The position numbers were made by a program, and so were the translations under genes. From a virus: 60,088 nucleotides of DNA. Numbering within the stretch: the first letter of the stretch is position 1; the number at the start of each line of letters is the position of its first letter. Below, piece by piece: positions 1-60,088 of this stretch. The notes under the pieces are model-generated. The model was not told where the DNA came from, searched no databases, and saw nothing but the letters and a program-made list of their open reading frames with translations. The stretch covers positions 1 to 60,088 of the IMG/VR virus record IMGVR_UViG_3300021963_006531; one strand, given 5' to 3'.

Positions 1-369
1 TTATTTGATGACGACATGATCAAGTACGAGTATATAATTGACTACGGAGATAAATTACCAGAGTTAGGAGAAATATATCAAATTCCACAATATTTGGTAT
101 TAGGATGTCAAAGTAAACTATGGATCAGGGACTTTGGAGACAAAAAATTAGAATTTAAAGCCTATAGTGAAGCTAAGATAGTTAGAGGTCTAGTTTCAAT
201 TATTTTAGAAATTTTTAATGGAAAAACTAAAGAGGAAATACTTGAAACTGATCCAAAAATTTTAAACAGTCTTGGAATAGCTGGACTGCTAACTCCAGGA
301 CGACAAAATGGAGTTGGAAATTTAATTACGAAAATTTATGAAATCGCCAACAAAAGAGCAGATAATTGA
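1..369 (+). CDS. sufE: SufE-like sulfur acceptor protein (5' end outside window)
   Basis: SufE family proteins take persulfide sulfur from the cysteine desulfurase SufS and pass it to the SufBCD scaffold. The family core is visible: a KLPEL segment, the catalytic cysteine in LGCQSKLW, the SEAKIVRGL helix, the KTKEEIL segment, and the C-terminal LTPGRQNGVGNL. The reading frame is open to the window edge, and the residues before the first ATG (position 16) read FDDD, which fits the SufE N-terminus, so the true start is probably upstream. Its end overlaps the SufT-like gene by 32 bases, suggesting one operon with the next two genes. Seen: motifs and overlap. Inferred: that it feeds a host or phage iron-sulfur pathway. 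Confidence 0.85.
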   Translation, partial: LFDDDMIKYEYIIDYGDKLPELGEIYQIPQYLVLGCQSKLWIRDFGDKKLEFKAYSEAKIVRGLVSIILEIFNGKTKEEILETDPKILNSLGIAGLLTPGRQNGVGNLITKIYEIANKRADN

Positions 370-646
370 AGCAATACGCACAGTTTATGATCCTGAAATT
401 CATGTAAATATTTACGACTTAGGATTAGTTTACGATATATGCGTAGTTAATGATTTGGTCACAGTTAACATGACTTTGACTAGTGCTTTCTGCCCAGCGG
501 CGGAAACATTACCAAATGAGGTTGAAGAAGCAATAAAAGAAATACCAGAAGTCAAAGAAGTTAAACTAAACATCGTTTGGGACCCACCATGGACCAAAGA
601 TATGATGTCAGATGAAGCTAAATTGGAGTTAGGAATTTATGATTGA
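338..646 (+). CDS. SufT-like (MIP18/DUF59) iron-sulfur assembly protein
   Basis: At 102 residues this is a single MIP18/DUF59 domain. The family signature is clear: TVYDPEIHVNIYDLGLVYDI at the N-terminus, a central stretch TLTSAFCPAAE with the conserved cysteine, and VWDPPWTKDMMS near the end, the classic PW-T-x-x-M motif. Proteins of this family assist maturation of iron-sulfur proteins (SufT, Mip18) or ring-hydroxylation complexes (PaaD). It lies between SufE-like and A-type carrier genes with overlaps on both sides, which strongly favours the iron-sulfur role over PaaD. No ribosome binding site is obvious; translation is probably coupled to the upstream gene. Confidence 0.88.
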   Translation: MKSPTKEQIIEAIRTVYDPEIHVNIYDLGLVYDICVVNDLVTVNMTLTSAFCPAAETLPNEVEEAIKEIPEVKEVKLNIVWDPPWTKDMMSDEAKLELGIYD

Positions 647-944
647 AATCACTGAAGCAGCCGCAAAATATATCAAATCTAAAAGTGATATTGGTTTTAG
701 GCTGAAGGTAAAAGAAAGCGGATGTAACGGGTTCAAATATGAATGGGCTGTTGCTGATTCCGATCAAGACAACGATATTGTAATGGAACAGTACGGGGCT
801 AAAGTTTTAATAGATAAAATGACCTATCTATACGTTCAAGATTCAACAATAGATTTAGAAACAAGTACTTTTAGCTCAACATTGAAAATAATTAATCCAC
901 AAGTCAAAAATACCTGCGGCTGTGGGGAAAGTGTTAGCTTTTAA
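639..944 (+). CDS. A-type iron-sulfur carrier (IscA/SufA/ErpA-like)
   Basis: A HesB/IscA domain protein of 101 residues. It has the three conserved cysteines of the family: one in KESGCNGFKY (near residue 29) and two in NTCGCGESVSF at the C-terminus. A-type carriers receive Fe-S clusters from SufBCD or IscU and deliver them to target apoproteins. The start overlaps the SufT-like gene by eight bases. With SufE-like and SufT-like it forms an auxiliary iron-sulfur set; a ferredoxin near 28.2 kb in the same genome is a possible client. HesB-like genes occur in other marine T4-like phages, but the three-gene combination is less usual. Confidence 0.92.
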   Translation: MIEITEAAAKYIKSKSDIGFRLKVKESGCNGFKYEWAVADSDQDNDIVMEQYGAKVLIDKMTYLYVQDSTIDLETSTFSSTLKIINPQVKNTCGCGESVSF

Positions 945-1228
945 TATTTCCCCACTGGCAAGGTACTGCTTGCTGGCATATCCCAAATCAGTCTTTTTTC
1001 TACGCCCTTTTTCTGGGCAAATCTTTTAGAGTCACAATTTGAGCAAACATGAAAATAATTGTTGCTGACTCTTTTTGGATCAACGTTCTTCTTATATCTT
1101 TTAAATTCCTGATCACAGCAGTCACACCTAAAAATCAATATAGTATTAAGTCTTGAGTAATAGTGTATCTTACCCAATTTACTCTTTCGAGTATACTCTT
1201 GTTTCTCTTTGGTGGACATTATGAACAT
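941..1228 (-). CDS. small zinc-ribbon protein of unknown function
   Basis: A basic 95-residue protein with two CxxC pairs (RCDCCDQEF and HVCSNCDSK) about 20 residues apart, the layout of a zinc ribbon or treble-clef finger, followed by the basic stretch KRFAQKKGVEKR. It converges on the A-type carrier gene and the two stop codons overlap. The start at 1228 is chosen because a late core TAAATA on this strand ends six bases before it, so the transcript would begin at the ATG; an in-frame ATG at 1219 gives 92 residues, and the frame is open further upstream to 1330. Nucleic-acid binding is an inference from the zinc ribbon and charge. Confidence 0.7.
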   Translation of the reverse strand: MFIMSTKEKQEYTRKSKLGKIHYYSRLNTILIFRCDCCDQEFKRYKKNVDPKRVSNNYFHVCSNCDSKRFAQKKGVEKRLIWDMPASSTLPVGKY

Positions 1229-1231
1229 ATC

Positions 1232-1241
1232 GGTATTTACA
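1232..1241 (-). promoter_or_regulatory. late promoter core TAAATA, leaderless geometry
   Basis: On the minus strand TAAATA (1239 to 1234) is followed by five bases and then ATG at 1228. T4-type late promoters initiate about six bases after the last A of this core, which is the A of the start codon. Confidence 0.55.
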
Positions 1242-1261
1242 TTAAGTTTATAAAATTTTAA

Positions 1262-1273
1262 GGTAAATAATCG
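1262..1273 (+). promoter_or_regulatory. late promoter core for the fibre block
   Basis: TAAATA at 1264-1269, 42 bases upstream of the giant fibre gene. Expected start of transcription is near 1275. The leader then contains a small hairpin (GGGC, five-base loop, GCCC) followed by five T and the ribosome binding site GGAG. Confidence 0.6.
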
Positions 1274-1281
1274 TAGACACC

Positions 1282-1300
1282 GGGCAATTGGCCCCTTTTT
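1282..1300 (+). promoter_or_regulatory. hairpin plus T-run in the leader of the giant fibre gene
   Basis: GGGC-AATTG-GCCC followed by CTTTTT lies between the late promoter and GGAG. The stem is only four base pairs, so it could be a weak terminator or attenuator, a stabilising 5' hairpin, or chance. Confidence 0.35.
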
Positions 1301-1310
1301 GGAGTTCATA

Positions 1311-4300
1311 ATGGCAAGAAAAGATATCAATATTGGTTTAACAGGTAACGACGGAACAGGCGATAGTATCCGTGATGCGTTCTCAAAAGTAAATGCTAAC
1401 TTCCAAGAGTTGTATGCCAGTCAAGGTTTAGAGTCTGGATTAACATTTAATAACTTAGTTGACGTCGTAAAACCATTAAGACCTAATACTGTTTTAGGTT
1501 TAGATAGTCTAGGAAACAACGTAGTCAGCAAAGATCTTGTAGTAGATAATGGTCTATCTATTGATTCTACTTCAGATCCTTCTAAAATTGTTCTAAGTCT
1601 AGCTGGTATACAAATCAGTTTAGATCCAAACCCAACTCTTTCAAATTCACTGAATGCTGCCAATTTTAAATTGAACAACTTAGGAGATCCTGCGGCTGAT
1701 CAAGATGCAGTAACTAGAAAATGGGTTTATCAAAATTTCCTAAATAGAGACAATATTGATTTATTATCTACAGTACAAAATCCTAATGGTAGCACTATGC
1801 GCCAAAACTTTAGGATTCAACCTACTCCAGACAACGGAAATGCTAATATTGGAGATAAGGTTATTACTATTAGAGGTGCAGACGGCACCAGTAGTAAAAC
1901 TGTTGATCTCAATGTTCAAGCTGTGTTGCCAGGTCATGCTACACGTAAAGACTATGTTGATACTAAAATTTCTTTGCAAGGAACTGAAACAATAGATCCA
2001 GGAACAGGATTAGTAAATCGTGGTGCAGGGGTAATGACTGGGCCGTTGATACTAAATGACCATCCAGGAGACTATGAGGAAATAACACTTTCACCTTTAG
2101 GCGATGCTTTTGTAGAAGAAGATTATCGAGCAGCCACTAAAGGATATGTTGATGCTAAATCCTATAGTAGTCCAAGCAACCTATATGTTAGCACAAAAGG
2201 TAATGACGACATGTGGGATTTTGACAATGATCGTCCAAATCCTGATTATGGTTATCCAGAAGAAGAAATTGGTCGTAGTTGGAGTAAAGCATTTGCAACT
2301 TTACGTCAAGCATGTAGATATGCTAAAAAGATAATGGATCGTGTTCAATTACAGAACACCCCATATCAATTATTACCCTCAGCAATTACACGTTGGGTCC
2401 CACCATTTACTAACGCTTCGTCAAGTCCAAGAACTAGAGTTCGTGTGAGTTTACAAAATCACGGATTCGTTGATGGAGATTATGTACAGGTTAGTGGTGC
2501 CATTTTAGGTACTAACAATTCAGACACTAGAAATTTAAATGGAATTTTTAGAGTCAATAAAATTAGCAACAATTTATTTGAATTAAATTTAAAATCATTA
2601 GTAAATTGGATCAATCCAGAAGTTCCACCTGGTGGAACAATTAGTGTTGCTTTGGCAAATAAGAAAGACGGTCCTTACAGCGTTTTATCTAAAGTAGATT
2701 TTGGATTTAGAGGATTCTTTATACCAAAACCAGAAATTACTATTATGGTGGAGTCTGGTGTTTATTTTGAATATTTCCCTATCATTGTTCCACCAAACGT
2801 TGCAATTAAAGGTGATGAATTTAGAAGAACATTAGTTAAGCCTAAAGAAGGACCAGTTCTTGATGTAAATGAAGAGTTAAAATTTGTTCGAGGTGACCGA
2901 ACATTAGGTGCTGACTTTTGGTATAACACACATTACTACCATCAACTTGCCTTATCCGTAGGTGTAACAAACGTAACTGGTAGCACAACTTTAGAAATTA
3001 GAAATTCAGCTTACATGCCTAAATCGGGCATGCGATTAGTTTATGGTTCCACTGGTGGTGAACCAAATGTTTATAGAATTGGTAGTGTAAGAAATATTAT
3101 CTATAAACAACCTGATCCTGATGCAAACATTGCTCCAGGAACCTATACAATGGACATTGTTGATGAGAATGGCGATCCAAAACCTCTCGCTCAATCAATT
3201 CCTGATGGCACTGTATTAGAATTCTTATTGGATAACGAACATTGTGATTCATTATTAGTCAATGATGCTTTCCAATTACGTAATATGACATTTTTAGGAT
3301 CTAAAGGCTTTACGATGGCCTTTGATCCAAACGGGCAAATTTTAACACGTTCTCCTTATGGTCAGGTTTGTGCAACTTTTGCTGGTGAAGGCGGAGGTGG
3401 TCAACTTATTGACGGTATGGCTGGTAATCAAGTTTGCTATGTATTAGACAATAGATATACTGACCCATTTACAGGAACACAAGGTGCTCAAGGAACAAAA
3501 GTTACTGTAACTGGCTTAGAGAGAAGGCCAGAAATACCAAATACCTTTTTCATTGCTAAAAAGAAATATATTATTATAGACAGTACTACTCCAGATTCAA
3601 ATGGTACTGCAACATTAACTTTAAGCTCAACAACACCTATTGAGCAAGATGACACATTCTTACCTGCAGGTTTCTTACCTAGTGGAACACAGGTAGTAAT
3701 TGAAACAGCTGGTAATCGTTCCATGTTGTCCAACGACTTTACAATGGTTAATGATTTAGGTTACGGTATTATTGCAGAAAATAACGGAGTTTGTGAAGCC
3801 GTTTCTCAATTTACATACTACTGTAGAACTGGTTATTTGGCTAGAGCAGGTGGACAGATTCGTTCTGTAGGTGGATCAAGCTGTTATGGTCTACTGGGCC
3901 TTGTATCAGAAGGTAACGACCCAAATGAAGCTATTCAAATTGGTAAGATACGAACAACTCCTGTTAATTATATAGTTCCATATATTGATAGCCCATTGGC
4001 TGACGGCAACGTTGGTGCCGTTAATATTATTGTTGGTGGTACTGATACTGTGCCGCTAAGAAACTCAACATTTAAATTAGACAAACACGAAATTGTTTTA
4101 AAGAATGTTGCTCGTGCTAGACTTCCTGGTGGTACACTAGTGGCAGGACCATTGGTAGTTACTACAGTTTATAGTCATCCTTTTAGGACAGGTGATTCAG
4201 TTCAAATGACATCTATTAGAGGTGTTGAACTAATACCAGCAGTTCCTGGTACTCCTAATATTTCAACGGACATTGATGGAAGAACTTATACTATTACTGT

Positions 4301-7300
4301 AGTAGATAAGAAAACATTTACTCTTAATGGTACAAATAGTTTGTTATACGCCAATGATTTAGGAGTATACAACTTTGGTGATTTACCTGCTAGAGCAATA
4401 TCTAATTTTGTTGAAGATGCGCCAAGTACAGTTTATACTGTTAAGGGAAATCCAAGTGAAAGAAATATCACAGGTGTTGTTCGTTTTGACACCATAAGTG
4501 ACAACGCTATTGGACAAAATATTTTAAAAGTTTATAAATTAGAACGTCCAGCAGTATTAAACATGCAGTTTGTATTGTCCGCTACCAACCCTGTGGTTGA
4601 TGAAGACAATGACAGTGTTTTCACTGTCACAGGAATAACTGCTAGGGAAATTAAATTCCAAGCTAGTCCAAGATTAGGAGAATCAGATAATGCTCCAGGC
4701 GCAACAACACTTTACATTGCCAACGTTACTTCTCCAATTGATAATTCAATTATCACAAGTTCATTAAGTCCTTGGGCACCAAAAGCCGGATGGACTTTCC
4801 AACTATTAGATACCAATTTAGAAGAACAAGACTATGCTAGATACACAGTAGTAGGAACTCCAACATATGACTCTGGGACTCAACGATGGGCAATAGCATT
4901 GGATAGAGCCCTAACATATCAAATGATAAACCAAGTAGCTTCTGCTCAATTTACAAGAGTTGACGGATACTGGGATTTAACATTGGATAAGAATTTAACT
5001 GCTTCTATCCCTGGTAATACTATTTTTACATTTAGAAATAGTTATTGGAACATTAGTATTGATCCTGCTTTAAATATTGCTCTTAAAACTTTTAATGATG
5101 CATATAATAAACCTCGAGCTTATCCATTTAATCTATATCAGTTAAGGTCTGTATCTGTAAGTCAAATTACAAATAACCCACCTATTATTAATAGCTCTGC
5201 TTTGAGATTCTCTGCTAGTAACTATGATCCAAGTATCTATCGTATTTTAGGAAAAACTTCAGATGGTGGCACAACTGTTGAAACTTACTTATTAACTGAA
5301 TCTGCTTCACCTTTAGTTGGATTTAATGCCAACGCTGTAGAAAAGTTAACAGCCAATAAGACATTCATACAACAAGAAACTATCGATTATCTGTCAACAA
5401 TATATCCAAATTTTGAATATAATCAAGATATTTGTTACAGAGATGTTGGATACATCATTGATGCAGTAGTTTACGATTTAACCTATGGAGGCAATGTTAG
5501 AAGTCGTGGAGCAGGTGCCAGCTACTATCAACAAGGTAATCCAAGTGCCGCACTAGTATTGGCTCAACAAAAAGGGATCACTGTTGATGCAATTAATTAT
5601 GCAACACAGGTAGCACAATATGTTGTAAACCAATACATTGGTGCTGTGGGAACACAACTACCTCTACCATATAATGGCTCAAATTTAAACGGAGTACAAC
5701 AATTAATTAACAATAAGCAGTTCATACAAGAAGATGTAATTGCTTATTTGAATAATCAATTTCCTGGATTTAACTACGACGAAGAAAAATGTAAGAGAGA
5801 CGTAGAAATAATCATTAACTATGTTTTAGATGACGTAATATTTGGTACAAATTATAGATCTATAACAGCTGGATTAGCTTATCTAAGAAGTTATTCTTCT
5901 AACGTTATTGCCAATCAAAAAATACCAACAATCGCAGGTATTAATAAAGCAAGAGATTTGGCACTAGCATTGATAACAAATTCAGCTGTCATTACTGATA
6001 TTACCAACAAGTTTGGGTTAGTAACTGGAATTATTAATAGTGGTCAAAATAATGCTGAGTTAGTATTTGCTAATCCGGCAGTAGTGGACACTGGTGTCTT
6101 AAATTCTGTGAATTTACTAAGAGCAAATCAAGAATTTTTACAAGAAGAATTTATTGCATTTGTAAATTATAATTTTGTTGGGTACACTTACACTCCTGCA
6201 ATTCAAACCAAATGTGAAAGAGATATTGGTTATATTATAGATGCTGCCAGATATGATACAGCTTTTGGAACAAATTTTAATTCTGTAACTGCTGGTTTAG
6301 CATATCAAAGAGCTAACTCAAATTATCTACAAACTGAACAAAAGATTCAAACTACACAAGGTATTTTAAAAGCTAAAACTTTAACTCAAACTTTAGTTAA
6401 CTCTGATCCTATCGCATTGTCCAGGGTAACTGATAGTTTTGACACTGTTGTTAGTTTATTAAACGGCGGTACTGCACCAGCTCTAACTTATCCTACCCCA
6501 ATTGGAGCTACACAAGAAAAAATTAACGCCAAAGATCAATTACAACAAAACAGAGCGTTTATTCAATCTGAAATTATAGCATTCGTTAATGTCAACAATC
6601 CTCCAGCAAACTACAACCAAACTAAGTGTAGTCGTGACGTTGGGTACATTGTTGATGCATTATGTTATGACATACTTTACGGAGGAAACAGCGCAAGTGT
6701 TAGAGCCGCTGAGGCATACTTTGTAGGAACAACTAGTCAATTAGGTGCTGGGCAAGCAGTAGCCACATTGAATGCGTACTCTAGACTGCAAGTTGTTGTT
6801 GGACAGGTAATTCAAGGAACCATTGTTGCAAGATCAAGTGGCAACAATTCAACACAGAATAGAACTGGTAGTTTTGGTTCATCAAATGAAGCATCAACTG
6901 CTAGTGGAAACATAGAAATAATTAAAGGCGTAATCACTGCTGGTAATCTAAATACACTTCCAGCAGTAGTGAATCCTTCAATTTCCTTAGTTGAATCAAC
7001 ATTAATTACTGCGGTTACTAGTATCAATAATAATAAAACAACTATTATATCTGGTGTATCTGATTATATTATCTCAGCGTTCAGCGGATATTCATATGAT
7101 CCACAACTATGTATTAGAGATGTTGAATATATACTTGATGCCGTTTCTTTTGATACCCTATACGGAGGAAATACTGCAAGTATAGGAGCAGGCAGTGCAT
7201 ATTGGAATGGTGCTGTAACCTTAATTCAGGGCCAAGTAGATGTAACTATAATTGCTTTCAATCATTTGAAAGATGTAGTAAATCAAGTTCTACAAGCACA

Positions 7301-10300
7301 AGCTGTTGTAAAAACTTCTGGAAATACAGCAAATCAAAATACTAATTTAGCTTCTGGATCGGCTGCTTCTAGAACAACTGTTTCTAATTTATTAACAGTT
7401 GTTAATACTATTGCAGAGTTTGGTGTTGGCTCCTCTCCAACTTCCATATCACCATCATATACTAATGGTGCAAATTATACTACTGCTAACAACAGCAGGA
7501 TAACAATATTAAACAATCTTAATACTATTAAGAACGGTGTTATTTCTTATTTGAATACTACTTACAGTAGTGGATTTACCTATAATCAAGCCAAGTGTCG
7601 AAGAGACGTTGGTTATATTATAGATGCAGTTGCATATGATTTAGAATATGGCGGTAATGTTAAAACTAGAATTGCAGTTGAAGCTTACTATGACGGCAGT
7701 GCTAGTTCAGACGTAGTTTTAGAAACACAAAAATTACAAACTGTTTCTGCAATTAGACATGCTAAATCAATTGCTAAATTAATTGTATTAGAAAATCCCG
7801 TAACAAGACAATTAGGAAATCCGTTACTACAAAACACAAGTGGAACAGCTGGCGTAGCTGGTGTTGATGACAACAGAATGGAAGTGTTGTTTGAAATAAT
7901 TGCAGAAGTATTAGAAGATGGATTGACTGCATTACCTGCTAGAGAATTAGGAATACCTAGAAGTTATCAAGACCCTGAAGGAGCATCATATGTTGCGCAG
8001 AATATTGATAATGCTTTAATTTCTGAAACAGGTGCAGGAGTACGTATTGGTCAATTGATGTCCCAAATAACTTCAATTATTTCTCTTGGAACTACTGGCA
8101 CACATATAATACAAGAACCACAAATTAAAGACACATTGCAATCATTATTATTCCCTCCAACAGCAACCAGCTTACAGTATGGAGGAATAATAACTGGTCC
8201 AGGAATTCCAACTAAAGGTGTAAACGGTGTTACTGAAGACACTATTATTAGAACTGTTACACAGATATTTGATGAGTCACAGAATACAATTGGTTATAGG
8301 ATAAAAATTAGTGCATTATTGACTGCAGGAATTCCTGCTGGAACTGCAATAACTGTTTCAGGTCCTGGTGCTAATTATCTATTTGACTTAAACACTGATT
8401 TAGATTCAAGACATCTTGCAGGAGATGTAATTGGTATTACCACTACATTCTCAACTGTACGTGCAACAGGACATGACTTCCTACAAGTTGGTGCTGGTGG
8501 TTATGACGATTCTAATTATCCTAATAACGTTTATGGTCCTCCAAATAATACACCAAGTTCAAGCGCAATCGTTCAAGAAATTGGCACAGGTCGTGTATTC
8601 CACGTATCTACAGATCAAGACGGTAACTTTAGAGTTGGAAGTTACTTCAACGTTAATCAAGGTGATGGTAGTGTTACTATTGCCGCTAAGATTGGTTTGA
8701 GTGCTGTTAGTTCATTAACATTCTTAACTGGTGAAACTGTACGTGCTTTCTCTGGTGATCAGAAAATGGACGACAACAGCGATAACATTGTCCCAACACA
8801 GAAAGCCATTAAAACTTACATCAACAATATTATTGCTGGTAGATTCACTGTTGACAATACATTAACACCAAACAGAGGTTTGATGACCTTAGATGGTACT
8901 AGTGTAATGAAAGGAGACATGGATATTGGATTTAATAGCATAGAAAATGCTATTAATAGTACTAGCACTGATGGCACTGGTTTGGTCAATAGAAAATACG
9001 TTGACAACGTATTTGCTGGAGGCACAATTGATTTTGATGGTAGTTATTCTATAACTACCACTGGTGTAAGAACTGGAGTTAGAGCTTTTACAATGATTGA
9101 CGATAACACTAATGTTGGTGGTGTGTTTACCAACAGAGGTGGAATTGATCTAAATTCAAATAAAATTACCAATTTAAAAACACCAACATTGTCATTGGAT
9201 GCCGCTAATAAAGTATATGTAGATCAATCTATATCAACTGGCGGTATTAGAACAGGTTGGTCAGGTTTTACATTAAATGATACTACAACACGTTATAGTG
9301 TAAGCTCTGTAACTATAACTGCCAACGGTGCAAACTATACTGTTCCTCCTGCCGTAGTATTTTATTCTACTAGCGGCACAGGAGCAACTGGTAGAGCTGT
9401 ATTAGAGGCAGGAACTAATCCAAGGGGTGTTGCATCAATAATTATTGATACTCCTGGCTATGGCTATACCAGTTCTCCATCAGTTATCATTGGCGGTAGT
9501 GTAGCCAGTGTAAATCTATTATCTCAAGGAACTGGGTACTCGTCTACTCCAACAATTACATTCAGTGTACCTCAAACAGTAGGTGGCATTAGAGCAACTG
9601 GTTATGCTGTAATGGAAGGCTCTGGAAGTACACAAAAAATAAGTCAAATTGTTATCATTAATGGTGGCGTTGGATACACAGGGGCACCGTCAATCACTGC
9701 AACCGGTGGAAATCCTGTAACTCCTGCTTCCTTCAGCGTACAACTTCAAGGTGGCAGTGGTGCAACTGCAAGTGCTGTTATTGTTGCTATACAGAAGGAC
9801 ATTAATCTTAACGGAAATAGAGTTACTGGTAGTGCAGATCCAATTCAAACAACTGATTTAGTAACATTAAATTATTTTGATAGTAAAAACTTTATCAATA
9901 AGATATCTGATGTTACTATAACAGGTGTTCCAGGAAGTGGTGATTTACTAGTATTCACTGGTGATGTTCCGTTAGGATCTGGCGGCTCTATGGTGAATGC
10001 CAGTGTAAGTATTGCAAGTAATGTCACTATAACTAGAACTGGAAATTCAGTTACTATCGCACTTAAGACTGGAGCAGATGCCCCTGTAGGAAACGACAAT
10101 GTTAAAGCAGGTGCTGGTATTCTACAGTCTAAACTAGCATTAAATAGAGCCAACGTACAAACTTCTGCTTCTAACACCACTGCAAGTGATTATGGTGTTT
10201 CTGCTTTCCTAGTTGACGAGTTCAATACCAATAGCGGATTTATATCATTAAAACAAGCTACAAATAAAGTTACTGGGGTTAGACTTGATAGATTACAACA

Positions 10301-11555
10301 TATTAGTAACTTTAAAGTTTTAGGAAGATTCTTAGGAGTTGGTACAGAAAATGATACAAGTTCTGGAACTGTAACAGAACTTAGTGCTCAAAATTTAAAA
10401 GACATCGTAGGTTTATCAAAAGAATCTGTTGTGGCATTAATTAATGATGATACATTAGGAGGTTTATTACCTAATGGTACATCTTCTGGTCTTGCAGCAA
10501 GACAAGATGGCAGTGTTTCTTATGGTGCATTGTTAAAGAATGGTGGTACAATGAGAGGTAAAATAACTCTTACACCACAATTACTAACTAACGCTCAATA
10601 TAGTATTATTGTTCCATCAGAAAATGACAGACTTGATATTGGGGAAAGTGCTACTTTAAGATTTAGAAGAGTTTGGGCAAATAGTTTCTATGGCGTTAAT
10701 CATTATGGTGACGGAACATTTGGTTCTACATCTGCGCCATCACAAATTAATACTGGAGCAACATTTAATGGTACTGCAACATACGCCAAAACTGGCGGGG
10801 CATTAGAATACGGTCTAACAGGTACTGGTTTAGGTAGCGGTGATATTGCTATTAGAGGTTCTGGAAATGTTGATATAACATTTAACGGTTCTGCGGCTGG
10901 AACTGTTTCAGTCTTAGCTGAAACTACTACTGTAAACAATACTATTGTTAGAAGAACCAGTAATGGAAGTATTAATGCTCAAACATTTACTGCAAGTACT
11001 GGAGTTACTAGTGGTGTTGGTTTTGTTGGAAGGGCAACTGCGGCTGATGGTCTTTATTTAAACGGAACAACATATACACCAACAGCTAGTTCGGCTCCAG
11101 GCGGAGTTGGTGGACTAGCAATTATCAGTGGTAATGGCACAATTAATGCAACATTGTTTAATGGAACTGCTAATTTTGCAAACTATAAAGACTTAGCTGA
11201 AAATTATGTTGCAGATAAACAATATGAACCTGGCACAGTTTTAGAATTTGGTGGTGAATTTGAAGTAACCTTAGCAGAAGATGAAACACGCAGAGTAGCT
11301 GGAGTAGTATCAACTGATCCTGCTTACTTGATGGGTAATGGACATCCAGGAGAATTTGTTGTAGCAGTTGCTTTACAAGGTCGTGTGCCATGTAAAGTTC
11401 GCGGCAAGATTCGTAAAGGTGATATGATGGTTAGTGCAGGAGGAGGTTATGCTCGACCAACTAACGATCCTAAAATTGGTACAATTATTGGTAAAGCCTT
11501 AGAAAACTTTGACGGTGTCGAAGGCGTTATTGAAGTTGTCGTAGGAAGACTATAA
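1311..11555 (+). CDS. giant tail-fibre/baseplate adhesin (about 3,414 aa)
   Basis: The N-terminus (INIGLTGNDGTGDSIRDAF, then KVNANFQELY) is a docking motif shared with three other proteins in this block, seen in tail/baseplate structural proteins of marine T4-like phages. About residues 1350-2125 hold six imperfect copies of a unit with C-x-R-D-[VI]-x-x-I at its core and usually YGGN or FGTN after it. Later regions are glycine- and threonine-rich with GxGY-type repeats. The last 120 residues, from DLAENYVADKQYEPGTVLEF to VEVVVGRL-like IEVVVGRL, are a compact domain typical of fibre C-termini in this phage group. The start is the ATG after GGAG rather than an upstream in-frame ATG at 1299. Likely a trimeric adhesin displayed on the tail. 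Confidence 0.85.
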   Translation: MARKDINIGLTGNDGTGDSIRDAFSKVNANFQELYASQGLESGLTFNNLVDVVKPLRPNTVLGLDSLGNNVVSKDLVVDNGLSIDSTSDPSKIVLSLAGIQISLDPNPTLSNSLNAANFKLNNLGDPAADQDAVTRKWVYQNFLNRDNIDLLSTVQNPNGSTMRQNFRIQPTPDNGNANIGDKVITIRGADGTSSKTVDLNVQAVLPGHATRKDYVDTKISLQGTETIDPGTGLVNRGAGVMTGPLILNDHPGDYEEITLSPLGDAFVEEDYRAATKGYVDAKSYSSPSNLYVSTKGNDDMWDFDNDRPNPDYGYPEEEIGRSWSKAFATLRQACRYAKKIMDRVQLQNTPYQLLPSAITRWVPPFTNASSSPRTRVRVSLQNHGFVDGDYVQVSGAILGTNNSDTRNLNGIFRVNKISNNLFELNLKSLVNWINPEVPPGGTISVALANKKDGPYSVLSKVDFGFRGFFIPKPEITIMVESGVYFEYFPIIVPPNVAIKGDEFRRTLVKPKEGPVLDVNEELKFVRGDRTLGADFWYNTHYYHQLALSVGVTNVTGSTTLEIRNSAYMPKSGMRLVYGSTGGEPNVYRIGSVRNIIYKQPDPDANIAPGTYTMDIVDENGDPKPLAQSIPDGTVLEFLLDNEHCDSLLVNDAFQLRNMTFLGSKGFTMAFDPNGQILTRSPYGQVCATFAGEGGGGQLIDGMAGNQVCYVLDNRYTDPFTGTQGAQGTKVTVTGLERRPEIPNTFFIAKKKYIIIDSTTPDSNGTATLTLSSTTPIEQDDTFLPAGFLPSGTQVVIETAGNRSMLSNDFTMVNDLGYGIIAENNGVCEAVSQFTYYCRTGYLARAGGQIRSVGGSSCYGLLGLVSEGNDPNEAIQIGKIRTTPVNYIVPYIDSPLADGNVGAVNIIVGGTDTVPLRNSTFKLDKHEIVLKNVARARLPGGTLVAGPLVVTTVYSHPFRTGDSVQMTSIRGVELIPAVPGTPNISTDIDGRTYTITVVDKKTFTLNGTNSLLYANDLGVYNFGDLPARAISNFVEDAPSTVYTVKGNPSERNITGVVRFDTISDNAIGQNILKVYKLERPAVLNMQFVLSATNPVVDEDNDSVFTVTGITAREIKFQASPRLGESDNAPGATTLYIANVTSPIDNSIITSSLSPWAPKAGWTFQLLDTNLEEQDYARYTVVGTPTYDSGTQRWAIALDRALTYQMINQVASAQFTRVDGYWDLTLDKNLTASIPGNTIFTFRNSYWNISIDPALNIALKTFNDAYNKPRAYPFNLYQLRSVSVSQITNNPPIINSSALRFSASNYDPSIYRILGKTSDGGTTVETYLLTESASPLVGFNANAVEKLTANKTFIQQETIDYLSTIYPNFEYNQDICYRDVGYIIDAVVYDLTYGGNVRSRGAGASYYQQGNPSAALVLAQQKGITVDAINYATQVAQYVVNQYIGAVGTQLPLPYNGSNLNGVQQLINNKQFIQEDVIAYLNNQFPGFNYDEEKCKRDVEIIINYVLDDVIFGTNYRSITAGLAYLRSYSSNVIANQKIPTIAGINKARDLALALITNSAVITDITNKFGLVTGIINSGQNNAELVFANPAVVDTGVLNSVNLLRANQEFLQEEFIAFVNYNFVGYTYTPAIQTKCERDIGYIIDAARYDTAFGTNFNSVTAGLAYQRANSNYLQTEQKIQTTQGILKAKTLTQTLVNSDPIALSRVTDSFDTVVSLLNGGTAPALTYPTPIGATQEKINAKDQLQQNRAFIQSEIIAFVNVNNPPANYNQTKCSRDVGYIVDALCYDILYGGNSASVRAAEAYFVGTTSQLGAGQAVATLNAYSRLQVVVGQVIQGTIVARSSGNNSTQNRTGSFGSSNEASTASGNIEIIKGVITAGNLNTLPAVVNPSISLVESTLITAVTSINNNKTTIISGVSDYIISAFSGYSYDPQLCIRDVEYILDAVSFDTLYGGNTASIGAGSAYWNGAVTLIQGQVDVTIIAFNHLKDVVNQVLQAQAVVKTSGNTANQNTNLASGSAASRTTVSNLLTVVNTIAEFGVGSSPTSISPSYTNGANYTTANNSRITILNNLNTIKNGVISYLNTTYSSGFTYNQAKCRRDVGYIIDAVAYDLEYGGNVKTRIAVEAYYDGSASSDVVLETQKLQTVSAIRHAKSIAKLIVLENPVTRQLGNPLLQNTSGTAGVAGVDDNRMEVLFEIIAEVLEDGLTALPARELGIPRSYQDPEGASYVAQNIDNALISETGAGVRIGQLMSQITSIISLGTTGTHIIQEPQIKDTLQSLLFPPTATSLQYGGIITGPGIPTKGVNGVTEDTIIRTVTQIFDESQNTIGYRIKISALLTAGIPAGTAITVSGPGANYLFDLNTDLDSRHLAGDVIGITTTFSTVRATGHDFLQVGAGGYDDSNYPNNVYGPPNNTPSSSAIVQEIGTGRVFHVSTDQDGNFRVGSYFNVNQGDGSVTIAAKIGLSAVSSLTFLTGETVRAFSGDQKMDDNSDNIVPTQKAIKTYINNIIAGRFTVDNTLTPNRGLMTLDGTSVMKGDMDIGFNSIENAINSTSTDGTGLVNRKYVDNVFAGGTIDFDGSYSITTTGVRTGVRAFTMIDDNTNVGGVFTNRGGIDLNSNKITNLKTPTLSLDAANKVYVDQSISTGGIRTGWSGFTLNDTTTRYSVSSVTITANGANYTVPPAVVFYSTSGTGATGRAVLEAGTNPRGVASIIIDTPGYGYTSSPSVIIGGSVASVNLLSQGTGYSSTPTITFSVPQTVGGIRATGYAVMEGSGSTQKISQIVIINGGVGYTGAPSITATGGNPVTPASFSVQLQGGSGATASAVIVAIQKDINLNGNRVTGSADPIQTTDLVTLNYFDSKNFINKISDVTITGVPGSGDLLVFTGDVPLGSGGSMVNASVSIASNVTITRTGNSVTIALKTGADAPVGNDNVKAGAGILQSKLALNRANVQTSASNTTASDYGVSAFLVDEFNTNSGFISLKQATNKVTGVRLDRLQHISNFKVLGRFLGVGTENDTSSGTVTELSAQNLKDIVGLSKESVVALINDDTLGGLLPNGTSSGLAARQDGSVSYGALLKNGGTMRGKITLTPQLLTNAQYSIIVPSENDRLDIGESATLRFRRVWANSFYGVNHYGDGTFGSTSAPSQINTGATFNGTATYAKTGGALEYGLTGTGLGSGDIAIRGSGNVDITFNGSAAGTVSVLAETTTVNNTIVRRTSNGSINAQTFTASTGVTSGVGFVGRATAADGLYLNGTTYTPTASSAPGGVGGLAIISGNGTINATLFNGTANFANYKDLAENYVADKQYEPGTVLEFGGEFEVTLAEDETRRVAGVVSTDPAYLMGNGHPGEFVVAVALQGRVPCKVRGKIRKGDMMVSAGGGYARPTNDPKIGTIIGKALENFDGVEGVIEVVVGRL
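5364..7680 (+). repeat. six diverged protein-level repeats in the giant fibre
   Basis: Copies begin near 5364, 5721, 6132, 6558, 7035 and 7530. Each has a start like FIQ-x-E-x-I-x-Y, a cysteine, then R-D-[VI]-x-x-I-[IVL]-[DN], and in most copies Y-D-x-x-Y-G-G-N. Spacing grows from about 360 to about 490 bases because of variable inserts between cores. DNA identity is low, so the duplications are old. Confidence 0.85.
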
Positions 11556-11830
11556 TGGCTAAAAAAACTATCAACATTGGAAGTAGTGCTAACGCTGGCA
11601 ATGGAGATCCATTGCGTGTAGCATTTAATAAAATAAATGACAATTTTAACGAATTGTATACTTTAACAGGTGGAACTGAAGGACAATTAACTGAAATAGC
11701 ACAAGATTATGCTGCCGCAATGGTCACAAATGGTGATCACAGTGGGGTTTCAGTTGATTATGATGACGATAATAATAAACTGAATTTTACAGTAAATATA
11801 GACGGCGGTGACGCATCTACAAGTTTTTAA
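11555..11830 (+). CDS. short protein consisting of the fibre docking motif
   Basis: A 91-residue protein opening with KKTINIGSSANAGNGDPLRV and KINDNFNELYTLTGG, the same docking motif as the giant protein before it, then an acidic tail rich in Asp and Asn. The start codon shares one base with the preceding stop (TAATG), so translation is coupled. It could be an adaptor or plug occupying the same baseplate site as the larger fibres, or the remnant of a fibre whose distal part was replaced by the next gene. No catalytic motif is visible. Confidence 0.8.
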   Translation: MAKKTINIGSSANAGNGDPLRVAFNKINDNFNELYTLTGGTEGQLTEIAQDYAAAMVTNGDHSGVSVDYDDDNNKLNFTVNIDGGDASTSF

Positions 11831-11848
11831 AAATAAGGAACGGGTAAA

Positions 11849-14677
11849 ATGGCAACTCAAATTAAATTACGTAGGGATACATATCAAAATTGGTATGACA
11901 ACAATCCTATACTAGCTGAAGGTGAACCTGGCTATGATTTAACAAATAAAAAATTAAAAATAGGTGATGGGGTAGCCCTTTGGAGAGCTCTGCCATATTT
12001 TGATGATCAAGTAACAAATTTTTCAGCTGTGTCTGCTAACATTGTACCTGACACTGATAACACCAGAGATTTAGGTGCTCCTGATAAACAATGGCGTCAC
12101 GTTTATACTGCTGGTGGCAGTATCTACTTAGACGATATCAAACTCTCAAACGTAAATGGTAAATTTATTGCTACAAAAGTTATCAATCCTGGTGAAGTAA
12201 ATGAGCAAGAAGATCCAGAAGACAGCGATGCTACAAGTGACATAAGAGGTGGAGGTGGTGGATTAGGTTCTATCACTGTTCCTGCTGTGCCTCCAACACT
12301 CTACAAAGGACTACAAGTTAGCTATGGCGTGGTACACAGCAACAATAACAGCGATGAATTTAATGTCAACAAGATCGTTATACACAAGCCAACCACGGTA
12401 ACTGTGACCATTGATCCGACCGGCAATAACGATGACTTCCGTGTAAGCGGACTGGCAGACAGTGATGTCCTCGCTATGTTTATTGTTTACGGTAACGAAA
12501 ACGGTCCTAAGTCTGAAGCAACATTACAGACTTTTGCTCGAGCAGCCATTGACAATGTTGTATTAGTTGAAGGTGTAGAAGATTCATTCAATACCGTAGA
12601 CGGTATGAAAACTCAGTTTGCCAACAACTATCAAATTTTAGCCTCAGCCGCAGGAGGTTTGTATGCTAACTTTGAATTCCTTAACAATAATGTTGGTACA
12701 GTTGATGCAGGCGAACTAACTGGAGCAACTACTACTAGAGAAGGTAGTGGTGCTACATTTGCCATTGGGTCTGACGGTGCGTCTGCTATAACATTTTCAG
12801 TATTACTGGGAGGAACCAACTATCTCCCAGGACACAAGATTTTGATAACAGGAGATCAAGTAGGCGGAACCAGTCCCACCAACGATGTTATAGTCACAGT
12901 AACAACAGCCACCGCAGGAGAAATAGTCGGAGTTATAGCAGACGGAGTAATGGCTGGTCCTGATCTTCAGTTTTTAGGCGTGTCCGGCACAAACTACGAA
13001 GTAGGTAGCGGACTTAGAATTGCTTCATTATCCTTAAACAATGATGGTAGTATATCACCAAGTGTATTTGGTTTTGGCAGCAACTATGTCACAGGAGATG
13101 TATTAACTTTATTAGGTACAAGTCTTATCAGCGGAGTATCGCCTGATAACGACATGACTATTACAGTTACTGGTCCAATGAATATTACAGTTGAAGGCAC
13201 ACTTCCACAACTATGGCCAAATAACAATATCAGTGACGGTGGTGCCGATCAATATGACAACGCAAACTACATTAACACTAACCTTGTTAATCAAATTGCC
13301 TACAACAATGGTAACACAGTCTCAGATGGCACAGCGTTTGGCGAAGGTGCTACTTATAGTTTTGCCTATGAGGACAGCATGTTTGCTCTGTTTGTTAGAG
13401 ACAATGCGGCCACCTATGTTGAAACAACAGGTAACAGCGGAGCGGACGGTGGCAGTACCACAGAAGCAGGCAATCTGTTAGGCGGTGGAACACCCCAACA
13501 GACATTCACTAATGCTGTAACACACCTTAATGTAGTTGGAACACCTTGGGCAGGTCCTACTGTAACTTTTATTCACAGTGACAACGGCGACGAAGTTGAC
13601 ATCTTAATCGAAGATGACGGGGAAGGAGCAGGTGTTGGTATTACTCGTGATGGCAACAATGGTATCTACAATCCATACAGAGAAGGTTCGTGGGACAGTG
13701 ACGTCAGTCCAGGCGGTACACAGTGGAACATTGATGGATGGACTGATTTGTCAGATGTTGAATCAAGGAACTACTTGCCTTTATATGCGGCATTTGGATT
13801 TGGTGGGTTAGGTAACAAAATTGTAGGCACAGAGTGCGTGATGTATTTGCCAAACAACGGCAAGTATTATGCTGTAAAGTTTGATAGTTGGACACAAGGT
13901 TCTCAAGGTGGCGGCTTTGCCTATACCCGTAGAGAGATTAATCTCACTAAACTAGAAGAAGGTGTTAGATTCGCAGATGGTACTATTCTTAAATCTGCCG
14001 AAGGTATTGGTCGTGTTAAACTTGAAAGTACAGGCAATCGTAGGATTGAAGAAGTATATGGTTACAAGAGCGTGGCGGTAACATCAAGAGATAGACAAGA
14101 AATTACTGGGGCAACATACACAAATGTCAATGCTTATGAACTTCGAGTCAAGAAAACCACAGAAATAAATGCCTTTATCAGTCCTTACTACAATACTCCT
14201 ACTACAGCTACATGGTACATATCTTTTGACAACGTGACATTTAGACCAGCCACTCTTAATGGCGATGGCGGAAATAATTGGATGTTCTACTATGTCAATG
14301 CCAACAATCCAACAATTCAAGTAGAGGATGCTCCTTTCTACATAAGGAGAGATGTAGGTGGTGATCCAGTAGCATGGTGGGACGCCGCAGACCTTCCAAG
14401 AGGTAGCAGTAATTTTCGAGGTGCTATTATCAAGTATCACGCATATATCAGCGATTCGGGAACAATGATTGGAACTATACACATTGCCAAAGATAGCGGA
14501 GATTACAATGTTGCTCACACTGAAGTGTTAAGTGGTGGTAGTGACGGCGAAAACGTTGTACTATGGTATCAGGACGACGAGAATCAACTCAAATATCAGC
14601 GTATAGACGGCGAAAACTCTACTGTAAAAGTACAGTGGAGCGCCACTGTATTCTACGGTTCAGAATATTGGGATTAA
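11849..14677 (+). CDS. tail fibre protein with Mtd-like N-terminal domain
   Basis: A 942-residue protein. The N-terminus (TQIKLRRDTYQNWYDNNPIL, then AEGEPGYDLTNKKLKIGDG and LWRALPYF) matches the N-terminal domain seen in the phage major tropism determinant and many tail fibres, which attaches the fibre and forms a trimer. A glycine run near residues 130-140 is followed by a long beta-rich region. The ribosome binding site is AAGGAACGG. From about 12.3 kb on, the DNA is noticeably richer in GC than the neighbours (individual 60-base lines reach about 50% against about 30-37% outside), suggesting recent acquisition of the distal part. Receptor binding is inferred. Confidence 0.8.
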   Translation: MATQIKLRRDTYQNWYDNNPILAEGEPGYDLTNKKLKIGDGVALWRALPYFDDQVTNFSAVSANIVPDTDNTRDLGAPDKQWRHVYTAGGSIYLDDIKLSNVNGKFIATKVINPGEVNEQEDPEDSDATSDIRGGGGGLGSITVPAVPPTLYKGLQVSYGVVHSNNNSDEFNVNKIVIHKPTTVTVTIDPTGNNDDFRVSGLADSDVLAMFIVYGNENGPKSEATLQTFARAAIDNVVLVEGVEDSFNTVDGMKTQFANNYQILASAAGGLYANFEFLNNNVGTVDAGELTGATTTREGSGATFAIGSDGASAITFSVLLGGTNYLPGHKILITGDQVGGTSPTNDVIVTVTTATAGEIVGVIADGVMAGPDLQFLGVSGTNYEVGSGLRIASLSLNNDGSISPSVFGFGSNYVTGDVLTLLGTSLISGVSPDNDMTITVTGPMNITVEGTLPQLWPNNNISDGGADQYDNANYINTNLVNQIAYNNGNTVSDGTAFGEGATYSFAYEDSMFALFVRDNAATYVETTGNSGADGGSTTEAGNLLGGGTPQQTFTNAVTHLNVVGTPWAGPTVTFIHSDNGDEVDILIEDDGEGAGVGITRDGNNGIYNPYREGSWDSDVSPGGTQWNIDGWTDLSDVESRNYLPLYAAFGFGGLGNKIVGTECVMYLPNNGKYYAVKFDSWTQGSQGGGFAYTRREINLTKLEEGVRFADGTILKSAEGIGRVKLESTGNRRIEEVYGYKSVAVTSRDRQEITGATYTNVNAYELRVKKTTEINAFISPYYNTPTTATWYISFDNVTFRPATLNGDGGNNWMFYYVNANNPTIQVEDAPFYIRRDVGGDPVAWWDAADLPRGSSNFRGAIIKYHAYISDSGTMIGTIHIAKDSGDYNVAHTEVLSGGSDGENVVLWYQDDENQLKYQRIDGENSTVKVQWSATVFYGSEYWD

Positions 14678-14692
14678 TCAGGGGCAACTTAA

Positions 14693-16276
14693 ATGACAAA
14701 AATATATAGAATACCAACCGGCCAAGTTGATGGTAACGGTAGCAATGATAACAACACTGGTGAAGTTCGCCCTTATGGCGAAATAGGGTTGTTTATAGGT
14801 GATAACAACAAGTTAGAACTGTTAATGTTTGACGGTATAAGAACACATGTTAACAGCAAGGTTCTAAACAAAGGTACATTCTACGGTGGTGACAGAGATA
14901 GTGCTGATGGTAATGGTTATGATACTATCAAACTTGTTCCTGATGAAACTTTAAGAAGGACAGGTAGTCAACAATATATCATTGTTGAACCTACTGGCGG
15001 TGAACCAGGACATGTACACATTAGAGCAGGTGGTACTATAGATTCTAGCACCGCCGACTTATTTTTAGGTGGCGAGAAGAATAATGTGCGTGTTAGTGAT
15101 ACCAACGATCGTGTAGTTATTACCGCAGATGCTGGCGAAGATGGCACAAAGATTTGGACATTTGATAATGATGGTCGTCTAACATTCCCATCAGGTGGTG
15201 CTGTTGAATCGGTAGGAATGGGATGGACTGGCTTGACCAACGGCACAATAGGTACACCCGTCAGCATCTTGTTCAAGACTACAGCAGAAGGCTACGCAGG
15301 ACAGTCTATAGCAGATATCACTTTGACAAATAGTAGTGCCACGCAAGGTCGTGTTGAAGTCGTCACGACTGATGCAGTAGCGGCAACAAATAAAGTTTGG
15401 GCATTTGAATCTGACGGTACTTTAGTTTTCCCTAACAGTTCTGTATTGGATAGTGCCGATGGTAACATCGAATTTAGAGGCATGACCAACTTCAATGTTG
15501 AAGCAGAGGGCAATGTCAGTCTATTAACAGATTCTCAAGGCGACGGCAAAGAATGGCTGTTTGGCAGCAATGGCGATCTAACCGTTCCTGGCAATTCACA
15601 AATCATATCAGCAACATCAGCAGGATTTAGACTACAGTCTGATTACGAAACTCCAATGGTTGGCGGACCTTTGGATGGACTTATCGGCGGCGGGGTTTAT
15701 GTATCAGCTGGCCAGATCTCTGTCAACTATCAGCAAAACGACGGAATGGGCGAGTCATCCATGCACCAATGGGATTTTAATGTGTATGGCACATTTGATC
15801 TTGCTAGTGGTGGATTACGATTTGATGACAATACTACACAGACCACAGCCTGGACTGGAGGACGAGTGGTCACTGCTCCTACTCACAGTACAGGTGCTGT
15901 AGGCGATCAGGAAGGCGATCTAGCATTTGATGACAATTATATCTATTATTGTACAGCCGACTACGGTCAGGTTGGGCATCAGATTACAGTGGCCACACTC
16001 TATAACGGTGCTACAAGTGCAAATACTAACAGTTTCCAATTGACTAAAACTTCTGATACTGAGCAGATCACAGTTGGAGATACAATATCAGACGGTGATG
16101 GCGGTGCTACCTCTACAGTGGTTTCTGTTAGTTCAGACGCTAACTATACCTATGTTGGCACTGGTGGTATGGCCTACAATGCTAATTTTCCGCTAACATT
16201 TACCAGCACTGATCCTGCTTATGTTTCTGGTGGAAATATTTGGAAACGTATAGCCTGGAGCGCCGGAACTTGGTAA
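14693..16276 (+). CDS. virion structural/tail fibre protein
   Basis: A 527-residue protein beginning TKIYRIPTGQVDGNGSNDNN and containing repeated WxFxxDGxLxFP units (KIWTFDNDGRLTFP, KVWAFESDGTLVFP, KEWLFGSNGDLTVP), a repeat type common in beta-structured fibres. The C-terminal part has a YYC-containing loop and ends in IWKRIAWSAGTW. It continues the GC-rich island of the previous gene. It lacks the INIG docking motif, so it may attach through the preceding Mtd-type protein. The role as fibre or accessory adhesin is inferred from position and repeats. Confidence 0.7.
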   Translation: MTKIYRIPTGQVDGNGSNDNNTGEVRPYGEIGLFIGDNNKLELLMFDGIRTHVNSKVLNKGTFYGGDRDSADGNGYDTIKLVPDETLRRTGSQQYIIVEPTGGEPGHVHIRAGGTIDSSTADLFLGGEKNNVRVSDTNDRVVITADAGEDGTKIWTFDNDGRLTFPSGGAVESVGMGWTGLTNGTIGTPVSILFKTTAEGYAGQSIADITLTNSSATQGRVEVVTTDAVAATNKVWAFESDGTLVFPNSSVLDSADGNIEFRGMTNFNVEAEGNVSLLTDSQGDGKEWLFGSNGDLTVPGNSQIISATSAGFRLQSDYETPMVGGPLDGLIGGGVYVSAGQISVNYQQNDGMGESSMHQWDFNVYGTFDLASGGLRFDDNTTQTTAWTGGRVVTAPTHSTGAVGDQEGDLAFDDNYIYYCTADYGQVGHQITVATLYNGATSANTNSFQLTKTSDTEQITVGDTISDGDGGATSTVVSVSSDANYTYVGTGGMAYNANFPLTFTSTDPAYVSGGNIWKRIAWSAGTW

Positions 16277-16278
16277 AC

Positions 16279-16290
16279 GGTAAATACTAG
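16279..16290 (+). promoter_or_regulatory. late promoter core TAAATACTAG
   Basis: TAAATA at 16281-16286 follows the stop of the previous gene; expected start near 16292, just before the ribosome binding site AGGAAC of the next fibre gene. Best consensus-like late promoter in the adhesin block. Confidence 0.7.
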
Positions 16291-16305
16291 AAATAGGAAC
16301 GAAAT

Positions 16306-19300
16306 ATGAGCATTCAGTACGTAAACATCGGCACAAATCCCAATGACGGCACAGGTGACGATCTAAGATCAGCGTTTTTAAAGGTAAACGACAACTTTCA
16401 ACTACTGGCTACAATTGGTGGAGAAACCAATTACGGAGCTAATTTGGGGGGCGGTACTGGTGAAGTGTATGCTGGAAAAGTCAATGAAGTTCTAAATTTT
16501 AGGACCATTGCAGGTGGTCCGGGCATTGCATTAACTGTTGAGGGGAATGTTGTAAGAATAACAAATACATTTACTTCCCCATCAGCTTTTACTAAAATTT
16601 ACGGTGATGATCCAAACACCTATTTTGAAGCGCAAACACCTAGTTCAAGTTTTAGAATCATAGGTGATGGACTTATATCTACGCAAATCGTAAGTAATGA
16701 ATTAACCATATCTGGCGATTTTAACTTAATCAATGATCAATTACCAAAATTAGGTGCTGATTTAGATTTAAACAGCAATGATATTACAGGAACAGGTAAC
16801 ATTTCACATGTTGGTTCTATTCTAACAGATAATCTAACTGTAGGTAGAAGTTCTGGTCCTGGAAATTTTCCTAGTGCAACATTATTAAATGGAACATTAA
16901 CTGTACGTGCCAACTCAATTTTAGCATCAGTTTCTGCAACTACAGTCAATGCATCAACATCAGTAACTGCACCTCTCTTTAATGCAACAGGAAATGGATT
17001 TATAGGCCCGCTAGCAGGAAACACTACTGGTATACACTACGGTAATGTTAATATTAAAGGATTAGGTGTACCAGATACTGTGGTCGTTAATACTGCCACC
17101 AGTCCTGCCACCATTACTGGATCACATGTTGGAACATTCAGTGGTTCTTTAACAGGTACATTGAGTACAGGTGGATTAAATTTAAACAGTAATGATATTA
17201 CAGGAATTGGTACTATCTCAGTTACTGCGCCAGATAGTATTTCAAAATTTCCATTAATTGCTAATGCGTTTTATCATCCAGGAGGAATAAGCGGTTTTAT
17301 TGTTCCTAGTATTAGTGATTTAGGCAATTCTACAATATTGTCTATGGAACAACAAACTTTTGGTATGTCTGAATCTTTAAGATTAAGATCTACCAGTATT
17401 AATTCCAGTCAGTCTTATCCATTAGGCACTAGTATTGCATTTGAATCAGTTAATACTATTGACGAAGACCTACCAAATTACGATCCTCTCAATTTGCCTA
17501 CACAGCCAGAATATCAGTTACAAGGTTATTTAGGAATCTTAAATTATAAACCTTACGAACAATTTTCTGATCCAGCATTTACATTACCTAATGAGACAGA
17601 ATTTAGTACATTTGTAACTAGAGTTAGGAAAAGAAGTTTTTCACCAAACGACCCTTATCTATTAGATGTAATAATTGCTAGAGGTGATGGACGAGTTACT
17701 TTGGGCGAAGGTATTGATATTTTAGATTCTACCATTAGACCTTACAGAGTTTTAAACGGTGCTGGCACTGGTGAACAACCATCCATAAACGATTTAATTA
17801 TATATACGGAACGATCTGATACTTATATTAACTTTTACGGGGCTTATGCACAACCGGCTGGTAAAGGTCCTGCTCTTGGTGGGTACAGTTTTCCAAAAAC
17901 CATAGGCGCTCCAGGTCAAGTTTTAGCAGTTAGGACTCCTGATGGTATTAATCCAAATAATTTACTTGAATGGACTACGCCAAGTGGTGGAGGTGGCGGA
18001 GGTGGCGGTGCTACAACTTTCTTAAATCTAACAGATACTCCTATTAGTTATGCAGTTGGTGATGCAGGAAAAATAGTTGTTGTTAAGAGTAATTTGTCTG
18101 GTCTTGAATTCACAAACACCATTACAGCGACCTTAAACGGAAATGTTACTGGTGATGTTACTGGTAATGCTAGTACTGCCACTGCTCTACAAACAACAAG
18201 ATCAATCAACGGTAAAAACTTTAACGGAACACAAAACGTAACACTAACCACTGCTGACATTGGTGAAGTTAATAATTTATATTATACTGATGATAGAGCA
18301 AGAGGTGCGATTTCAGTAACGCCTGGAACTTCGTTAAGTTATAGTGCTGGGGTTTTAAACATTACTGAATCAACAACCAGCACTGTTAACTCATTGGTTA
18401 AAAGAACTTCTACAGGTGGTATTGAGGTAACATCTTTAAAAGTAACCACTATAGAAAAAAATACCGCAGACACTGCTATTACTATCAGTAATAGATTAGA
18501 AACAGCATCTGTTATTTCTTCAACCAACGATATAACTACTACTGGAATTGTTTCAGCAGGATTTATTAATTTAACAGGAACTGGTGATCAAACCATTTCT
18601 TCTTCAACAAAAATTATTTTAAATCCTGCATCAACAGTTGATGTTAGTGGTAAGAGGATTACTAATTTACCGTTAACTGTGCCACTTGATAATAGCGATG
18701 CTACATCTAAGAAATATGTTGATGATCAAACAAGTTCAGTTTACACAGCAAGTTTACAGAGTTTCCCAATTGCAGGTGACTCAGGAGGTAGTTTAACTGT
18801 TGTTAAAGGAACAACTGTAACTATTTCTGGAAGTACAAACATTAACACATCTACAACAGTGAATGGTGTACAGATTAGTCTAAAAACAACTATATCTGGT
18901 GTTTCTGTTAGTGGAAATTTACCTGTTTCTGGAACACTAACTGCCAACGTTGCTAAAGCTGGTAATATTAATATTACTAATAATGAAATACAACAAACTG
19001 TAACTGGTAATAATATCAATCTTGTGCCTGGAAGTAGTGGTGGTTCTATAGTAATTACTGGTGGAGACTTTAAATTAACCACTAACAGTAGATTATTTGT
19101 TACTGGATCAAATATTGTAGAAATTGCCGCAAATTCATTAGAAGTTGAAATTCCGGTAACAACGCCTGTAACATTTGTTAGGACACTAAATTGGGTAGAT
19201 GATAATGCTGCCTTAGCCTATGGTTTTATGAACGACGGAACCCAAGGACAGTATAAGACAATTATAATGCTTGACAGGGGTAATTATGGAAATGCGTTAG

Positions 19301-19443
19301 ATACAAGACCTAGACATCTTGTATTAAGAGGTAAAATAAACGGCGCATCAAGAACAGTGAATATTGCGGCTTCTGATCCCAATGGTTCAAGTACATTTAT
19401 TTTCTTGGACGGATTTTGGTGGAGAACCGCTAACGTGGCGTAA
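16306..19443 (+). CDS. tail fibre protein with docking motif (1,045 aa)
   Basis: Opens with VNIGTNPNDGTGDDLRSAFL and KVNDNFQLL, the docking motif of this block, and continues with low-complexity beta-rich sequence full of TGN, TGT and NITN-type turns. A run of glycines lies near residue 565, after which the sequence resembles fibre shaft repeats (TGDVTGNASTATALQTTRSINGK-type, a pattern of collar and shaft modules). The C-terminus, about 100 residues from FVRTLNWVDDNAALAYGF, is a distinct globular domain. It has its own late promoter and ribosome binding site. A tail fibre or baseplate structural role is well supported; receptor specificity is unknown. Confidence 0.8.
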   Translation: MSIQYVNIGTNPNDGTGDDLRSAFLKVNDNFQLLATIGGETNYGANLGGGTGEVYAGKVNEVLNFRTIAGGPGIALTVEGNVVRITNTFTSPSAFTKIYGDDPNTYFEAQTPSSSFRIIGDGLISTQIVSNELTISGDFNLINDQLPKLGADLDLNSNDITGTGNISHVGSILTDNLTVGRSSGPGNFPSATLLNGTLTVRANSILASVSATTVNASTSVTAPLFNATGNGFIGPLAGNTTGIHYGNVNIKGLGVPDTVVVNTATSPATITGSHVGTFSGSLTGTLSTGGLNLNSNDITGIGTISVTAPDSISKFPLIANAFYHPGGISGFIVPSISDLGNSTILSMEQQTFGMSESLRLRSTSINSSQSYPLGTSIAFESVNTIDEDLPNYDPLNLPTQPEYQLQGYLGILNYKPYEQFSDPAFTLPNETEFSTFVTRVRKRSFSPNDPYLLDVIIARGDGRVTLGEGIDILDSTIRPYRVLNGAGTGEQPSINDLIIYTERSDTYINFYGAYAQPAGKGPALGGYSFPKTIGAPGQVLAVRTPDGINPNNLLEWTTPSGGGGGGGGATTFLNLTDTPISYAVGDAGKIVVVKSNLSGLEFTNTITATLNGNVTGDVTGNASTATALQTTRSINGKNFNGTQNVTLTTADIGEVNNLYYTDDRARGAISVTPGTSLSYSAGVLNITESTTSTVNSLVKRTSTGGIEVTSLKVTTIEKNTADTAITISNRLETASVISSTNDITTTGIVSAGFINLTGTGDQTISSSTKIILNPASTVDVSGKRITNLPLTVPLDNSDATSKKYVDDQTSSVYTASLQSFPIAGDSGGSLTVVKGTTVTISGSTNINTSTTVNGVQISLKTTISGVSVSGNLPVSGTLTANVAKAGNINITNNEIQQTVTGNNINLVPGSSGGSIVITGGDFKLTTNSRLFVTGSNIVEIAANSLEVEIPVTTPVTFVRTLNWVDDNAALAYGFMNDGTQGQYKTIIMLDRGNYGNALDTRPRHLVLRGKINGASRTVNIAASDPNGSSTFIFLDGFWWRTANVA

Positions 19444-19446
19444 TAT

Positions 19447-22400
19447 ATGTTAAGACCAAATTGGAATACTCAATCAGGATTAATTTCATCCTTAAATGCA
19501 GGTGTGTCAATAGAATTGTCTCTAAGTGTAGACAACGCTGTTTCAGTTGAATTAATTTCTAAGACTCTGCCACCTGGTTTAAAATTGACTAATCGAACTG
19601 TTGATGACGAACTAACTTGGTTTATTTCTGGTATTCCTTTAGATTTAGGCATAGATAAAGAATATGATTTTGTTCTAAGAGCCTCTAATTTTACTGGCCC
19701 AAATAACTCAAAATTAATTCAAGATAGAACTTTTAAATTAGTAATTGTAAGTTCTACTGCGCCCGTTCTATTAGATCCAGAAGGAACTTTAAATTTAGTA
19801 AATGCTAACGAAAATTATATATTAAACAAAAGTACTATAAGTTATCAGTTTAATGCAACTTCACCATCAATTCCTCAAGGACAAAGTTTAAAATTTTATA
19901 TTGAAGAAGGATCAGGTCAACTGCCACCAGGATTAAAATTAAGTAAAACTGGCTTGCTTTATGGAACGATTGATGATGATTTGAATTTAGATTCTAATAT
20001 TGTTCAAGGAACGTATGATAGAGATTACTATGATATGAATCCTTACGATTATTCATCTACCATTGAACCAGCATTAGCTTCTGTTACTGTTAGTCAAGGA
20101 AAAATTAATAGTACTTTACTAAACTATGGTGGTAACGGATATATTTTAGATCCTGAAGTTATTATTGGCGGGTCAATTAACCAAATCACTATTGTAAACA
20201 AAGGAACTGCATATACTACCGCACCTGAAGTGTTGTTTAGTTTAAGTCCAGTTCCAGGCGGGGTAACTGCTACTGGCTATGCTGTAATGGAAGACGACCT
20301 AGCTCCAGTGCCGTTGTTCAATTCTATTATTGATGGGGAGCAAAGTGGCTCACCAACAACATCAATTCTTGATGGTGGAGATTCCTCTGAAGAAGTTCCA
20401 ACATCAGTAATAAACGGTGGTGTTGCAAATCCAATAGTGTATCAAACATTAGGAAAACGTGTAGCAGGGATTGTTATCACCAATCCTGGAACTGGATATA
20501 CTAGTGCTCCAACTATAACTTTTAGGAATCAAAACACTGGTAATGGTGCGGAAGCAACTTGTAACTTAAGAAGCGGATCTGGTGCCCAATTGGCCGCAGT
20601 AGTCAGTAATGGTTCTGTCGCAACATTAGAAATTATTAATACAGGTAGTGGTTATTCTTCCCCACCTTTGATAAGTTTTGGTCTACCTACGGCGGGCGCA
20701 AAAATTATTTCTAGAGTTTATAAATTTGCTGTTACTGTAAGTAATGGTGAAGAAACTGACACCAAAAATTATACTATACTGGTTAAGAGTGAAGATTCTT
20801 TACGTGTTGACACTACATTTATTAGTTCTGATACTGAAGATTTTGACACCAGTAAGACTTATGTACAATCTCCAATTTGGATAAGTCCAAATGTTCTTCC
20901 TACTATAAAGGGAGACAATAATTTTATATACGATTTAGAAGTATTTGATCCAACTCCAAGTATTGGAAAAATATATTTTAGTTTAATGGATGTAAACTTT
21001 GATGGAACAGAATCTCAACTTGGGCCAGCTGATGAAATTAAAAATGCAGTTGAATATCAAATAGTATCTATTGATTTAACTAGGCCTGCATCAATAACAC
21101 TTACACAATCTAGAGTGTTTAATAATGGCGATAGAATTAAATTGTCTAATATTTCTGGGACTACTCAGTTAAACAACGGAATTTTTTACGTCAAGGTAGT
21201 TGATCCTTTCAAATATCAATTATTTTCTGATAGACTTTTAATAAATCCAATAGATGCGTTACTGTATACACCATTTACAGGCACAGGTTATGCTCGTTTC
21301 CAATCAAACTATCTAAATTTAGATTTTGACGGAGGTGAAATAAGTGGATTTATACCTTATCAACCTAGCATCACAAGGACATATAATTTTACAGTCAAGT
21401 CTGTTCGAGTGATAGACGATGTTGAAGTTGCTAGTGTTTTTAAACAATTTGAACTAACCGTAAAAGGAAATATTGAAGGTGAAATAACGTTTAATAGTCC
21501 TTCGTTATTAGGAAGTATTAGTCCAAACGAACAATCATTATTTGAAGTTGAAGCAACTTCAACTATTCCTTCCAGCTCTATCCTTTATTCTTTAGTTCCT
21601 GGTTATGGAAAAACTAGCAAAACAAATTACATAGAACTCGATTTCAGTGAACAAAATGGAAAAATTTATGTAGAAGGATATGGATTAAATCCTTTTCTAA
21701 CTCTAGAAAAGGGACAAACTTATAAAATAAATGTTTCTATTAGTAACTTTACAATAAGTTTTAGAAATAGTGATAACACCTATTATAATTTTGGTTTAAG
21801 GCACAGTACTGGCGCTGTTGAAATTGCGGCTCAAGAAAAATCATCAGGGTATTATATCTTTACTCCACCATATAGTGACGTTGCATCAATTAGAATTGTC
21901 TATACAAATATTAAAAAGAATGGCTTAATAGTTGCAGTAAAAAGATTTAATAGTACCAGTTTAACTTGGGAAAGACAATATCTTCCAACAGTATATGATG
22001 ACTATCAAGCAAGTTCTTATTATGAAAAAGAACTTTTTAATAAAGTGGAAAGAGCTCCTAATTCTGGTGTATATAATTTAGTTCCTAATGGCTCGTCTGC
22101 TCTTGCAGTTTTTATTAAATGGGCCAAGGTAGAAGTAGAGATTAAAAAATATAATCCTAATACCTTTCAATGGGAAGCACAAAATTATCCAACAGTCAAA
22201 CCTTTGACACCAAATAACGGTGATTATTGGATAGATCTTAGCGAAACAAATTTTGGATTGCTAGATTTTAGATATGTAGGTTTAGCTGGTATATGGACTC
22301 CAGTAACTGTAAATGTAGTGAACAGTGTTCCATTAAATTCATTTGGTTCAAATTATAGTTTAATTGTTGTTAAATCAAACGGAACCTTTAAGGTGATGAG

Positions 22401-23943
22401 GAAGAGTAATGGAATTTGGAAATATTTGGAAAGATTGCCTTACGGAGTAAAAGGCGCATTTGATCCAAACATATTCTATACAAAATATGATGGCGAAACA
22501 CCAGTCACCAATCTTCAATATGACGTATGGTTCAAATACACTTCAATCTTTGACGGCAATAACTCAGAAATAACCTGCACATTAAAGAGCTTGGATAGTT
22601 TACCAACAGAACTTACTGTTGGTCTCAATGGAGACATCATTGGAAAAATAAGTCCAAATACTGGATCAGTTTATAAGAGTTATTACACAGAAAATAGACT
22701 GTATCTAATAAATGATGTAGTCACATTTGAGAATAATCTTTATATTTGTGTGAATCAATATAGAAGTTCAGGAAATTGGTTAAATGAAATTACTAATTGG
22801 CAACCATATTTCTTTCCTAAGAGAGTTGTTACAAGCATAGATGCTAATATATCATCTGAAACATCAAGATTTGCAATCGCAGGACCAGATGGCACTGATA
22901 ATACTACTATAGACAAATTATTTAGATTTAGAGTTAGGGCTAACGACACACAAAATGTTGGATTTATTGACAAAGACTTTAATATTGAATATCAATCCAT
23001 CTCTAATATAACATTAACTAACATATATCTACAACCGTTCTTAAGTAAAGAAGGAAGAGATTTATACTTTAATTTTATAACAGACCCAGTAATCTTTCCA
23101 CAGAACAGCATTTATAGATTAGAGGATAGTAATTTTAGTGTACAACGTGTTCCAAAAATGTTATTATTAGGTGGAATTGAAAGTACAAGTGCTGAAAGAT
23201 ATGCCAGTGCTGTGCAAAGAAATTATTACGACAGACCACTTTATTTTGGCGAAGTAAAATCTGCTATTGCTAAAAAAGGAACAAATATTGAATATGAAGT
23301 AATTTATATTGAAATAAATGATCCTTACGAAATTAATAACGTCAGTGTCGCTGAATCAATTAAGTTAGATTTTGAATATGATCTCTTAACAGCTGATTAT
23401 ACTAAACTCAGAATGGATACTAATGAAAACACAGTTGACGACACTGGATTAGATACCGTGTATCCAAGTAGTATTACACTGATGCAAAAAGGGATTGAAA
23501 ATGTTAGTTCACAAAAAATTGAAAGTGTTCTAACATTACCAACATATGATGGCCCGTATGTTGGTGACGAGCCGTTGGGTTGGGGACTAGTTGGTAATAT
23601 AGACCCTCCTACTCTTTTTGAAGATTGGGGTTTAATCAATGAGCGAGTTGCTGTAATTGATGATTTCTTAGCTGTTACAGAAGCATTGAAAAAGGACGAT
23701 AATTACAGACCTCTGTGGATGAATACCAGTCAAGACGGAACTGGTAATATCATAGGTTTCGTAAAGGCCGTGCCAATTTGCTATTTGAAGCCAGGCGAAA
23801 GTGCCAAAGTATTAGAATTGATAAAGAAGAGCAATTTTGACTTTAAAAAGTTGAATTTTACAATAGATAGAATTATAATTCAAAATCCACAGGGTAGCAC
23901 TGGGGATAAATATATTAAGTTTATTAACAGGGAAATCATATGA
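19447..23943 (+). CDS. large tail/baseplate structural protein with Ig-like modules
   Basis: A 1,498-residue protein. Two N-terminal segments carry the PPGLKL signature of putative Ig (cadherin-like) modules (residues about 40-55 and 155-190: TLPPGLKL, QLPPGLKLSKTGLLYGTI). Residues about 250-420 hold GxGYTSxPxI repeats also present in the giant fibre. The remainder is rich in aromatic residues and ends in a region with PTLFEDWGLINERVAV. It starts three bases after the previous stop and overlaps the next gene by four bases. Similar proteins are virion components of T4-like cyanophages; a baseplate-associated role is inferred. Confidence 0.75.
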   Translation: MLRPNWNTQSGLISSLNAGVSIELSLSVDNAVSVELISKTLPPGLKLTNRTVDDELTWFISGIPLDLGIDKEYDFVLRASNFTGPNNSKLIQDRTFKLVIVSSTAPVLLDPEGTLNLVNANENYILNKSTISYQFNATSPSIPQGQSLKFYIEEGSGQLPPGLKLSKTGLLYGTIDDDLNLDSNIVQGTYDRDYYDMNPYDYSSTIEPALASVTVSQGKINSTLLNYGGNGYILDPEVIIGGSINQITIVNKGTAYTTAPEVLFSLSPVPGGVTATGYAVMEDDLAPVPLFNSIIDGEQSGSPTTSILDGGDSSEEVPTSVINGGVANPIVYQTLGKRVAGIVITNPGTGYTSAPTITFRNQNTGNGAEATCNLRSGSGAQLAAVVSNGSVATLEIINTGSGYSSPPLISFGLPTAGAKIISRVYKFAVTVSNGEETDTKNYTILVKSEDSLRVDTTFISSDTEDFDTSKTYVQSPIWISPNVLPTIKGDNNFIYDLEVFDPTPSIGKIYFSLMDVNFDGTESQLGPADEIKNAVEYQIVSIDLTRPASITLTQSRVFNNGDRIKLSNISGTTQLNNGIFYVKVVDPFKYQLFSDRLLINPIDALLYTPFTGTGYARFQSNYLNLDFDGGEISGFIPYQPSITRTYNFTVKSVRVIDDVEVASVFKQFELTVKGNIEGEITFNSPSLLGSISPNEQSLFEVEATSTIPSSSILYSLVPGYGKTSKTNYIELDFSEQNGKIYVEGYGLNPFLTLEKGQTYKINVSISNFTISFRNSDNTYYNFGLRHSTGAVEIAAQEKSSGYYIFTPPYSDVASIRIVYTNIKKNGLIVAVKRFNSTSLTWERQYLPTVYDDYQASSYYEKELFNKVERAPNSGVYNLVPNGSSALAVFIKWAKVEVEIKKYNPNTFQWEAQNYPTVKPLTPNNGDYWIDLSETNFGLLDFRYVGLAGIWTPVTVNVVNSVPLNSFGSNYSLIVVKSNGTFKVMRKSNGIWKYLERLPYGVKGAFDPNIFYTKYDGETPVTNLQYDVWFKYTSIFDGNNSEITCTLKSLDSLPTELTVGLNGDIIGKISPNTGSVYKSYYTENRLYLINDVVTFENNLYICVNQYRSSGNWLNEITNWQPYFFPKRVVTSIDANISSETSRFAIAGPDGTDNTTIDKLFRFRVRANDTQNVGFIDKDFNIEYQSISNITLTNIYLQPFLSKEGRDLYFNFITDPVIFPQNSIYRLEDSNFSVQRVPKMLLLGGIESTSAERYASAVQRNYYDRPLYFGEVKSAIAKKGTNIEYEVIYIEINDPYEINNVSVAESIKLDFEYDLLTADYTKLRMDTNENTVDDTGLDTVYPSSITLMQKGIENVSSQKIESVLTLPTYDGPYVGDEPLGWGLVGNIDPPTLFEDWGLINERVAVIDDFLAVTEALKKDDNYRPLWMNTSQDGTGNIIGFVKAVPICYLKPGESAKVLELIKKSNFDFKKLNFTIDRIIIQNPQGSTGDKYIKFINREII

Positions 23944-24557
23944 CAGCCGTAAGCGCAATCGTTTTTAGCACAATTAATGAAAATTTTCCTACAGCTGGAC
24001 AGGATAATGACAGTCAAGGCTTTAGAGATAATTTTGCTAGGATTAAAACAGCCTTGAGCACAGCTCAAACTGAGATCACATATCTTAACACAAATTCTGT
24101 TGACAAAACAACCAACAACGATCTGGGTAATAATACCCTAAGTAATTTAATATTAAAAAATTACGGAGTAAGAAGCAGTCCAGATGTAAATTCTGCTGGT
24201 ACAGTTAATGTAATTACTTTTAGCGATTTTCAATACAAAAAATATTCAGTTAACAATACAACAAATACTTTTCAAATCGATAATTGGCCCGTGGACTGCT
24301 ATGCTGAATTTAGACTAGAAATTATTTCAGCGGCTGGCACTAAAAGAGTACAGTTCCAAAAAGGCGTTATCAATAACAGTTTAGGTAGCCCTACACAATA
24401 TCTACACTTAGGACAAGGATTTGGTAACACCAATTATGTAGATTGTATTAGAGAAGCAAATAGTAAACTACAACGATACGTCTTTAAAATTTCTAGCCCA
24501 GATGGCGGTATCAATACCTTTGTAGATTTAGAAGGCGTATATCAACAACAGGCTTGA
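23940..24557 (+). CDS. small fibre/baseplate protein with diverged docking motif
   Basis: A 205-residue protein starting with a diverged version of the block's docking motif: NENFPTAGQDNDSQGFRDNF followed by ARIKTALSTAQTEI, likely a helix. The C-terminal half (about residues 85-205) is a compact domain ending in FVDLEGVYQQQA. The start overlaps the preceding gene as ATGA. It closes the adhesin block; position and motif suggest a short tail accessory or structural protein. Confidence 0.65.
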   Translation: MTAVSAIVFSTINENFPTAGQDNDSQGFRDNFARIKTALSTAQTEITYLNTNSVDKTTNNDLGNNTLSNLILKNYGVRSSPDVNSAGTVNVITFSDFQYKKYSVNNTTNTFQIDNWPVDCYAEFRLEIISAAGTKRVQFQKGVINNSLGSPTQYLHLGQGFGNTNYVDCIREANSKLQRYVFKISSPDGGINTFVDLEGVYQQQA

Positions 24558-24559
24558 TA

Positions 24560-24796
24560 ATGCACCCACTTCAGATAGATTTATCAAAGATCTCTGATAG
24601 CGAGTTAGAAGAAAAAATCAGAGATCTTACTAAAAAATACACTACCGTTTTACAGGTAAGTCCTTCAGCAAGCACCCAGCTATTAATGCTCTTAGAAGAT
24701 TATAAAATTGAAAAAGAATCTAGAGAGCAAAGAAAAATAGAAGCAATGAATAAAGATCTAGGCAAAGACCTAGATGATCTAATCAATATTGGTTGA
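24560..24796 (+). CDS. small charged helical protein, unknown function
   Basis: A 78-residue, mostly helical, highly charged protein (SDSELEEKIRDLTKKY, then DYKIEKESREQRKIEA), without a signal peptide or membrane segment. The ATG at 24560 is preferred over a TTG two codons upstream. Its stop codon TGA lies inside the -35 hexamer TTGACA of the next promoter. Function not recognised; similar short charged proteins follow the adhesin genes of T4-like marine phages. Confidence 0.6.
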   Translation: MHPLQIDLSKISDSELEEKIRDLTKKYTTVLQVSPSASTQLLMLLEDYKIEKESREQRKIEAMNKDLGKDLDDLINIG

Positions 24797-24828
24797 CATC
24801 AAACGCAAAATGTAATAAAATACATGTA
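24793..24828 (+). promoter_or_regulatory. early sigma-70 promoter, leaderless
   Basis: TTGACA (24793-24798), 17 bases, TAAAAT (24816-24821). The position seven bases after the -10 box is the A of the ATG at 24828, so the transcript should have no leader. The -35 box contains the stop codon of the upstream gene. Confidence 0.75.
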
Positions 24829-25346
24829 TGCGTGTGAATCAGTATGGTCAAATTATTAGGTCTGAAAAAGAAGTAATTGACGCTCTTTTTCAAAATCCAA
24901 ATTTAGATATATCTATGATTGAATTTGACAACGATAATATTGTTGAAAAATTCAATAATTCTTGTGATGCTTGCGGAATCAATCTTCAAATTAAAAAGAA
25001 TAAAGAAATAGACATTACTATTGAAGAGTTTGATAAAAATAATCAACAACAATGGTTCATACCAGATGAAACAAATAACTTTGATATTGAAACATGGTTA
25101 TTTGAACAATGTCAAACTGAAAAAGAATTTTTTAGAGTAAAAGATGAATTGGAATTATATCATCAATTCAATTTACGACAAATATTGATAATTGCAAAAT
25201 ATTTGGTCGATACGTTTAGAAAAAATCAATTAGTTTGGGGTGTTGGTAGGGGTAGTAGTGTTGCCAGCTACTGTCTATACCTAATAGGTTTACACAAAAT
25301 TGATAGTCTAAAATATAATTTAGATGTCAGAGAGTTTCTAAAATAA
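24828..25346 (+). CDS. DnaE-like (family C polymerase) palm fragment
   Basis: The last 45 residues (VWGVGRGSSVASYCLYLIGL, then HKIDSLKYNLDVREFLK) match the nucleotide-binding start of the palm in bacterial DNA polymerase III alpha, where GxGRGSxxGSLVAY-L-x-I-T-x-I-D-P-L-x-Y-N-L-x-F-E-R-F-L is diagnostic; G140-R-G-S143 are the key residues. The protein stops just before the place where the catalytic Asp motif would follow, and no PHP domain precedes it, so it cannot be an active polymerase on its own. The gene starts at a leaderless early promoter. Possible roles: a decoy or modulator of the host replicase, or a clamp or DNA-binding relic. These roles are inference. Confidence 0.65.
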   Translation: MRVNQYGQIIRSEKEVIDALFQNPNLDISMIEFDNDNIVEKFNNSCDACGINLQIKKNKEIDITIEEFDKNNQQQWFIPDETNNFDIETWLFEQCQTEKEFFRVKDELELYHQFNLRQILIIAKYLVDTFRKNQLVWGVGRGSSVASYCLYLIGLHKIDSLKYNLDVREFLK

Positions 25347-25367
25347 GTATAAGACAAGGAGAACACC

Positions 25368-25670
25368 ATGGCTGAAAGAAAGATTTATAAGACAATGCAG
25401 GGAAAAGAAATAGATTTTGATAGTTTAAGACTATCTAATGAACTAGTTCCTGCTGTGGGAAATATGCGTGTAAACGCTCGAGGCGATGAAATACGTCCCA
25501 ATGGTGAGATTGTTCGTTCAAGAGACGAAATCACTGAAGCAAAAACACAAGTTGAAATTCAACAAATACAAGAAACTGAGTTTTCTGAGGATTTTGGTCC
25601 GGAACCAGAAATTACTCCAGAACAAGCACAGGAAATACTTGCTAAGAGAAAAAAGCCACAGGAGAAGTAA
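25368..25670 (+). CDS. conserved hypothetical protein
   Basis: A 100-residue hydrophilic protein with the phrase MQGKEIDFDSLRLSNELVPA followed by VGNMRVNARGDEIRPNGEIV, which I recognise from small proteins of T4-like cyanophages with no assigned function. The C-terminus is a charged Glu/Gln-rich tail. It has a good ribosome binding site (AAGGAG) and sits directly before the co-chaperonin gene, so the two are probably transcribed together. No catalytic or membrane motif. Confidence 0.7.
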   Translation: MAERKIYKTMQGKEIDFDSLRLSNELVPAVGNMRVNARGDEIRPNGEIVRSRDEITEAKTQVEIQQIQETEFSEDFGPEPEITPEQAQEILAKRKKPQEK

Positions 25671-26045
25671 ATGTCAAAAATAAAAGGAACACTTAGACCA
25701 TTGAAAGACAAAGTTATAGTAACTGACATGAACTTTGGCGAGGGTAAAACTAAAGGTGGTATTTTACTTACTAGTGATGATGGCAAAAGTAGTGGATTAC
25801 ACCCAAGATGGTGTCGTGTTTTATTCGTAGGTGATGAACAAAAAGATATCAAAGTTGGACAGTGGTTGCTTATGCAACACGGTCGTTGGACTAGAGCAAT
25901 GACTTACGAAAATGATCAAGGTGAAGAAATTAAAATTCATATGATTGATTTGGAAGGTGTGCTTTTAGCAAGTGATGAAAAACCAGAAGATGGTGATGAA
26001 AGAGTAGCAATTGGTGCTATGAACTTTAATATTCCAGGACAATAA
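25671..26045 (+). CDS. GroES-like co-chaperonin (gp31-type)
   Basis: A 124-residue protein with the GroES layout: LRPLKDKVIV at the start, then a mobile-loop-like segment GEGKTKGGILLTSDDG resembling the GroES loop that binds GroEL (T-x-G-G-I-x-L), then a beta-barrel core. In T4, gp31 replaces GroES so that the host GroEL can fold the major capsid protein; the same role is likely here. Longer than GroES (about 97 residues), with an extra segment around RWCRVLFVGDEQKDI. Ribosome binding site GGAG before ATG; the stop overlaps the next ATG (TAATG). Confidence 0.7.
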   Translation: MSKIKGTLRPLKDKVIVTDMNFGEGKTKGGILLTSDDGKSSGLHPRWCRVLFVGDEQKDIKVGQWLLMQHGRWTRAMTYENDQGEEIKIHMIDLEGVLLASDEKPEDGDERVAIGAMNFNIPGQ

Positions 26046-26419
26046 TGACAAATCCATTTAAAGATCAAGAAAAATTTATGCGGGCCTGTGACCAATCAGT
26101 TGAAGGCTTTAACCAAGAGCAGTTTAATTTGTATGTTAAGCTAATTGACGAAGAATTTAACGATGAGTTAAAAACTGCAATAAGCAATAATGATCCAGTG
26201 GAGACTCTAGACGCACTTCTAGATATTCTAGTTGTAACTATTGGTGCTATACATAGTATGGGTGCAGATGGAGAAGGGGGTTGGAAAGAAGTCATGAAGA
26301 CCAACTTTGCCAAAATTGATAAAGATACCGGAAAAGTTCGTAAACGTGAAGACGGTAAGGTATTGAAACCGGTCGGATGGGTTCCTCCAAATTTACGACC
26401 GTTTAGCACTAAGCAATAA
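26045..26419 (+). CDS. MazG-like nucleoside triphosphate pyrophosphohydrolase
   Basis: A 124-residue all-alpha protein of the MazG/PRA-PH type. The metal-binding acidic residues are seen in YVKLIDEEFNDEL (E-E-x-x-D-E/E pattern) and in ETLDALLDILVV (E-x-x-D). The C-terminal KTNFAKIDKDTGKVRKREDG and PVGWVPPNL form is common in phage members of this family, which hydrolyse dNTPs or (p)ppGpp-like nucleotides to monophosphates. It could cleanse the nucleotide pool or manipulate the host stringent response; the substrate is unknown. It is the last gene before a terminator-like hairpin. Confidence 0.8.
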   Translation: MTNPFKDQEKFMRACDQSVEGFNQEQFNLYVKLIDEEFNDELKTAISNNDPVETLDALLDILVVTIGAIHSMGADGEGGWKEVMKTNFAKIDKDTGKVRKREDGKVLKPVGWVPPNLRPFSTKQ

Positions 26420-26425
26420 AATCAT

Positions 26426-26450
26426 AGGGTCTTGACAGGCCCTTTCTTTT
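26426..26450 (+). terminator. terminator-like hairpin with TTGACA in its loop
   Basis: AGGGTC (26426-26431) pairs with GGCCCT (26438-26443), six pairs with one G-T, and the loop is exactly TTGACA; TTTCTTTT-type pyrimidines follow. The same TTGACA is the -35 box of the next promoter. Confidence 0.6.
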
Positions 26451-26460
26451 CCTTTATAAT
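26432..26460 (+). promoter_or_regulatory. consensus early sigma-70 promoter
   Basis: TTGACA (26432-26437), 17 bases, TATAAT (26455-26460): a perfect consensus. Start expected near 26467, followed by the ribosome binding site AGGAGGG of the next gene. Confidence 0.85.
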
Positions 26461-26481
26461 ATATGAAAATAGGAGGGTCTT

Positions 26482-26853
26482 ATGACTACAAAAGACTTAG
26501 AAAAAGAAATAGAATTAGCTGAAGATCTAAAAGGCAAGTTAGATCAAATTGAAGGCAAAAAAACATCAAAAAGATCAAAGAAAACCGTTTCGCAAGAAGT
26601 TAAAAGTCCAACCGACGCAGACAAAACTGCTAATGTGGGTGAATTGGATTTGATGAAACAAAAATTAGTTCAGCTGGAAGAAATTAAAGAAGAAAACAAT
26701 TATCCAGATCCAGTAAAACATAAACATATTAGTTTTATTAAAAGTGGCTTTAGAATTTTAGCAGGTGCTACTTTATTTTTTGGTGAGTTCGCTATAGCAG
26801 GTGTTTTGTTTATTGTTGCTGAGTTACTTGGCGTCTATGAAGAAATAGTATGA
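26482..26853 (+). CDS. membrane-anchored protein with charged N-terminal domain
   Basis: The first 85 of 123 residues are very charged and probably coiled-coil (ELAEDLKGKLDQIEGKK, then LMKQKLVQLEEIKEEN). Residues about 92-120 are hydrophobic (SGFRILAGATLFFGEFAIAG, then VLFIVAELLGV), enough for one or two membrane passes. The strong early promoter and AGGAGG site imply high early expression. No family recognised; an early role at the inner membrane is inferred. Confidence 0.7.
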   Translation: MTTKDLEKEIELAEDLKGKLDQIEGKKTSKRSKKTVSQEVKSPTDADKTANVGELDLMKQKLVQLEEIKEENNYPDPVKHKHISFIKSGFRILAGATLFFGEFAIAGVLFIVAELLGVYEEIV

Positions 26854-27254
26854 GAATAGGTTTTACTTGCAGTACGTTTGATTTATTTCATGCAGGGCAT
26901 GTAATGATGCTTGAAGAAGCTAGAAAGCAATGCGAGTTTTTGATTGTTGGATTACAAAGTGATCCAACAATTGATCGTCCAGGAATCAAAAATAAACCTG
27001 TACAAGGACTTTTTGAACGTTGGGCGCAATTAAGAGCTTGTAAATTTGTAGATCAAATTGTTCCTTATAGTACTGAAAAAGAACTTAGAGATATTTTACT
27101 TTCTTTTCCCATTAATGTTAGAATATTAGGTGAAGAGTATGCAGGTAAAGAATTCACTGGTCATGACATTCCTATGGAATTTTATTTTAATCAACGTAAA
27201 CACAGTTTTTCAACAAGAGAATTAAGACAACGAGTTATAGAGGCTAATAAATGA
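26850..27254 (+). CDS. cytidylyltransferase-like nucleotidyltransferase (TagD type)
   Basis: A 134-residue HxGH nucleotidyltransferase. The family motif is F-D-L-F-H-A-G-H at residues 10-17, followed by the second site FSTRELRQRV (equivalent of the ISSTxIR motif). In TagD and related enzymes this fold joins CTP to glycerol-3-phosphate or sugar phosphates; other members use nicotinamide mononucleotide or pantetheine phosphate. The length fits the TagD subgroup. The start overlaps the preceding gene (ATGA) and its end overlaps the clamp loader. The substrate in this phage is unknown; a surface or nucleotide-modification role is possible. Confidence 0.8.
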   Translation: MRIGFTCSTFDLFHAGHVMMLEEARKQCEFLIVGLQSDPTIDRPGIKNKPVQGLFERWAQLRACKFVDQIVPYSTEKELRDILLSFPINVRILGEEYAGKEFTGHDIPMEFYFNQRKHSFSTRELRQRVIEANK

Positions 27255-28171
27255 AACAGTTATGGGTAGAAAAATATCGTCCAAAAACAGTTGACGGTTA
27301 TGTTTTTAGAGACGACAATCAACGTATGCAAGTACAGTCTTGGATTAAACAGGGAAGTATTCCACACTTACTTTTAAGTGGTAGTCCCGGCATTGGAAAA
27401 ACTACTTTGGCAAAACTTCTGCTCAATGAGTTAGAAATTCCAGATTATGATGTATTAGAGATTAATGCATCACGTGAAAGAGGTATTGGGGAAGTTAGAG
27501 ATAGAATTACTAATTTTATTAGCATGATGCCATTTGGTCCTTTCAAGGTAGTATTGCTAGACGAAGCAGACATGCTGACTCCGGAAGCGCAGGCTGCTAT
27601 GCGTGGTGTTATGGAAGAGTATGCAAGTACAAGTCGATTTATTTTGACTTGTAATCATCCTAATCAAATTATACCTGCAATACACAGTCGTTGCCAACAA
27701 TTCCACTTTGAAAAAATTGATCAAACAGAATTTACTGCTCGTGTAGCGACAATTCTTGTTGAAGAAAATATTGAATTTGATTTAGATACTTTGGACACAT
27801 ACGTTAAAGTAACATATCCAGACTTACGTAAATGTATTAATCTAGTTCAACAAAATTGTAGAGACAATTCACTAGTAGCACCCAATTCCAATGATGCAGG
27901 AATGCAAGATTGGAAAATTAAAATGGTAGAATTGTTCAAAGCTGGTAAGATACAAGATGCACGTAAGCTAATTTGTTCAAGTGCTCGACCAGAAGAATTA
28001 GGTAGTGTTTATCGTTGGATGTATGACAATTTAGATGTTTTTAGTAAAGAAGATGAAGTACAGGACCAAGCAGTACTAATCATTAAACAAGGCTTAGTTG
28101 ATCATACGTTGATTGCAGATCCAGAAATTAATCTAAGTGCAACTTTAATTAAATTAGCTAGACTATCATGA
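27251..28171 (+). CDS. 44: sliding-clamp loader large subunit (gp44-like)
   Basis: An AAA+ ATPase of 306 residues of the RFC-small-subunit/gp44 type. It opens with [14 protein letters not shown], and has Walker A GSPGIGKT (residues 44-51), Walker B LLDEAD (about 102-107), sensor 1 in [10 protein letters not shown] and the arginine finger in SRC (146-148). With the small subunit gp62 (not in this window) it opens the clamp gp45 and places it on DNA; gp45 and gp43 are encoded near 51-55 kb. Overlaps on both sides show tight coupling with the cytidylyltransferase and ferredoxin genes. Confidence 0.93.
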
Positions 28172-28491
28172 CATTCTTAGTTACAGAAAATTGTATTAAA
28201 TGCAAATTTACAGACTGCGTTGCAGTTTGTCCAGTTGACTGCTTCCATGAAGGACCAAATTTTCTAGCTATTAATCCAGACGAATGTATTGATTGCGGAG
28301 TATGTGTTCCTGAATGCCCCGCTGATGCGATAGTTGCAGATAATGATGCAACTGTAGATGTTCCATTTTGGCGTGACTTGAATAAAAAATTAAGTAATCA
28401 ATGGCCTGTCATAACTAGGAAAAAAGATCCACTGCCTGATGCAGATCAATGGAACGGAACTCCAAATAAAATAAATTTATTAGAACCATAA
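28168..28491 (+). CDS. FdxA-type 7Fe/8Fe ferredoxin
   Basis: A 107-residue bacterial ferredoxin. The first cluster site is [20 protein letters not shown] and the second [14 protein letters not shown] (CxxCxxCxxxCP), the arrangement of Azotobacter-type FdxA that holds one [4Fe-4S] plus one [3Fe-4S] or a second [4Fe-4S] cluster. The C-terminal extension ([20 protein letters not shown]) is also typical of FdxA. It is a soluble low-potential electron carrier. Its partner is unknown: candidates include host reductases. The iron-sulfur assembly genes at the left end of the window might help load its clusters. Confidence 0.92.
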
Positions 28492-28970
28492 TGAGTAATT
28501 CTGCCAAAGGAAAAGACAGTTATGATTCAAAAATAGGGGATACGCTTGTCCCCTTTTTTAATCGCAATGTAACTCCTTATCCTACAGAAGTTGGCGCTCC
28601 TAATTTTGATTTAATACCTGTATCTAAACAAAAAGATATAATGATAAATCATGCTAGGATGTATGCCCAGCAAGAGTATAACAGAATTATGGAACTGGTT
28701 ACAGTTTTACAAAAACAAGCAGAGTCTATCAAAAGAAGATTAGATATTACTGATGCAGTCCATGCCGCTGAGTATCAATTTCAAGTGGTAATGGGCCAAT
28801 GTTATTGGTTAGTATGGGATACTAGAAAAGAAAAAACGTTATTGACCCACACTGGACCAAAAGACTGGAGTACTGGTGCTCCTGAAGATTATGCCTATCA
28901 AACCCGTGTAAGATATATGGGTGACCATACTTGGTTAGAAGTGGACGAAGAAGGAAATGCTAAAGAATAG
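28491..28970 (+). CDS. DUF2452-like protein
   Basis: A 159-residue protein with PYPTEVGAPNF near the N-terminus, a helical region rich in conserved Gln, Ala and Arg (HARMYAQQEYNRIMELV, KQAESIKRRLDITDA), and a C-terminal part GQCYWLVWDTRKEKTLLTHT then GPKDW. This arrangement matches DUF2452 proteins of bacteria and phages, whose function is unknown. The start codon shares one base with the previous stop (TAATG). It is the last gene before a bidirectional terminator. Confidence 0.7.
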   Translation: MSNSAKGKDSYDSKIGDTLVPFFNRNVTPYPTEVGAPNFDLIPVSKQKDIMINHARMYAQQEYNRIMELVTVLQKQAESIKRRLDITDAVHAAEYQFQVVMGQCYWLVWDTRKEKTLLTHTGPKDWSTGAPEDYAYQTRVRYMGDHTWLEVDEEGNAKE

Positions 28971-28997
28971 AAAAGGGGCAAATTGCCCCTTTTCTTA
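28969..28997. terminator. bidirectional terminator between converging genes
   Basis: AGAAAAGGGGCAA pairs perfectly over 13 bases with TTGCCCCTTTTCT around a single A, running from the stop codon of the DUF2452 gene to the stop codon of phoH. A-rich and T-rich flanks make it work on either strand. Confidence 0.92.
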
Positions 28998-29720
28998 TAA
29001 CGTGTCTCCGTAAAGTGCTAGTATTTCTTTTACAGCATCATGCCTTTCGATATCCTTAACATTAAATTCAACTAAATCTACGGCTCTATGGGTGTTAGTA
29101 GATTTGTATTTTTCAATAAAGTCAACTAGGCCGTTAGCTGTAGGACGGTCGGCTTGTTGCAGGTCGCCAGTGACCGCCATTTTGCTATTTTCTCCAAGTC
29201 TAGTTAGTAACATCTTCATTTGACTTGGCGTTGCGTTTTGCATTTCGTCAGCAATAATAAAACTGTTTTTAAAAGTCCTCCCTCTCATATAGGCCAATGG
29301 GCTAATTTCCAAGATTCCGTCTTCCATCATTCCTGCAATTTCTTGCGGAGTATAATGTTCTTCAAAGACGTCAAAAATGGGCCTAGTCCAAGGAGCCATT
29401 TTTTCATTCAACGTTCCAGGTAAGAATCCATGCTCTTCGTCAACACTGACTGCTGGGCGTGTTATAACTATTTTTTCGACAGTTCCTTCTTGCAATGATT
29501 TAATAGCCATTTGCACACCCAATAGAGTTTTGCCCGTTCCCGCAGGACCGATAGCAAATACTATATATTTTCGTGGATTTTTGAGCAGTTCTAAATAAGT
29601 TTCCTGCGATAAATTGCGAGGAACTATATGAACCTGACGTTTTTTGTGCTGAAATTTTTTAATCTCAATGAGATTGCTGTTTTGTGAACTGTTACGTTCA
29701 CGCTGTTTCGCTCTTGACAA
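28995..29720 (-). CDS. phoH: PhoH-like ATPase
   Basis: A P-loop ATPase of 241 residues. Walker A is GPAGTGKT (58-65); later come TRPAVSVDEEHGFLPGTLNE and the Walker B region IIADEMQNATPSQMKMLLTR, followed by TGDLQQ, all hallmarks of the PhoH family, a helicase-related ATPase widespread in marine phages. The start is taken as TTG at 29720 because the site AAGGAGG lies six bases before it, while the longer frame upstream has no such signal and an unlikely composition. It is transcribed away from the genes at 29.8 kb, with a late core TAAATA at 29760-29755 on its strand. Confidence 0.9.
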   Translation of the reverse strand: MSRAKQRERNSSQNSNLIEIKKFQHKKRQVHIVPRNLSQETYLELLKNPRKYIVFAIGPAGTGKTLLGVQMAIKSLQEGTVEKIVITRPAVSVDEEHGFLPGTLNEKMAPWTRPIFDVFEEHYTPQEIAGMMEDGILEISPLAYMRGRTFKNSFIIADEMQNATPSQMKMLLTRLGENSKMAVTGDLQQADRPTANGLVDFIEKYKSTNTHRAVDLVEFNVKDIERHDAVKEILALYGDTL

Positions 29721-29748
29721 TGAACACCTCCTTGTAAATCGCGACCTG

Positions 29749-29762
29749 CATTGATATTTAAT
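29749..29762 (-). promoter_or_regulatory. late promoter for phoH
   Basis: Minus-strand TAAATATCA (core 29760-29755), expected start near 29749, leader of about 29 bases with AAGGAGG. It is the divergent partner of the plus-strand TAAATATCA at 29804. Confidence 0.6.
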
Positions 29763-29801
29763 CAGGTCTGAAAAAAGGCAGCTCATATACCCAAATTTTT
29801 T

Positions 29802-29814
29802 GCTAAATATCATT
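29802..29814 (+). promoter_or_regulatory. late promoter for the 29.8 kb genes
   Basis: CTAAATATCA with core at 29804-29809; expected start near 29815, followed by GAGG and ATG at 29827. Confidence 0.65.
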
Positions 29815-29826
29815 GAGGACTAAAAA

Positions 29827-30354
29827 ATGCTAGATATCATCGACGTAATTAAGAATACTAAAGAGGTTTATGGGGCAAATAGCAGTATCAGTATCTTGAA
29901 AGATTTCGAGAGGGTACTGGACGAGCTTGATTTGTATGTTTTTGAGAACTGGGAAGATGGCGAACTCGTTGAAGGCCCAATTGTCAATAGATATACAGTT
30001 GAATGCTCTTTTATGTGGCCGCATGATAAAATGCCTAATCCAGATGGTGGCAAACGTCTGTTAGATTACGACTGTAAAGTACTTTATAGAAAAGACAAAC
30101 TATTAAAACCACGCAAAGTATTAAGCCCTGACGACTATCGTCCAGGTAGTAAAAAAGGAAAAATTGACGAACACTCTGTTTGGGTAGTAACAATTTTAAT
30201 GCCTAAAAAATTAATGCAAGACATTTACCAAGGCTACGTTAAAAAAGAAAATGATAAAATGGCAGATGATATGAGAATTCAACAATCTTCCATTGGAGAG
30301 GCAATGCCTGATGCAAATGTAGAACAAAATGCGGAGATACAGCCAAATGCCTAA
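29827..30354 (+). CDS. conserved hypothetical protein, late gene
   Basis: A 175-residue acidic protein without a recognised domain. It has recognisable phrases (CSFMWPHDKMPNPDGGKRLL, YDCKVLYRKDKLLKPRKVL) and a hydrophilic C-terminal tail rich in Gln, Asn and Glu. A late promoter precedes it and it overlaps the next gene, so both are probably late products, such as virion or assembly components. No transmembrane segment or catalytic motif is seen. Confidence 0.6.
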   Translation: MLDIIDVIKNTKEVYGANSSISILKDFERVLDELDLYVFENWEDGELVEGPIVNRYTVECSFMWPHDKMPNPDGGKRLLDYDCKVLYRKDKLLKPRKVLSPDDYRPGSKKGKIDEHSVWVVTILMPKKLMQDIYQGYVKKENDKMADDMRIQQSSIGEAMPDANVEQNAEIQPNA

Positions 30355-31084
30355 ACAACTTAATGAAGGCTTAAAGGCCAAAGATTTAGAACATTTTGTT
30401 AATGATACATTTTTAGTTGACACCTATAAAAGTAAAATGGGTGAGGATAAAGATGTTTCAGTAATAAGCTTCAAAGTTAAGGATCGATTACCTGCATTAG
30501 ATTTAATGGAGTTTATTGAAAGAGGCTACGGATTTGTATTAGATGCAGACATAAGTAGCGGCGAAGAAGCAGACGGAAAATACAGTGTATTTGTTGAAAT
30601 TGAACGTGATCGAAAACTTGCAGAAAGAATTGAGGAAATTATCACTGGAGTAACTAAATTAACAGGCATTGATAATTGGCGTTTTAGATATCACAAAGAA
30701 TGGCAAGGAAAACCATATAGCATGGCGTTAATTGCTGAAACTATTCCATCAACTCCTGAAGCATACTTAATGTTTCTTCAAGAGTCCAAAAATGAAGAAG
30801 TGAAAACTTTTTTAAGTGATGTATTGTATGATGATATTGTTTTTGAAAATAACATTATGACAATATATAGACCGTTTGTTGACGGTCTAAAATTTCAAAT
30901 TCGTAACATTGGTGATTACAAAACAGTTATGAATGAAAGCAATGCTGATATTAAACTAGACGAGCAATCTAATGCTCAGACTGTCTTCTTAAGTAAAATT
31001 TTTAAAAATTATGAAGTAATTAAATTAGGTGAAAATTTTATGATTAGAAGAAATGATCAGTCAATACTAGTCAAACCACTATGA
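30347..31084 (+). CDS. conserved hypothetical protein
   Basis: A 245-residue protein of unknown function. The ATG at 30347 (MPKQLNEGLKAKDLEHF) is preferred over one six codons upstream because it reduces the overlap with the preceding gene. It has a mixed alpha/beta composition with a charged middle (YSVFVEIERDRKLAERIEEI) and ends in NFMIRRNDQSILVKPL. The AGGGCGAAAA stretch after its stop carries the ribosome binding site of the endolysin. The late promoter upstream of its neighbour suggests late expression. Confidence 0.6.
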   Translation: MPKQLNEGLKAKDLEHFVNDTFLVDTYKSKMGEDKDVSVISFKVKDRLPALDLMEFIERGYGFVLDADISSGEEADGKYSVFVEIERDRKLAERIEEIITGVTKLTGIDNWRFRYHKEWQGKPYSMALIAETIPSTPEAYLMFLQESKNEEVKTFLSDVLYDDIVFENNIMTIYRPFVDGLKFQIRNIGDYKTVMNESNADIKLDEQSNAQTVFLSKIFKNYEVIKLGENFMIRRNDQSILVKPL

Positions 31085-31093
31085 GGGCGAAAA

Positions 31094-31732
31094 ATGAGTT
31101 TTACATTTGATTTTAGAAAAGACCAACTAGCACAAATTATTCCTGGCAATCCTTATTTGGATCACTGGTTCCATGCACTGGAAGAAATTTTACCGGAATA
31201 CGAAATTAATACACCACAACGTGTGGCTGCTTTCTTAGCACAATGCGCTCACGAGTCGGGCGGCTTCCGTGCATTAAAAGAAAACTTAAATTACAAAGCC
31301 GCAACATTGCGTAAAATTTTTCCTAAGTATTTTCCAGATGATGCCATAGCTAATCGTTACGCCAGTTTGCCAAATAAACAAGAAGCTATCGCTAATCGTG
31401 TTTATTGCAATCGTATGGGTAACGGTGACGAAGCTAGCGGTGACGGTTATCGTTACTGTGGTCGTGGATTAATTCAGTTAACTGGTAAAGACAATTATAC
31501 TTGGTTTGCTGCCAGTTTAGAAATACCAGTTGAAGAAGCCGCAGAATATTTGCAGACATTTGAAGGCGCTGTACAAAGTGCTTGCTGGTTCTGGGAAACT
31601 AATAATTTAAATGTCCAAGCAGATGCAGGCGATATTAAGTTAATGACCAAAAAAATCAACGGCGGCTACATTGGATTAGATGACCGCGTCAAGCATTACA
31701 ATCACGCACTACACGTTTTTGGAGCACACTAA
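31094..31732 (+). CDS. GH19 (chitinase-like) endolysin
   Basis: A 212-residue lysozyme of glycoside hydrolase family 19. The catalytic glutamate is in CAHESGGF (E54), followed by LNYKAATLRKIFPKYF, the NRMGNGDEASGDGYRYCGRG segment and LIQLTGKDNY, all standard in GH19 phage endolysins. It has no signal peptide, so it would accumulate in the cytoplasm and need a holin. It leads the lysis cassette: spanin genes follow directly and a probable holin lies 1.3 kb downstream. It cuts the glycan strands of peptidoglycan. Confidence 0.93.
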   Translation: MSFTFDFRKDQLAQIIPGNPYLDHWFHALEEILPEYEINTPQRVAAFLAQCAHESGGFRALKENLNYKAATLRKIFPKYFPDDAIANRYASLPNKQEAIANRVYCNRMGNGDEASGDGYRYCGRGLIQLTGKDNYTWFAASLEIPVEEAAEYLQTFEGAVQSACWFWETNNLNVQADAGDIKLMTKKINGGYIGLDDRVKHYNHALHVFGAH

Positions 31733-31733
31733 T

Positions 31734-32216
31734 ATGTGGCAATTTCAATGGATGTTAAGTTTAATTCCAGATAGTATTTTTGTTTGGATAACTTACATTT
31801 TGATGATCATTGGTGCTGGATTATACGTGGCCAGCAAATTAGTTAAATGGATTCCATTGATGGGACAATATAAACTCCCAGCAGAATTAATTGGTATTAT
31901 AGTATTATTAGCTGGTACATATCTATTTGGTGGCTACGGAGTAGAGATGAGCTGGAGAGATAAAGTAAAGCAACTTGAAGAAAAAATTAGAATAGCAGAA
32001 GAAAAAAGTGCTCAAGTTAATACCGTTATACAAGAAAAAATTGTATATAAAACTAAAGTTATTAAACAAAAAGAAATTGAGTACATTGATCGAATCAAAG
32101 AAGTAGAAAAAATAATCGATGCAAAGTGCGAAGTTGATCCTGTTGCTATTGACATTCTTAACAAAGCGGCTAGTGATCCAACTAAATCAGAAACTAATTC
32201 AGGAGAAACAAAATGA
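31734..32216 (+). CDS. inner-membrane spanin-like protein (Rz-type)
   Basis: A 160-residue protein with two hydrophobic segments (about residues 13-38 and 50-72) followed by a long coiled coil (KQLEEKIRIAEEKSAQVN, then KVIKQKEIEYIDRIKEVEK). The ATG at 31734, after GGAG, is used; an upstream frame overlaps the endolysin. The gene overlaps the following lipoprotein gene by four bases, the usual layout of i-spanin/o-spanin pairs. Classical i-spanins have a single membrane segment, so the extra one could give a holin-like or different topology. Confidence 0.7.
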   Translation: MWQFQWMLSLIPDSIFVWITYILMIIGAGLYVASKLVKWIPLMGQYKLPAELIGIIVLLAGTYLFGGYGVEMSWRDKVKQLEEKIRIAEEKSAQVNTVIQEKIVYKTKVIKQKEIEYIDRIKEVEKIIDAKCEVDPVAIDILNKAASDPTKSETNSGETK

Positions 32217-32476
32217 AATATTTGCTTGTTTCGCTTGTATTTTTGACCGGCTGTTCTACTACAGTTCCAGTAACATTAAAATTTCCTACTATTCCTCCAG
32301 AGCTTGCAGAAGCATGTCCTGAACTAGAAAAAACTCCAGAAGGAACTACTCAGTTAAGCAAAACTTTAGAAGTCGTAGTGAGGAATTACAGTAAGTATCA
32401 TCAATGTAAAACCAAAGTTGATGCCTGGAACGAGTGGTATCAGGAAAACAAGAAAATTTACGATTCAATTAAATAG
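32213..32476 (+). CDS. outer-membrane spanin-like lipoprotein (Rz1-type)
   Basis: An 87-residue lipoprotein with signal peptide KYLLVSLVFLTGC; the lipobox LTGC places the lipidated cysteine at residue 14. The mature part is Pro/Glu-rich at first (KFPTIPPELAEACPELEKTP) and then helical. Its overlap with the coiled-coil membrane gene upstream and the position after the endolysin fit an o-spanin that bridges to the i-spanin and fuses the two membranes at lysis. This implies a Gram-negative host. Confidence 0.75.
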   Translation: MKYLLVSLVFLTGCSTTVPVTLKFPTIPPELAEACPELEKTPEGTTQLSKTLEVVVRNYSKYHQCKTKVDAWNEWYQENKKIYDSIK

Positions 32477-32497
32477 TAGCATATAAAGGAGCAACAA

Positions 32498-33061
32498 ATG
32501 GCATTACATGATACCATTTTAAAGATGATTAATAAAGAACCAAAAGATGAGGGTGCACCAAAACCCCCAGCAGGTTCACGTAGCGAGCGAGAAGCAAAAA
32601 TAAAAGACAAGGCAGGTATGGTCATTTCTGTATTTGCGTTGTTCTTAGCAGTAAATTCATGGTACGGTGGCAAGTTATCTAGCACAGTATTAAACAATAC
32701 ACTAGGTGCTAACAATGCTTGGGCACAATATCAAGCAAAAAATAACCGTTTAGTAAGTTATGAAATTGCCAGCAAGACAACTAGTGACCCTGCTCTAAAG
32801 AAAGAATTTAAAGCAGAAGCAGAACGTATGGACGGCGATAAGAAAGAAATTGCTGTTAATGCACGTAAGATGGAAGCAGATCGCGAACTAGCCAAGAAGT
32901 CTAGTCCATGGATTGGCTATGCATCAACAGCATACCAACTAGCCATTGTTGTATTATCAGCAAGTATTTTAGCAGTTAGTATGCCTATGTTTTGGGCAAG
33001 TTTTGCAGTAGCAGGTGTTGGGTTATTTTTAAGTGCCCAAGGCGTGTTACTATTTTTATAA
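32498..33061 (+). CDS. DUF4337-like membrane protein
   Basis: A 187-residue membrane protein with a hydrophobic segment at about residues 41-57, a central soluble domain beginning NTLGANNAWAQYQAKNNR (the NxxWxxYQAK phrase typical of DUF4337 bacterial membrane proteins), and two more hydrophobic segments at the C-terminus. The family's function is unknown. It has a good ribosome binding site (AAGGAG) and lies between the spanin pair and the putative holin, so it may modify the host envelope or the lysis process. Confidence 0.65.
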   Translation: MALHDTILKMINKEPKDEGAPKPPAGSRSEREAKIKDKAGMVISVFALFLAVNSWYGGKLSSTVLNNTLGANNAWAQYQAKNNRLVSYEIASKTTSDPALKKEFKAEAERMDGDKKEIAVNARKMEADRELAKKSSPWIGYASTAYQLAIVVLSASILAVSMPMFWASFAVAGVGLFLSAQGVLLFL

Positions 33062-33078
33062 AAGGTTAGGAGCGACAA

Positions 33079-33600
33079 ATGAGCGAAGAAGTTAAAAGCG
33101 CAAGCGAACAGAAAAAAGAAGATTGGATGAATAGCAAATGGCGTCCAATGATGGGATGGATGTACATGGTTGTCTGTATGATGGACATGGTTGTATTTCC
33201 AATTTTATGGAGTTTACTACAAACCCTAACACATACCCAAATTACACAATGGAATCCATTAACATTACAAGGTGCTGGATTATTCCATATCGCAATGGGT
33301 GCTGTATTAGGTATTGCGGCATTTGGTCGTACACAAGAAAAATTAGGCGGAGCAAACAATGGCGGAGCACAAGTACCATCAAGCAACTTTACAGCACCTA
33401 GCGCACCTTCGTCAGGATTTGGCGCACCAACTACGCCAAGTTTCGGAGCACCAAGCACCCCAAGTAGCTTTGGCGGAGGCAGCTTTGGAGGCGCACCTAG
33501 CAAACCAGCAAGTGCTCCAACGTATAGTGCTCCAACATCAGTAATGACTAGTAGTACTGGAAAACCAATGCCAGTACAACCTGACCAACCAGAACTCTAA
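33079..33600 (+). CDS. putative holin with proline/serine-rich tail
   Basis: A 173-residue membrane protein. The first 90 residues contain SKWRPMMGWMYMVVCMMDMV and a second hydrophobic stretch LFHIAMGAVLGIAAFG, resembling three-helix phage holins that start with an RP motif before the first membrane helix. The last 80 residues are a low-complexity tail of Ala, Pro, Ser, Gly (SGFGAPTTPSFGAPSTPSS). Location in the lysis cluster supports a holin role; the long cytoplasmic or periplasmic tail is unusual. Alternative: a membrane structural protein. Confidence 0.6.
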   Translation: MSEEVKSASEQKKEDWMNSKWRPMMGWMYMVVCMMDMVVFPILWSLLQTLTHTQITQWNPLTLQGAGLFHIAMGAVLGIAAFGRTQEKLGGANNGGAQVPSSNFTAPSAPSSGFGAPTTPSFGAPSTPSSFGGGSFGGAPSKPASAPTYSAPTSVMTSSTGKPMPVQPDQPEL

Positions 33601-33612
33601 AAGGAGAGTATT

Positions 33613-33861
33613 ATGAAAAAATTAGTAGCATTGTTAGTAGCTTCAGTATTTGCTATGCCAATTATGGCAGCAGATGCTCCTGCGAAACCAGAAACCAAAA
33701 AAGTTTGTGTAATGCAAAAAGATGCTAAAACTGGAAAAGAAAAAGAAGTTTGTAAGAATGTAAAAATCCATAAAAAGCATGAAGGCACAAAACCTGAAGA
33801 TGTTAAAAAAGCTGAACCAGCTAAAAAAGAACCAGCTAAAAAGGACGCTGTTAAGAAATGA
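33613..33861 (+). CDS. small secreted lysine-rich protein
   Basis: An 82-residue protein with a clear signal peptide (MKKLVALLVASVFAMPIMAA, cut probably after AMA or nearby) and a mature part rich in Lys, Ala, Pro and Glu (KKAEPAKKEPAKKDAVKK), plus two cysteines in KVCVMQKDAKTGKEKEVC. It is probably periplasmic. Ribosome binding site AAGGAG. Homologous to nothing I recognise; the Lys/Pro repeats suggest binding to peptidoglycan or DNA, which is inference. Confidence 0.65.
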   Translation: MKKLVALLVASVFAMPIMAADAPAKPETKKVCVMQKDAKTGKEKEVCKNVKIHKKHEGTKPEDVKKAEPAKKEPAKKDAVKK

Positions 33862-34250
33862 AAAAATTCCTTATTGCAATCAGTATTGTTAGTTTAACAG
33901 GCTGTGCTAGTATTAAGGAAATTATCCCTAGCTTTTCAGATCCAAATCAATCTGCTAAAATTATTGATGTAAGACAAAGTGTGGAGCAACTAGATTGCAA
34001 ACAAGTCCATGCTCCACAAGCTAAAAAAATCAAAGATAATTTAGATTGGTTTGAATTATATTCTGTAAGTAAAGGATGGCGTCAAAATGATGTTCTCAAA
34101 TTGATTAAACCAATGCAAGAAACTGTAGATGAATTTTACAAGCGTAGTACTGCTGAAAAACAAGGTTCAGATGCATATTGTGAAATCAAAAAGAAAGTCA
34201 TGAAAGTTCAAGCTGAAAAAGCCGCAACGGCAATATTAGGGAGATTCTAA
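33858..34250 (+). CDS. lipoprotein of unknown function
   Basis: A 130-residue lipoprotein: signal KKFLIAISIVSLTGCASIKE with lipobox LTGC (Cys 16). The mature part is helical with two further cysteines (QLDCKQV and AYCEIKK). It overlaps the secreted lysine-rich gene by four bases. Possible roles: surface exclusion against superinfecting phage, or a second spanin component. No family recognised. Confidence 0.7.
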   Translation: MKKFLIAISIVSLTGCASIKEIIPSFSDPNQSAKIIDVRQSVEQLDCKQVHAPQAKKIKDNLDWFELYSVSKGWRQNDVLKLIKPMQETVDEFYKRSTAEKQGSDAYCEIKKKVMKVQAEKAATAILGRF

Positions 34251-34481
34251 ATGATTAATGATTTGATTACATTATCACAAGACAATGGTCCAATTGGTGA
34301 GAGAGCAAGAATTGCTTTACAGTTAACTGAGCAAGTTAATAGACAAGAAATTAGCGCAGACGAGTATCAAGAATTAATGAGAGACTTGACGAGGTTAGAT
34401 GAAGTTACCGAGCAATCAAGTTCTATTGAAATGAAAACTATGTTAGTTTCTGCTATCTATGTAGTTGCTCAATTAGCATAA
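34251..34481 (+). CDS. small hypothetical protein
   Basis: A 76-residue helical protein following the lipoprotein stop immediately. It is acidic, without signal peptide (SQDNGPIGERARIALQLTEQ, then EYQELMRDLTRLDEV). It resembles short unannotated proteins of T4-like marine phages. It ends the transcription unit before the hairpin at 34.5 kb. Confidence 0.55.
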   Translation: MINDLITLSQDNGPIGERARIALQLTEQVNRQEISADEYQELMRDLTRLDEVTEQSSSIEMKTMLVSAIYVVAQLA

Positions 34482-34500
34482 CAATGTTCTTTAACTTTCA

Positions 34501-34530
34501 AAAGGCAGCTTGACAGTTGCCTTTCTTTGT
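34501..34530 (+). terminator. terminator-like hairpin with TTGACA in its loop
   Basis: AAAGGCAGC (34501-34509) pairs with GTTGCCTTT (34516-34524), nine pairs with one G-T, around the loop TTGACA. A CTTTGTT stretch follows. The loop is also the -35 box of the dnaJ promoter. Confidence 0.7.
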
Positions 34531-34545
34531 TATATAATAGTGCTA
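34510..34545 (+). promoter_or_regulatory. consensus early promoter, leaderless, for dnaJ
   Basis: TTGACA (34510-34515), 17 bases, TATAAT (34533-34538). Seven bases after the -10 box is the A of the dnaJ ATG (34545), so the transcript should start at the start codon; no ribosome binding site is present. Confidence 0.85.
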
Positions 34546-35411
34546 TGAAAGATTATTATGGAATATTGGGCGTACCAAAAACAGCAACACAGGATGATAT
34601 AAAAAAAGCCTTTAGAAAAATGGCTATGAAACATCACCCTGACCGCGGGGGCGACCAAGGTAAATTTAAAGAGATAAACGAAGCTCACGACATATTGAGC
34701 GACAACGACAAACGTATGATGGTAGATCAAGGAATTGATCCACTTAATCCAAATCAACGACAAGGACAGCATTTCCATAGTAGCGGTAGTCCTTTTGAAT
34801 TCCATTTTGGTGGTCATCCGCACATGGATGATATTTTAAGAGGGTTTGGATTTAACTTTGGTGGTCCACAATGGGGCAACCAACCTCCTAGAAAAAATAA
34901 ATCTCTTAATATTAATCTAAATGTTAGTTTAGAGGAAGTTTATACAGGGGTTACTAAAGAGTTAGAATTAACTTATCCTGGTAATAATGTAAGGTCTATT
35001 AAAATAGAAATCCCTAAAGGTGTAGACAATGGGGTAACTATTAGATATGAGGGCATGGGAGATAGGTCAAATGTTGGGTTTCCTCCTGGGGATCTTTTAG
35101 TAAATATCAATGTCATGCCACATCCTGCATTTGTTAGAGAAGGAATGAATTTATTAAGAGATGTGATGGTAGATTGTTTTTCAGCAATTACAGGCACAAG
35201 CGTAGCATTTGTCACTTTAGATGGTAGAAGACTTGAAGTCACTATCCCACCTGGAGTGCAATCTGGAACTACACTTGGATTAAAAAATGAAGGTATGAAA
35301 GACAATAAAGGTAACGTAGGAAAACTTTATGTAAGAGTCAATATACAAATTCCTACACATCTGTCAACAGAAGTTCTTGATTTAGTTGAGCAAATAAAAA
35401 ATAAAATTTAA
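34545..35411 (+). CDS. dnaJ: DnaJ/CbpA-type co-chaperone
   Basis: A 288-residue J-domain protein. The J domain (residues 1-70) has the essential HPD in KHHPDRGGD, a Gly/Phe-rich region follows (HFHSSGSPFEFHFGGHP), and the C-terminal substrate-binding domains (SLEEVYTGVTKELELTYPG, IEIPKGVDNGVTIRYEGMGD) end the protein. It lacks the CxxCxGxG zinc finger, so it is closer to CbpA (type II). It would recruit host DnaK. It starts the chaperone run with the deformylase and ClpA genes. The longer frame from 34527 is rejected because the promoter overlaps it. Confidence 0.9.
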   Translation: MKDYYGILGVPKTATQDDIKKAFRKMAMKHHPDRGGDQGKFKEINEAHDILSDNDKRMMVDQGIDPLNPNQRQGQHFHSSGSPFEFHFGGHPHMDDILRGFGFNFGGPQWGNQPPRKNKSLNINLNVSLEEVYTGVTKELELTYPGNNVRSIKIEIPKGVDNGVTIRYEGMGDRSNVGFPPGDLLVNINVMPHPAFVREGMNLLRDVMVDCFSAITGTSVAFVTLDGRRLEVTIPPGVQSGTTLGLKNEGMKDNKGNVGKLYVRVNIQIPTHLSTEVLDLVEQIKNKI

Positions 35412-35420
35412 ATACTAGTA
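35407..35420 (+). promoter_or_regulatory. late promoter, leaderless, for def
   Basis: TAAATA at 35409-35414 followed by CTAGT and ATG at 35420: the expected late start is the A of the start codon. Confidence 0.6.
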
Positions 35421-35926
35421 TGGCATTAACAATAATAAAATATCCAAATCCAATATTAGATGAAGTCATGCCAGATTTTGACTTTGAAAATCCAATAATG
35501 GATCCTAAAGAATTAGAAATAGACATGCTGGCTTGCATGTTTGCCAATAATGGGATTGGGCTTGCGGCTCCGCAAGTAGGTATCAAAACTAGAGTGTTTA
35601 CCATGGGACATGTTTCCATGCCTGAAAATAGTTTTGCAGTATTCAATCCAGTTATTGTTGATTGCAGTACTGATATACGTATGCTAGAAGAAGGATGTTT
35701 AAGTTTTCCTGGAGTCTACGCTAATGTTAAGCGACCATCGTGAATAGTTGCTGAGTACTTTGATAAGAATGGAGAAAAGAAAACAGATAAACTTGAAGGG
35801 TATAACTGTGTTTGTTTCTTACATGAAATGGACCACTTAAACGGAGTAGTTTTTAAGGATAGACTTAGTCAGTTAAAATGGGCGTTGGCTATTAAAAAAT
35901 CAAAGAAGGTAAAACATTATGCTTGA
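35420..35926 (+). pseudogene. def: peptide deformylase interrupted by one in-frame TGA
   Basis: All three deformylase motifs are present: GIGLAAPQ, EGCLS and HEMDH, the last two supplying the metal ligands. But codon 108 is TGA (35741-35743), between the second and third motifs, after KRPS where related enzymes continue. Downstream the frame remains open for 60 codons with good sequence (AEYFDKNGEKKTDKLEGYNC) and overlaps the start of clpA by eight bases. The upstream part alone lacks the HExxH metal site and should be inactive. Other genes in this window use TGA as stop, so a changed genetic code is unlikely. It is a fresh nonsense mutation, stop readthrough, or a sequence error. Confidence 0.85.
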
Positions 35927-38195
35927 ACCAAACGAAGAATTAGAACAAATTTTTGAAAATGCTGTACTGACAGCCATAAACCATAAACACCAATACATTA
36001 CATTAGAGCATTTCCTCTATAGTATGGTTCGTAATCCAACTTTTAATCGTATTCTAACTGACTATGGTATTAAAGTTGACGATTTAGTTTCTAAATTAGA
36101 AAATTATATTAACAACGAGCTTATTAGTATTGTTGACATAGATTTAAATTCTAGACCAAAGAAAACAAATAGCGTAGAAAGAATGCTTAACAGAGCATTC
36201 ACACAAACACTATTTGCTGGAAGAACCACTATTGAACCATTAGATTGTTTCCTAAGCATATTACACGAAAAGAAAAGTCATGCTGCCTTCTATCTACGTA
36301 GTTCTGGGATTGAAAAAGACAAATTTATTGATTACTTAAACAAAGAGAATTTAAATCAATTGGGTGAAGAAAATGAAAATGTTCCTGAAAACAAACTAGA
36401 AGCTATCATTAATAATTTCTGTACCAATCTAAATAACAAGGTTAAACAAAAACAAATTGACCCAGTTATTGGTCGTGATAAAGAAATTGAGGAGATGCAA
36501 TTAGTACTTGCGAGACGTCACAAAGCCAATGTTATGTTGATTGGAGATCCAGGTGTTGGTAAAACTGCGCTTGCAGAAGGGTTAGCACGTAAGATTGTTG
36601 AAGGCAATGTCCCTAAGTTTATTCAAGACCATACAGTTTATACATTAGATATTAGTTCATTGCTTGCTGGTTCTAAGTATCGAGGAGATTTTGAAGAACG
36701 TCTTAAAACTGTACTTACTGCTATACAAAAACGTAAGAAAGCAATCTTGTTTATTGATGAAGCGCACATGATGAACGGTGCTGGTGCATCAAGCGGTCAA
36801 AGTAATGATATGGCAAATATGTTAAAACCTGCTTTAGCCAAAGGCGGATTTAAGGTTATTGCATCTACTACATGGGAAGAATATCGTAAACACTTTGAAA
36901 AGGATCGTGCGCTAATGCGTCGATTCCAACGTGTAACTATTGACGAGCCTAATGAAGAAACATGTATTAAGATTCTAAAAGGTCTTCGCAAATATTACGA
37001 AAAACACCATGGTGTTAAGATCACCAATCAAGCTATTCTTGATAGTGTCAAATATTCTATCAAATATATGAGTGATAAAAAGCTACCTGATAAGGCCATT
37101 GACTTGATAGATTGTGCATCAGCACGTTTTAAAGTTAAAGATGAAGAAGGCGGAGTAGTTGATCACGATGAGATTGTATTTGAAGTGGCAAAGATTACAG
37201 GACTCCCCTTGGAACAGATTGCCGCAAAAGAAACCAAAGTCTTACATGATTTAGAAACAAGTATTAAGTCGGAAGTATTTGGACAGGATACAGCAGTTGA
37301 ATCATTGCTAGACAAGATTTACATTGCACAAGCTGGTTTGAAATCACACAATAAGCCCGTTGGTAGTTTCTTATTTGTAGGACCAACTGGTTGTGGTAAA
37401 ACTGAAACTGCAAAGGTACTATCTGAAAAAATGGGTGTCAAACTTATTCGATTTGACATGAGTGAATTCCAAGAGAAACACTCCGTTGCTAAATTTATTG
37501 GTGCTCCTCCAGGATATGTAGGTTTTGAAGATAACGCAGGACAGTTAATTACTACTCTGCAAGAAAATCCAAATTGTGTATTATTGTTAGACGAAATTGA
37601 AAAAGCACACCCAGATGTAAGTAATGTATTACTTCAATTAATGGATAACGGTTTCGTAACTGGGTCCAACGGTAAGAAAGCAGATGCACGTAACGCTATT
37701 CTTATTATGACCAGTAATCTAGGCGCCGCTGATGGTGAGAAGAAGAACATTGGATTTGGTAATCAAGATAAGTTAGGTACTACTGACGAAGCGGTCAATA
37801 AATTCTTTGCTCCTGAATTTCGCAATCGTTTAGATGGCATTATTAAGTTTAAGAAACTTGAACATAGTGTTATGATTAAAGTAGTAGACAAGTTTATCAA
37901 AGAAATGAATTCTTTAGTTTCTGATAAAAATGTGTTTGTACAGTTAACTGATAGCACTAAAGAATTCTTAATTGAAAAAGGATTTGATCCTAAGATGGGT
38001 GCTAGACCAATGCAACGAGTAATTGATGATAAAATTAAGCGTCCTCTAAGTAGAGAGATCTTATTTGGTCGATTAATCAACGGTGGTATTGTACAAGTAG
38101 CGTATGTAAACAATGATCTAGTATTTGAATATATGGATCCACTACCAATTGCACCAAGTGTACCAGTTCAAGATGAAGAAATCATTGAAGATTAA
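35919..38195 (+). CDS. clpA: ClpA-like AAA+ unfoldase
   Basis: A 758-residue protein, the same length as ClpA of E. coli. It has the ClpA N-domain, AAA module D1 with GDPGVGKT (209-216) and ILFIDEAHMM, then D2 with GPTGCGKT (488-495) and LLLDEIEKAHPD. No long coiled-coil insert is present between them, so it is not ClpB. The loop NIGFGN (about 610-615) has the IGF-type tripeptide used by ClpA to dock on ClpP. No clpP is in the window, so it could use the host ClpP or act alone. Full-length ClpA in a phage is uncommon. Confidence 0.92.
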   Translation: MLEPNEELEQIFENAVLTAINHKHQYITLEHFLYSMVRNPTFNRILTDYGIKVDDLVSKLENYINNELISIVDIDLNSRPKKTNSVERMLNRAFTQTLFAGRTTIEPLDCFLSILHEKKSHAAFYLRSSGIEKDKFIDYLNKENLNQLGEENENVPENKLEAIINNFCTNLNNKVKQKQIDPVIGRDKEIEEMQLVLARRHKANVMLIGDPGVGKTALAEGLARKIVEGNVPKFIQDHTVYTLDISSLLAGSKYRGDFEERLKTVLTAIQKRKKAILFIDEAHMMNGAGASSGQSNDMANMLKPALAKGGFKVIASTTWEEYRKHFEKDRALMRRFQRVTIDEPNEETCIKILKGLRKYYEKHHGVKITNQAILDSVKYSIKYMSDKKLPDKAIDLIDCASARFKVKDEEGGVVDHDEIVFEVAKITGLPLEQIAAKETKVLHDLETSIKSEVFGQDTAVESLLDKIYIAQAGLKSHNKPVGSFLFVGPTGCGKTETAKVLSEKMGVKLIRFDMSEFQEKHSVAKFIGAPPGYVGFEDNAGQLITTLQENPNCVLLLDEIEKAHPDVSNVLLQLMDNGFVTGSNGKKADARNAILIMTSNLGAADGEKKNIGFGNQDKLGTTDEAVNKFFAPEFRNRLDGIIKFKKLEHSVMIKVVDKFIKEMNSLVSDKNVFVQLTDSTKEFLIEKGFDPKMGARPMQRVIDDKIKRPLSREILFGRLINGGIVQVAYVNNDLVFEYMDPLPIAPSVPVQDEEIIED

Positions 38196-38877
38196 AGAGT
38201 GTATAACTAAAAAGCTATTTTATAAAAAATGGCTTTATAAAATTGTCATAGAATGTGGAGGGATCAGTTCTCTCCACAGGAAAGGCATTGATTATATAAA
38301 AACTGTACAGCCCGTGCAAAGCAGTAATGTTTGGTTAAAAACGTCTTCACAAACTATTCATAGTAATAGGTCAAAACTAATTGAAATTGGTATAAAACTT
38401 GAGGACGTTCTAAAGGTTGCTCCTTATCAAATTAGGACTGAAGGAAAAAGTTGTGCTATTTTTACAAATAGTAAAAAATTAATACACGAAATATACAAAC
38501 AATTAGAAGAATATATTGTAGAATATCATAGACCTGATAATGAGACCCAAGCTGATTATCTACTATCTAACAAAAATAAGATCCTGTGTAATGATCTTCC
38601 TCTAGAAGGATATAGGTACAAAGTTTACTTTAAAAATGGTGAGATGAAAAAGGAAAGTATGAGCAACTTTCTATCATGGGCTAGAAATTTTGAAGATGGA
38701 AGGGTACATATTCCTAATGGAACTAAGAAGATCTTAAATGGGGAAACTTATCCTATGATGTACGGCAACTATTTTTACGTTAAAGATCAAAAAATAGCTA
38801 CAATGGCTCTGATGGTTATGGGTGATTATTTGAATAAGTCTGAAGAGTTCATACTAAAAAGCGAAGTAAACGCTTAA
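38173..38877 (+). CDS. hypothetical protein
   Basis: A 234-residue basic protein (start at 38173 to limit overlap with clpA; the frame is open upstream to 38125). It has a Lys-rich N-terminus (KKSLKIKECITKKLFYKKWL) and a C-terminal half with YRYKVYFKNGEMKKES, and YGNYFYVKDQKIATMALMVM near the end. No known domain recognised. Basic charge suggests nucleic-acid binding. Overlaps clpA and is followed by a late promoter. Confidence 0.55.
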   Translation: MKKSLKIKECITKKLFYKKWLYKIVIECGGISSLHRKGIDYIKTVQPVQSSNVWLKTSSQTIHSNRSKLIEIGIKLEDVLKVAPYQIRTEGKSCAIFTNSKKLIHEIYKQLEEYIVEYHRPDNETQADYLLSNKNKILCNDLPLEGYRYKVYFKNGEMKKESMSNFLSWARNFEDGRVHIPNGTKKILNGETYPMMYGNYFYVKDQKIATMALMVMGDYLNKSEEFILKSEVNA

Positions 38878-38888
38878 ATATACTATTA
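38873..38888 (+). promoter_or_regulatory. late promoter, nearly leaderless
   Basis: TAAATA at 38875-38880, then TACTATT and ATG at 38888; expected start at 38886, two bases ahead of the start codon. TAAATATACTATT is close to the T4 late consensus. Confidence 0.7.
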
Positions 38889-39349
38889 TGCCAAGAATCA
38901 CTAAAACACTTTTGTTTAGTACTGGGTTTGACTCCCTAGGAAACCCTACAACTAGGGAAATTGATTCTAATGGTAACAAAATTAAGAGCACTTCTATCAC
39001 ATATCCGCCACAGACTCAAGGTGCGGTGACCTATTACAGTGAAGCCATAGAAGCCAGTGGTTACTATAACGGGGCAGGACTTCACACAACCACCTATTCC
39101 CCCTGGTGGCAGGAAGGTGTGAACAACATTCTTGTAATAAACAACTTCAGAGGAAATGTCGTTATCCAAGCCACATTAGCCACTTCTCCAACAGACAACG
39201 ATTGGTTTGACGTTAGCAGTACATATAGTGAATTTGACAGCAATAATTATGGCAACATTCTACACAATTTCCGTGGAAATTATGTGTGGATACGTGCAAA
39301 AGTAGTGGTAACCGCTGGTGTTTTAAGCGAAATCGCAGTTAATCACTAA
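38888..39349 (+). CDS. putative virion protein of unknown function
   Basis: A 153-residue protein of mostly beta character, with aromatic and Asn/Ser-rich segments (TYSPWWQEGVNNILVINNFR, GNVVIQATLATSPTDNDWF). Composition and late promoter suggest a structural protein. The coding DNA is GC-richer than its surroundings (about half in some 60-base lines), like the fibre island at 12-16 kb, suggesting a recent gain as a single-gene cassette. No family recognised. Confidence 0.55.
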   Translation: MPRITKTLLFSTGFDSLGNPTTREIDSNGNKIKSTSITYPPQTQGAVTYYSEAIEASGYYNGAGLHTTTYSPWWQEGVNNILVINNFRGNVVIQATLATSPTDNDWFDVSSTYSEFDSNNYGNILHNFRGNYVWIRAKVVVTAGVLSEIAVNH

Positions 39350-39370
39350 TTTCAATCCCGTAGGTTTTAA

Positions 39371-39433
39371 AATAAATACATGATGCAAAGCCGTCAAGTA
39401 TATTTGCGGCTATATAATCAGTAGAGAAAAATA
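39371..39433 (+). promoter_or_regulatory. late promoter with structured leader
   Basis: TAAATA at 39373-39378 (expected start near 39384); the leader then contains AGCCG and CGGCT, a possible five-pair hairpin around a 13-base loop. A 13-codon ORF lies in it but nothing supports its use. It likely drives the capsid-cargo run starting at 39434. Confidence 0.45.
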
Positions 39434-39781
39434 ATGAAATTACTTGAATTCTTCAGCAAAGCAAACTCGGATGATGATGACGCTAAGATTGAGACCGATC
39501 TAAAAAAAGATTTAATGGGCTTTATTCTTGACGATGATGAACTATACAAAGAACACATTCTTCCCCTTGTATCAAAACTTAAAAAAGGCAAGGATGTTGA
39601 AAAGGAAGATTTCATGAAAGCAATCAATCAAGGATGCTTAAAGTTCTATAAAGAAAAAGAGTTTAAAAAAGATCCTAACAAAATGTTCCCAATTAAGATG
39701 CGAAAGGAAATGGCAGGAGATTTATTAACCATCAATACCAAAGGCTCAAAAAAAGATGAAAATTCAAGAACTACTGATTGA
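39434..39781 (+). CDS. small acidic protein, first gene of the cargo run
   Basis: A 115-residue charged protein starting MKLLEFFSKANSDDDD, a variant of the leader repeated in the following genes but without the terminal glutamate. It is acidic at first and Lys-rich later (KFYKEKEFKKDPNKMFP). No domain recognised. It overlaps the next gene by 26 bases. Could be a core or scaffold component that goes with the cargo proteins; this is inference. Confidence 0.55.
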   Translation: MKLLEFFSKANSDDDDAKIETDLKKDLMGFILDDDELYKEHILPLVSKLKKGKDVEKEDFMKAINQGCLKFYKEKEFKKDPNKMFPIKMRKEMAGDLLTINTKGSKKDENSRTTD

Positions 39782-40142
39782 GAGTATTATAAAGCCTGAC
39801 TTATTGAACATGTTCCTAAAACATTGTTCTGAAGAATTAGGACTCGAATCTTTGCCTGAGATAAATCTTGTTGATGATAAACAATACTCCATTGATCATA
39901 AATCTTTTGGAGGTTATCAACCGGGAAAGCAATCAATTATATTAGCTACCAAAGATAGACACCCTGTAGATATTTTTAGAACATTGGCACATGAACTAAC
40001 ACATTATAAACAAGATTTAGATGGACAATTAGAAGATGATAATGTAGGCGACACTGGTAGCCCACAAGAAAATGAAGCCAATGCAAGGGCAGGAATAATA
40101 ATGCGTAATTTTGGTCAGAAGTTTCCAGAAGTATTTGAATAA
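39756..40142 (+). CDS. zinc metallopeptidase with putative capsid-targeting leader
   Basis: A 128-residue protein. The leader is MKIQELLIES (gp21-type site L-I-E). A HExxH motif H79-E-L-T-H83 in LAHELTHYKQD gives two metal-binding histidines and the catalytic glutamate, and ENEANARAG (105-113) supplies a likely third ligand. This is a compact zincin of the type found in many phages. If packaged and injected, it could cut a host protein at entry. Substrate unknown. Confidence 0.75.
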   Translation: MKIQELLIESIIKPDLLNMFLKHCSEELGLESLPEINLVDDKQYSIDHKSFGGYQPGKQSIILATKDRHPVDIFRTLAHELTHYKQDLDGQLEDDNVGDTGSPQENEANARAGIIMRNFGQKFPEVFE

Positions 40143-40150
40143 GGTCCGAT

Positions 40151-41167
40151 ATGCGTATTAAAGAATTATTTGAAGGAGGGTGGGATACCACAAAAACACA
40201 GAGTACAGAGTTAACACCTTCTGTAGTACGTGTGGCCCTTGGTGTGGTAGATCAATTTGTTAAAGACTTCAATAATTATACTAATTCACAAGGTATACCT
40301 CCAATACAGCGTGGTAAGCCAACAGGTAGTACTGCATACTATGAGCAAGACGAAGTAGAAAAACCAGATAACATTTACGGCGACATTGATCTTCAAATGA
40401 TTGCACCAATCAAAGAAAATGAAACAAATGCACAATTTACCAGTTACTGGAATAATTTAACTGATCAATTTGCAAAAAGTGGTCAAGTAAATTATATAGA
40501 TACCAGTGAAAGTAAACCAGGACATCCTATTATTCAAGTTGGACGTGATCAATTTGTACAAGTAGATTTTATGTGGCATCCAGGTAAATTAGCTAGATGG
40601 GGCGCGGCACGTGTAACTCCAGAGCGTGGCGTTAAAGGTATGTTATTTGGTAATATGTTTAGTGTTTTTGGTGAATTATTAGACATGAGTATACAACATG
40701 CTGGAGTACAATTAAAAGTTGTTGATGATCAACGTGTTCCATTTAGTAAGCAAAAAGGAACACAATTGATAACTGTTACTATTGAACCAGAAACGTTTGT
40801 ATTAGATACATTTAAATATCTTGCAAAAAGGATGGGTATTGATAATCCTAAAATTGATCCTTTGTTGTCAAAATTTCCTGGTAATAATATAAATGATGTT
40901 AAAATTTCCACATTAGTAAACTCTGTTAAAGGATTTGCTGCCAGTGCTCAAGCAAATGGAATGTTTGGTAAAAATGATTTAAGTAATTTTGCGTCAGGAC
41001 AGGATTTCTTAAATAAATTTTTGCAAAGATATGAAGAAAAAGCTATGATAGATGTACAAGGCAAAAAACGTGACAAAGCAACAACCCCAGAGGCACAGGC
41101 ACGTGCAGAAGCAGATAAACAAAAGATACTAAGTGGTCTTGAAATGGTTAAAGGATTATTCCAATGA
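40151..41167 (+). CDS. pol-beta-type nucleotidyltransferase with cargo leader
   Basis: The leader is MRIKELFEGG (site L-F-E). The nucleotidyltransferase core is visible: GSTAYYEQD (G59-S60) and YGDIDLQM with D78 and D80, the two metal-binding aspartates, then a third in FVQVDFMW (D139). This is the GS-DxD-D pattern of polymerase-beta-like enzymes that transfer nucleotides to proteins, RNA or small molecules (MNT, tRNA-CCA, DUF294 types). The C-terminal half is helical and basic. Product and substrate are unknown; injection with DNA is inferred from the leader. Confidence 0.65.
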   Translation: MRIKELFEGGWDTTKTQSTELTPSVVRVALGVVDQFVKDFNNYTNSQGIPPIQRGKPTGSTAYYEQDEVEKPDNIYGDIDLQMIAPIKENETNAQFTSYWNNLTDQFAKSGQVNYIDTSESKPGHPIIQVGRDQFVQVDFMWHPGKLARWGAARVTPERGVKGMLFGNMFSVFGELLDMSIQHAGVQLKVVDDQRVPFSKQKGTQLITVTIEPETFVLDTFKYLAKRMGIDNPKIDPLLSKFPGNNINDVKISTLVNSVKGFAASAQANGMFGKNDLSNFASGQDFLNKFLQRYEEKAMIDVQGKKRDKATTPEAQARAEADKQKILSGLEMVKGLFQ

Positions 41168-41541
41168 GAGCAAGAGAATTTGTAAATGAGGCGACAGAAA
41201 AGAAAATAACAAATAGGCAGGGCCAATCTCTTGCTGGTTTGAACGTTTATACTGACGCTGAAAAAAGAGATGCAACTTATGTATCTTATAGATTGGGAAT
41301 GGCTGTAGCAGGAACAGATGGTGAAATTGTTCCAGATACTGATGCTAGGAGTTGGATTGGCAAACAAAAATCAACACACCCTTATACTCCTGAAGAACAG
41401 GAAATGCTCAAAGTAGCTTACAAAGTAGTTGGTGCAGAATATACAGATTTGACAAAGGGCGATATGAAAAGTCGAGAACTAAAAACTACCAATACTGTTA
41501 GTCCTGTAGCAAAAATTAAAAAGAACAAGTACGGTGTATAA
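41164..41541 (+). CDS. conserved hypothetical cargo protein
   Basis: A 125-residue basic protein with the leader MRAREFVNEA (site V-N-E, a weaker match). It has a central phrase ARSWIGKQKSTHPYTPEEQE and a Lys-rich end. No domain recognised. It overlaps both neighbours by one to four bases, and the following two genes also have the leader, so it is likely a packaged internal protein. Confidence 0.65.
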   Translation: MRAREFVNEATEKKITNRQGQSLAGLNVYTDAEKRDATYVSYRLGMAVAGTDGEIVPDTDARSWIGKQKSTHPYTPEEQEMLKVAYKVVGAEYTDLTKGDMKSRELKTTNTVSPVAKIKKNKYGV

Positions 41542-42374
41542 TGAAAATAACTGAACTATTATTTGAAAGTGGGAAACGACTTGCCAAGCAAGGTATTGAA
41601 ATATCTAGAGTAGACAAAGTTGCCTTTCTAAAAGCCAAATCTATTTTAGATCCAATACTGAAAAAAGCTAAACTAAAGGCTGGTTGGACTGCTGGAGGTG
41701 CTGGTAGTTTTGATCCTGAACATCCTTATGGTGGCGGTGGCAGAGATGACAGTGGTGACATTGATATCATGATAGATCCAGAAAATCTTTTAAGAAGTTT
41801 TCCACCAAACATTGAAGAATATAATAGAGCAAGTCCAAAACCACTTGGTCCAAAAGCTATGGCTAACACATTAGCTGATCCAAATAAAAAAGCAAGATTA
41901 GAATTAGCTGCCAGTAAATGGGCATTGGCAACTTATATGACTCAAAATGGACTTCCAACTGATCCAGGAACACTTACTGTAGAATATAGTGCTGACGGTA
42001 AAAGTCATTCAGTAGACTTAATTGTTCGTCCAGAGAGTGCATGGGAATTACATGCACATGATTTCACTAGGGATCCTGAAATGAAAGGCGGACAACTGTT
42101 TACAGACGTGTATCCAACATTGGTTAAACTAGCCAGCAAATCTACTTTTGTAGATCCAAAGACTGGAGAAGAAAAAGGAAGTTTACAGTACAGTCCAGAT
42201 AGAGGACTAGTAGATAGAGAAACTAATCAAGTGGTTGCTATCAACAAGAACGATATTGCAAAAATACTTTTAGGACCACAAGCTACTGCAAGAGATATGT
42301 CTAGCATTTCTGGCATTAGAGACGCTCTAAAAAATGATCCAGCAAAGTTAAGTCAAGTTTTCCCTCAAAGTTAA
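41541..42374 (+). CDS. second nucleotidyltransferase with cargo leader
   Basis: The leader is MKITELLFES (site L-F-E). A nucleotidyltransferase core is present: GAGSFDPE with G55-S56, RDDSGDIDIMID with D73 and D75, and a third aspartate in HSVDLIVRP (D159). It is not closely similar to the gene at 40.2 kb, so these are two separate enzymes or a very old duplication. The rest is helical. Substrate unknown. The ATG overlaps the preceding stop (TAATG). Confidence 0.65.
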   Translation: MKITELLFESGKRLAKQGIEISRVDKVAFLKAKSILDPILKKAKLKAGWTAGGAGSFDPEHPYGGGGRDDSGDIDIMIDPENLLRSFPPNIEEYNRASPKPLGPKAMANTLADPNKKARLELAASKWALATYMTQNGLPTDPGTLTVEYSADGKSHSVDLIVRPESAWELHAHDFTRDPEMKGGQLFTDVYPTLVKLASKSTFVDPKTGEEKGSLQYSPDRGLVDRETNQVVAINKNDIAKILLGPQATARDMSSISGIRDALKNDPAKLSQVFPQS

Positions 42375-42377
42375 ACA

Positions 42378-42392
42378 AATAAATACATATTA
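42378..42392 (+). promoter_or_regulatory. late promoter, leaderless
   Basis: TAAATA at 42380-42385 followed by CATATT and ATG at 42392; expected start is one base ahead of the ATG. Confidence 0.65.
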
Positions 42393-45028
42393 TGAACTTA
42401 TTTGAACTGTTTAAACCTGTTAAAAACATTATTATGGAAGGCATTGACCATCCAGAAGACCTCATTATTTCGCAAGGTAGTGCAGGTGCCGACAGAGTTT
42501 TGGCAGATTTATCCAGCTTACAAAAAGATCCAAGTACAATCAGTGTTAAATGGGACGGGTTTCCAGCAGTAGTGTTTGGTAGAGATAGTACAGGCAAACT
42601 TGTTTTCATGGACAAACACATGTATGACAAGGTAGTCAAAGGTGCTATGGAATTTATGTCCATTAAAGATTATGACATATCTAGAGAAGCTAATCGTGGC
42701 AACCTTTGGGAAACAGAAAGTGCATTGCGTCCTACATTAGATAAAATTATTCCTAACGTAAAAGATCAATATTGGATGGGAGACTTGATGTGGACTGGTA
42801 CTCCTAAAACTTCTGATGGCTACTTTGTTTTTAAACCTAACACCGTAGAATATCGTGTTAAAATTGATGATACTCCTGGACGTGGCAATACATTAAGCGA
42901 TCAAATCGCACGTAGTATTGGTGGTATTGCGGTACATACTTTTATTCCTGGTCTTGGTCAATCAGACCAACCATTGATTGGCTTAAAAGGTTTAAGAGAA
43001 AACGAAGGAATTGTTTTTCTTGTAGGAGAAATGAGAGACAAACCAAAAGTTGGAATTAATTCAGCTTTATTAAATCAAACTAAGGCTATTATTAGTCAAC
43101 ACAGAACAGCCGTTGATAAATTTATTTCAGATCTAACAGCAATGAAGGGCAAAGCAGTTATTACTGCCATGGGGCCTTTTATTACACGTATGCTTGAAGA
43201 AGATGATATATCTGGTAATATTGTTCCAAGATTTTTAGAATTTCTAAAAGAGCGTCTAAATGACACTGCACAAAATAAATTTTTAGGCGCTAAGAAAGAC
43301 GGTTGGTTATATCAAGAACAGGGCGGTGGTCCAGGACTATTAGGTATTTGGACAATGTGGGCCGCAATTACAGAATTAAAAACTCACATAAAACAACAAA
43401 TTGACACACAGCAACAAGGTAGTGAAATTATTGCTATAACTGATGGTGTTAATGCACACGAAGGTTATGTATTTGGTTCAGGAAAAGACAAATTAAAATT
43501 AATTGATCGTTTAGGTTTTAGTCGTGCTAATTTTGCTAAACATCGTGTACCAGATGATGAAATAGAAGCAAAGAGCAAAATGCCAATGGCAACTTTTTGT
43601 TTTGGTCGTATGAATCCTCCAACACTTGGTCACGGACTTGTGATACAAAAAACTTTAGAAGTAGGTGGTGAAAATTCTTTTATCTTTTTAAGTAATAGCC
43701 ACGACGCTAGTGAAAATCCAATTGATCCAACTACTAAAGCACAATTTGTAGCGCAAATATATCCTAACGCAGCCGACAAACTTGTACAAGATTTTGTACA
43801 AGGACCAATATATGCAGCCAATTGGTTATATAGTAAAGGTTTTAGAAATATGACATTTGTTGCAGGTAGCGATAGATTAGGAAAAGAAAAAGGTAGTATT
43901 GAAAAACTTTTAACCAGTTGGAACAGTGGTCCAATACGCTCCACAGATCCTGCAGGTGCAAGAGAGCATGTTGTTATTAAATTTGAGAGTAGCGGTCAGC
44001 GTGATCCTGATTCCGAGGGGGTGACCGGTTACAGTGGAACAAAAGCTCGCCAAGCGGCGGAAACTGGCAACGAGCAGTTATTCCAGAAATATACAGGTGT
44101 TGGTCCTGACGTCGTTGTAAACGGCAAAACATTATATCAAGCAACAAGAGAAGGTATGGGGATTAAAGATGAAAAACCAACAGCCCAGTCATCTCCTGTT
44201 AAGCAACCTGCTCAACCCAATTTACAAGTAACTAAAAAAGTTCCAGGCAAGGCTCCAATTAGTAAGGAAGTAGATTCTATGAACGAATCAAAACTACGCG
44301 ACAAAGAAGATTTAAAAGCAAAACGTAAGGCTCTGCAAGATATCCAGATGGATAAACATACACATAAAGATCCAGAATTAAAAGCAGAACTAGCAAGAAG
44401 AAAAGCGTCTTTAGAAAAAGAAGCAAAGAAAATGAATCTGTCTGAATCAATCGTCCACGCATACGGTATTTTTGAAGAACAACAATCATTCTTAGACAAA
44501 ATAAAATCAGCTTTTAAAAGCCAAAGTCCTGTAAATGATAAAGTAAAGTATGGTGATACTGCTTATCCCAAATCACCTTTACAACCAGTAAGAGATAAAT
44601 TTCAATCAGGAACATTGGATGTTAATCCAGATAGTACCATTGGAAGATTAAACCAGCGCAATGCCGCAATAAAAGCAGCCGGTGATGAAGCCAATGAAGA
44701 TCGTGTTAAAATGGCTGCTAGAAAAAATGTGTCTGAAGCACCGATCCAAATGGACCCAGACAATCCAAACGATCCAATGGTCATGCCTCCTGGACTTAAC
44801 CCAGGCAAACTAAGTTATAGAAAAGCAAGAGCGGCTGCACAATTAGCAGACCTTGCACGGATGGCTGCTGAAGCAAATGAAAAAAATAGTGCTATAATGT
44901 GGGACTCAATCGTTAGACACTTTCCTGAATTAGAAACAAATATTCGTAGCATTCAACACGGACAAGACGAATTACAAAAATTAAGAAGCAAAGGCGGAGT
45001 GCGTAGTAGGGGCATAGACAAAATATGA
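42392..45028 (+). CDS. nucleic-acid ligase-like + NMNAT-like fusion, putative cargo protein
   Basis: An 878-residue protein. After a leader variant (MNLFELFKPV) the N-terminal part looks like a ligase-fold nucleotidyltransferase: the K-x-D-G motif in SVKWDGFPAV (K53), a GDLMWTG segment, EGIVF (205-209, motif IV-like), and AHEGYVFGSGKDKLKLID near 355-370 (motif V-like). Residues about 400-590 have the HxGH-type core FGRMNPPTLGHG (404-415), GSDRLGKEKG and YSGTKARQAAE, as in nicotinamide-nucleotide adenylyltransferases. The last 280 residues are basic and coiled. It might repair nicks and make NAD, or modify RNA ends; this pairing is unusual. The leaderless late promoter precedes it. Confidence 0.7.
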   Translation: MNLFELFKPVKNIIMEGIDHPEDLIISQGSAGADRVLADLSSLQKDPSTISVKWDGFPAVVFGRDSTGKLVFMDKHMYDKVVKGAMEFMSIKDYDISREANRGNLWETESALRPTLDKIIPNVKDQYWMGDLMWTGTPKTSDGYFVFKPNTVEYRVKIDDTPGRGNTLSDQIARSIGGIAVHTFIPGLGQSDQPLIGLKGLRENEGIVFLVGEMRDKPKVGINSALLNQTKAIISQHRTAVDKFISDLTAMKGKAVITAMGPFITRMLEEDDISGNIVPRFLEFLKERLNDTAQNKFLGAKKDGWLYQEQGGGPGLLGIWTMWAAITELKTHIKQQIDTQQQGSEIIAITDGVNAHEGYVFGSGKDKLKLIDRLGFSRANFAKHRVPDDEIEAKSKMPMATFCFGRMNPPTLGHGLVIQKTLEVGGENSFIFLSNSHDASENPIDPTTKAQFVAQIYPNAADKLVQDFVQGPIYAANWLYSKGFRNMTFVAGSDRLGKEKGSIEKLLTSWNSGPIRSTDPAGAREHVVIKFESSGQRDPDSEGVTGYSGTKARQAAETGNEQLFQKYTGVGPDVVVNGKTLYQATREGMGIKDEKPTAQSSPVKQPAQPNLQVTKKVPGKAPISKEVDSMNESKLRDKEDLKAKRKALQDIQMDKHTHKDPELKAELARRKASLEKEAKKMNLSESIVHAYGIFEEQQSFLDKIKSAFKSQSPVNDKVKYGDTAYPKSPLQPVRDKFQSGTLDVNPDSTIGRLNQRNAAIKAAGDEANEDRVKMAARKNVSEAPIQMDPDNPNDPMVMPPGLNPGKLSYRKARAAAQLADLARMAAEANEKNSAIMWDSIVRHFPELETNIRSIQHGQDELQKLRSKGGVRSRGIDKI

Positions 45029-46254
45029 AAATTACACAATTATTAGAAGGCAGCAAGCCTCAAAAAATTCCTGCAAGTAAACCACGAAACTTTGTGGTCA
45101 AGAATCAGCAGACCAGTGGCGCTGGCTCACATAAAGACAAAAAGAAAGCAGCCAAGCAGGGTGATGTTAAGCATAAAAATAAAGACATGGAAATGTCTGA
45201 AGACCATTTAAACGAGTACGGCGATACTGCTAAAGGTCAGAAGATGCTGACTAAAGTTCAAAAACGTGCAGTAGATCGTGTAACAAGTAAACGAGCAGAC
45301 ACTGATCCTAAGTACGCTAAAAAGAATAGTGATACCGCTAATCGTGCTTGGGATAGAATGACAGACAAAGATTTAGAAGAAACTTTTGATGATGTTAAAG
45401 ATACTGTTGCAAAAGTTGGTGATAAAGTTAGCGACACCTTATCAAATATCTTACCAAAAGATATGCGACCTTTTGATAATGAAACAGCCGCAAAAAATGC
45501 CGCAACAAATTCTGCGGCATTTAAACCAGTTGTGAAGACTGCATCAGTAACACAAAAACCAATTAAAGAATCTAAAGTTTACGAGCAATATGTTGGCAAT
45601 GGCTCTAGTAAAAATATGCAAATGGCTGTTGACCAAGCCAAGATGCACGCCAAGATACAGGCTATGAGAGCAATACACGGTAACAATTTTCATGATAAAG
45701 AAATGGTTGCACATGAATTTGGAAAATTAGATATTCAAAGTGATGGTAAAGGCGGTTATAAAGTCAATGCTCCCATTACTGTACTACAACCAAAATCTAA
45801 TTCCATAGATAGCAGTCCAGCAACTAATAACATTTCTAACCCACCCAACAGTTATATGGATAGCAGTCCTGCTAAAGATAATGGAACAACTACTAGTAAA
45901 ATGTCTCCTATGGAAAGCATGGCAGACAGTATAGTTAAAGAAATGAATAGAAATCCAGACTTAATGAGTCAAAGCGATTATGATCGTTATCAACAAAGCC
46001 AAATGGATAATCAGAAACGCAATTTCAAACGTGACGAATTAGAACATGAACTTAGTCACGAAGACAGAGGTATGTATTGGGTTGTGGTTGCAAAAAATGG
46101 TAAATGGGAACATACTAAAGCACAGCCTAAACAAGAAGGTATGAATGCGGCCATGCGTTTGATTAGTGCATTGCATAGTAAATATCCAGGCATGCACTTA
46201 GGTATGCAATATCCTAATGGGCAAGTAGAAAATTTTGGAAAAGGTAGAAAGTAA
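45025..46254 (+). CDS. basic internal head-type protein
   Basis: A 409-residue highly basic protein with the leader MKITQLLEGS (site L-L-E) and a Lys-rich stretch GAGSHKDKKKAAKQGDVKHK that I recognise from T4-like cyanophage proteins of unknown function. Middle: AKMHAKIQAMRAIHGNNFHD; C-terminal: a small domain RGMYWVVVAKNGKWEHTKAQ. The charge suits DNA binding in the capsid or on injection. No enzyme motif seen. Confidence 0.65.
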   Translation: MKITQLLEGSKPQKIPASKPRNFVVKNQQTSGAGSHKDKKKAAKQGDVKHKNKDMEMSEDHLNEYGDTAKGQKMLTKVQKRAVDRVTSKRADTDPKYAKKNSDTANRAWDRMTDKDLEETFDDVKDTVAKVGDKVSDTLSNILPKDMRPFDNETAAKNAATNSAAFKPVVKTASVTQKPIKESKVYEQYVGNGSSKNMQMAVDQAKMHAKIQAMRAIHGNNFHDKEMVAHEFGKLDIQSDGKGGYKVNAPITVLQPKSNSIDSSPATNNISNPPNSYMDSSPAKDNGTTTSKMSPMESMADSIVKEMNRNPDLMSQSDYDRYQQSQMDNQKRNFKRDELEHELSHEDRGMYWVVVAKNGKWEHTKAQPKQEGMNAAMRLISALHSKYPGMHLGMQYPNGQVENFGKGRK

Positions 46255-46255
46255 A

Positions 46256-46690
46256 ATGGACAAGTATCATTTAGCACTAAAGACAGCATTTGCTAGTGAA
46301 TATGCTTTTTATTTAAAGGCACAAAATTTCCATTGGAATGTAGAGGGAATGTTCTTTGAACAATTTCACAGTTTGTTTGGAAAAATTTATGAGGAAGTAG
46401 GTGATGTCATTGACGACTTTGCAGAAAATTTACGCAAAGTCAATGCTTATGCACCTGCTAGTTTTAGAAGATTCAGTATGCTCAGCGAAATAGATGACGA
46501 AACAGAAATCTTAGAAGCAACAAGTATGTGTGCTACCCTTCTAGCTGATAGTGAAAAAATGGAAGAGATTTTTAAAATCACTTATCAAATGGCAGAGGAT
46601 AATAGAGATTTTGGTCTAGCTAACTTCCTAGCAGAACGTCAAGATGCACATGCTAAACATAGTTGGATGTTAAGAGCCACGTTAAAATGA
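46256..46690 (+). CDS. Dps-like ferritin
   Basis: A 144-residue four-helix protein with the Dps signature: FHWNVEGMFFEQFHSLFGKI (His and Asp/Glu ferroxidase ligands) followed by IYEEVGDVIDDFAENLR. Dps proteins form dodecamers that oxidise and store iron and protect DNA from oxidative damage. It lacks the cargo leader but lies within the cargo run, and its start at 46256 overlaps nothing. It could protect phage or host DNA during infection. Confidence 0.85.
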   Translation: MDKYHLALKTAFASEYAFYLKAQNFHWNVEGMFFEQFHSLFGKIYEEVGDVIDDFAENLRKVNAYAPASFRRFSMLSEIDDETEILEATSMCATLLADSEKMEEIFKITYQMAEDNRDFGLANFLAERQDAHAKHSWMLRATLK

Positions 46691-46983
46691 AACAGTACAG
46701 AGTCACTTCAGAAAATATAAACCTAAGTAGCGATGATGATTGCTATTTAGATCCAAACGATCCTATAAATGAAATCAAAGTATTACAGCATTTAGGTGGA
46801 ATCAATTCTGTAAGTAGACTACAAGAGTATCGCTTATCTCAGCAAGAAAGCAATATTAGTACTACTGCTAATGAAAATGCAAAGTTAATGAGGGAACACA
46901 ATATTAAACCTGGAACCCCTGAGTGGTTCCAACTTTGGTTTAGTTTACCGTATATGACTGGTGAAAAGAAGGTTGAAAAATGA
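46687..46983 (+). CDS. small conserved hypothetical protein
   Basis: A 98-residue protein with the phrase ANENAKLMREHNIKPGTPEW then FQLWFSLPYMTGEKK, which I know from small proteins of T4-like marine phages of unknown function. No leader and no enzyme motif. The ATG overlaps the Dps stop (ATGA) and the end overlaps the next gene, so it is coupled to both. Confidence 0.65.
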   Translation: MKQYRVTSENINLSSDDDCYLDPNDPINEIKVLQHLGGINSVSRLQEYRLSQQESNISTTANENAKLMREHNIKPGTPEWFQLWFSLPYMTGEKKVEK

Positions 46984-48044
46984 AAATACAAGATTTATTA
47001 GAGTTTGCTCCAACAGTGGATAAAGACTCAGCATTAGGAAAAGTATTAGGAAACCCTGATGTTCAAAACACTATTGACAAAATAGGTAATTCATTGTCCA
47101 ATGTATTCAAACCATCAGTTGAGAAAGGCGCCGATGTTGAACCTAAAAATACTGATAAGAAAACTTCAAAAAGTAAATCAAGTAGATCAGTGGATATTTC
47201 AGATATGGAGCCAGAATTTGAAAGACAAGGTATTAAAGACCCATTTGTAAAAAACGCATTGATGGGCAAGTTTCATCAAGAAGCAGGTGCAAAATTTGGT
47301 ACTACTGAGATTCCGTTTACTAACACATCAAATAAAAGAATTAAAGAAAAGTTACCGCAGTTAGCTGGTATGAATGATGACGAATTAAATGCACTTAAAG
47401 CAGATCCTAGAGCATTTTTTAATAGAGCATATGGCGGAGTATTAGATAATACTGGACCAGATGACGGTTACAAATTCCGTGGTCGTGGATTAACTGGATT
47501 AACTGGTAAAACAAATTATTCGGCTGCTTCACAAGCACTGTTTGGTGATGACAGATTAGTTAAAAATCCTGATTTACTTTTAGATCCTGAAGTAGACAAA
47601 AAGGCAGCAGTATGGTATTATAAACGTGCTGGTGCAGATAAAGTATCATTTAGTAATCAAGAAGACGCCAATATTTGGGCAATACACAAAGCTGGTGGTA
47701 AAGCCTATGCTCCAGGAACTAAGTTAGGAAATATTGCACTTGCTGATCTTAATAATAAAACTGGAAATATGACCAGTGGTACTGGCACTATGGTTGCTAA
47801 AGGCGGAGACAATACTGGCAAAATAATTGCAGGCAGTACTTTATTGGCTAAAGCAGATGAATTGATAAACAAATATAAAACAGAGTTGCCTAAATTTATA
47901 TCTTCAATTAGTGACTTATCTGGGGGTGAAGATGAAGTTGCTGTAATAATTAATGGTAAGAAAAAGAAATTTAAGAATAAAAAAGAAGCTGAACTAGCAA
48001 TAAAGTTAGCCAAAGATCAAGGACTTACAGTAGATTATGCGTAA
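46980..48044 (+). CDS. GH19-like lysozyme with cargo leader (virion muralytic enzyme)
   Basis: A 354-residue protein with the leader MKIQDLLEFA (site L-L-E). The catalytic module (about residues 75-230) has FHQEAGAKFG (candidate catalytic E101) and DGYKFRGRGLTGLTGKTNYS, like chitinase-type lysozymes. Unlike the cytoplasmic endolysin at 31 kb it carries the leader, so it could be packaged and help the DNA or tail cross the cell wall at entry. A lysine-rich C-terminal segment (INGKKKKFKNKKEAELAIK) follows. It overlaps the next gene by eight bases. Confidence 0.7.
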   Translation: MKIQDLLEFAPTVDKDSALGKVLGNPDVQNTIDKIGNSLSNVFKPSVEKGADVEPKNTDKKTSKSKSSRSVDISDMEPEFERQGIKDPFVKNALMGKFHQEAGAKFGTTEIPFTNTSNKRIKEKLPQLAGMNDDELNALKADPRAFFNRAYGGVLDNTGPDDGYKFRGRGLTGLTGKTNYSAASQALFGDDRLVKNPDLLLDPEVDKKAAVWYYKRAGADKVSFSNQEDANIWAIHKAGGKAYAPGTKLGNIALADLNNKTGNMTSGTGTMVAKGGDNTGKIIAGSTLLAKADELINKYKTELPKFISSISDLSGGEDEVAVIINGKKKKFKNKKEAELAIKLAKDQGLTVDYA

Positions 48045-48681
48045 ACCAGAAGTTTATTTAGATATGGATGGTGTTATAGCAGACTTTTTTACAGAGTATG
48101 CTAAACTTGCTGGCATTGAAAATGGCAACTATAGAGATATACCTCCAGCAAAAACTGATCCAACATTGAACAAAATGATTGGAACAGACTTCTTTGCTAG
48201 ACTACCAAAATGTCCTAATGCAGACGCTCTAGTAGATATGATAGTGAAAACTTTTGGATACTATCATATCTGTTCAAGTCCTCTAAGAGGAGACTTTGAA
48301 AACAGTGAAAAACAAAAGAAGATTTGGTTAAAGAAGAATTTAAAGCATCAACCAACTGATGTTATCATTACACCTAATAAGGCCAAATATGCTGTTCAAT
48401 CAGACGGAACTCCTAATATACTAATAGATGACAGGGGTAGTAATATTAGTGCTTGGGAGGCAAAAGGCGGTATTGGTATCAAATATCAAGCAGATGAAGA
48501 TAGTTTACAAGTTGTCATTGACGGAATAAAAAGAGCCTTTCAAGTAATTAAAGGTGAACAGAAACACGAACCTCAAAAGCTACAAAGTTTAGATCGAAGT
48601 AGCGGCAACTTAATTGCGAAAAGTGGCGATGATGAAGAACACGGTTCTACTTCTAAGATACCAGGTAAGGAACAACAATGA
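48037..48681 (+). CDS. HAD-family 5'(3')-deoxyribonucleotidase-like phosphatase
   Basis: A 214-residue HAD hydrolase. Motif I is VYLDMDGVIADF (D-x-D at residues 9 and 11 type), a Ser-rich motif II is CSSPLRGDFEN, and motif III/IV NILIDDRGSNI supplies the acidic metal ligands. This arrangement matches phage and bacterial 5'(3')-deoxyribonucleotidases, which dephosphorylate dNMPs. The 60-residue C-terminal tail is hydrophilic. Lies within the cargo run without leader. Confidence 0.75.
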   Translation: MRKPEVYLDMDGVIADFFTEYAKLAGIENGNYRDIPPAKTDPTLNKMIGTDFFARLPKCPNADALVDMIVKTFGYYHICSSPLRGDFENSEKQKKIWLKKNLKHQPTDVIITPNKAKYAVQSDGTPNILIDDRGSNISAWEAKGGIGIKYQADEDSLQVVIDGIKRAFQVIKGEQKHEPQKLQSLDRSSGNLIAKSGDDEEHGSTSKIPGKEQQ

Positions 48682-49490
48682 AAATTTCAGAATTATTAAC
48701 AGAAGCTGATATGCCTGAATCTCTAAAGGATATACCTGTGGTAAGTTTTGGTGATTATAAACTAACTGCTGGAGATGTTGCAGATGTATTACCGGGTGTT
48801 GGACCAGAAGATGTAATTGAGCAAGGAAAATATTTAAAAGATTTTCTTTCAACAAAAATTAAAGGCGATTATACAAGAGCAGATGCATTAATTGACATAG
48901 CAACGTTTTATCCAGCTTTTAGAATCAGCAAGTGGGCACTAGCGGCACGTGGTGGTGCAGGAGCCGCAGGTAAAGAAGTTGCCAAAGGAGCCTTAAGAAG
49001 AGAAGTTGGTCAACAGGTACAACAAAAAGCAGACATACTTCCCTCAATGAAAGACTCTAAAAAATCAGGATCAGGCGGAGTTTCGCCAATAGCTACTAAA
49101 ATAACATCTCCATCTAGAAAAAGAAAATATAAAGTAGGAGATCAAGTTCCAGTTGAAGTCAAAGGCAAACAAGAAGTGGGAGTCGTGTCTAATGTATTGC
49201 CTAATGGTTATGAAGTTGATATTAGTCATGTAAAAGATTCTCCGTCAAAATCAGTTAATATCCCTGAACCCATGTTTGAAGAAGCCAGCGCAGGCGCTAC
49301 TTCCGCAGGTAATATTGCCAGTACAGGGAATAGTCCTCATATAGCCGCAGGAACTCCAGCTGTTTTAAAACGATGGAGTGGGGAACCCGGAAAAATAGGA
49401 AAAAGCATTAAGCCTCCCAAAACAGAACCTCAAGATTCTGACGATAATCCTGTGACAAATCCCAAAGTTGGCAACAACTTAATTTCATAA
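48678..49490 (+). CDS. cargo-leader protein with KOW/SH3-like segment
   Basis: A 270-residue protein with the leader MKISELLTEA (site L-T-E, the closest match to the T4 cleavage consensus). The N-terminal half is hydrophobic and helical (WALAARGGAGAAGKEVAKGA, perhaps membrane-active), and a segment KRKYKVGDQVPVEVKGKQEV then GVVSNVLPNGYEVDI resembles small beta-barrel KOW/SH3-type modules. The C-terminus is a Pro/Ser/Lys-rich tail. Function unknown; likely packaged in the head and injected. Confidence 0.65.
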   Translation: MKISELLTEADMPESLKDIPVVSFGDYKLTAGDVADVLPGVGPEDVIEQGKYLKDFLSTKIKGDYTRADALIDIATFYPAFRISKWALAARGGAGAAGKEVAKGALRREVGQQVQQKADILPSMKDSKKSGSGGVSPIATKITSPSRKRKYKVGDQVPVEVKGKQEVGVVSNVLPNGYEVDISHVKDSPSKSVNIPEPMFEEASAGATSAGNIASTGNSPHIAAGTPAVLKRWSGEPGKIGKSIKPPKTEPQDSDDNPVTNPKVGNNLIS

Positions 49491-49501
49491 TAAATATAGT
49501 A
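49489..49501 (+). promoter_or_regulatory. late promoter core
   Basis: TAAATA at 49491-49496 followed by TAGTAT; expected start near 49502, before the ribosome binding site CGGAG and ATG at 49514. Confidence 0.6.
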
Positions 49502-49513
49502 TCGGAGAAATAT

Positions 49514-50926
49514 ATGCCTTTTAAGAGTAAAAAACAAAAAAGAACCATTGATGCGGCAGCACATAACCCTGCTTTTGCAAAGAAAGTAGGAATCAAGACC
49601 AGTGATGCTAAAAAAATGTCTGCACATGGCAAGGGTCAAACTAAGTTTGAAGAAGCTAAGGATACTGTAGAAAAAGATGAAAAAGGCAACGTCAAATCAT
49701 GGAAGCATGAGGGCGATTGGAAAAAATCAAACGACAAAGAAGGGCGTGGCAAAGTGACTAATTTAAGTGATAAAGCTCGTCGCAAGACAGAGAAATTAAG
49801 TAAAGCAGAAAAGGAAATGGCTGAAGCATTTGAAAATGCTATTTCAGAAGTTACTATTACTTCAGGCCCAAATAAGGGTAAGCAGTGGAGCCCAAAAAAT
49901 CCAGGACCAACAAATAAAAATTATAAAGAAATTGATGGCAATATACCAAGTCCACCAGATGGAGCAACTGCACCTCCTCCAGGATATAAGCCACCGCAGC
50001 CAAAGTCAAATAAAAGTTCGGCAGTAAATTCAGATGATGCAGAAATGACTGCTGAAGCAAAACAAACTTACGGTGGTAAAGGAAAACAAATGACTAAATC
50101 ACAACATGATGCTGATGTAAAGAAAAAGAAAGAAAAAGAAAAAATGAAAAAAATGGCTGAGGCATTTATTCAAATTGGCCGTTTAGAACAAATGATCTTT
50201 GAAGCTAAAAAGACTAAAAATAAAGAAGAGACTCCAAAAGAAGGCAATGCTTTCGGTGATGCTGTTCGTAAAGCTAAAGAAGACGGTATACAAAAAGGTG
50301 AAAAAGTCAAAGTAGGTGGCAAAGAATATCCAGTCAAAGAATCAAGCAAAGATAAAGAATGCAACCATACACCAAAAGGTAAAAAATGTCCAGTGCATGG
50401 ATTAAAAGAGTGCGGAATGTATGAAGGCAACGATGGTAATCTAGCTAACAATGCTAAACCATACGACAAAGTAACACGTGGTGATGTTATTGCTGGACGC
50501 TTGGGTAAAGACGAAATGGGTGGTAAGAAGAAAAACAAAAAAACTACTGAAACTTTTATGCCAGTAAAACCAAAACAACCTACACCATCTCCAATTGACC
50601 CAATCAAAAAAGGTTTTAAAAAAGTAGCTGATAAAATTCTAGATAAAGATCCAAAACCAAAAAGTGACATTGGGGATAAAAATATACCTGAACCAACTAC
50701 AAAACCTTTAGAAAAATCTTACGACGAATTTAATGAAGGATATACAATTAACGGAAAGAAAGTTTCTAAAGCTGCCTATGAAAAAGAAATGTCAAAAGCA
50801 GGAAAAGGAAAGAAAAAAGTAAAAGAAGGGTGGACTCATGATAGTTTAGCCGCACAACTTTTTGAAAACGGTGACGAATACGTTGTATCACTCCACAACA
50901 GATTGGCGAAACAGTTAAAAGGTTAA
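49514..50926 (+). CDS. lysine-rich internal or structural protein
   Basis: A 470-residue, strongly Lys-rich hydrophilic protein. It starts PFKSKKQKRTIDAAAHNPAF, similar to phage portal- or core-associated proteins, and contains internal short segments that look like cleavage sites of a gp21-type protease (RLEQMIFEA with I-F-E, and AAQLFENGD with L-F-E). A cysteine/histidine pair in ECNHTPKGKKCPVHGLKECG might bind zinc. Its size, charge and late promoter suit a DNA-compacting internal head protein. No enzyme domain recognised. Confidence 0.6.
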   Translation: MPFKSKKQKRTIDAAAHNPAFAKKVGIKTSDAKKMSAHGKGQTKFEEAKDTVEKDEKGNVKSWKHEGDWKKSNDKEGRGKVTNLSDKARRKTEKLSKAEKEMAEAFENAISEVTITSGPNKGKQWSPKNPGPTNKNYKEIDGNIPSPPDGATAPPPGYKPPQPKSNKSSAVNSDDAEMTAEAKQTYGGKGKQMTKSQHDADVKKKKEKEKMKKMAEAFIQIGRLEQMIFEAKKTKNKEETPKEGNAFGDAVRKAKEDGIQKGEKVKVGGKEYPVKESSKDKECNHTPKGKKCPVHGLKECGMYEGNDGNLANNAKPYDKVTRGDVIAGRLGKDEMGGKKKNKKTTETFMPVKPKQPTPSPIDPIKKGFKKVADKILDKDPKPKSDIGDKNIPEPTTKPLEKSYDEFNEGYTINGKKVSKAAYEKEMSKAGKGKKKVKEGWTHDSLAAQLFENGDEYVVSLHNRLAKQLKG

Positions 50927-50934
50927 ACCAATGT

Positions 50935-50960
50935 AACAGGGCACTAGTTGCCCTGTTCTT
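50935..50960 (+). terminator. intrinsic terminator after the cargo run
   Basis: AACAGGGCA pairs perfectly with TGCCCTGTT (nine pairs, five-base loop), followed by CTT. It ends the late run and precedes an early promoter. Confidence 0.85.
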
Positions 50961-50972
50961 ACGACTTGAGTA

Positions 50973-51001
50973 TTGACATTGCATAACTACTCTGCTACAA
51001 T
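50973..51001 (+). promoter_or_regulatory. early sigma-70 promoter
   Basis: TTGACA (50973-50978), 17 bases, TACAAT (50996-51001). The expected start is near 51008, followed by AGGAG and ATG at 51028, so this transcript has a normal short leader. Confidence 0.8.
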
Positions 51002-51027
51002 AACAAATATAACTATTAGGAGTAATT

Positions 51028-51360
51028 ATGTCACGAGTATTTGGCGCACCTGAACAAGCTAAACTGAAACAACTGGTAAAAGATGGTTGGCAGGTTATGG
51101 ACGAAATTAAAAGTCTACAAGAAGGTCTCAATGAAACAATCAAAGCAGTAGCAGAAGAATTGGATGTCAAGCCTAGTGTTATTAAAAAAGCAATCCGTAC
51201 AGCAATGAAAGATGACTGGGAACAAACTGCTAAAGACTTTAGTGATTTGGAAGATATTGTTCATACCACAGGTCATGCTGGTCCATGGAATCAACCTGCA
51301 ACAAAAACAGTAGTAACAACACAAGGCACAAATGATTCAGACGATTCAGCACCATTTTAA
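51028..51360 (+). CDS. DsbA-like double-stranded DNA-binding protein
   Basis: A 110-residue, mostly helical protein. The order of helices and spacing in KQLVKDGWQVMDEIKSLQEG then AVAEELDVKPSVIKKAIRTA and DWEQTAKDFSDLEDI resembles T4 DsbA, which binds late promoter DNA. The C-terminal 25 residues are a flexible acidic tail (TQGTNDSDDSAPF). It is driven by an early promoter and sits before the polymerase operon. If correct it would help late transcription; sequence similarity is modest, so it may be another regulatory DNA-binding protein. Confidence 0.5.
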   Translation: MSRVFGAPEQAKLKQLVKDGWQVMDEIKSLQEGLNETIKAVAEELDVKPSVIKKAIRTAMKDDWEQTAKDFSDLEDIVHTTGHAGPWNQPATKTVVTTQGTNDSDDSAPF

Positions 51361-51634
51361 TTTAACACAAAAATGGATTAAAGCTGATTGGAATGACAAT
51401 CCTTGGCGTCTAATGGCGGAAACTTACAATGCCTTTACCGCATTAGCCACTGCTGTTATTTTTGCTTTAATGGCGCCAAATGTTCCTTATGGTATAACAT
51501 ATCCACTTTGGCTTAGTGGAACATTTTTAATGATATTTTGTGGACTTAGCCGTGGTAGTTTTGGTATGGTAGTAATGAGTGTTGTAATGACCATTATAGA
51601 CACTTATGGGTACATACGTTTTCTGTTACAATAA
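51332..51634 (+). CDS. small membrane protein
   Basis: A 100-residue protein with three hydrophobic stretches (about residues 34-50, 58-70 and 75-95: AFTALATAVIFALMAP, YPLWLSGTFLMIFCGL, MVVMSVVMTIIDTYGYIRF). The start overlaps the DsbA-like gene by 29 bases; another start at residue 28 is possible. Similar membrane proteins precede the polymerase in other T4-like marine phages. Function unknown. Confidence 0.6.
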   Translation: MIQTIQHHFNLTQKWIKADWNDNPWRLMAETYNAFTALATAVIFALMAPNVPYGITYPLWLSGTFLMIFCGLSRGSFGMVVMSVVMTIIDTYGYIRFLLQ

Positions 51635-51643
51635 ATAACTATG
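51630..51643 (+). promoter_or_regulatory. late promoter core upstream of gp43
   Basis: TAAATA at 51632-51637 followed by ACTATG; expected start at about 51643, so the short ORF starting at 51641 would not be translated from this transcript. The leader contains the TTGCAA hairpin. Confidence 0.5.
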
Positions 51644-51712
51644 AGAAAGGTTGATCCAGCCATAATTGGATATTTAGGTTTGCAAGCCGTAAGTTGCAAG
51701 GAGAAAAAATGA
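51641..51712 (+). other. possible 23-codon leader ORF before gp43
   Basis: ATG at 51641 opens a 23-residue frame (MRKVDPAIIGYLGLQAVSCK, then EKK) whose TGA overlaps the gp43 start as ATGA. Translation would disrupt the hairpin at 51680-51699 and could couple to gp43. No ribosome binding site is evident. Confidence 0.3.
51680..51703 (+). promoter_or_regulatory. hairpin over the gp43 ribosome binding site
   Basis: TTGCAA (51680-51685) and TTGCAA (51694-51699) are self-complementary around GCCGTAAG, and the second arm overlaps AAGGAG. In T4 the polymerase represses its own mRNA by binding a hairpin at this place; a similar control is inferred here. Confidence 0.45.
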
Positions 51713-54384
51713 GTTACATTGACGCGATGTGGGATCGCGACAAAGACGTCGTTCACGTTGTTGAACGTGATGAAAAAGGCATAAGACGCTTTGTTGATTA
51801 TCCCGTAAAATACACCTTCTATTACCCAGACAACAAGGGTAAATTTCATAGCATATTTGGAGAATCGTTATCCAAAGTCACTGCTAGAAGTTTTAAAGAA
51901 TTCACCAAAGAACAAAAAATACACAGCAATCATACTTTGTATGAAAGCGACATTAATCCAGTGTTTCGTATTTTAGAAGAACATTACTTAGGCAAAGAAC
52001 CACCAAAGCTACAGGTAGCGTTTTTTGACATTGAAGTAGACTTTGATCCAGAACGTGGATACGCAAGTCCTGACGATGCGTTTATGCCTATTACTTCCAT
52101 TGCAGTTCATTTACAATGGTTAAACACGTTAGTATGTCTTGCTATACCGCCTAAAACATTAACAATGGAGCAGGCGAAAGAAGAAGTAAAGGATTTTCCA
52201 AATACAATTTTGTTTGAAACAGAAGCAGAATTATTAGATACATTTTTAACACTAATTGAAGATGCCGACGTATTAACTGGATGGAACAGCGAAGGCTATG
52301 ATATCCCTTACACAGTTAATCGTGTTGTAAAAGTTCTAAGTAAAGAAGATACAAAACGTTTTTGTTTATTTGATCAATATCCACGCAAACGTGAATATGA
52401 AAAATTTGGTCGTACAGCTATTACATACGACTTAATTGGTCGTGTACACTTAGACAGTTTGGAAGTTTATCGAAAATACAAATATGAAGAAATGCACAGT
52501 TACCGGTTGGATGTAATTGGTGAACTTGAAGTTGGTGAGAAGAAAACACAATACGAAGGTACCCTAGATCAACTGTATAATCAAGACTTTAAAACATTCA
52601 TTGAGTATAATAGACAAGACACCGCTCTACTAGACAAGATGGATCGAAAGTTAAAATTTCTAGATCTTGCCAACGTATTGGCACATGGAAATACTGTACT
52701 TCTACAAACAACAATGGGTGCTGTAGCAATGACTGAACAGGCCATTATTAACGAAGCACATCAGCATGGATTAGTTGTTCCTAGTAGGACACGCAAATCT
52801 GAACAAGGTGATACTGCGGCTGCAGGAGCGTATGTTGCATTTCCTAAAAAAGGGCTACATGATTGGATTGGTGCAATTGACATCAACTCATTGTATCCGT
52901 CTGCAATTCGTGCATTGAACATGGGTCCAGAAACCATTATTGGTCAATTACGTCAAACTAAAACAATGGAATTTATTGAAAGTCAAATGACTTTACATAA
53001 AAAATCCTTTGCAGGAAGTTGGGAAGACAAGTTTGGCACTGTTGAATATGAAGCAGTCATTAATCAAGACAAAGCTGAAGAAATTACTATTGACTGGGAA
53101 AACGGCGAAGTAAGTGTACACAGTGGAGCTGAAATTTATGAAATGATTTTTAATAGTCATAAGCCATGGATACTAAGTGCTAACGGTACGATCTTTACTT
53201 ACGAAAAAGAAGGTATTATTCCAGGCTTGTTAAAGCGTTGGTATAGTGAACGTAAGGAGATGCAGAAGAAAAGCAAGGACGCAGAAAAAGCTGGTAACAA
53301 TGTTGAAGCTGAGTACTGGGACAAGCGACAAATGGTGCGTAAAATTAATTTGAATTCACTATACGGTGCATTACTTAACCCAGGTTGCAGATTCTTTGAC
53401 AAGCGCATTGGACAGTCAACTACATTAGTTGGTCGCCAAGTCGCTAGACATATGGCTAGTAAGATTAATGAAATTATATGCGGAACTTACGATTATAAAG
53501 GTAAGAGTATTATTTACGGTGATACAGACTCTTGCTACTTTAGTGCTTGGACTACGTTAAAAACAGAAGTAGAAAAAGGTAATTTGCCTTGGGATAAAGA
53601 CACTGTAGTTTCCCTATATGATCAAATTGCTGAAGAAGTTAACTCAACTTTTCCACAATTTATGCTTGACTATTTTCATGTGCCAAAATCACGTGGGGAA
53701 GTAATTAAAGGTGGTCGAGAATTAGTTGCTGTCAAAGGACTTTTTATTACTAAAAAACGTTACGCAGTTCTTATCTATGACAAAGAAGGTAAACGCATTG
53801 ATGACAACGGCAAACCTGGCAAAATTAAAGCCATGGGTTTGGATTTGAAGCGCAGTGACACTCCTGATTATATGCAAGACTTTTTAGAAGAAATTCTATT
53901 AGATGTATTACAAGGCAAAGAAGAACAGGAAATTCTTGACAAGATTATTGAATTTAGAAGAGAGTGGAAAACTAGAGCAGGATGGGAAAAAGGTAGTCCA
54001 CGTCGCGCCAACAACATAACTGAATACGCTGAACAAGAACGTAAGCAAGGAAAAGCTAATATGCCTGGTCACGTTCGAGCCGCAATTAATTACAATAGAT
54101 TGCGGGAGATGAACGGGGACAAGTATTCAATGCAGATTGTTGATGGTATGAAAGTATACGTTTGTAAACTGAAAAACAATCCGTTAGGTTATACCAGTGT
54201 TGCTTATCCAGTTGATGAACTAAAAATTCCTAAGTGGTTTCAAGAACTTCCCTTTGATGATTCTGCTATGGAACAAACTATTATTGATAATAAGATTGAC
54301 AACCTTATTGGTATTCTCGAATGGGATATTGGTAGTACCACTGACAGCGGTAGCACATTCAATAAATTATTTGATTTTGAGTGA
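51709..54384 (+). CDS. 43: family B DNA polymerase (gp43)
   Basis: An 891-residue replicative polymerase. The proofreading exonuclease motifs are FFDIEVDF, TGWNSEGYDIPY and YNRQDTALL. The polymerase motifs follow in order: DINSLYPSAI (motif A), KINLNSLYGALLNPG (motif B) and IYGDTDSCYF (motif C with the catalytic aspartates), then KKRYAVLIYD. All active-site residues are present. The start at 51709 after AAGGAG is preferred over a TTG five codons upstream. It works with clamp gp45 (next gene) and clamp loader gp44 (27.3 kb). Confidence 0.97.
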   Translation: MSYIDAMWDRDKDVVHVVERDEKGIRRFVDYPVKYTFYYPDNKGKFHSIFGESLSKVTARSFKEFTKEQKIHSNHTLYESDINPVFRILEEHYLGKEPPKLQVAFFDIEVDFDPERGYASPDDAFMPITSIAVHLQWLNTLVCLAIPPKTLTMEQAKEEVKDFPNTILFETEAELLDTFLTLIEDADVLTGWNSEGYDIPYTVNRVVKVLSKEDTKRFCLFDQYPRKREYEKFGRTAITYDLIGRVHLDSLEVYRKYKYEEMHSYRLDVIGELEVGEKKTQYEGTLDQLYNQDFKTFIEYNRQDTALLDKMDRKLKFLDLANVLAHGNTVLLQTTMGAVAMTEQAIINEAHQHGLVVPSRTRKSEQGDTAAAGAYVAFPKKGLHDWIGAIDINSLYPSAIRALNMGPETIIGQLRQTKTMEFIESQMTLHKKSFAGSWEDKFGTVEYEAVINQDKAEEITIDWENGEVSVHSGAEIYEMIFNSHKPWILSANGTIFTYEKEGIIPGLLKRWYSERKEMQKKSKDAEKAGNNVEAEYWDKRQMVRKINLNSLYGALLNPGCRFFDKRIGQSTTLVGRQVARHMASKINEIICGTYDYKGKSIIYGDTDSCYFSAWTTLKTEVEKGNLPWDKDTVVSLYDQIAEEVNSTFPQFMLDYFHVPKSRGEVIKGGRELVAVKGLFITKKRYAVLIYDKEGKRIDDNGKPGKIKAMGLDLKRSDTPDYMQDFLEEILLDVLQGKEEQEILDKIIEFRREWKTRAGWEKGSPRRANNITEYAEQERKQGKANMPGHVRAAINYNRLREMNGDKYSMQIVDGMKVYVCKLKNNPLGYTSVAYPVDELKIPKWFQELPFDDSAMEQTIIDNKIDNLIGILEWDIGSTTDSGSTFNKLFDFE

Positions 54385-54391
54385 TCTAAAG

Positions 54392-54420
54392 TTGACTTTG
54401 ATCCTAAATAATATTAAACT
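54392..54420 (+). promoter_or_regulatory. composite early/late promoter for gp45
   Basis: TTGACT (54392-54397), 17 bases, TAAACT (54415-54420), with TAAATA (54405-54410) inside the spacer. About 25 of 29 bases match the element before folE at 59701. A sigma-70 start would be near 54427, just ahead of AGGAG. Confidence 0.6.
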
Positions 54421-54438
54421 TAACTACAGGAGATTATA

Positions 54439-55176
54439 ATGAAAGATATTTTACAAGACATCGTAGGTCATACACATAACCTAGGATTTTTAAACATCGT
54501 CAAAATTACAGGTGACGATGAGGCAACAAAAATTGATAGCATGGCTGACGACCGTACTGTTATTATGCTCGGCGAAACAAATGCGCCAGTTCCACAAATG
54601 TCTGGCGTATTTGGAATGCCTCAACTTAATAAACTAAAATTTTTGTTAGATGGTAATGAATACAAAGAAAATGCCAAAATTGAATTACAATATGCGGAAA
54701 GAAATGGAAACACCATTCCCGTTGGAATTCACTTTGAAAACAAAGAAGGCGACTTTAAAAACGACTATCGTTTTATGAATACAGAAATCATTAACGAAAA
54801 ATTAAAGTCAGTTAAATTCAAAGTACCTAAATGGGACGTAGAGCTTGAGCCAAGTGTTGCCGCAGTACAACGTTTTAATTTCCAAGCAGGAGCAAATACA
54901 GAGCATACCACTTTCCTTGCTAAGACAGATGGCGATAAACTAAAGTTTATTTTTGGTGATGCTAGTACACATGGTGGTGAATTTGTTTTTGCTACAGGTG
55001 TTAGTGGTAGCCTAAATAAAGGTTGGACTTGGCCCGTTGGTCCAATATTATCGATCTTGAAAATTGCAGACGTAAACAACACTAAAATGAGTTTCAGTAA
55101 TGAAGTTGGTGCTGTTATGATCACATTAGACAGTGGAATTGCAACTTACAAGTATATTGTTCCAGCACAGGCCTAA
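54439..55176 (+). CDS. 45: sliding clamp (gp45)
   Basis: A 245-residue protein with the T4-like cyanophage clamp pattern SGVFGMPQLNKLKFLL and repeated beta-alpha halves: LKSVKFKVPKWDVELEPS, then FNFQAGANTEHTTFLAKTDG and a KLKFIFGDAS segment. Clamps of this type form a trimeric ring and tether gp43. Adjacent to gp43 as in T4-like relatives. Its own composite promoter and AGGAG site precede it. Confidence 0.8.
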   Translation: MKDILQDIVGHTHNLGFLNIVKITGDDEATKIDSMADDRTVIMLGETNAPVPQMSGVFGMPQLNKLKFLLDGNEYKENAKIELQYAERNGNTIPVGIHFENKEGDFKNDYRFMNTEIINEKLKSVKFKVPKWDVELEPSVAAVQRFNFQAGANTEHTTFLAKTDGDKLKFIFGDASTHGGEFVFATGVSGSLNKGWTWPVGPILSILKIADVNNTKMSFSNEVGAVMITLDSGIATYKYIVPAQA

Positions 55177-55178
55177 TT

Positions 55179-55568
55179 ATGATTAAAGGTATAACGCAAC
55201 AAGGAAGATATGTGATGGTTACTGGCGGATCTGCTAATAACCCTTATATCAGTCCAGGTGCAAGTGGTGCTGGTATGGTTCGGTGGAACCCAAACATGAA
55301 TTGCCTAGAAGTCAATGATGGTAATATGTGGAAAGAAATTAGCGGCGGGTTTGCTTCAGTGGGGCTTAGTAGCGAAGCAGAAAGTTTGTTAGACTGGGCT
55401 AGAGAAGAACGCAATAAACAGTATTCAATACAAGCAATGGCAGTGGATCACCCTGCTGTTAAAAACGCATTAGAAGCAGTTAATCGTGCTAAAGAACAAT
55501 TAGATTTAGTTTATAAACTGTCTAAAGATTTTGAAAACGAAAGTGAAGGAGAAGTGACTGGCCCATGA
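55179..55568 (+). CDS. small conserved hypothetical protein
   Basis: A 129-residue protein with GGSANNPYISPGASGAGMVR and WNPNMNCLEVNDGNMWKEIS, a phrase of the kind found in short phage structural or tail-associated proteins, followed by a coiled C-terminus (ALEAVNRAKEQLDLVYKLSK). It lies two bases after gp45 and overlaps the DpdA gene by four. Function unknown. Confidence 0.65.
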   Translation: MIKGITQQGRYVMVTGGSANNPYISPGASGAGMVRWNPNMNCLEVNDGNMWKEISGGFASVGLSSEAESLLDWAREERNKQYSIQAMAVDHPAVKNALEAVNRAKEQLDLVYKLSKDFENESEGEVTGP

Positions 55569-57073
55569 ATAGAATAGACTATACAAAAACACAAAGAGAC
55601 TATGCTGTTTATTTGCCAGCTATCAGTTCTTTCTATAACAAGATTATTAGTAATCAACGTTACAACACAAAGAGCGCAGTAGATCCAAAACGTTTCCCTA
55701 AGGGATTTGAACACGGCACAGAAAGTATGAACTTTTTAGATGCTGAACGTGGTGCATTTACTTACAAATACGGTCTGTATTCAGCAGGTCACGCACAATT
55801 AGACTTGGATAAAACACTTGTACAAGATGCAATGATACAAGAACGTAATAGAGAAAACACAATTATTTTAGGCGACTCTGGCGGGTTCCAAATTGGTAAA
55901 GGTGTTTTAAAGTTTGATTGGAGTGACTTTAAAGGCAAAGGTGCTAATAAAACTCGTGATCAAATTTTAAATTGGCTAGAGTTAACTGCTGATTGGAGTA
56001 TGGTACTTGACGTCCCAACTTGGGCGAGTAATGAATTACATCGTGAAAAGACAGGACTAAAAAGTTTTCAAGATTGCTTAGATGCAACTATTTGGAATAA
56101 TAATTATTTTGCACAAAATCGTTTAGGCAACACAAAATTCTTAAACGTGCTACAAGGTAATAGTCCAGAAGAAGCAGACGTTTGGTACGATGCAGTTAAG
56201 CATTTACCATTTGAGGGCTGGGCTATGGGTTCACAAAATATGTGTAACATGCCAATTATCCTAAATAGACTTATCACAATGCGTGATGAAGGAATGTTAA
56301 AGGATAAGAATTGGATGCACTTTTTAGGTACTGCTCCACTAGACTGGGCTTGTTACTTAACAAGTATTCAACGTCAACTACGTAAACATTGTAATCCAAA
56401 TATTACAATTAGTTTTGACTGTGCTAGTCCATATATTGCTGTTGCTTATGGCCTTTCATATACCGATCCAAGTTTCCGCAGAGACAAATGGTCAATCATT
56501 ATGGAGAAAGCACCAGATAATAAAGTATGGTCAGGCAGTGACATACCTTTCCCATGGCGAAGTAGCATTGGCGATCGTTTAACAATGGGCGACGTTTGCT
56601 ATTACAAACCAGGCGACTTGAACAAAATTGGCAAGGAAGGCAAAACTAGTTGGGACAGTTTTAGTTACGGTCTTTACATGGCTCATAATACAGAGATTCA
56701 TATTCAATCAGTACAACGTGCTAACCAATTAATGGATATGGAACGTGCTCGTTATAAGCCAGATTGGAGAAATTGGAAAAAGATGAACTCAAAAGACGAG
56801 AAGAGTGATAGTCCAAGCGAATGGGTTCCACGTAACATCTTGTATTTTGACCGTTTTGTTGAAGAGCTATTTGAAAGCGATGATCCTCAAAGTATGCTCA
56901 AACACGCACACAAGTTCCTAACAGAATTGCAGGGTGGTTTACAACGTGGCAAAGTCCAAAACGATACATTTAACAATTTGTTTGAAATGGATGATCCAAT
57001 GCCAAGTGATAACGATCTAAGTGACATGAATAACGAAAAAATTGTAGAACTTGAGCACTCTTTGGACGAATGA
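55565..57073 (+). CDS. dpdA: DpdA-like TGT-family transglycosylase
   Basis: A 502-residue protein of the tRNA-guanine transglycosylase superfamily. The catalytic residues are in place: ILGDSGGFQI (D104, the base-recognition acid) and ITISFDCASPY (D285, the nucleophile), with FLNVLQGN, GWAMGSQN and HFLGTAP between, as in TGT. The CxCxxC zinc site of tRNA-specific TGT is not seen. Phage DpdA enzymes use this fold to exchange guanine in DNA for 7-deazaguanine bases such as preQ0. The downstream folE fits that pathway. Whether the substrate is DNA or tRNA cannot be decided from sequence alone. Confidence 0.78.
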   Translation: MNRIDYTKTQRDYAVYLPAISSFYNKIISNQRYNTKSAVDPKRFPKGFEHGTESMNFLDAERGAFTYKYGLYSAGHAQLDLDKTLVQDAMIQERNRENTIILGDSGGFQIGKGVLKFDWSDFKGKGANKTRDQILNWLELTADWSMVLDVPTWASNELHREKTGLKSFQDCLDATIWNNNYFAQNRLGNTKFLNVLQGNSPEEADVWYDAVKHLPFEGWAMGSQNMCNMPIILNRLITMRDEGMLKDKNWMHFLGTAPLDWACYLTSIQRQLRKHCNPNITISFDCASPYIAVAYGLSYTDPSFRRDKWSIIMEKAPDNKVWSGSDIPFPWRSSIGDRLTMGDVCYYKPGDLNKIGKEGKTSWDSFSYGLYMAHNTEIHIQSVQRANQLMDMERARYKPDWRNWKKMNSKDEKSDSPSEWVPRNILYFDRFVEELFESDDPQSMLKHAHKFLTELQGGLQRGKVQNDTFNNLFEMDDPMPSDNDLSDMNNEKIVELEHSLDE

Positions 57074-57088
57074 TTTATTCAAATCGTA

Positions 57089-57124
57089 TTGACTTTACCT
57101 TTTAATAACTGTATTATATTGATA
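57089..57124 (+). promoter_or_regulatory. early sigma-70 promoter, leaderless
   Basis: TTGACT (57089-57094), 17 bases, TATTAT (57112-57117). The position seven bases after the -10 box is the A of ATG at 57124. Confidence 0.7.
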
Positions 57125-57651
57125 TGCTTAATACAAACGAACGACAGCAAGTCACCTTCTTTACTGGCTACGAAGTAGAACATACTGTTGCACATGGTAT
57201 GTATACTTTGTTTGTAGTTGGTACTCCTTCACTAGAACATATTTTAGAGTGGGCAGAACGATGCGAAGTTAAACAAATTTATTTTGGTACTAGTCAAAGT
57301 TTTAATCCACAAAATTATGAAGACTGGAAAATTTGGGACAATCGTATTATGGGTTGTCTCAATGCAGGATATTGGGTTTGCTTAGACTTTGATGTTAAGT
57401 ATGCTGAAGAATTCCATGAAGATGGTTGGACTGAGCATGATAAATTTATTCCAATGATTAGTGTAAAATTGCCGTATATCAAACTTTACAACTATAACAC
57501 AACACTTAAAATTGATGACCGTACTTGGGGTGCTACTAACCCTGGTGTATGGACACATCACCTCCCAACCCTAATGAGTAAAGACAAATTTACACATTGG
57601 GATCAATACACGCAAGATTCAGAAATAACATTACAACGCAATGATAATTAA
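57124..57651 (+). CDS. conserved protein of unknown function in the DpdA island
   Basis: A 175-residue protein without a domain I recognise. It has a hydrophobic core (MYTLFVVGTPSLEHILEWAE, then VKQIYFGTSQSF) and a conserved-looking C-terminus DDRTWGATNPGVWTHHLPTL. It lacks the CxxxCxxC motif of radical SAM QueE. It is transcribed from a leaderless early promoter and lies between DpdA-like and QueD-like genes, so a role in making or installing a modified base is possible but unproven. Confidence 0.6.
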   Translation: MLNTNERQQVTFFTGYEVEHTVAHGMYTLFVVGTPSLEHILEWAERCEVKQIYFGTSQSFNPQNYEDWKIWDNRIMGCLNAGYWVCLDFDVKYAEEFHEDGWTEHDKFIPMISVKLPYIKLYNYNTTLKIDDRTWGATNPGVWTHHLPTLMSKDKFTHWDQYTQDSEITLQRNDN

Positions 57652-58036
57652 ACAAGATATTAGACCTAACAAAATGATTTGGGTTACTTTCCGCAAAGAA
57701 GGTATTCACAAATATCCAGCAGCCGCAACTGATCCCAACCTAGCAACAGGAGATGAATATGATGTCTCGTTTTTGGCTAATCCCCATCGCCATATTTTTC
57801 ATTTTAGGGTATGGCTTAGTGTCACCCACAATGACAGAGATGTGGAATTTATACAATTCAAGCGATGGCTCGAAAAATTGTATTCTAGCAACGAAGGTGT
57901 ATTGTCGCTAGACTATAAGAGTTGTGAGATGATGAGCGATGATTTATACGCTCAGATTCACGCAAAGTATCCAGACCGTGAGGTTTGGATTGAGGTCTCC
58001 GAAGACGGAGAAAATGGTTCATTTATCAAATACTAA
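57641..58036 (+). CDS. QueD-like T-fold protein (6-carboxytetrahydropterin synthase type)
   Basis: A 131-residue protein whose pattern fits a diverged QueD: NPHRHIFHFRVWLSVTH (H-x-H at the expected zinc site), VEFIQFKRWLEKLY (like the MVxDFxxLK segment), SCEMMSDDLYAQI (like PTxEN-A) and VWIEVSEDGENGS (like VRVxET). QueD converts dihydroneopterin triphosphate to 6-carboxytetrahydropterin, the second step towards preQ0. Some QueD hallmark residues (the N-terminal catalytic Cys and third His) are not clear, so activity is uncertain. Neighbouring DpdA-like and folE support the assignment. Confidence 0.5.
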   Translation: MIIKQDIRPNKMIWVTFRKEGIHKYPAAATDPNLATGDEYDVSFLANPHRHIFHFRVWLSVTHNDRDVEFIQFKRWLEKLYSSNEGVLSLDYKSCEMMSDDLYAQIHAKYPDREVWIEVSEDGENGSFIKY

Positions 58037-58048
58037 CAAGAGGCTATA

Positions 58049-58342
58049 ATGGCTAAGAACTACAAGGATTATTCCTATTTTGAAAATCGTCCAGACATTG
58101 TGAAAGTTTGGGAAGATCTAGAAGCGTGGCACGACTATTGTCGTTTTAATCTGTTGGATTTTAATCCAGCACACTTGTACAAATCTCCAGAGTATAAGGA
58201 GTTTGCACGTAAGAAAAATGGTAATTACCGTTTCCAAGGAAAGAACGGAAATGCCAAATTTAACAATGGTGAGCGTAAACCATATCAAGGAAACAAACCT
58301 CGCTATGAAAATAGAAACAATGGCGAACGTTTTTCTCGTTGA
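58049..58342 (+). CDS. small basic protein with Gly/Asn/Arg-rich tail
   Basis: A 97-residue protein. The N-terminal half is ordered (VWEDLEAWHDYCRFNLLDFN, then PAHLYKSPEYKEF); the C-terminal half is low-complexity and basic (GNYRFQGKNGNAKFNNGERK), typical of RNA- or DNA-binding tails. Similar small proteins are known from T4-like cyanophages without function. The ribosome binding site is GAGG. Overlaps the glycosyltransferase by about 23 bases. Confidence 0.65.
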   Translation: MAKNYKDYSYFENRPDIVKVWEDLEAWHDYCRFNLLDFNPAHLYKSPEYKEFARKKNGNYRFQGKNGNAKFNNGERKPYQGNKPRYENRNNGERFSR

Positions 58343-59396
58343 TTTAGAAGCAGTTGAGACAAGGTACACGGGACAATGGAAGTCCCATGTACCTGCACTC
58401 TTACGAAAGGCAGGACACAATGTTCAAATTATTGACGGCCCTGAAGATATCCCTAGGGCTACCACTCCTGGCGCTTTTCTTAACTTTGGTGGGACTAATA
58501 TCTATAAGTCTGTACAAGTTGAAAAAATTAGTAGATTATTTTGCGCTGGACGCATTCAAGCTGGCGACCATTTTATTTTTACTGATGCTTGGCATCCGGG
58601 CATTATAAATTTAAAATATATGAGTGAACTTCTTGGCATTCCTATCAAGATTCACGCATTGTGGCATGCTGGCAGTTACGATCCTCAAGACTTTTTAGGA
58701 CGTCTTATTGGCAACGCTAAGTGGGTACGGCACACTGAAAAAAGTTTTTTCTATGCTATAGATCATAATTATTTTGCCACAGATTTTCATATTGAAATGT
58801 TTGGTCTAAACTTAATAGGGTTTGATCTTGAAACTTTGAGAACAAATCATATTAAAGATAAGAAAATTATTAGATCTGGCTGGCCTATGGAGTATATGGA
58901 TGTGATATTGGATCCATATAAGAATATGAAAAAACGTGACCTCATTTTGTTTCCTCATAGAATCGCTCCAGAAAAACAAGTTGAAATTTTTAGAGATTTA
59001 AAAGAACATTTGCCACAATATGAGTTTGTAGTTTGTCAGGATCAACAACTAACAAAAAATGAATATCATAATTTGTTAGGCGAAGCTAAGATGGTGTTCA
59101 GTGCAAACTTACAAGAAACACTAGGCATTAGTTGTTTTGAAGGTGCTATTGTAGATGCTATTCCTATGGTGCCTGATAGACTTAGTTATACTGAAATGTA
59201 TTACGACACTTTCAAATATCCAAGTCAATGGACTGAAAATTTTAATTCTTATTCTATCTACAGAAAAGATTTGTGTATGGAAATAATGCAACACATGGAC
59301 AATTACGAAACAAGATTGTCAAAATTAAAAAATCAAACACAAGATTTAAAAAAGAACTTTTTCAGTGCAGACGTATTATTGGAGAATATTAAATGA
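58320..59396 (+). CDS. GT-B glycosyltransferase
   Basis: A 358-residue glycosyltransferase-like protein of the GT4/GT-B fold. Visible parts: an N-terminal beta strand ANVFLVDLE, a HALWHAGSYDP segment, the link RDLILFPHRIAPEKQVEIFR that starts the second domain, and the donor-site motif SANLQETLGISCFEGAIVDA (E-x7-E region). The start at 58320 (ANVFLVDLE) is chosen over frames extending back to 58203. It could glycosylate DNA (as T4 glucosyltransferases do), a modified base, or a protein; position in the DpdA island favours DNA. Confidence 0.75.
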   Translation: MANVFLVDLEAVETRYTGQWKSHVPALLRKAGHNVQIIDGPEDIPRATTPGAFLNFGGTNIYKSVQVEKISRLFCAGRIQAGDHFIFTDAWHPGIINLKYMSELLGIPIKIHALWHAGSYDPQDFLGRLIGNAKWVRHTEKSFFYAIDHNYFATDFHIEMFGLNLIGFDLETLRTNHIKDKKIIRSGWPMEYMDVILDPYKNMKKRDLILFPHRIAPEKQVEIFRDLKEHLPQYEFVVCQDQQLTKNEYHNLLGEAKMVFSANLQETLGISCFEGAIVDAIPMVPDRLSYTEMYYDTFKYPSQWTENFNSYSIYRKDLCMEIMQHMDNYETRLSKLKNQTQDLKKNFFSADVLLENIK

Positions 59397-59704
59397 AGTG
59401 GTTTGAAAAATGGATAGAAACGAAATATTATTCACATCAAGAACAAAGAGAAAGAGAGATCACTAAAATGGGAACCGCACAAGCTATACCAAAAGGGTTA
59501 ATATCAATAGATAGGGGACCAAATATTAGTCAAAATGGAATACGCTTTACTGTATATAAAGCTACTGGCGGTGTTGCTATAGAAGCTCAAATGTATGATG
59601 AACGTAATGATCGTCATAGGACCAGTTTATATGTTATCACAAGTGATAAAGATATTGGTGAAGAAATTGGCAAAATTATCACACTAGAAGCACTTAAAAA
59701 TTGA
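59393..59704 (+). CDS. small hypothetical protein
   Basis: A 103-residue protein with a charged N-terminus (WFEKWIETKYYSHQEQRERE) and a beta-rich middle (GIRFTVYKATGGVAIEAQMY). It resembles short proteins of T4-like marine phages without function. It overlaps the glycosyltransferase by four bases and its stop codon lies within the -35 box of the folE promoter. Confidence 0.6.
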   Translation: MKWFEKWIETKYYSHQEQREREITKMGTAQAIPKGLISIDRGPNISQNGIRFTVYKATGGVAIEAQMYDERNDRHRTSLYVITSDKDIGEEIGKIITLEALKN

Positions 59705-59729
59705 CGTTGATCCTAAATAATGTTACAAT
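59701..59729 (+). promoter_or_regulatory. composite early/late promoter for folE
   Basis: TTGACG (59701-59706), 17 bases, TACAAT (59724-59729), with TAAATA at 59714-59719 in the spacer. Near-identical to the gp45 element. The sigma-70 start would be near 59736, ahead of GGAG and the TTG at 59760. Confidence 0.7.
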
Positions 59730-59759
59730 GTAAAATATTAAAGTATTTTGGAGATTAAA

Positions 59760-60088
59760 TTGGTTTATAATAAAGCATACATTAGTAATGATATTGATGA
59801 ATCAATATCATACGATAACATTGATGACAAAGGGTATCAAGAAGAAAAGTATCTAGGTAACTATCTTCGTGCTAAAATGAAACGTGAAGGTAAACGTTTT
59901 TGGGCAGGCGATAATATTAGTGAATATATTAGTAACGACCATGTTAAAGAACAACTGATTGATGAAGCCGCAGAAGCATTTGAAACTGTTCTAGATCGTC
60001 TGTTAATTGATAGAGAAAACGATCCTAATAGCAAGGGCACCGCACGTCGACTTGCTAAGATGTACTTTAACGAAATAATGGCAGGTAG
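59760..60088 (+). CDS. folE: GTP cyclohydrolase I (FolE), 3' end outside window
   Basis: The frame from TTG at 59760 (GGAG six bases before it) is open to the window edge. Residues about 75-109 read EAAEAFETVLDRLLIDREND then PNSKGTARRLAKMYFNEIMA, which is the N-terminal helix pair and the TPxRVAKMY signature of FolE. GTP cyclohydrolase I makes dihydroneopterin triphosphate, shared entry point of folate and 7-deazaguanine (preQ0) synthesis. With the DpdA-like and QueD-like genes upstream it points to base modification. The catalytic part lies beyond the window. Confidence 0.82.
   Translation, partial: MVYNKAYISNDIDESISYDNIDDKGYQEEKYLGNYLRAKMKREGKRFWAGDNISEYISNDHVKEQLIDEAAEAFETVLDRLLIDRENDPNSKGTARRLAKMYFNEIMAG

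Follow-up and report, generated by a model that had tools for sequence, protein, structure and literature searches.

A leader-bearing gene run in a T4-like phage fragment recalls an enlarged internal-protein system

The gene run and its members

The window, a virus record of 60,088 bp, is a fragment of a T4-like phage without head genes. It encodes a family B DNA polymerase nearest to that of Sinorhizobium phage Phosso (49%) and also to that of Agrobacterium phage Atu_ph07, a clamp-loader-like AAA protein and a T4 gp9/10-like protein. Several large virion proteins encoded between 1299 and 19443 start with a common module, NIG..NDGTGD..R.AF.KVN.NF.EL, and the first of them matches the N-terminus of T4 gp9/10. 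A SufT-like (DUF59) protein, an A-type Fe-S carrier and a ferredoxin (by eye), encoded at 338-944 and 28168-28491, are unusual for a phage. There also seems to be a chaperone set of the phage's own, with a GroES-like protein (by eye), DnaJ and a Clp ATPase (25671-26045, 34527-35411 and 35919-38195).

Between 39434 and 49490, nine ORFs on the plus strand each open with a variant of one short leader. They are given here with their neighbours, a slash marking the predicted cut.

39434-39781, plus strand: P1, 115 aa; MKLLEFFSK-A, a leader without the glutamate at site position P1
39756-40142, plus strand: P2, 128 aa; MKIQELLIE/S; putative zinc metallopeptidase (HELTH)
40151-41167, plus strand: P3, 338 aa; MRIKELFE/G; probable nucleotidyltransferase of the Pol-beta/CD-NTase type (GS..DID)
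41164-41541, plus strand: P4, 125 aa; MRAREFVNE/A; basic protein, pI 9.2
41541-42374, plus strand: P5, 277 aa; MKITELLFE/S; second nucleotidyltransferase-like protein (GGAGS..DIDI motif)
42392-45028, plus strand: P6, 878 aa; MNLFELFKPVKNIIME/GIDHPED; DUF6267 fused to NMNAT/cytidylyltransferase
45025-46254, plus strand: P7, 409 aa; MKITQLLE/G; basic protein, pI 9.4
46256-46690, plus strand: Dps/ferritin-like gene, interleaved and leaderless
46980-48044, plus strand: P8, 354 aa; MKIQDLLE/F; GH19-type lysozyme/endolysin
48037-48681, plus strand: NT5C nucleotidase, interleaved and leaderless
48678-49490, plus strand: P9, 270 aa; MKISELLTE/A
49284-49487, plus strand: tail of P9, residues 203-270; EE/ASAGATSAGNIASTGN, a copy of the residues that follow the gp23 cleavage site
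49514-50926, plus strand: P10, 470 aa; very basic (pI 9.6), leaderless

The sequence-only reading had described a run of nine such proteins; the nine leaders are there, but the run is broken by the Dps-like gene, an ORF of about 98 aa and the NT5C nucleotidase. The genes overlap or abut (gaps of -26, 8, -4, -1, 17 and -4), which indicates that the leader genes of the window form one operon. The T4 late promoter TATAAATA does not occur in the window, so that transcription gives no support. P10 has a weak match to virion structural families and may be a cargo or a core protein.

Among the functions first assigned to the bodies, NMNAT/cytidylyltransferase, DUF6267 and the GH19 lysozyme have strong matches while the metallopeptidase match is weak, and the labels "two nucleotidyltransferases" and "ligase" have motifs and weak fold matches as their basis. 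For P3, the best Foldseek hit has an E-value of 0.0075, below significance, with probabilities of up to 0.98, and the top folds all belong to the Pol-beta/CD-NTase-type superfamily; the G[GS]...DhD motif is invariant in the P3 and P5 families. By motif and modelled fold, P3 is a probable nucleotidyltransferase of this type; it has no detectable relationship to P5. The DUF6267 half of P6 carries the ligase-like motifs KWDG, EGYV and KLK, of which KxDG, EG and KxK are invariant, and ligases head its Foldseek list, but with E-values above 0.4. Sequence profiles of P3, P5 and DUF6267 gave nothing credible against the PDB, tblastn of P3, P5 and P9 gave no match in isolated phages, and PADLOC matched no defence family. 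P1, P4 and P7 have no recognisable enzyme domain. Taken together, the predicted NMNAT, ligase-like and nucleotidyltransferase activities suggest repair or modification of NAD, RNA or DNA upon entry.

Leader identity, conservation and modularity

The leaders can be summarized as M-(x)1-3-[ILFYA]-x-x-[FL]-[LIVF]-(x)-E/. Among known sequences, the propeptide of the T4 vertex protein gp24 (10 residues) comes nearest, with MAKINELLRE/S against MKIQELLIE/S in P2; P5 and P9 are likewise close to it. The starts of T4 IPII and IPIII, MKTYQEFIAE/A, and the gp23 site, FGSFLTE/A, also fit. In T4, gp24 loses 10 residues and gp23 loses 65, the first 10 residues of IPIII are enough for packaging, and Alt is cleaved at ITE-6 (PMC9958956, PMC9026906, PMC5694885). 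Of 60 window ORFs, a profile built from four T4 sites only gives the three highest ranks to P9, P2 and P5, and six of the best seven are leader ORFs. The likeness to a T4 internal-protein leader that had been proposed is thus borne out: the leader equals documented T4 propeptides removed by gp21, with near-identity to that of gp24. A cleavage site of the form [L/I]-x-E, which had been part of the same proposal, is upheld in a modified form: [LFV]-x-E is correctly placed in seven of the nine leaders, P6 lacks E in the leader but has an I-M-E/G site at residue 16, and P1 has K/Q instead of E at the cut position. Judged from these comparisons, the leader is in all likelihood a capsid-targeting sequence and propeptide of the T4 type, cut off by gp21. 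The phiKZ-type inner-body class, with a long propeptide and A/S/G-x-E, was considered and rejected, the leaders having only 8-16 residues and L/V/I at site position P3.

It is very improbable that the common N-terminus has nothing to do with the head and serves instead as a sorting or translation signal early in infection, or that amphipathic starts of co-expressed genes have converged. MK and MR starts are common in AT-rich phages and the leader has just 8-9 residues, but the T4 gp24 propeptide is nearly identical and the glutamate of the cut is fixed. The pattern M[KRN]xx[EDQ][FL][LFVI], looked for at any ATG, GTG or TTG, has 13 matches among the 2270 start codons of the window; nine belong to the nine leader genes, and the remaining four lie at no gene start. 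When a profile is trained on the nine leaders, its use is circular in the window, though not in the relatives; it finds essentially no further gene start in the window. A search for more leader-bearing ORFs had been proposed together with the initial observation, and the relatives supply them: with this profile, 11 starts reach at least 6 bits in the 214-kb relative G001 (0.6-0.9 expected) and 28 of 486 in the 372-kb relative G002 (0.7-1.2 expected). The expected counts are from internal-methionine and shuffled N-terminus controls, and the enrichment is 12-40 fold.

Proteins that carry the leader, whether in the window or in its relatives, sort into 30 clusters by blastp once the leader is taken off; a few clusters with a single member may reflect chance matches. 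The claim that the bodies are unrelated therefore holds: there is one leader and there are many bodies. The domains behind leaders include HicA, GNAT, SLT transglycosylase, amidoligase, peptidoglycan-binding and a weak PARP-like one. The HicA-type domain (G002, 246143-246385; L074:6143-6385) stands behind the leader MRVSEILEG, with PF07927 above the cut-off. The weak PARP-like match is in a leader protein of 538 aa (L016:3050-4663) and recalls T4 Alt.

Relatives with 50-89% identity in P6 occur on contigs of up to 372 kb. The protease gp21 had also been suggested as something to look for, and it was found, but outside the window: Peptidase_S77 has no match in the window, which is uninformative since the control is without a match anywhere and the window is a fragment, and it is encoded in four longer relatives. 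That gp21 is seen in relatives only is due to the window being a 60-kb fragment without head genes. In both relatives examined, G001 and G002, it lies next to gp22/gp23, and the gp23 cut is placed at YLAE/S and YLME/S.

Within the families, the cut is better kept than the leader. The P5 family has variable leaders (MKITELLFE, MKIIELLE, MRAREFVRE, MRAQEFISE, MLLCELFQRPIKNE), yet E/[SA]G[KR]RL is constant and E9 is invariant in the alignment. In the P6 family, propeptides of 16-22 residues end in E/GI[DE]H, and the homologues of the G002 clade and of cyanophages begin at the predicted mature end (M-AGIAHPEDL; MSKNTHLEHLED). Such starts at the cut site argue against a sorting signal or convergence. 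P2 homologues are leader-less in L016 and L018 and leader-bearing in G002. In the AF2 models, very low confidence is assigned to residues 1-21 in P3 and to residues 1-19 in P6, as in disordered tails. In the P1 family, K/Q is kept in most relatives, and the homologue of the G002 clade has MRITDLLE/N. Since Asp at position 10 in T4 permits targeting and blocks processing, P1 may, by analogy, be targeted but uncleaved, or it may be a core protein.

Leader-type proteins in cyanophage virions

Published mass spectrometry, as far as given in quoted tables, places leader-type proteins in the virions of two isolated T4-like phages. In the S-CREM2 virion proteome (Table 3 of PMC10665884), virion-positive non-structural proteins start with MKNFSSFLTEA (cytidylyltransferase), MKRFDAFLTEE (kinase), MKDFDSFLEEF (SAM hydrolase) and MKDLHSFLTEQ (gp13). 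With the profile from T4 sites only, limited to the N-terminus, these four rank first of 195 non-structural proteins, and all four being positive in that table corresponds to a hypergeometric p=3.5e-4, the strongest functional evidence and an independent one; the N-terminal restriction follows the T4 positions but was imposed after an unrestricted scan had failed to separate the proteins overall (p=0.21 for positive versus negative proteins of the table). Over all S-CREM2 non-structural proteins, the restricted profile shows no significant shift between the two groups (p=0.07), since such a leader is missing from most of the 28 non-structural proteins that the table lists in virions. The window-trained cleavage profile likewise does not separate the two groups. 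A regex test with p=2.4e-4 was not relied on, the pattern having been written after S-CREM2 had been viewed. The S-CREM2 authors themselves caution against possible carry-over (PMC10665884).

The second phage is S-SM1, in whose virions a T4-GC190 cytidylyltransferase is listed as detected (PMC3037559); this protein begins MKKFSAFLNE/AERS. The NMNAT half of P6 has homologues in the cyanophage cytidylyltransferases of the T4-GC190 type. In S-CRM01, the kinase that is cited as a virion protein begins MISFDQFLSE/K, and its gene lies within a run of leader genes, adjoining DUF6267 and NMNAT. Proteins with a like leader in these proteomes, as far as quoted, again argue against a sorting signal or convergence. 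A shared leader is not mentioned in the targeted passages and quoted tables of the cyanophage virion papers, supplements excluded.

Probable packaged cargo and a copy of the capsid N-arm

With high confidence, the leader can be regarded as a T4-type capsid-targeting propeptide and the locus as an operon of packaged, gp21-processed and ejected cargo enzymes. The cargo would be made late, and the leader would dock each protein onto the prohead core of gp22, gp67 and gp68. The gp21 protease would then cleave after the glutamate and set the mature enzyme free inside the shell, DNA would be packaged around the freed enzymes, and these would be ejected with the DNA, to work as soon as infection begins. 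The load would comprise the metallopeptidase, the nucleotidyltransferases, the DUF6267-NMNAT enzyme, the lysozyme and basic proteins. All indirect predictions of this reading that were open to testing agree with it. For the window phage, packaging, cleavage, ejection and what each enzyme does are inferred by analogy; the virus probably loads an enzyme toolkit into every particle and delivers it with its DNA.

The leader proteins could also be parts of the prohead core or scaffold, like gp67, gp68 and gp22; gp21 would cut them and they would leave the head or stay in it, but they would not be working enzymes that are delivered. The same sites do occur on T4 core and shell proteins, the gp67-like proteins of the relatives begin MFLREFIYF and MILRELFYI, and P1, P7 and P4 offer no recognisable enzyme domain. 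Several bodies, however, have enzyme motifs that are intact (NMNAT, GH19, HELTH), homologous enzymes are listed in mature virions in the quoted proteomes, and the cargo varies among relatives, unlike a core, which makes this explanation unlikely.

A second tag may stand beside the leader. The stretch of G001 gp23 that follows the inferred cut, SATAGSTSAGNVATL, is repeated in a single further protein of G001 (121266-121502, L057:1266), a free-standing one in which the copy follows directly after the leader, MKIQEIITE/TATAGSTSASNIASTG. Such a copy occurs once in G002 (171343-171606) and once in the window, in the P9 tail (49284-49487), against at most 0.02 in shuffled proteomes. Besides the small leader protein, only the capsid protein has the arm motif in G001 and in G002. 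The S-CREM2 capsid motif GFTGAAAP is confined to the capsid protein and the virion-positive gp160; tblastn of the N-arm copy of gp160 gave no usable match, with low-complexity filtering as the probable cause. Because post-cleavage capsid residues are copied in cargo, some cargo seems to imitate the capsid's own N-arm, and it is perhaps through this copy that it binds shell sites. Cargo that appears to copy the residues directly behind the cleavage site of the major capsid protein is new here.

It is somewhat more probable than the contrary that T4-like phages of fresh and marine water use one portable leader to tag a large, fast-changing enzyme set into the head (about 10-28 per genome and about 30 unrelated families here), and that one further cargo protein is held on the shell by a second tag, the copy of the post-cleavage capsid N-arm. 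The leader makes the question of which phage proteins are delivered with the DNA, among hundreds of unknowns, a matter of sequence search. It offers an explanation for the NMNAT, kinase and SAM hydrolase in cyanophage virions, and it suggests that injected effector sets exceed that of T4 several times over; it also provides packaging tags and cargo, ready to use, for studying protein delivery by phage heads.

From its sequence, the locus appears to be a much enlarged, new form of the T4 internal-protein system. With IPI, IPII, IPIII and Alt it shares a short N-terminal leader with hydrophobic pairs and an [LIF]-x-E/ end, which in T4 is processed by gp21, a residue behind the cut that is mostly small, bodies unrelated to one another, the gp21 head-gene set (here in relatives) and, in one relative, a weakly PARP-like leader protein reminiscent of Alt. 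T4, however, has four such proteins, against nine in one operon here and about 25-28 candidates in the 372-kb relative, and the bodies are metabolic and nucleotide enzymes, a lysozyme, a metallopeptidase and HicA and GNAT domains, without IP homologues. The gp24 propeptide is almost identical in sequence (KINELLRE/S versus KIQELLIE/S), but gp24 is a capsid vertex protein and not cargo. The inner-body proteins of phiKZ and SPN3US are also packaged head proteins with propeptides cut after Glu, although the propeptides are long, the cleavage motif is A/S/G-x-E and the phage lineage is another one. The virion enzymes of S-CREM2, S-SM1 and S-CRM01 (NMNAT/cytidylyltransferase, kinase, SAM hydrolase, Cas9-like), as far as they are quoted, have the NMNAT family of P6 and T4-type leaders in common with the window, but in the form MKxFxxFLxE instead of MKIxELLxE.

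In cyanophages, a second short module resembling [LM][GN]L..DGHG.[YW], which a strict pattern did not catch, was seen by eye behind the leaders of unrelated enzymes (kinase, Cas9-like, NMNAT), at L083 gp12 and gp14, L089 3752-4915, L092, L094 g128 and L095.

Follow-up and report, generated by a model that had tools for sequence, protein, structure and literature searches.

A leader-bearing phage protein joining a DUF6267 domain of likely ligase fold to an NMNAT/PPAT-like adenylyltransferase domain

Results

Organization of the gene and its neighbourhood

The window analysed here is a 60,088-base viral record (IMG/VR IMGVR_UViG_3300021963_006531), probably a fragment, from a large freshwater phage. 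ORF calling on the window gave an 878-amino acid reading frame at 42392-45028 on the plus strand, exactly where a first-pass annotation had placed it. Its product is made up of an N-terminal leader (residues 1-16), a DUF6267 domain (17-395), an adenylyltransferase domain (397-590), and a C-terminal tail (601-878; 44192-45025, plus strand) that consists of a variable linker with helical-looking segments. The same annotation had called the tail basic, which is correct in sign but holds only mildly, with a net charge of +11 over 278 residues. Most fused relatives lack this tail or have another in its place. Its residues 615-677 (44234-44422, about 63 amino acids) are 57-69% identical to part of otherwise unrelated phage proteins (loci L044-L049), and by sequence this segment appears to be a shared C-terminal module.

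The leader (MNLFELFKPVKNIIME; 42392-42439, plus strand) resembles the capsid-targeting propeptides of T4, in which a sequence of about 10 residues directs proteins into the capsid and the gp21 protease cuts after L/I-x-E (PMC9026906). A prohead-protease cut is predicted after E16, at IME/G (MNLFELFKPVKNIIME/G, the slash marking the cut), and the residues preceding it have the L/I-x-E form. The gene is one of nine leader-bearing genes at 39434-49490 on the plus strand, starting at 39434, 39756, 40151, 41164, 41541, 42392, 45025, 46980, and 48678. All nine have an MKIxELL-type leader compared to 1 of 50 other genes in the window (Fisher p 8e-10), and a [LIVM]-x-E/[GAS] site is found within the first 22 residues of 7 of the 9 and of 3 of the 50 (p 1e-5), p values that are optimistic because the pattern was defined after the cassette had been seen. 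These leaders make the nine genes a candidate cassette of injected proteins. Besides several members for which no match was found, it encodes a putative metallopeptidase (39756) and a glycoside-hydrolase-19/endolysin-like protein (46980). A gene lying inside the cassette at 48037-48681 has no leader and encodes a 5'(3')-deoxyribonucleotidase-like protein (NT5C, phrog_2643). The frame at 49514-50926 matches phrog_764, but we rejected its designation as a cytidyltransferase since its sequence has no HxGH core.

Two of the leader-bearing genes upstream are candidates for pol-beta-like nucleotidyltransferases. The gene directly upstream (41541-42374, plus strand; leader MKITELLFE/S) has the pattern GSF...SGDIDIMID, with GGAGSFDP and SGDIDIMID invariant, and its profile aligned, over the C-terminal part, with the domain found at the N-terminus of another DUF6267 lineage (hhalign E 3.6e-12). 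The other candidate (40151-41167, plus strand; leader MRIKELFE/G) has the pattern PTGST...YGDIDLQ and weak profile similarity to the other nucleotidyltransferase type. A PDB search with the profile of the directly upstream type returned nothing, and one with the profile of the other type returned weak unrelated matches only.

Conserved ligase-type motifs in the DUF6267 domain

Pfam assigned residues 18-383 to DUF6267 (PF19782; E 4.6e-33, 115.5 bits against a curated cut-off of 27), and the domain as a whole spans residues 17-395 (42440-43576, plus strand). In PHROGs this first part of the protein belongs to phrog_455, of unknown function, and the cyanophage cluster T4-GC_71 is the same family. 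More than 460 public phage records contain a DUF6267 match, almost all of them from T4-like phages of marine cyanobacteria; no mention of DUF6267 was found in the literature searched. Elsewhere DUF6267 is known as a family of unknown function, whereas here it is found fused, leader-bearing, and with a likely fold.

An alignment of 123 DUF6267 sequences, with identities down to about 20%, showed thirteen invariant positions: K53, D55, G56, P58, D131, P149, Y154, H182, K330, E357, G358, V360, and K369. The first-pass annotation had noticed a KWDG sequence at K53 followed by segments like motifs IV and V, and each of these was found with invariant key residues. Motif I is K53-W-D-G56 (42548-42559), in which K53 is the predicted nucleotidylated lysine; a motif III-like G130-D131-L132 (42779-42787) supplies an acidic residue; motif IV is E357-G-Y-V360 (43460-43471); and a motif V-like K367-L-K369-L-I-D-R373 (43490-43510) contains the invariant K369 and an Arg conserved in more than 90% of the sequences (all plus strand). 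Motif I, the acidic residue of motif III, motif IV, and the motif V lysine stand in ligase order, although the motif III position is usually Glu in ligases and is Asp (D131) in DUF6267. Because their key residues are invariant in 123 homologues, these motifs are not a chance resemblance. The pattern K.DG...EG.[VILM]...K was present in 191 of 198 DUF6267 ORFs compared to 6 of 963 other ORFs of at least 200 amino acids from the same loci, and the only one of 81 long frames in the window that contains it is the frame at 42392-45028. H182, P149, Y154, and K330 are invariants specific to the family for which a ligase counterpart was not identified in this analysis, and a large helical insert of about 120 residues (approximately 224-340) lies within the domain.

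The boundaries of the domain limit which ligases it could resemble. The predicted cleavage site and K53 are separated by only about 36 residues, too few to accommodate an NAD-binding Ia domain, and a Pfam scan of the protein gave no match to the NAD-ligase family PF01653. An OB domain with motif VI was not found after motif V, where about 26 helical residues precede the next domain; standalone DUF6267 homologues likewise end shortly after motif V. Given the missing OB domain on one side and the missing Ia domain on the other, neither a DNA ligase of the gp30 type nor one of the LigA type is indicated.

A likely ligase fold

The AF2 model of the DUF6267 domain had a pLDDT of 91.3 and a pTM of 0.85. 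When the model was compared to the PDB with VIA, the best 50 alignments were all to the ligase superfamily, with RNA ligases first. The best match was the Naegleria RNA ligase (185 residues, 3.9 A) with a Z of 8.5, near the value of 8 that the tool itself warns may be background; further matches included Trl1, an archaeal RNA ligase, T4 Rnl1, T4 Rnl2, and human DNA ligases. The titles of the Naegleria PDB entries name the mutants K170A, D172A, E227A, E312A, and K326A, and the spacing of E312 and K326 (14) resembles that of motifs IV and V in DUF6267 (E357-K369, 12). Among the predicted viral proteins of BFVD, once the family's own members had been passed, phage RNA ligases were the first matches to carry a name, with E values of 0.005 or weaker. 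Foldseek found no PDB match to the model below E 0.1 and no ligase below E 0.2, and the DUF6267 profile gave chance matches only against PDB sequences. The profile also did not score significantly against T4 Rnl2 and Rnl1 in hhalign, a null result that is uninformative because the positive control, Rnl2 against Rnl1, fails as well.

The first-pass annotation had made its ligase assignment depend on the fold around K53, and the model did not contradict the assignment there. With the invariant motifs and the VIA and BFVD matches, a ligase fold is likely for this domain. It shares with the RNA ligases (Naegleria, T4 Rnl1 and Rnl2, Trl1) the ligase-like core and the order of KxDG, EGxV, and the motif V lysine. 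It differs from them in having no detectable profile similarity, an Asp at motif III, the helical insert, and neither an OB nor a known C-terminal ligase domain. The fold ranking and the missing OB domain, the two grounds for a substrate preference, suggest that this would most likely be for RNA.

A HIGH-superfamily adenylyltransferase domain

The second domain (residues 397-590; 43580-44161, plus strand) was assigned to the NMNAT/PPAT-like adenylyltransferases of the HIGH superfamily from PHROGs, Foldseek, and VIA. The PHROGs matches, over about 393-602, were to the cytidyltransferase families phrog_3041 (E 1.9e-31) and phrog_395 (E 8e-21), and Pfam CTP_transf_like gave a sub-threshold match at 403-442. 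The core had initially been reported as HxGH; the actual signature is T411-L-G-H414, a TxGH inside GRMNPPTLGH (G405-H414; 43604-43633, plus strand), which is invariant or nearly so in A2 and A4. A model of residues 1-612 had a mean pLDDT of 82.9, with values above 90 for most of 400-490 and 556-590. Foldseek matched the domain to NadD (E 3.8e-4), and VIA to PPAT (Z 12.8), an archaeal NMNAT (Z 12.3, 17% identity), and NadM (Z 12.0), so that the NMNAT-like assignment was borne out at the level of the fold, with NMNAT and PPAT structures tied within 1 Z unit. The Rossmann-like fold and (H/T)xGH sequence that characterize the HIGH superfamily are both present. These models support a HIGH-family adenylyltransferase. 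We take the GRMNPPTLGH and SGTKAR (SGTxxR-type) motifs to lean toward NMNAT, and the reaction of the domain would most likely be the formation of NAD from NMN and ATP. With NadM, archaeal NMNAT, and PPAT (CoaD) it shares the HIGH fold at Z 12-13, GRxxPxxxGH, and the NMNAT-like SGTxxR-type motif; unlike in those enzymes, TxGH replaces HxGH and the partner is a ligase-fold domain, not a Nudix or kinase domain.

Recurrent fusion of the two domains

The fusion itself, as first described, is found repeatedly in relatives. In a set of 204 loci encoding either domain, the two were joined in one ORF in 64 and lay in separate ORFs of the same locus in 86, while 41 loci showed DUF6267 alone and 13 showed the adenylyltransferase alone; both domains served as bait and overlapping loci and partial contigs were included, so these counts are not frequencies. 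In a tree of the 123 sequences the NMNAT-fused state requires at least three changes, forced by strongly supported branches, which places the fusion of DUF6267 with an NMNAT-like domain in at least three lineages of T4-like phages as judged from the tree. The isolate S-PM2 has an intact 591-amino acid gene spanning both domains (LN828717), while in P-HM2 and S-MbCM7 DUF6267 is a separate gene adjoining a cytidyltransferase gene. In the NC_006820 version of the S-PM2 genome the DUF6267-NMNAT gene is frame-interrupted (loci L275 and L291 are both S-PM2).

A separate lineage has an N-terminal pol-beta-like nucleotidyltransferase fused to DUF6267. At locus L139 (1653-5000) a single 1,116-amino acid ORF, which continues past the end of its contig, joins a pol-beta-like nucleotidyltransferase of the type encoded at 41541-42374, DUF6267, and the NMNAT-like domain. 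An apparently split version at L037 (6001-8351) was rejected as a natural gene fission, as it lacks 55 bp that are present in L040 and has lost motif V with them; it is either a damaged gene or a product of misassembly.

Leaders and virion proteins in related phages

With fused and separate forms of DUF6267 pooled, a loose leader pattern matched 95 of its 118 distinct N-termini; it also matched 50 of 76 distinct N-termini of unfused adenylyltransferases, and when the partners are encoded separately both usually bear a leader. Pelagibacter phage HTVC008M, Stenotrophomonas phage DLP_6, and Methylophilales phage Melnitz are among the isolates whose DUF6267 bears one. Leaderless fused forms occur in L026 and S-PM2; the L026 protein begins at the predicted cut point (MA-GIAHPED). 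Of 11 related records, 8 encode a gp21-type protease, and no prohead protease gene was found in the 60-kb window fragment.

NMNAT-like proteins of the same family, unfused to DUF6267, were detected in the virions of S-SCSM1 (ORF91), S-SZBM1 (S-SZBM1_140), and S-CREM2 (ORF154), and the authors of those proteomes note that co-purification cannot be excluded (PMC9602691, PMC9146016, PMC10665884). Their N-termini are leaders: MKSFLQFLKEA in S-SCSM1, MRFRQFIIEA in S-SZBM1, and MKNFSSFLTEA in S-CREM2. In the same three phages the DUF6267 proteins have no leader at their N-terminus and are absent from the accessible parts of the published virion lists. By analogy with these relatives, and from its own leader, the 878-amino acid protein would be packaged, in keeping with its earlier description as a putative injected protein. 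The T4 internal proteins (IPI-III, Alt) share an N-terminal leader of about 10-16 residues ending in L/I-x-E (PMC9026906); compared to them, the cargo here is a two-domain enzyme. Phage polyvalent proteins are likewise multi-domain and predicted to be injected, and the available portion of that account does not include this domain pair among those described (PMC5512222).

Discussion

What the computations show is a likely fold, active-site motifs that are conserved, two domains that are repeatedly fused or encoded side by side, and a leader, and through them DUF6267, a known but uncharacterized family, acquires a likely fold, partner, and delivery route. We favour a reading, whose chances we consider evenly balanced, in which the protein is a head-packaged, injected bifunctional enzyme combining a ligase-fold and a HIGH adenylyltransferase domain. 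Residues 1-16 would direct it into the prohead, where a gp21-type protease would remove the leader after E16. The mature N-terminal DUF6267 domain would transfer a nucleotide from ATP to K53 and, right after injection, seal or modify nucleic-acid ends, most likely of RNA, while the joined adenylyltransferase would most likely turn NMN and ATP into NAD. The adjoining leader-bearing pol-beta-like transferases, sometimes fused, could supply missing nucleotides, and the protein possibly works with the neighbouring one. We infer the packaging of this particular protein, the use of ATP, the RNA substrate, the NAD product, and an anti-defence role from these features. More tentatively, T4-related phages may inject along with their DNA a pre-packaged module for nucleic-acid repair that acts before the expression of any phage gene. 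In it a ligase-fold enzyme would be combined, by fusion or linkage, with an NAD-type adenylyltransferase and a template-independent nucleotidyltransferase; DUF6267 would then form a new covalent nucleotidyltransferase family, with an unrecognized ligase-fold protein of cyanomyoviruses among its members.

Several other explanations were weighed. DUF6267 could be the overlooked DNA ligase of gp30-lacking cyanomyoviruses and their relatives, which in this phage would seal nicks or ends of the incoming genome. PF01068 and PF01653 are both absent from 17 of 24 DUF6267-bearing records (a count that ignores kinship and includes several fragments), among them nine cyano-, pelagi-, methylophage or related isolates, and PF01068 is present in all seven DUF6267-free T4-like controls; RNA_ligase PF09414 was found in 2 of 14 records. 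The cyanophage DUF6267 gene adjoins uvsX, gp41, and gp61, and a 2010 review that found cyanomyoviruses without a recognizable g30 ligase left room for a distant homologue, which its authors judged less probable (PMC2984593). However, the remaining 7 of the 24 records encode a canonical ATP DNA ligase alongside DUF6267, so the family is not a simple ligase replacement and strict replacement was rejected. The lack of an OB domain or motif VI, the precedence of RNA over DNA ligases among the structural neighbours, and the possible use of the host ligase by cyanophages also count against this explanation, which we find doubtful. The first-pass annotation had gone further, proposing that the NMNAT domain makes NAD as the adenylate donor for a ligase engaged in DNA repair or circularization. 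The repeated fusion would agree with such coupling, but the domains are often separate genes, PF01653 was found in none of 31 phage records searched, and both missing domains, Ia and OB, as well as the RNA ligases at the head of the structural ranking, argue against it. For RNA ligases of this fold the donor is ATP, and the NMNAT reaction itself already consumes ATP. NAD as the donor therefore seems very improbable.

Rather than joining nucleic acids, the ligase-fold domain could modify a host target in a capping- or AMPylation-like reaction, with the adenylyltransferase supplying or recycling its small-molecule substrate. H182, P149, Y154, K330, the helical insert, and the Asp at motif III suggest divergent chemistry, and the frequent partner is a small-molecule enzyme; since the standard positions of motifs I, IV, and V are all kept, we consider this improbable. 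It is also unlikely, in our estimate, that the two domains each counter host attack on their own, with the NMNAT refilling NAD depleted by NADase defences and the ligase fold carrying out repair, and that fusion serves only to share a leader for packaging. A single leader does serve both domains in the fused form, and NMNAT-like proteins appear to be packaged alone in S-SCSM1, S-SZBM1, and S-CREM2. Yet some fused forms have no leader, and NadV (PF04095; KVP40 as positive control) was found in only 3 of 27 DUF6267-bearing records, so most such phages would depend on host NMN. The likely ligase fold, packaging leader, and recurrent fusion partner make DUF6267 an enzyme that can be tested. The findings bear on whether cyanomyoviruses have an unrecognized ligase-like protein (PMC2984593) and on why NMNAT-like enzymes occur in cyanophage virions (PMC9602691), and the leader rule can serve as well to predict the phage proteins that are injected.

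Two minor observations concern other genes. In marine phages the genes directly upstream of DUF6267 often have SLK or EVK motifs that by eye look like PD-(D/E)XK (L001, L082, L093, L100, L280, and L284), which suggests that they may encode nucleases. Elsewhere in the window, a second small HIGH-type nucleotidyltransferase (phrog_7878, RfaE-like) is encoded at 26850-27254.
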